Source: Candidatus Symbiothrix sp.
GTDB lineage: Bacteria; Bacteroidota; Bacteroidia; Bacteroidales; Azobacteroidaceae
DNA: 10,263 nucleotides
NCBI GenBank assembly: GCA_031270525.1
Contig: JAISXN010000156.1
Span: 1 to 10,263, forward strand
Direction: 5' to 3'
Part shown: positions 1 through 10,263 of the stretch, in pieces
Layout: each line of letters opens with the position of its first letter
How positions within the stretch are numbered: position 1 is the first letter of the stretch
Notes under the pieces: generated by a model
What the model saw: the letters and a program-made list of their open reading frames with translations, nothing else
What the model was told of the DNA's origin: nothing
Databases searched by the model: none
Translations under genes and position numbers: made by a program

Positions 1-2
1 TA

Positions 3-677
3 ACGCCGCCTTTCACGCTTCACGACGATGAGTGCGATGGTTATTTTTCCTTATATTATATTCATTTCTATGAAAACAATATTAACAAAGAATCAATTTT
101 CGATAAATATGATTTTCCGGTAAAACAACAGGCTGCACCTTTGAATTTGACTTTAATCGAACGTTTGCACGAAATCAATCCGAATCGCGGACTCGTGAAT
201 ATTGACCCGAAGATGTACGACAATCCGCCGACTTTTTCACAATATACGGCTAATAACAATAAATTGCCATATCATACACTGGTTGAAACACAAAGTATTC
301 TGGCGGTTTTGATGTCCCGTTTTCTGGAATGTAGAACGCGGAAAACCATTGATAAGGATATACGAATCAACAAAAGTTTGCAATACATTCACGAACACAT
401 TAATAGGGATATTTCTATCGGCGATTTGGCCGGGATTTCCTGTGTTTCAAACGATCATTTCATCCGTCTGTTTAAAAAGGAAATGCTTCAAACGCCGACG
501 AAATATATCACTGCCAAGAAAATGGAAAAGGCGCAATTACTCCTTCTTACGACGGACCTGTCGGTCAGAAATGTTGCAATGGAGCTGGCTTTAGACAATA
601 TTTCTTATTTTAACAAAGTTTTCAAGGAATATACCGGAAAAACGCCTCTGGCATATCGCAAGGAATTTAATGTGTGA
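3..677 (+). CDS. AraC-family transcriptional regulator, 5'-truncated by window edge
   Basis: The reading frame is open from position 3, so the true start lies upstream; the TTG at 141 is not the start. The visible 224 residues begin in the N-terminal sensor domain: the early YYIHF matches the (W/Y)xIHF stretch typical of AraC cupin-like sensor domains. A C-terminal double helix-turn-helix DNA-binding domain follows, at about residues 120-222. First helix-turn-helix region: DISIGDLAGISCVSNDHFIR followed by LFKKEM. Second: DLSVRNVAMELALDNISYF followed by NKVFKEYTGKTPLAYRK, the standard AraC C-terminal signature. Such proteins bind DNA in the cytoplasm and usually activate genes for sugar use or stress after binding a small ligand; the ligand cannot be told from sequence. 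The next gene in the same direction starts 250 bp downstream and has its own promoter, so a regulatory link is unproven. Family assignment is firm, target unknown. Confidence 0.93.
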   Translation, partial: TPPFTLHDDECDGYFSLYYIHFYENNINKESIFDKYDFPVKQQAAPLNLTLIERLHEINPNRGLVNIDPKMYDNPPTFSQYTANNNKLPYHTLVETQSILAVLMSRFLECRTRKTIDKDIRINKSLQYIHEHINRDISIGDLAGISCVSNDHFIRLFKKEMLQTPTKYITAKKMEKAQLLLLTTDLSVRNVAMELALDNISYFNKVFKEYTGKTPLAYRKEFNV

Positions 678-741
678 TAAAACTGAAAGCATTAGAACAT
701 AGTTGTTTGTATTCTTTATTAAAAAAGATTCATTTCGGGAG

Positions 742-772
742 TTGTTTTATTGGCCCAAACTAACTACCTTTG
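742..772 (+). promoter_or_regulatory. Bacteroidota-type promoter for the outer-membrane barrel gene
   Basis: A TTG at 742-744 is followed, after 20 bp, by TACCTTTG at 765-772, matching the Bacteroidota sigma-ABfr consensus (TTTG, about 19 bp, TAnnTTTG). The expected transcript start is near 778-780, which leaves an A/T-rich leader of about 150 nt before the ATG at 928. A weaker TATCTTTT lies at 885-892 but has no well-spaced -33 element. The rest of 678-927 shows no gene; it contains only an 11-codon ATG frame at 799-834 that I do not call. Confidence 0.6.
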
Positions 773-927
773 CGGTCGATATAAATAATTTAATAACTAT
801 GATTCTTGTCTGTTTATATGTAGGTTTTTTTTAAGTTTTTTCTAAGAATAACGTTTGATAGGTAGGTAGTTTGAGAGAAATTTGTATCTTTTAATTTATA
901 GTAATATTAATTTTTAATTATGTAAAA

Positions 928-1596
928 ATGAAAAAGATTTTTTTAACTTTAACTTTATGTAGTTTTGTAGGAGCAATGTTTGCTCAAGGTGTAAAATATG
1001 GTGTTACAGCCGGTTTGAATGTGTCGAGTATCAATATAAGTGAAGCTGAGGACATAGATCTTGGTTATAAACCCGGGTTTCAAGCAGGTGTTGTTGTTGA
1101 TTGGGGAATTACACAAAATTTATCTATCATCCCTGAATTGAATTTTTCCCAAAAGGGAACTAAAATTAGTCAGCAGGGGGATGAAGGAAAACTGAATTGG
1201 AATCTGACTTTGAATTATTTAACGCTACCGGTCAATCTTGCTTATAAATTTGATTTGGGTTTAGACCAAAAATTATTGGTTTTTGCCGGACCTTACTTGG
1301 GCTATGGTCTTTCTACAAGCCATAAAATAAAAGTTAAAGTAGATGGGGCTACAGTGAACGTTGATACAGATAAGTATCTTAAAGAAGTATATGGAGACAA
1401 AAATGCATTGAAATTCGGTTCAAAGGATAATCAGTTTAAAAGGTTTGATTTTGGGGCAAATGTAGGAGTTGGATATCAATATTCCAATATCTTATTTAAA
1501 CTTCAATACAACTTGGGTTTAGTTAACATAGTTCCTGATAAGGATGAAAATTGGAAAAATTCAAACTTTGGAGTAACAGTAGGTTATATGTTCTGA
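928..1596 (+). CDS. Outer-membrane beta-barrel protein (PorT / OMP_b-brl_2 type)
   Basis: This 222-residue protein begins with a clear signal peptide (MKKIFLTLTLCSFVGAMFAQ), with probable cleavage before Gln20, as is common in Bacteroidota. The mature part alternates hydrophobic and polar residues in short strands, for example YGVTAGLNVSS, GFQAGVVVDWG, FDFGANVGVGYQYS and FGVTVGYMF. It ends in an aromatic residue, as outer-membrane barrels do for BAM recognition. LNYLTLPVNLAYKF matches the PorT-family hallmark (YLxLP followed by a strand), and NLSIIPELNFSQKG is also typical. It likely forms a small 8- to 10-stranded barrel; the exact role is unknown, since these families are defined by fold. 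There is no Shine-Dalgarno before the ATG, only A-rich sequence, normal for this phylum. The gene stands alone and converges on fmt with a 3-bp gap; its terminator probably lies inside fmt. Confidence 0.88.
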   Translation: MKKIFLTLTLCSFVGAMFAQGVKYGVTAGLNVSSINISEAEDIDLGYKPGFQAGVVVDWGITQNLSIIPELNFSQKGTKISQQGDEGKLNWNLTLNYLTLPVNLAYKFDLGLDQKLLVFAGPYLGYGLSTSHKIKVKVDGATVNVDTDKYLKEVYGDKNALKFGSKDNQFKRFDFGANVGVGYQYSNILFKLQYNLGLVNIVPDKDENWKNSNFGVTVGYMF

Positions 1597-1599
1597 TTA

Positions 1600-2571
1600 T
1601 TATAGAAAAAATCGCGCATATCCGCGCAGAAAATCTTCAACAGGCATTCGTTTTTTACCTGCCTGTTGAAGATTTTTTATTCGGATAAAACCGTCGGAAG
1701 TTGCGACGTCCAATTGTTTTTTTCCATCGGTGACAATACTTCCGGGAGTTAAATTATGCTGTCCGGTTTTTTTTTCGGCTTCGAAAATTTTTAATATAAG
1801 TAATTCATTTTGAGTTGTTTTTAATTCAGTCCATGCAGTAGGGTAGGGCGACAGTCCCCGGATAAAGTCATAGACTTCTTTGGTTGTTTTGTTCCAATTA
1901 ATCCGGCAAGTTTCTTTGAAAATTTTAGGCGCCGGTTTTAGTATTTCTTCGTTGGAAATGAGCGCTTTTTGTTCTACGGAATACACTTCCTTATTGATAA
2001 TTGCATCAACTGTTTTGATGACTAAGTTTGCACCGGTTCGCATCAATTGGTCGTGGATAATTCCGGCATTATCCGTTTCTTCGATGGGAATCCGTTCCTG
2101 AAAAATGATTTTTCCCGTATCAATTTCGTGGGTGAGGAAAAACGTAGTGACGCCCGTTTCTTTTTCTCCGTTGATAATTGCCCAGTTGATAGGGGCGGCT
2201 CCGCGGTATTGAGGTAACAAAGAGGCATGAAGATTGAACGTTCCTGAGGGCGGCATGTTCCAAACAACTTCAGGCAACATCCTGAAAGCGACAACAATCT
2301 GTAAGTCGGCTTTCCAGGCTTGCAATTGTTTCAGAAAATCCGGGTCTTTCAGTTTTTCCGGCTGAAGCAAAGGAAGATTTTGCGACAAAGCATATTCTTT
2401 TACCGGGCCGGCTTGCAGCACGCTTTGATGTTTTCCCATCGGTTTATCGGGCATTGTGATAACGCCGACTACGTTGTAACCGCTTTCTACTAAGGTGCGC
2501 AGGCTTTCGACGGCAAAATCGGGGGTGCCCATGAAAACGATGCGGGGAAATATTTTTAATGTCTTATCCAT
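1600..2571 (-). CDS. fmt: Methionyl-tRNA formyltransferase
   Basis: Fmt transfers a formyl group from 10-formyl-tetrahydrofolate to Met-tRNA(fMet) in the cytoplasm, making the initiator tRNA for translation. The 323-residue protein has the full two-domain layout. The N-terminal Rossmann-type formyltransferase domain opens with RIVFMGTPDFA. The catalytic triad is visible at N113 and H115 (TFNLHASLLPQYRGAAP) and D151 (THEIDTG), a constant offset of 7 from E. coli N106/H108/D144. The C-terminal OB-fold, about residues 212-320, contains IRGLSPYPTAW and NLQQAGKKRMPVEDFLRG. Length is normal for the family. The ATG at 2571 gives a nine-residue lead before the conserved strand. Fmt is the last gene of the minus-strand cluster, 48 bp after clcA-like, with no clear promoter in the gap, so cotranscription is likely. 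Its 3' end carries a strong hairpin discussed separately. Confidence 0.97.
   Translation of the reverse strand: MDKTLKIFPRIVFMGTPDFAVESLRTLVESGYNVVGVITMPDKPMGKHQSVLQAGPVKEYALSQNLPLLQPEKLKDPDFLKQLQAWKADLQIVVAFRMLPEVVWNMPPSGTFNLHASLLPQYRGAAPINWAIINGEKETGVTTFFLTHEIDTGKIIFQERIPIEETDNAGIIHDQLMRTGANLVIKTVDAIINKEVYSVEQKALISNEEILKPAPKIFKETCRINWNKTTKEVYDFIRGLSPYPTAWTELKTTQNELLILKIFEAEKKTGQHNLTPGSIVTDGKKQLDVATSDGFIRIKNLQQAGKKRMPVEDFLRGYARFFL
1630..1676 (+). terminator. Hairpin inside fmt, likely terminator of the barrel gene
   Basis: Arms 1630-1646 and 1660-1676 pair over 17 bp without a mismatch around a 13-nt loop; the core arm is CTTCAACAGGC. On the plus strand the stem ends in a run of T (1673-1678), giving an intrinsic-terminator shape 33 nt after the barrel gene's stop. 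The stem is also coding sequence of fmt on the other strand (residues around NLQQAGKKRMPVEDFL). It is nearly symmetrical, so it could act in both directions, although on the minus strand it would precede the fmt stop codon. Confidence 0.6.
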
Positions 2572-2619
2572 TGGTCAAATCTGTTTTTAATTATGTAGTA
2601 AATATACAATTGCAGAGAA

Positions 2620-4482
2620 CTAATCATCCCCCGAAAAATTCTCAACCAAAACCTCCCGGTAAGCATTAAATATCTTTGACTTAGAAACAAAACCCAGATA
2701 TTTGCCTTCGTTGTCGATAACAGGTAAGTTCCAAGCCTTGGTATCGTCGAAAATCCGCATGATTTTCTCCATCGGCATGGAAATGTTGATTTTTGCGGGA
2801 GGCGAAACCATGAATTTCTTCACTTTGAAACGGTCGTACAATTCGGGACGAAACATGATATTCCGAATATCATCCAACAAAACAACCCCCCGTAATACAT
2901 TATTATCGTCGGTAACCGGAAATACATTCCTGCTGGATTTGGCGATAACTTTCACGATGTCGCCCAAAGTCATTTTCGGGTGTACAACCATAAAATCGTT
3001 TTCGATAACGGTATTCAGGTTTAACAAGGTAAGCACCGCTTTATCTTTGTGATGTGTCAATAATTCGCCTTTCTGGGCTAAACGCATGGAATACAAGCTA
3101 TAACGTTCGAAGCACAAAATCGTAATGTAAGCGCTGAGGGAAACAATCATCAACGGCAGGAAAAGCTCAAAACCGCCGGTCAATTCGGCAATAAGGAAGA
3201 CGGCCGTCAAAGGAGAATGCATGACTGCGGACATCACGCCGGCCATTCCCATCAAAGCAAAATTATTATTCGGAAGATGTAATGCAGGAAACAATTGTTC
3301 GGTGGAACGGGCGAAAACAAAACCTACGATGGAACCCAAATACAACGAAGGCGCGAATATTCCGCCACAACCGCCGCCGCCATTGGTCGCGCTGGTAGCA
3401 AAAACTTTGGTGAAAATAATGAGCGATAAAAATAAAATCAGTCCCCAACTACTGTCTTGTAAAGGATAAAACAAACTACCGTCCATCAGACTATCGTGTT
3501 GATTATTAAGCAACACGCCGATAATATCGTAGCCCTCGCCGTAGAGAGGCGGCAAAAGGAAAATCAGGACGCTCAAAATAGCCGCTCCCAAGAGGAATTT
3601 TTTCCAGAAGGATTGAACCTTGCGAAAAACGCCTTCAATCCATATTGATATGCGCGTAAAATACAAAGCAATCAGACCGCAGAGGATTCCCAGCAAAAAT
3701 ACATAAGGAATGCGGTACATGGCAAATACTTCCGTCTGGTTGAATTTGAACATCGCATCCGTTCCCGTGAAAATGTAGGAAACGGTAGCCGCTGTAATAG
3801 AAGTAGTAAGCAGAGGAAGTACCGAAGCGGTAGTCAAATCAAGCATCAAGACTTCTATCGTAAAAAGCAATCCGGCAATGGGCGCTTTGAAAATACCGGC
3901 TATTGCTCCCGCAGCTCCGCAACCGACTAAGAGCATCAAAGTCCGCTGTTCCATTTTGAACATACGGCCTAAGTTCGAACCTATGGCAGAGCCGGTTAAT
4001 ACAATCGGCGCTTCGGCTCCGACCGAACCGCCGAATCCGATGGTAATCGAACTGGCTACCAAAGAAGACCACGCGTTGTGGTTCTTAATCCGGCTTTTCC
4101 GTTGGGAAATGGCATACAAAATTTTTGTAACGCCGTGACTGATATCGTCCCGGACAATGTATTTCACAAATAATCCGGCAAGGAAAATCCCGATAACCGG
4201 ATAAATCAGATAGAAATAATTCGCTTCGGTCACCTGCGCATGGCCGGTAAGGAAATGTTGGATATGATGAATAGTCGCTTTCAGCAAAATAGCGCTGAGA
4301 GCCGTGCAGATTCCTATGATAAAGCTCAATATCAGGATAAAATATCTTTCACTGATATGTTTTTCCCGCCATAAGAGCACCTCTCCCCAGCCCCACCTTC
4401 CCCTGGCCCCATCCGAAGAAGGGGGAGTGGGTCTCTCAAAGGTAGCGGCGGGGGGAGGTGTTATATTCCTTTCCCTGTGCAT
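2620..4482 (-). CDS. ClC-family chloride channel/transporter with two CBS domains
   Basis: This inner-membrane anion channel or antiporter has a ClC core at about residues 45-465 and two cytoplasmic CBS domains at about 490-545 and 555-612. Visible ClC signatures are GGSVGAEAPIVLTGSAIG with gating Glu157, GIFKAPIAGLLFTIEV, GGGGCGGIFAPSLYLG, and central Tyr464 in SLYSMRL. At the internal proton-glutamate position (E203 of E. coli ClC) this protein has Val211, as Cl- channels do. The usual GSGIP motif is replaced by DISHG. The start is uncertain. The ATG at 4482 overlaps the upstream gene by 22 bp, and the first 34 residues (Pro/Arg/Gly-rich, e.g. PPPAATFERPTPPSS) are encoded by a GC-rich repeat. 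A GTG at 4380, immediately after a purine-rich GGGGAGAG, would give a 586-residue protein starting VLLWREKHISERY, which looks like the normal family N-terminus. Family assignment is firm; ion and coupling are inferred. Confidence 0.94.
   Translation of the reverse strand: MHRERNITPPPAATFERPTPPSSDGARGRWGWGEVLLWREKHISERYFILILSFIIGICTALSAILLKATIHHIQHFLTGHAQVTEANYFYLIYPVIGIFLAGLFVKYIVRDDISHGVTKILYAISQRKSRIKNHNAWSSLVASSITIGFGGSVGAEAPIVLTGSAIGSNLGRMFKMEQRTLMLLVGCGAAGAIAGIFKAPIAGLLFTIEVLMLDLTTASVLPLLTTSITAATVSYIFTGTDAMFKFNQTEVFAMYRIPYVFLLGILCGLIALYFTRISIWIEGVFRKVQSFWKKFLLGAAILSVLIFLLPPLYGEGYDIIGVLLNNQHDSLMDGSLFYPLQDSSWGLILFLSLIIFTKVFATSATNGGGGCGGIFAPSLYLGSIVGFVFARSTEQLFPALHLPNNNFALMGMAGVMSAVMHSPLTAVFLIAELTGGFELFLPLMIVSLSAYITILCFERYSLYSMRLAQKGELLTHHKDKAVLTLLNLNTVIENDFMVVHPKMTLGDIVKVIAKSSRNVFPVTDDNNVLRGVVLLDDIRNIMFRPELYDRFKVKKFMVSPPAKINISMPMEKIMRIFDDTKAWNLPVIDNEGKYLGFVSKSKIFNAYREVLVENFSGDD
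4378..4460. repeat. GC-rich palindromic-ended repeat between sugar transferase and ClC genes
   Basis: This 83-bp block is much richer in G+C than its surroundings. It starts with CACCTCTCCCC and ends with GGGGGAGGTG, imperfect inverted ends, with inner CTTCCCC and GGGGGAG also able to pair. It ends exactly at the stop codon of the sugar transferase gene. It reads through in frame as an odd N-terminus of the ClC protein. I infer a dispersed intergenic repeat; only one copy lies in this window. Confidence 0.55.
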
Positions 4483-5828
4483 ATTGTTTTAATCGAATAA
4501 ATCAATATCTTAATATCCAACATTAAAGACATATTCTCGTAATATAAAATATCGTATTGCATACGTTCAATCATTTCGGCGACATTTCGCGCGTATCCGA
4601 ATTTGACCATTCCCCAGGAACTGATTCCGGGTCGCACATTGTGAAGCAGGTAAAAATACGGCGCTTGTTTTACAATTTTATCAATATAATATTTTCGTTC
4701 CGGCCGGGGTCCGACAAGCGACATATCGCCTTTCAGCACATTCCAGAACTGAGGAAGCTCATCCAAACGGTATTTCCTCATGATTTGTCCGAATGGCGTA
4801 ATCCGTTCGTCATTTTCGGAAGATAACAATGGACCTTCTTTTTCCGCATCTTCCCACATGGTGCGGAACTTATATATCATAAACGGTTTGCCTTGATAAC
4901 CAATCCGTTCCTGTTTGATAAAAACCGGACCTCTGGAATCTATTTTTACCTTGATTGCCAGATACAAATAAACCGGCGACAAAAGTAATAAAACTATCGC
5001 AGAAACCAATTTATCAAGAGTCAATTTTATGTTTTTTTCTCCTTCCGAAAAATTATTTCCGGTGACGTCAATCAACGGAAAGCTTGTGATGGTTTTAATT
5101 TTCATTCCTCCGGTCAATAGTTTGGAATAACTGAGCGGGAGTTTAATCGGTAAATTATGCTGGTACAGCGAATATAATAAATTCAATAATTCATCGTCAT
5201 CATTGGAATCAAGGGCGATAATCAATTCTTCCGTTCCGGTAGTTTTAATGATATTTTCCAAATCCGAATTTACAGCCACGCATCCTTGAATAGTATAAGC
5301 CATTGCAGTAGAAGTTTTTTCAAGCATAGACCTGAGTTGGGTTGCTTTTTCTCCTGTTCCGAGAATTAAGGCTTTAACTGTCCATTCTCCATTTTTTATT
5401 TTTCCGGAAGCGTAATTGGTGATAATCAAACGGAAAATGTAAGTAAACGAAAATGAGAATAGGAACAAATAGGAAAATTGTTCGTAATAGATGTGAATGG
5501 ATTCGGGTAAATTTGCCAGCAAAACGCCGAAGAAAATAACCAATGTCCCGATTAATACAGATACGAATGTGGTAAAAAATTCCGACAATCTTGATTTTTC
5601 AAGCGTTTTGTTGTAATATCCCGAATAGTAATGAAGAATCAACCAGCCGAAAGGAATCAGAATTTGCCCTTTCAATACGTGAACATATTCCATGTAACCG
5701 GCTAATGTAGGAAAACCTTGATGCTGCGCAATCAAGTGATAGCGAAGAATGTTAAAGGCAAACCAAGCCAGATTTGCTGCGACATAATCGGCTAATAGAT
5801 ACTTGAATAATTGCGATTTTTTTTTCAT
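4461..5828 (-). CDS. Polyprenyl-phosphate sugar-1-phosphate transferase (exopolysaccharide/O-antigen initiation)
   Basis: This enzyme transfers a sugar-1-phosphate from a nucleotide sugar to undecaprenyl phosphate, the first membrane step of capsule, exopolysaccharide or O-antigen assembly. The 455-residue protein has the WbaP-like large form. Several membrane segments lie in the first 140 residues (about 10-30, 54-70, 86-106, 117-137), followed by a Rossmann-like domain at about 151-260 (VKALILGTGEKA). The C-terminal catalytic domain at 268-455 starts with the hydrophobic re-entrant helix LVSAIVLLLLSPVYLYLAI. Catalytic signatures are GPVFIKQERIG, YKFRTMWEDAE, RLDELPQFWNVLKGDMSLVG followed by PRPER, and RPGISSW; the Asp-Glu pair is D356-E357. 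The ATG directly follows the tsaD stop (TAAATG), indicating translational coupling. The sugar cannot be predicted. No other glycan genes are in the window, which is unusual for this family. Confidence 0.95.
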   Translation of the reverse strand: MKKKSQLFKYLLADYVAANLAWFAFNILRYHLIAQHQGFPTLAGYMEYVHVLKGQILIPFGWLILHYYSGYYNKTLEKSRLSEFFTTFVSVLIGTLVIFFGVLLANLPESIHIYYEQFSYLFLFSFSFTYIFRLIITNYASGKIKNGEWTVKALILGTGEKATQLRSMLEKTSTAMAYTIQGCVAVNSDLENIIKTTGTEELIIALDSNDDDELLNLLYSLYQHNLPIKLPLSYSKLLTGGMKIKTITSFPLIDVTGNNFSEGEKNIKLTLDKLVSAIVLLLLSPVYLYLAIKVKIDSRGPVFIKQERIGYQGKPFMIYKFRTMWEDAEKEGPLLSSENDERITPFGQIMRKYRLDELPQFWNVLKGDMSLVGPRPERKYYIDKIVKQAPYFYLLHNVRPGISSWGMVKFGYARNVAEMIERMQYDILYYENMSLMLDIKILIYSIKTICTGKGI

Positions 5829-6821
5829 TTAAAAACTATCCATCGTAAGTTGCAATTCTGCAACCGGTTCTTTATGAATTGATAAATTCAAATAATCGAA
5901 TGTTGCCAGCGCAATCATTGCCGCATTGTCAGTCGACCAGCGCAAAGGCGGCAAACACAATTCCACTTTCATCTTTTTGCATAATATAGTCGCTTCTTCC
6001 CGCAACTGCGGACTGGCAGCAACGCCTCCCACAATCGCAAATGACAGGGATGGATATTGTTTGAGTGCCAAACGTGATTTTTTAATCAGCACATCCATAA
6101 CGGCTTGAACAAACGAAGCGGCAATATCTTCATGCGGCGCATCGGGATTCGCTTCCATGTAACGCAAAACGGCAGATTTCAAACCCGAAAACGAAAATTC
6201 CAAACCTTTGTTTATCACCGGACGCGGAAAAGGAATCGTCGCTTTTCCTTGCTTGGCAAGCTTGTCGACAACAGGACCTCCCGGATAACCTAAACCTAAC
6301 ATTCTTCCGACTTTATCGTAAGTTTCCCCGACCGAATCATCGGCAGTGCTACCGAGCAATTCTATTTCCGTAGCGCTTTTCATATAAGCCAAAAGCGTGT
6401 GGCCGCCGGAAACCAGCAGAACAGTTGCCGGAAATTTTATCCTTTGTTGTTCAAGGTCGGCGCTACGAAGATGTCCGCGCAAATGGTTGATTCCGATGAC
6501 CGGTTTGTTCCAGCCCAGGCCTAAACCTGTCGCCGCGTTCAACCCGACAAGCAAAGAGCCGATAAGTCCCGGTCCGCGGGTAACGCCAATCGCTTTTATA
6601 TCTTGAGGTGTGATTCCGGCTGTTTTAAGCGCTTCGTTTACAGTAGGTAAAATGGCGGTGATGTGTGCGCGAGCCGCAAATTCGGGGTAAATCCCTCCGA
6701 ATTGGTTGTGGACGTCCAATTGGGAAGCAACAACCGAAGAGAGGATATGCCCTTCCGAATCTACCAAAGCAACGGCTGTATCGTCGCACGATGTTTCTAT
6801 TCCTAATACTATATCATTCAT
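5829..6821 (-). CDS. tsaD: tRNA t6A synthesis protein TsaD (threonylcarbamoyltransferase)
   Basis: TsaD moves the threonylcarbamoyl group from threonylcarbamoyl-AMP to A37 of ANN-decoding tRNAs, together with TsaB and TsaE in bacteria. The 330-residue protein is close to family length. It has the ASKHA fold signatures: GIETSCDDTAVAL at the N-terminus, metal ligands H113 and H117 (NHLRGH), VSGGHTLL, DDSVGETYDKVGRMLGLGYP followed by GGP, SFSGLKS, GGVAAS, and STDNAAM with the third metal ligand D298. I chose the ATG at 6821, which overlaps the tsaC stop by 8 bp; the frame could also begin at a TTG two codons earlier. From memory it differs from the usual Bacteroidales TsaD in several stretches (for example RSADLE after the His motif rather than LAHF-like sequence), so a transferred or second copy is possible. 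It is translationally coupled to tsaC upstream and the sugar transferase downstream. Confidence 0.95.
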   Translation of the reverse strand: MNDIVLGIETSCDDTAVALVDSEGHILSSVVASQLDVHNQFGGIYPEFAARAHITAILPTVNEALKTAGITPQDIKAIGVTRGPGLIGSLLVGLNAATGLGLGWNKPVIGINHLRGHLRSADLEQQRIKFPATVLLVSGGHTLLAYMKSATEIELLGSTADDSVGETYDKVGRMLGLGYPGGPVVDKLAKQGKATIPFPRPVINKGLEFSFSGLKSAVLRYMEANPDAPHEDIAASFVQAVMDVLIKKSRLALKQYPSLSFAIVGGVAASPQLREEATILCKKMKVELCLPPLRWSTDNAAMIALATFDYLNLSIHKEPVAELQLTMDSF

Positions 6822-7416
6822 TTTCAAGAATATTATTGATTGTGTCGATTGAAATCAGCCCGGTTCTTTCAATCTTCGGAGGATTAAACCGGCAATTAAT
6901 AATGGTGGAAGGAACTTCTTTTCCTTCCCCATCTTCAACAATTAAGTCGGGTGTTCCGTTTAATTCTGCTAGAATATCTTTTACCCTGTCGGGCGTTTGA
7001 GCGCGACCATGCCGGTTGGCGCTTGTGACCAGCAACGGGCCTGTTTCCCGGAGTACGGAAAGCAGTAAAGTGTTGTTGGGAATGCGGGTTGCAATTTCAT
7101 CCCTGTTTTTCAGCCAATCCGGTTTCAGCGAATCGTCCTTGAACCCCAACACAAAAGTAATAGCTCCCGGCACCAGCTCCGATGCAAATAATTTGCAGGC
7201 ATTTTCATTGACGTCCAAGCCCAGTTTTTCCAAATCTTTCATATCGGCTACCATAACAGGCAGAAACATTTTGCGGGGACGTTGTTTTAATTCGTAGATT
7301 TTTGCAACTGCTTTTTCATTGGTCGGTAGAGCGGCTAAGCCGTACACTGTGTCGGTGGCGATTAGGACTGTGCCGCCGGTTTGTAGTGTTTGTATGATTT
7401 GATTTGTATTTTGCAC
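6814..7416 (-). CDS. tsaC: Threonylcarbamoyl-AMP synthase (TsaC/Sua5, YrdC domain)
   Basis: This cytoplasmic enzyme makes threonylcarbamoyl-AMP from threonine, bicarbonate and ATP, the substrate used by TsaD in t6A synthesis. The 200-residue protein is a single YrdC domain without the extra C-terminal Sua5 domain, so it is TsaC-sized. Visible signatures are TDTVYGL at 21-27, ELKQRPRKMFLPVMV (the KxR substrate-binding region), PGAITFVL at 83-90, LLVTSANRHG at 128-137, and VPSTIINC near 168-175. The start is a GTG: an in-frame stop lies two codons upstream and no suitable ATG follows before the conserved core. It overlaps tsaD, giving a direct enzyme-substrate gene pair, and heads the five-gene minus-strand cluster, with a good promoter just upstream. 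The PGP motif common in the family is PGA here. Confidence 0.95.
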   Translation of the reverse strand: MQNTNQIIQTLQTGGTVLIATDTVYGLAALPTNEKAVAKIYELKQRPRKMFLPVMVADMKDLEKLGLDVNENACKLFASELVPGAITFVLGFKDDSLKPDWLKNRDEIATRIPNNTLLLSVLRETGPLLVTSANRHGRAQTPDRVKDILAELNGTPDLIVEDGEGKEVPSTIINCRFNPPKIERTGLISIDTINNILENE

Positions 7417-7432
7417 TGTTTATATTTTTTCA

Positions 7433-7464
7433 CAAAAGTAGTTAGTATTTATCCAAAATCCAAA
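7433..7464 (-). promoter_or_regulatory. Bacteroidota-type promoter for the tsaC-tsaD-sugar transferase-ClC-fmt cluster
   Basis: On the minus strand TTTG (7464-7461) is followed by exactly 20 bp and TACTTTTG (7440-7433), a full match to TAnnTTTG. The expected transcript start is near 7425-7428, about 10 nt before the GTG of tsaC, so the leader is very short. The -7 region shares a 14-nt stretch (ACTAACTACYTTTG) with the barrel-gene promoter, differing at one base. No other convincing promoter is seen within the cluster. Confidence 0.65.
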
Positions 7465-7490
7465 TTTCAAAAAGCGAGGCTAATTCTTTT

Positions 7491-7539
7491 GACCGATGAA
7501 CGGTGAATGGTACACGGTACACGGTGAACGGTACACGAC
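7491..7539. repeat. Heptamer tandem array
   Basis: Seven 7-bp units run in register: gaccgat, gaacggt, gaatggt, acacggt, acacggt, gaacggt, acacgac. The consensus is (GA/AC)ACGGT; the two outer units are degenerate. The array leads straight into a hairpin with 9-bp arms GGTACACGA (7530-7538) and TCGTGTACC (7546-7554). It lies upstream of the tsaC promoter and downstream of the FISUMP gene, outside any convincing coding frame. Confidence 0.7.
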
Positions 7540-7552
7540 GGTGAATCGTGTA

Positions 7553-7718
7553 CCCTCGCTCGGCGAAGGCTCCAGCCTTCGTCGTGTTAATAGCAAGCGT
7601 CCCCGCTTGCGGCATGTCCGGAGACATGCTATTAATAACAGTGCAAATCTAAGGTATTAATAACAGTGCAAATCTAAGGTTTTAACCCGACGTAGGCAGA
7701 GCCTACGCCGAGCGGGGG
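7553..7718. repeat. Palindromic element with about 38-bp inverted ends and internal hairpins
   Basis: The ends 7553-7590 and 7681-7718 are inverted copies matching at about 32 of 38 positions, including a perfect CGCTCGGCG / CGCCGAGCG. Each end holds its own hairpin: CGAAGGCT/AGCCTTCG at 7564-7581 and CGTAGGC/GCCTACG at 7691-7707. Between them, TTAATAGCA (7587-7595) pairs with TGCTATTAA (7627-7635), enclosing hairpins GCAAGCG/CGCTTGC (7593-7610) and GCATGTC/GACATGC (7612-7629). No protein or clear target-site duplication is visible. It could be a non-autonomous mobile repeat (MITE- or REP-like) or a structured RNA. Confidence 0.65.
7631..7680. repeat. Perfect 25-bp tandem duplication
   Basis: Positions 7631-7655 and 7656-7680 are identical over all 25 bp; the unit begins ATTAATAACAGTGC and ends AATCTAAGGT. 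The first copy shares its ATTAA with the outer stem of the palindromic element, so the duplication lies inside that element. Confidence 0.95.
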
Positions 7719-7783
7719 AATCAATCTCAGATAGGTATCCGAATAAATAAAGAATAAAAACACTTTTGATACACCCTCCTTAA

Positions 7784-7819
7784 AAAATAGTCGAAATGAC
7801 AAATAGTCAAATTGTCATT
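7784..7819 (-). terminator. Probable terminator of the FISUMP gene
   Basis: Reading on the minus strand, AATGACAA and TTGTCATT (7819-7812 and 7802-7795) form an 8-bp stem with a 9-nt loop. The stem overlaps the stop codon of the FISUMP gene and is followed after several bases by a six-T run (7788-7783). The T run is set slightly away from the stem, so efficiency is uncertain. The 7719-7783 stretch beyond it holds nothing else I recognise. Confidence 0.45.
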
Positions 7820-9638
7820 ATTTCTTACACCTGACGCTATGCAAGTTGTACTTATTGTTAGTGGTACGGTACGCACCCGTGGGGCTACTATCCAGACTCC
7901 GACGCCATGCAGCTGTCGCACTAACGGCACTACTGGACCAGAAGCTCGTGCCCGAGCCGAAATTGATGCTACTACCGCCTCCAAAGGTACCCACTATCAA
8001 CGCATTGAAGCCGGTACCGTTTTTGTTGCTTACACCGTTGGGAGCAGTACTGACGTCTAGGTTGTTTGCGGTTTTAACTCTAGTGCTACTTTTCATAGTG
8101 CGCCCCCACCAGTTTAAACCGGAGTTTCCTTCTCCCGGACGCCAACCGGTATAAGTTTCATATGATGAATTCCATGTATATGCAGTTTGCTCGCTAGAGT
8201 ATTTCTCCGGATGGGTTGCAATCTCTTCTTCCAATTGATTCCAATCGTAATCACTGGGCAGTGTCCAGCCTTCCGGACAAATCCCCTGACGATCGGATGT
8301 TTTGCCAATAAATGCATTCTTAGCCTCGGTCGTTTCTGTGCCGATATTAGCGGCGCCCCAAGTATACAAAAATCCATATTCGAACGGAGAATTTGTATTA
8401 CCTCCAGGATAATAATAAACAACAGCATTCGGATCATTGGATTCATTCGTGCCTTCGGGTATTGTCTGTACTTGATTTCCCTGCTTAGTCTTCTTAGAAC
8501 GCAAATTCTGAGTCATCCAGCAAACACCGCCGAATCTGGAAATCGTATATGAATTGCCTTCCGCATCCAACAATCCGGCAACAGGCGAACATTCGTCCCT
8601 GTCTCCAACGGTAATTGTTCGCTCAAGTATATAATCTTGATGACCATCGTTTACAGTACATTGTAAAACAATCGTGTCGGCAACACCTGGTTTGTTTACA
8701 AGATCTCCGTCTGATAGGATGTTTCCATTGAGAGTAAATTCCACTTCAGAATTTGTATTGGGGGTACTCAAAGAAGCATGGCCGCCTGGATCCCTGCTAA
8801 TACTCCATTGGTAAGAAACAGGTGTTGGTCCGGCTACCGGTTCAACAGCATAGGTGCCGGTTAGCGTCCTATTATATCCACTTAAAGATCCATTATCATC
8901 TCTTTTGGTAGGATCATTATAAGGGGTAACAAGAATATCATATCCCGTAGGGCCGGTAATTCTATACCAGCTTTGATACTTACCTGGAGTGGAAACTACT
9001 TCTTCTTCCGACCACCACTCCGGCTCGGGAGCCCCGTTGTTGGGAATCGCTTTTACTTTGGCCGTGTAAGTTCGCTCCGTGCCGTCATAAGGAACAAACA
9101 CGACTTCCTGTCTGCTGCCTGAAACCGAAGGAACGAGATTGTCATAAGAAGGTTCACCATTTGCCGTTATCTCCCAAATAAACCGGGCTGTATTATTCAT
9201 ATCACCGTATGAGGTTGGCACTTGGAAAGTCACACCCAATCCCAAAGCGGGATTAGAAAGGACTTCCACTGTCGGAGCGGTTGCAATCGGTTGCATGGAA
9301 CTGTTGCCTGCAAGCGTCCGTTGAATAGGCACCCATCCGCCATTGCCCCAAACATAAACACCTTTACCCAAATAGAAATTATCGTTGGTATTCCAAACGA
9401 TAGCTCCGTCCAAGGGAATTTTACCATTTAATGTCTGATCTGTCTCTTCTAACTGGATACGGGGAAGCAAGAATCCTCCAAAATTACCGGCAGGTTCATC
9501 TGCGTCATCGGCATTCAAATCCAGCACGGCAGAACCATGAGGTCCGGCTGTACCGCCAATTCGAACCTGCGCCTTTAAATTTGCTGTTCCCGAAATAATC
9601 AGGAACAGCATAAACATCAAAAAAAGTACTTTTTTCAT
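7818..9638 (-). CDS. Secreted FISUMP-domain surface protein (Fibrobacter major paralogous domain)
   Basis: This 606-residue exported protein begins with a signal peptide (MKKVLFLMFMLFLIISGTAN followed by LKAQ; probable cleavage near residue 24). Residues 25-105 match the N-terminal segment of many Bacteroidota surface proteins (GSAVLDLNADD, GGFLLPRI, GAIVWNTNDNFYLGKGVYVW). Residues about 120-345 look like one or two Ig/PKD-like domains (ARFIWEI, YTAKVKAIPNNG, VSYQWSI, TIVLQCTVNDG). Residues about 350-606 form the FISUMP domain: DAEGNSYTISRFGGVCWMTQ, YGFLYTWGAA, QGICPEGWTLPSDYDWNQLE, FNALIVGTFGGG, and a terminal FWSSS ... LHSVRCKK. I see no lipobox cysteine and no clear C-terminal sorting domain, so its anchoring is unknown. 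The role is probably a cell-surface or secreted binding function; no catalytic motif is visible. No TAnnTTTG promoter points at it, and the upstream control region looks invertible. Confidence 0.87.
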   Translation of the reverse strand: MKKVLFLMFMLFLIISGTANLKAQVRIGGTAGPHGSAVLDLNADDADEPAGNFGGFLLPRIQLEETDQTLNGKIPLDGAIVWNTNDNFYLGKGVYVWGNGGWVPIQRTLAGNSSMQPIATAPTVEVLSNPALGLGVTFQVPTSYGDMNNTARFIWEITANGEPSYDNLVPSVSGSRQEVVFVPYDGTERTYTAKVKAIPNNGAPEPEWWSEEEVVSTPGKYQSWYRITGPTGYDILVTPYNDPTKRDDNGSLSGYNRTLTGTYAVEPVAGPTPVSYQWSISRDPGGHASLSTPNTNSEVEFTLNGNILSDGDLVNKPGVADTIVLQCTVNDGHQDYILERTITVGDRDECSPVAGLLDAEGNSYTISRFGGVCWMTQNLRSKKTKQGNQVQTIPEGTNESNDPNAVVYYYPGGNTNSPFEYGFLYTWGAANIGTETTEAKNAFIGKTSDRQGICPEGWTLPSDYDWNQLEEEIATHPEKYSSEQTAYTWNSSYETYTGWRPGEGNSGLNWWGRTMKSSTRVKTANNLDVSTAPNGVSNKNGTGFNALIVGTFGGGSSINFGSGTSFWSSSAVSATAAWRRSLDSSPTGAYRTTNNKYNLHSVRCKK

Positions 9639-9747
9639 CTTTTTTCCAAATTTTTCAATTTTTCTTTAACATTTGTTTACATTTAACCAAAATCCTTGTA
9701 ATTATCTCAATCACAAGCACATAATCAATCAATTTTTGTATTTTAAA

Positions 9748-9774
9748 TGTCTGTCACTGTATAGGTGACGGACA
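9748..9774 (+). repeat. Left inverted repeat of putative invertible segment
   Basis: A 27-bp site with arm TGTCTGTCAC, core TGTATAG and arm GTGACGGACA; the arms pair with one T:G mismatch. It is the exact reverse complement of 10108-10134. The GTCAC, 7 bp, GTGAC layout is that of a tyrosine-recombinase crossover site with an asymmetric spacer that gives the site a direction. Confidence 0.85.
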
Positions 9775-9903
9775 CTCGTTATAACACATTGTTTTTAAGA
9801 TAGTTAAGAGAGCAAATGTTTACAAAATGTTTTACTAATTGTTAAAATTGGCAGAAGGGTTTTGAGAAAAAGTGGCTTAAAATATTGAACTTAAGATACT
9901 TAA

Positions 9904-10062
9904 ATGGCTCAAGAAACTTACTTGCTTGCTAAACATTTGTTAAACAAGCTTACAATCAATGATTTAGGAGTAAAAAAACACAAAAAACAGCCATGCAAAT
10001 TGACAGTTCGGCAAGCTCACCGGACAAGTAGAAATTCATTCAATTGGATAATAATCAATTAG
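9904..10062 (+). CDS. Possible small basic protein, 52 residues (uncertain)
   Basis: An ATG at 9904 opens a 52-codon frame ending in TAG at 10060, entirely inside the putative invertible segment. The product starts MAQETYLLAKHLLNKLTIND and is rich in Lys, Arg and His in its middle. I recognise no family. There is no clear ribosome binding site or promoter in front, and the TACCTTTG element lies downstream of it. In A/T-rich DNA a frame of this length can arise by chance, so this is a weak call. Confidence 0.18.
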   Translation: MAQETYLLAKHLLNKLTINDLGVKKHKKQPCKLTVRQAHRTSRNSFNWIIIN

Positions 10063-10073
10063 TTAAAGATTTA

Positions 10074-10081
10074 TACCTTTG
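10074..10081 (+). promoter_or_regulatory. -7 element TACCTTTG inside the invertible segment
   Basis: TACCTTTG fits TAnnTTTG exactly and faces right, with an expected start near 10087-10089. The best upstream TTG (10044-10046) is 27 bp away, too far for an ideal -33. A dyad AATTG (10042-10046) / CAATT (10056-10060) sits where the -33 should be and may bind an activator. The transcript would run through the right inverted repeat toward 10255. Confidence 0.45.
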
Positions 10082-10107
10082 TAGCGAATTGATAATGAAA
10101 ACCGAAA

Positions 10108-10134
10108 TGTCCGTCACCTATACAGTGACAGACA
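10108..10134 (-). repeat. Right inverted repeat of putative invertible segment
   Basis: A 27-bp site with arm TGTCCGTCAC, core CTATACA and arm GTGACAGACA, identical to the left site read on the other strand. Identity ends sharply: the three A before each site are shared, but bases beyond differ, so the repeat is bounded and not part of a longer duplication. Confidence 0.85.
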
Positions 10135-10190
10135 AGTTTGTTAAATGTTTTATCGTATTTTTAGCCGGATAACTCCGCCGGACAAGGCTA

Positions 10191-10221
10191 TTTGAATTGT
10201 AAAAAAAAATGTTTATATTTG
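10191..10221 (+). promoter_or_regulatory. Bacteroidota-type promoter of the rightward gene
   Basis: TTTG at 10191-10194, a 19-bp spacer and TATATTTG at 10214-10221 match the consensus exactly, making this the best promoter in the window. The start would be near 10228, about 27 nt before the ATG at 10255. It lies outside the inverted repeats, so it would stay in place whichever way the segment faces. Confidence 0.7.
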
Positions 10222-10254
10222 CAGGAGAAAAAATAAAATAAAAACAACCAAACG

Positions 10255-10263
10255 ATGCAAGAA
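10255..10263 (+). CDS. Start of a rightward gene, cut by window end
   Basis: Only ATG CAA GAA (Met-Gln-Glu) is inside the window. The call rests on the consensus promoter 34 bp upstream and the A-rich, stop-free approach typical of Bacteroidota start sites. The product cannot be identified. It is the gene divergent from the FISUMP gene and would be the natural second client of the invertible segment. Confidence 0.4.

Follow-up and report, generated by a model that had tools for sequence, protein, structure and literature searches.

A putative invertible promoter upstream of a surface-protein gene in Candidatus Symbiothrix sp., one of a set of similar modules

The segment at positions 9748-10134 is quite likely an invertible promoter, belonging to an OFF-biased set that is flipped by a tyrosine recombinase and controls surface proteins. 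It was found in the window, which is the whole stretch of DNA analysed (10,263 nucleotides) and is contig 74 of a draft genome of Candidatus Symbiothrix sp. (G000; 53% complete, 1.49 Mb, 230 contigs), presumably a gut symbiont. Under the proposed mechanism, a tyrosine recombinase would act at two 27-bp sites and flip the 333-bp interior between them. In the assembled orientation, the promoter would read away from the surface gene, which would be the OFF state. A flip would reverse the promoter, making it read across the L site and then the 109-bp leader to reach the surface gene, which would be the ON state. Since many loci share nearly the same sites, one recombinase should control a repertoire of surface proteins, each of which would be ON in only a minority of cells. 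Neither the membership of a genome-wide set nor the direction of the assembled promoter, away from the surface gene, was part of the original prediction for this segment.

Paired sites and a promoter-like box in the window

The features of the window are listed in Table 1. The original prediction described a perfect 27-bp reverse-complement pair about 330 bp apart, with GTCAC/GTGAC arms around an asymmetric 7-bp core, and this description proved exact. The L and R sites are reverse complements at 27/27 bp with 333 bp between them, and each is a near-palindrome of the form TGTCyGTCAC-N7-GTGACrGACA with the core TGTATAG, or CTATACA when inverted. In positions 9000-10263, the longest perfect inverted repeat is 27 bp, compared to a maximum of 14 and a median of 10 in 40 dinucleotide shuffles. 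With up to three mismatches allowed, the 27-mer was matched twice in the window and never in 200 shuffles. Because neither set of shuffles came near these values, the inverted pair is beyond chance. The arms had also been expected to differ from those of the GTTAC-N7-GTAAC class of Bacteroides invertible promoters, and they do. Both window sites carry GTCAC/GTGAC, and a second type of site in the same-genus genome G018 (type II) carries GTCAC/ATGAC.

The -7 box in the interior, TACCTTTG, points away from the surface gene. Promoters were recognised throughout by motif alone, and TANNTTTG is given as the Bacteroides -7 consensus in parts of a study of Bacteroides fragilis (PMC4747536). At the usual -33 spacing, no TTG was found in the window promoter, and no -33 TTG is conserved across 32 promoter ends. 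In its place, the promoter ends have a GGATARTAATCAAT-like block upstream of the -7 box. The window copy of this block, GGATAATAATCAAT, could perhaps be an activator site.

The segment was thought to lie between a surface-protein gene and a divergent gene. The first of these is clearly present on the minus strand, and the second is plausible, with an ATG at 10255 and three codons visible up to position 10263, where the contig stops and the window with it. Rfam returned no family at the gathering score for the window or for nine relatives' loci.

Table 1. Features of the putative switch region and its surroundings, with positions in the window
Feature	Position	Strand	Remarks
Surface-protein gene, 606 aa	7818..9638	-	Signal-peptide-like start (by eye)
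Leader between L site and surface-gene ATG, 109 bp	9639..9747	-	No TANNTTTG on the gene's strand
L site (recombination-type, surface-gene side)	9748..9774	+	TGTCTGTCAC-TGTATAG-GTGACGGACA
Putative invertible interior, 333 bp	9775..10107	.	Promoter box near right end
Block GGATAATAATCAAT upstream of -7 box	10046..10059	+	Similar in other copies (reading of 32 promoter ends)
Bacteroidales -7 box TACCTTTG (TANNTTTG)	10074..10081	+	Starts 34 bp inside R site
R site (recombination-type, far side)	10108..10134	-	Exact reverse complement of L site
Conserved R flank, TTGTTAAATGTTTTA type, outside R site	10135..10152	+	
Promoter box TATATTTG ahead of right-hand ATG (10255)	10214..10221	+	

Copies of the module and their orientation

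A search of the draft genome for GTCAC-N7-GTGAC yielded 23 sites, and a control search with the reversed pattern yielded none. Eighteen of the sites form nine pairs about 360 bp apart, and five have no exact partner. The original prediction had proposed such a search for further inverted pairs and had counted single, partnerless copies of the 27-mer as a point against a switch; most sites turned out to be partnered (18/23). Among the 58 genomes searched, this one included, the longer form of the site was confined to the draft genome and G018, which has 71 sites (at most one mismatch) and 22 pairs. A Prevotellaceae MAG (L091) also has a homologous module, with a surface-gene start of the same kind. 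The tally used below therefore comprises 32 pairs: 9 from the draft genome, 22 from G018 and 1 from the Prevotellaceae MAG. Outside this tally are three diverged G018 pairs (L113, L117, L118) and a diverged pair in Dysgonomonas sp. 521 (L064), which is 92% complementary and lies near a gene that looks FISUMP-like by eye. In the contig search for the site, 34 of the 46 matches fell outside Bacteroidales, and these, of which L096 was inspected, are probably due to chance. Phage contigs gave 0 matches for both core types.

A MITE, that is, a miniature transposon with 27-bp terminal inverted repeats, could also give rise to numerous scattered copies that are similar in length and have inverted ends. 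However, the homology between copies passes the repeats on both sides. With a 556-nt query in which the sites lie at 49-75 and 409-435, the best six other copies aligned over query positions 1-446 to 1-465. Also, the L side holds a surface gene at a nearly fixed distance, and the ends are near-palindromes in their own right, each built around an asymmetric core. A MITE is thus very improbable, and it was dropped since the homology continues outside the repeats and the element does not end at them.

In 36 comparisons between the nine pairs of the draft genome, the sites have a median identity of 98%, as opposed to 77% for the interiors. Two chromosomal slots (G000:C61/G018:C18 and G000:C43/G018:C30) hold modules in both species. 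The interiors of these modules are just 58% identical, and their cores differ between the species while being alike at both sites of a module. From a reading of protein starts, the slots adjoin a clpB-like gene and electron-transfer-type genes, respectively.

The orientation of each module was assigned by the homology of its interior to that of the window. Of the 32 pairs, 29 are bordered by one surface-gene (L) flank and one R flank; the remaining three have R flanks on both sides. The promoter end abuts the R flank in all 29 two-sided modules, which corresponds to OFF. In 28 of these, the distance from the L site out to the start of a surface-type gene is 75-119 bp, and the remaining one is cut by a contig end. 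An exact TANNTTTG directed away from the surface gene is present in 25/29 modules, at a distance of 33-35 bp inward from the R site. On the strand of the surface gene, TANNTTTG was found in 0/29 leaders and in 1/29 interiors (C90). Because the leader has no promoter box and the gene starts 75-119 bp beyond the site, a flip would turn the surface gene on. The five single sites of the draft genome have the same junction between promoter end and R flank. From the sequence and the gene positions, the diverged G018 pairs L117 and L118 also appear to be OFF; at L113, no gene is visible. The L flank of L117 (G018:C170) is a hybrid in which R-flank sequence, in inverted form, takes the place of the end, resulting in a 41-nt inverted repeat (L117:8352-8392 and 8735-8775).

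No flipped copy was found among the 29 two-sided assembled modules. A search of G018 for the ON junction in its type-II form, with up to three mismatches and a pattern that had no positive control, gave 0 matches. One orientation in 29/29 modules is improbable under a 50:50 mixture, so the switch is either strongly OFF-biased or non-flipping. The idea of an invertible promoter is borne out by the paired sites, the promoter-like box and the surface gene, but not by a flipped form. The flipped form had been expected in relatives, and a single orientation throughout is among the outcomes that the original prediction itself listed against a switch.

The uniform orientation is also what a fixed, non-inverting module would show. 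In such a module, the promoter would serve the right-hand neighbour, at whose start codon the window promoter points, and the near-palindromes would be regulator sites or transcript hairpins. Against this, a fixed module would leave the 28 visible surface-type gene starts without a promoter box in the leader and, with one exception, in the interior. Moreover, TANNTTTG occurs separately on the R side, no more than 400 bp away, in 17 of the 29 modules, in a count without a chance control. We consider a fixed module unlikely. A strongly OFF-biased switch would give the same uniform orientation. The readings weighed here and below overlap, and the likelihoods given to them are not meant to sum to one.

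Possible exchange at the sites and candidate recombinases

Several features suggest, indirectly, that recombination takes place at the sites: the greater likeness of sites than of interiors in the draft genome, the hybrid L flank of G018:C170, and the patterns in cores and flanks set out next. In G018, both sites have equal cores at 21/22 loci, compared to 11.1 expected, and 0/20000 shuffles reached 21, although the shuffle ignores the kinship of duplicated loci; one locus has unequal cores. In the draft genome, equal cores were found at 8/9 loci with 8.0 expected, so the test is uninformative there. Since related loci could inherit equal cores, core changes were also counted on a tree of the G018 interiors. 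The L core changed 6 times, the R core 7 times and the pair jointly 7 times on this tree, which has low support on several branches and in which one change is the split of two TATATAG loci from the rest. About six core changes thus appear to have been concerted between the two sites of a locus.

The three loci with R-type flanks on both sides (R-R loci) are C145 and C217 in the draft genome and C193 in G018. Exchange between loci at the sites gives L-L and R-R products, and the R-R topology therefore points to such exchange. Crossing-over inside two interiors, by our reasoning, would give only L-R hybrids. The L-L loci expected alongside were absent from the 32 pairs. Gene neighbours were searched for in relatives within about 1.5 kb, or less at contig ends, for C145 and C217. 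At C145, the downstream neighbour of the right-hand gene is conserved in 13/13 relatives with an orthologue, and the gene on the opposite side of the switch adjoins the right-hand gene in 0/13. For C217, strong matches occurred in 33 relatives, 29 of which had an examinable locus. The left gene keeps its upstream neighbour in 21/29 of these, and the gene on the opposite side of the switch adjoins the left gene in 0/29. G018 has no orthologue of either query. Both loci therefore bring together genes that do not lie side by side in any of the relatives examined.

The joint change of paired cores and the existence of R-R loci also speak against the fixed module, as does the link of the site class to recombinase genes in Bacteroides sp. 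224 (see below). The R-R loci raise another possibility, which overlaps with the promoter switch: the sites may work mainly between loci, swapping surface genes among slots, with local flips as a by-product. The new gene neighbours at C145 and C217 fit with this, and so do the two slots that hold different modules in the draft genome and G018. Yet 29/32 pairs are ordinary L-R modules, and the L-L product is missing from the tally. Swapping as the main function is, in our estimation, fairly unlikely.

For the OFF-biased promoter switch, a tyrosine recombinase is the enzyme that we propose. The features by which the site class was judged, inverted arms and an asymmetric 6-8 bp core equal between partners, were found in the draft genome (8/9) and G018 (21/22), and an arm-7-arm site geometry fits tyrosine enzymes. 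The contig search found five exact sites at four loci of Bacteroides sp. 224. Four of the five fall within ORFs for tyrosine recombinases, at the 3' end, and the remaining one is an inverted partner. This association of the same GTCAC/GTGAC class with tyrosine-recombinase genes supports the type of site that the original prediction had assigned. At two of the loci, a partner site with a matching core lies 2.4 kb away in inverted orientation and is 97% complementary. The 2.4-kb segments, from the recombinase 3' end to the inverted partner (L063:4483/6949 and L077:2103/4554), are probably a self-linked inversion system, as far as their layout suggests. At L060, no partner was found in the stretch searched, and at L069 the sequence ends too soon for a partner search.

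Two G018 proteins, C58 (416 aa) and C14 (434 aa), share 35-41% identity with the Bacteroides sp. 224 enzymes, and both have Phage_int_SAM_5 and Phage_integrase domains. As aligned, these candidate recombinases lack Arg at the position where Xer enzymes usually carry their first catalytic Arg. Matches to C58 (E <=0.001) occur in 30/38 same-genus genomes, the draft genome and G018 included. The nearest relative of C58 outside G018 is 47% identical and belongs to G010, which has no sites. Since relatives of C58 occur in same-genus genomes without sites, the presence of this family does not track that of the sites. The draft genome has two Phage_integrase matches, an Xer-like enzyme and one more distant integrase, and a search of this 53%-complete assembly revealed no enzyme closely resembling the Bacteroides sp. 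224 recombinases.

The switch itself would also be compatible with a serine recombinase of the Mpi type inverting the segment instead of a tyrosine enzyme. G018 has a 200-aa serine recombinase frame, and Mpi is described as inverting 13 B. fragilis regions in parts of PMC4747536. In contrast, none was found in the draft genome (53% complete), the same site class sits in the tyrosine-recombinase genes of Bacteroides sp. 224, and the site geometry suits tyrosine enzymes. We regard a serine enzyme as quite improbable.

Surface proteins and comparison with known switches

The window surface protein has a C-terminal FISUMP domain (PF09603) at residues 369-604. Its predicted structure was too poor for a fold search (mean pLDDT 53), and no meaningful relative was found among solved structures (best E 0.59). 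The starts of these proteins are more alike than their ends: 15 G018 surface proteins have a median identity of 53% in the first 100 residues and 29% in the last 150 (105 comparisons). Of 14 surface proteins of this group compared with Pfam, the window protein among them, 13 gave matches at E <=0.001 to FISUMP, Lcl_C, Big_2 or PKD-type domains, several of them below the curated cut-off, and the G018 C155 protein has no match. The surface proteins may act as adhesins or lectins. There are 28 FISUMP matches in G018 and 3 in the draft genome, compared to 54, 34 and 32 in same-genus genomes without sites. Because the site-free genomes have as many or more, the family does not need the switch in order to expand.

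Other inverted repeats beside surface genes were scanned for at 24 loci (L213-L236), of which one is from G018 and some cover the same place. A few had repeats of other sequence. One of these, in another species (G009), precedes a FISUMP-type gene and may be a switch that uses a different kind of site; it is a 29-nt inverted repeat (L235:2493-2521 and 2677-2705) with 90% complementarity and 155 bp between its arms. In three same-genus genomes that have no GTCAC-N7-GTGAC sites, an element of about 200 nt lies upstream of the same surface-protein family (L220:1946-2143, L222:2661-2857 and L230:1886-2084, all on the minus strand), with related stretches in L218 and L219. It has 66 predicted pairs, 14 with compensatory changes in five aligned copies, and no Rfam match at the gathering score, with weak sub-threshold ones only. 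This element may be a structured RNA or a DNA hairpin.

Taken further, one recombinase and a near-identical site might link dozens of loci, combining promoter flipping with between-locus recombination, so that each cell would express few, or just one, of a large and otherwise silent set of surface proteins and chromosome rearrangement would recur, in a manner resembling antigenic variation. We hold this wider reading only tentatively. If the promoter switch as proposed is correct, promoter inversion would extend from about a dozen loci per enzyme, as in B. fragilis (PMC4747536), to tens, within one surface-protein family. Nearly all loci would be silent at once, raising the question of how the OFF bias or mutual exclusion is enforced. 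The GTCAC/GTGAC site class is linked to the recombinase family in Bacteroides sp. 224, and recombination sites would be tied to chromosome rearrangement in a lineage known here only from draft genomes.

A literature search on invertible promoters or phase variation together with termite gut gave nothing matching among titles and abstract starts, and no paper linking FISUMP to phase variation was found. The literature matches listed for stretches of the site look unrelated by title. The Vpma system of Mycoplasma agalactiae is reportedly a single clustered locus with a single promoter; here, unlike Vpma, the loci are dispersed, each with its own promoter segment. The two are alike in that multiple surface lipoproteins are switched in Vpma, as described in parts of PMC2268961.

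The closest comparison is with B. fragilis, where the master invertases Tsr19, Tsr0667 and Mpi carry out promoter inversion at multiple loci: two for Tsr19, three gene clusters and nine other regions for Tsr0667, and 13 regions for Mpi (PMC4747536, in part). As in that account, a promoter with TANNTTTG lies between inverted sites, the controlled genes are outer-membrane or surface genes, and one enzyme would govern distant loci. In contrast to it, the modules described here amount to 22 pairs in G018 and nine in the draft genome, which is 53% complete; they involve one recurring gene family and are uniformly OFF as assembled. Gut Bacteroidota invertons have been sorted into 146 groups by repeat homology, and the present modules resemble them in having homologous inverted repeats with the Bacteroidota promoter motif (PMC11892184, in part). 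Some of those invertons are nearly always in one orientation, and the main text of that paper, against which the arms were compared, contains neither GTCAC, GTTAC nor FISUMP. The mechanism would be that of these known systems, from which the present modules differ in the number of loci with one gene family and in the uniform OFF state; their GTCAC/GTGAC arms set them apart from the GTTAC-N7-GTAAC class named in the original prediction.
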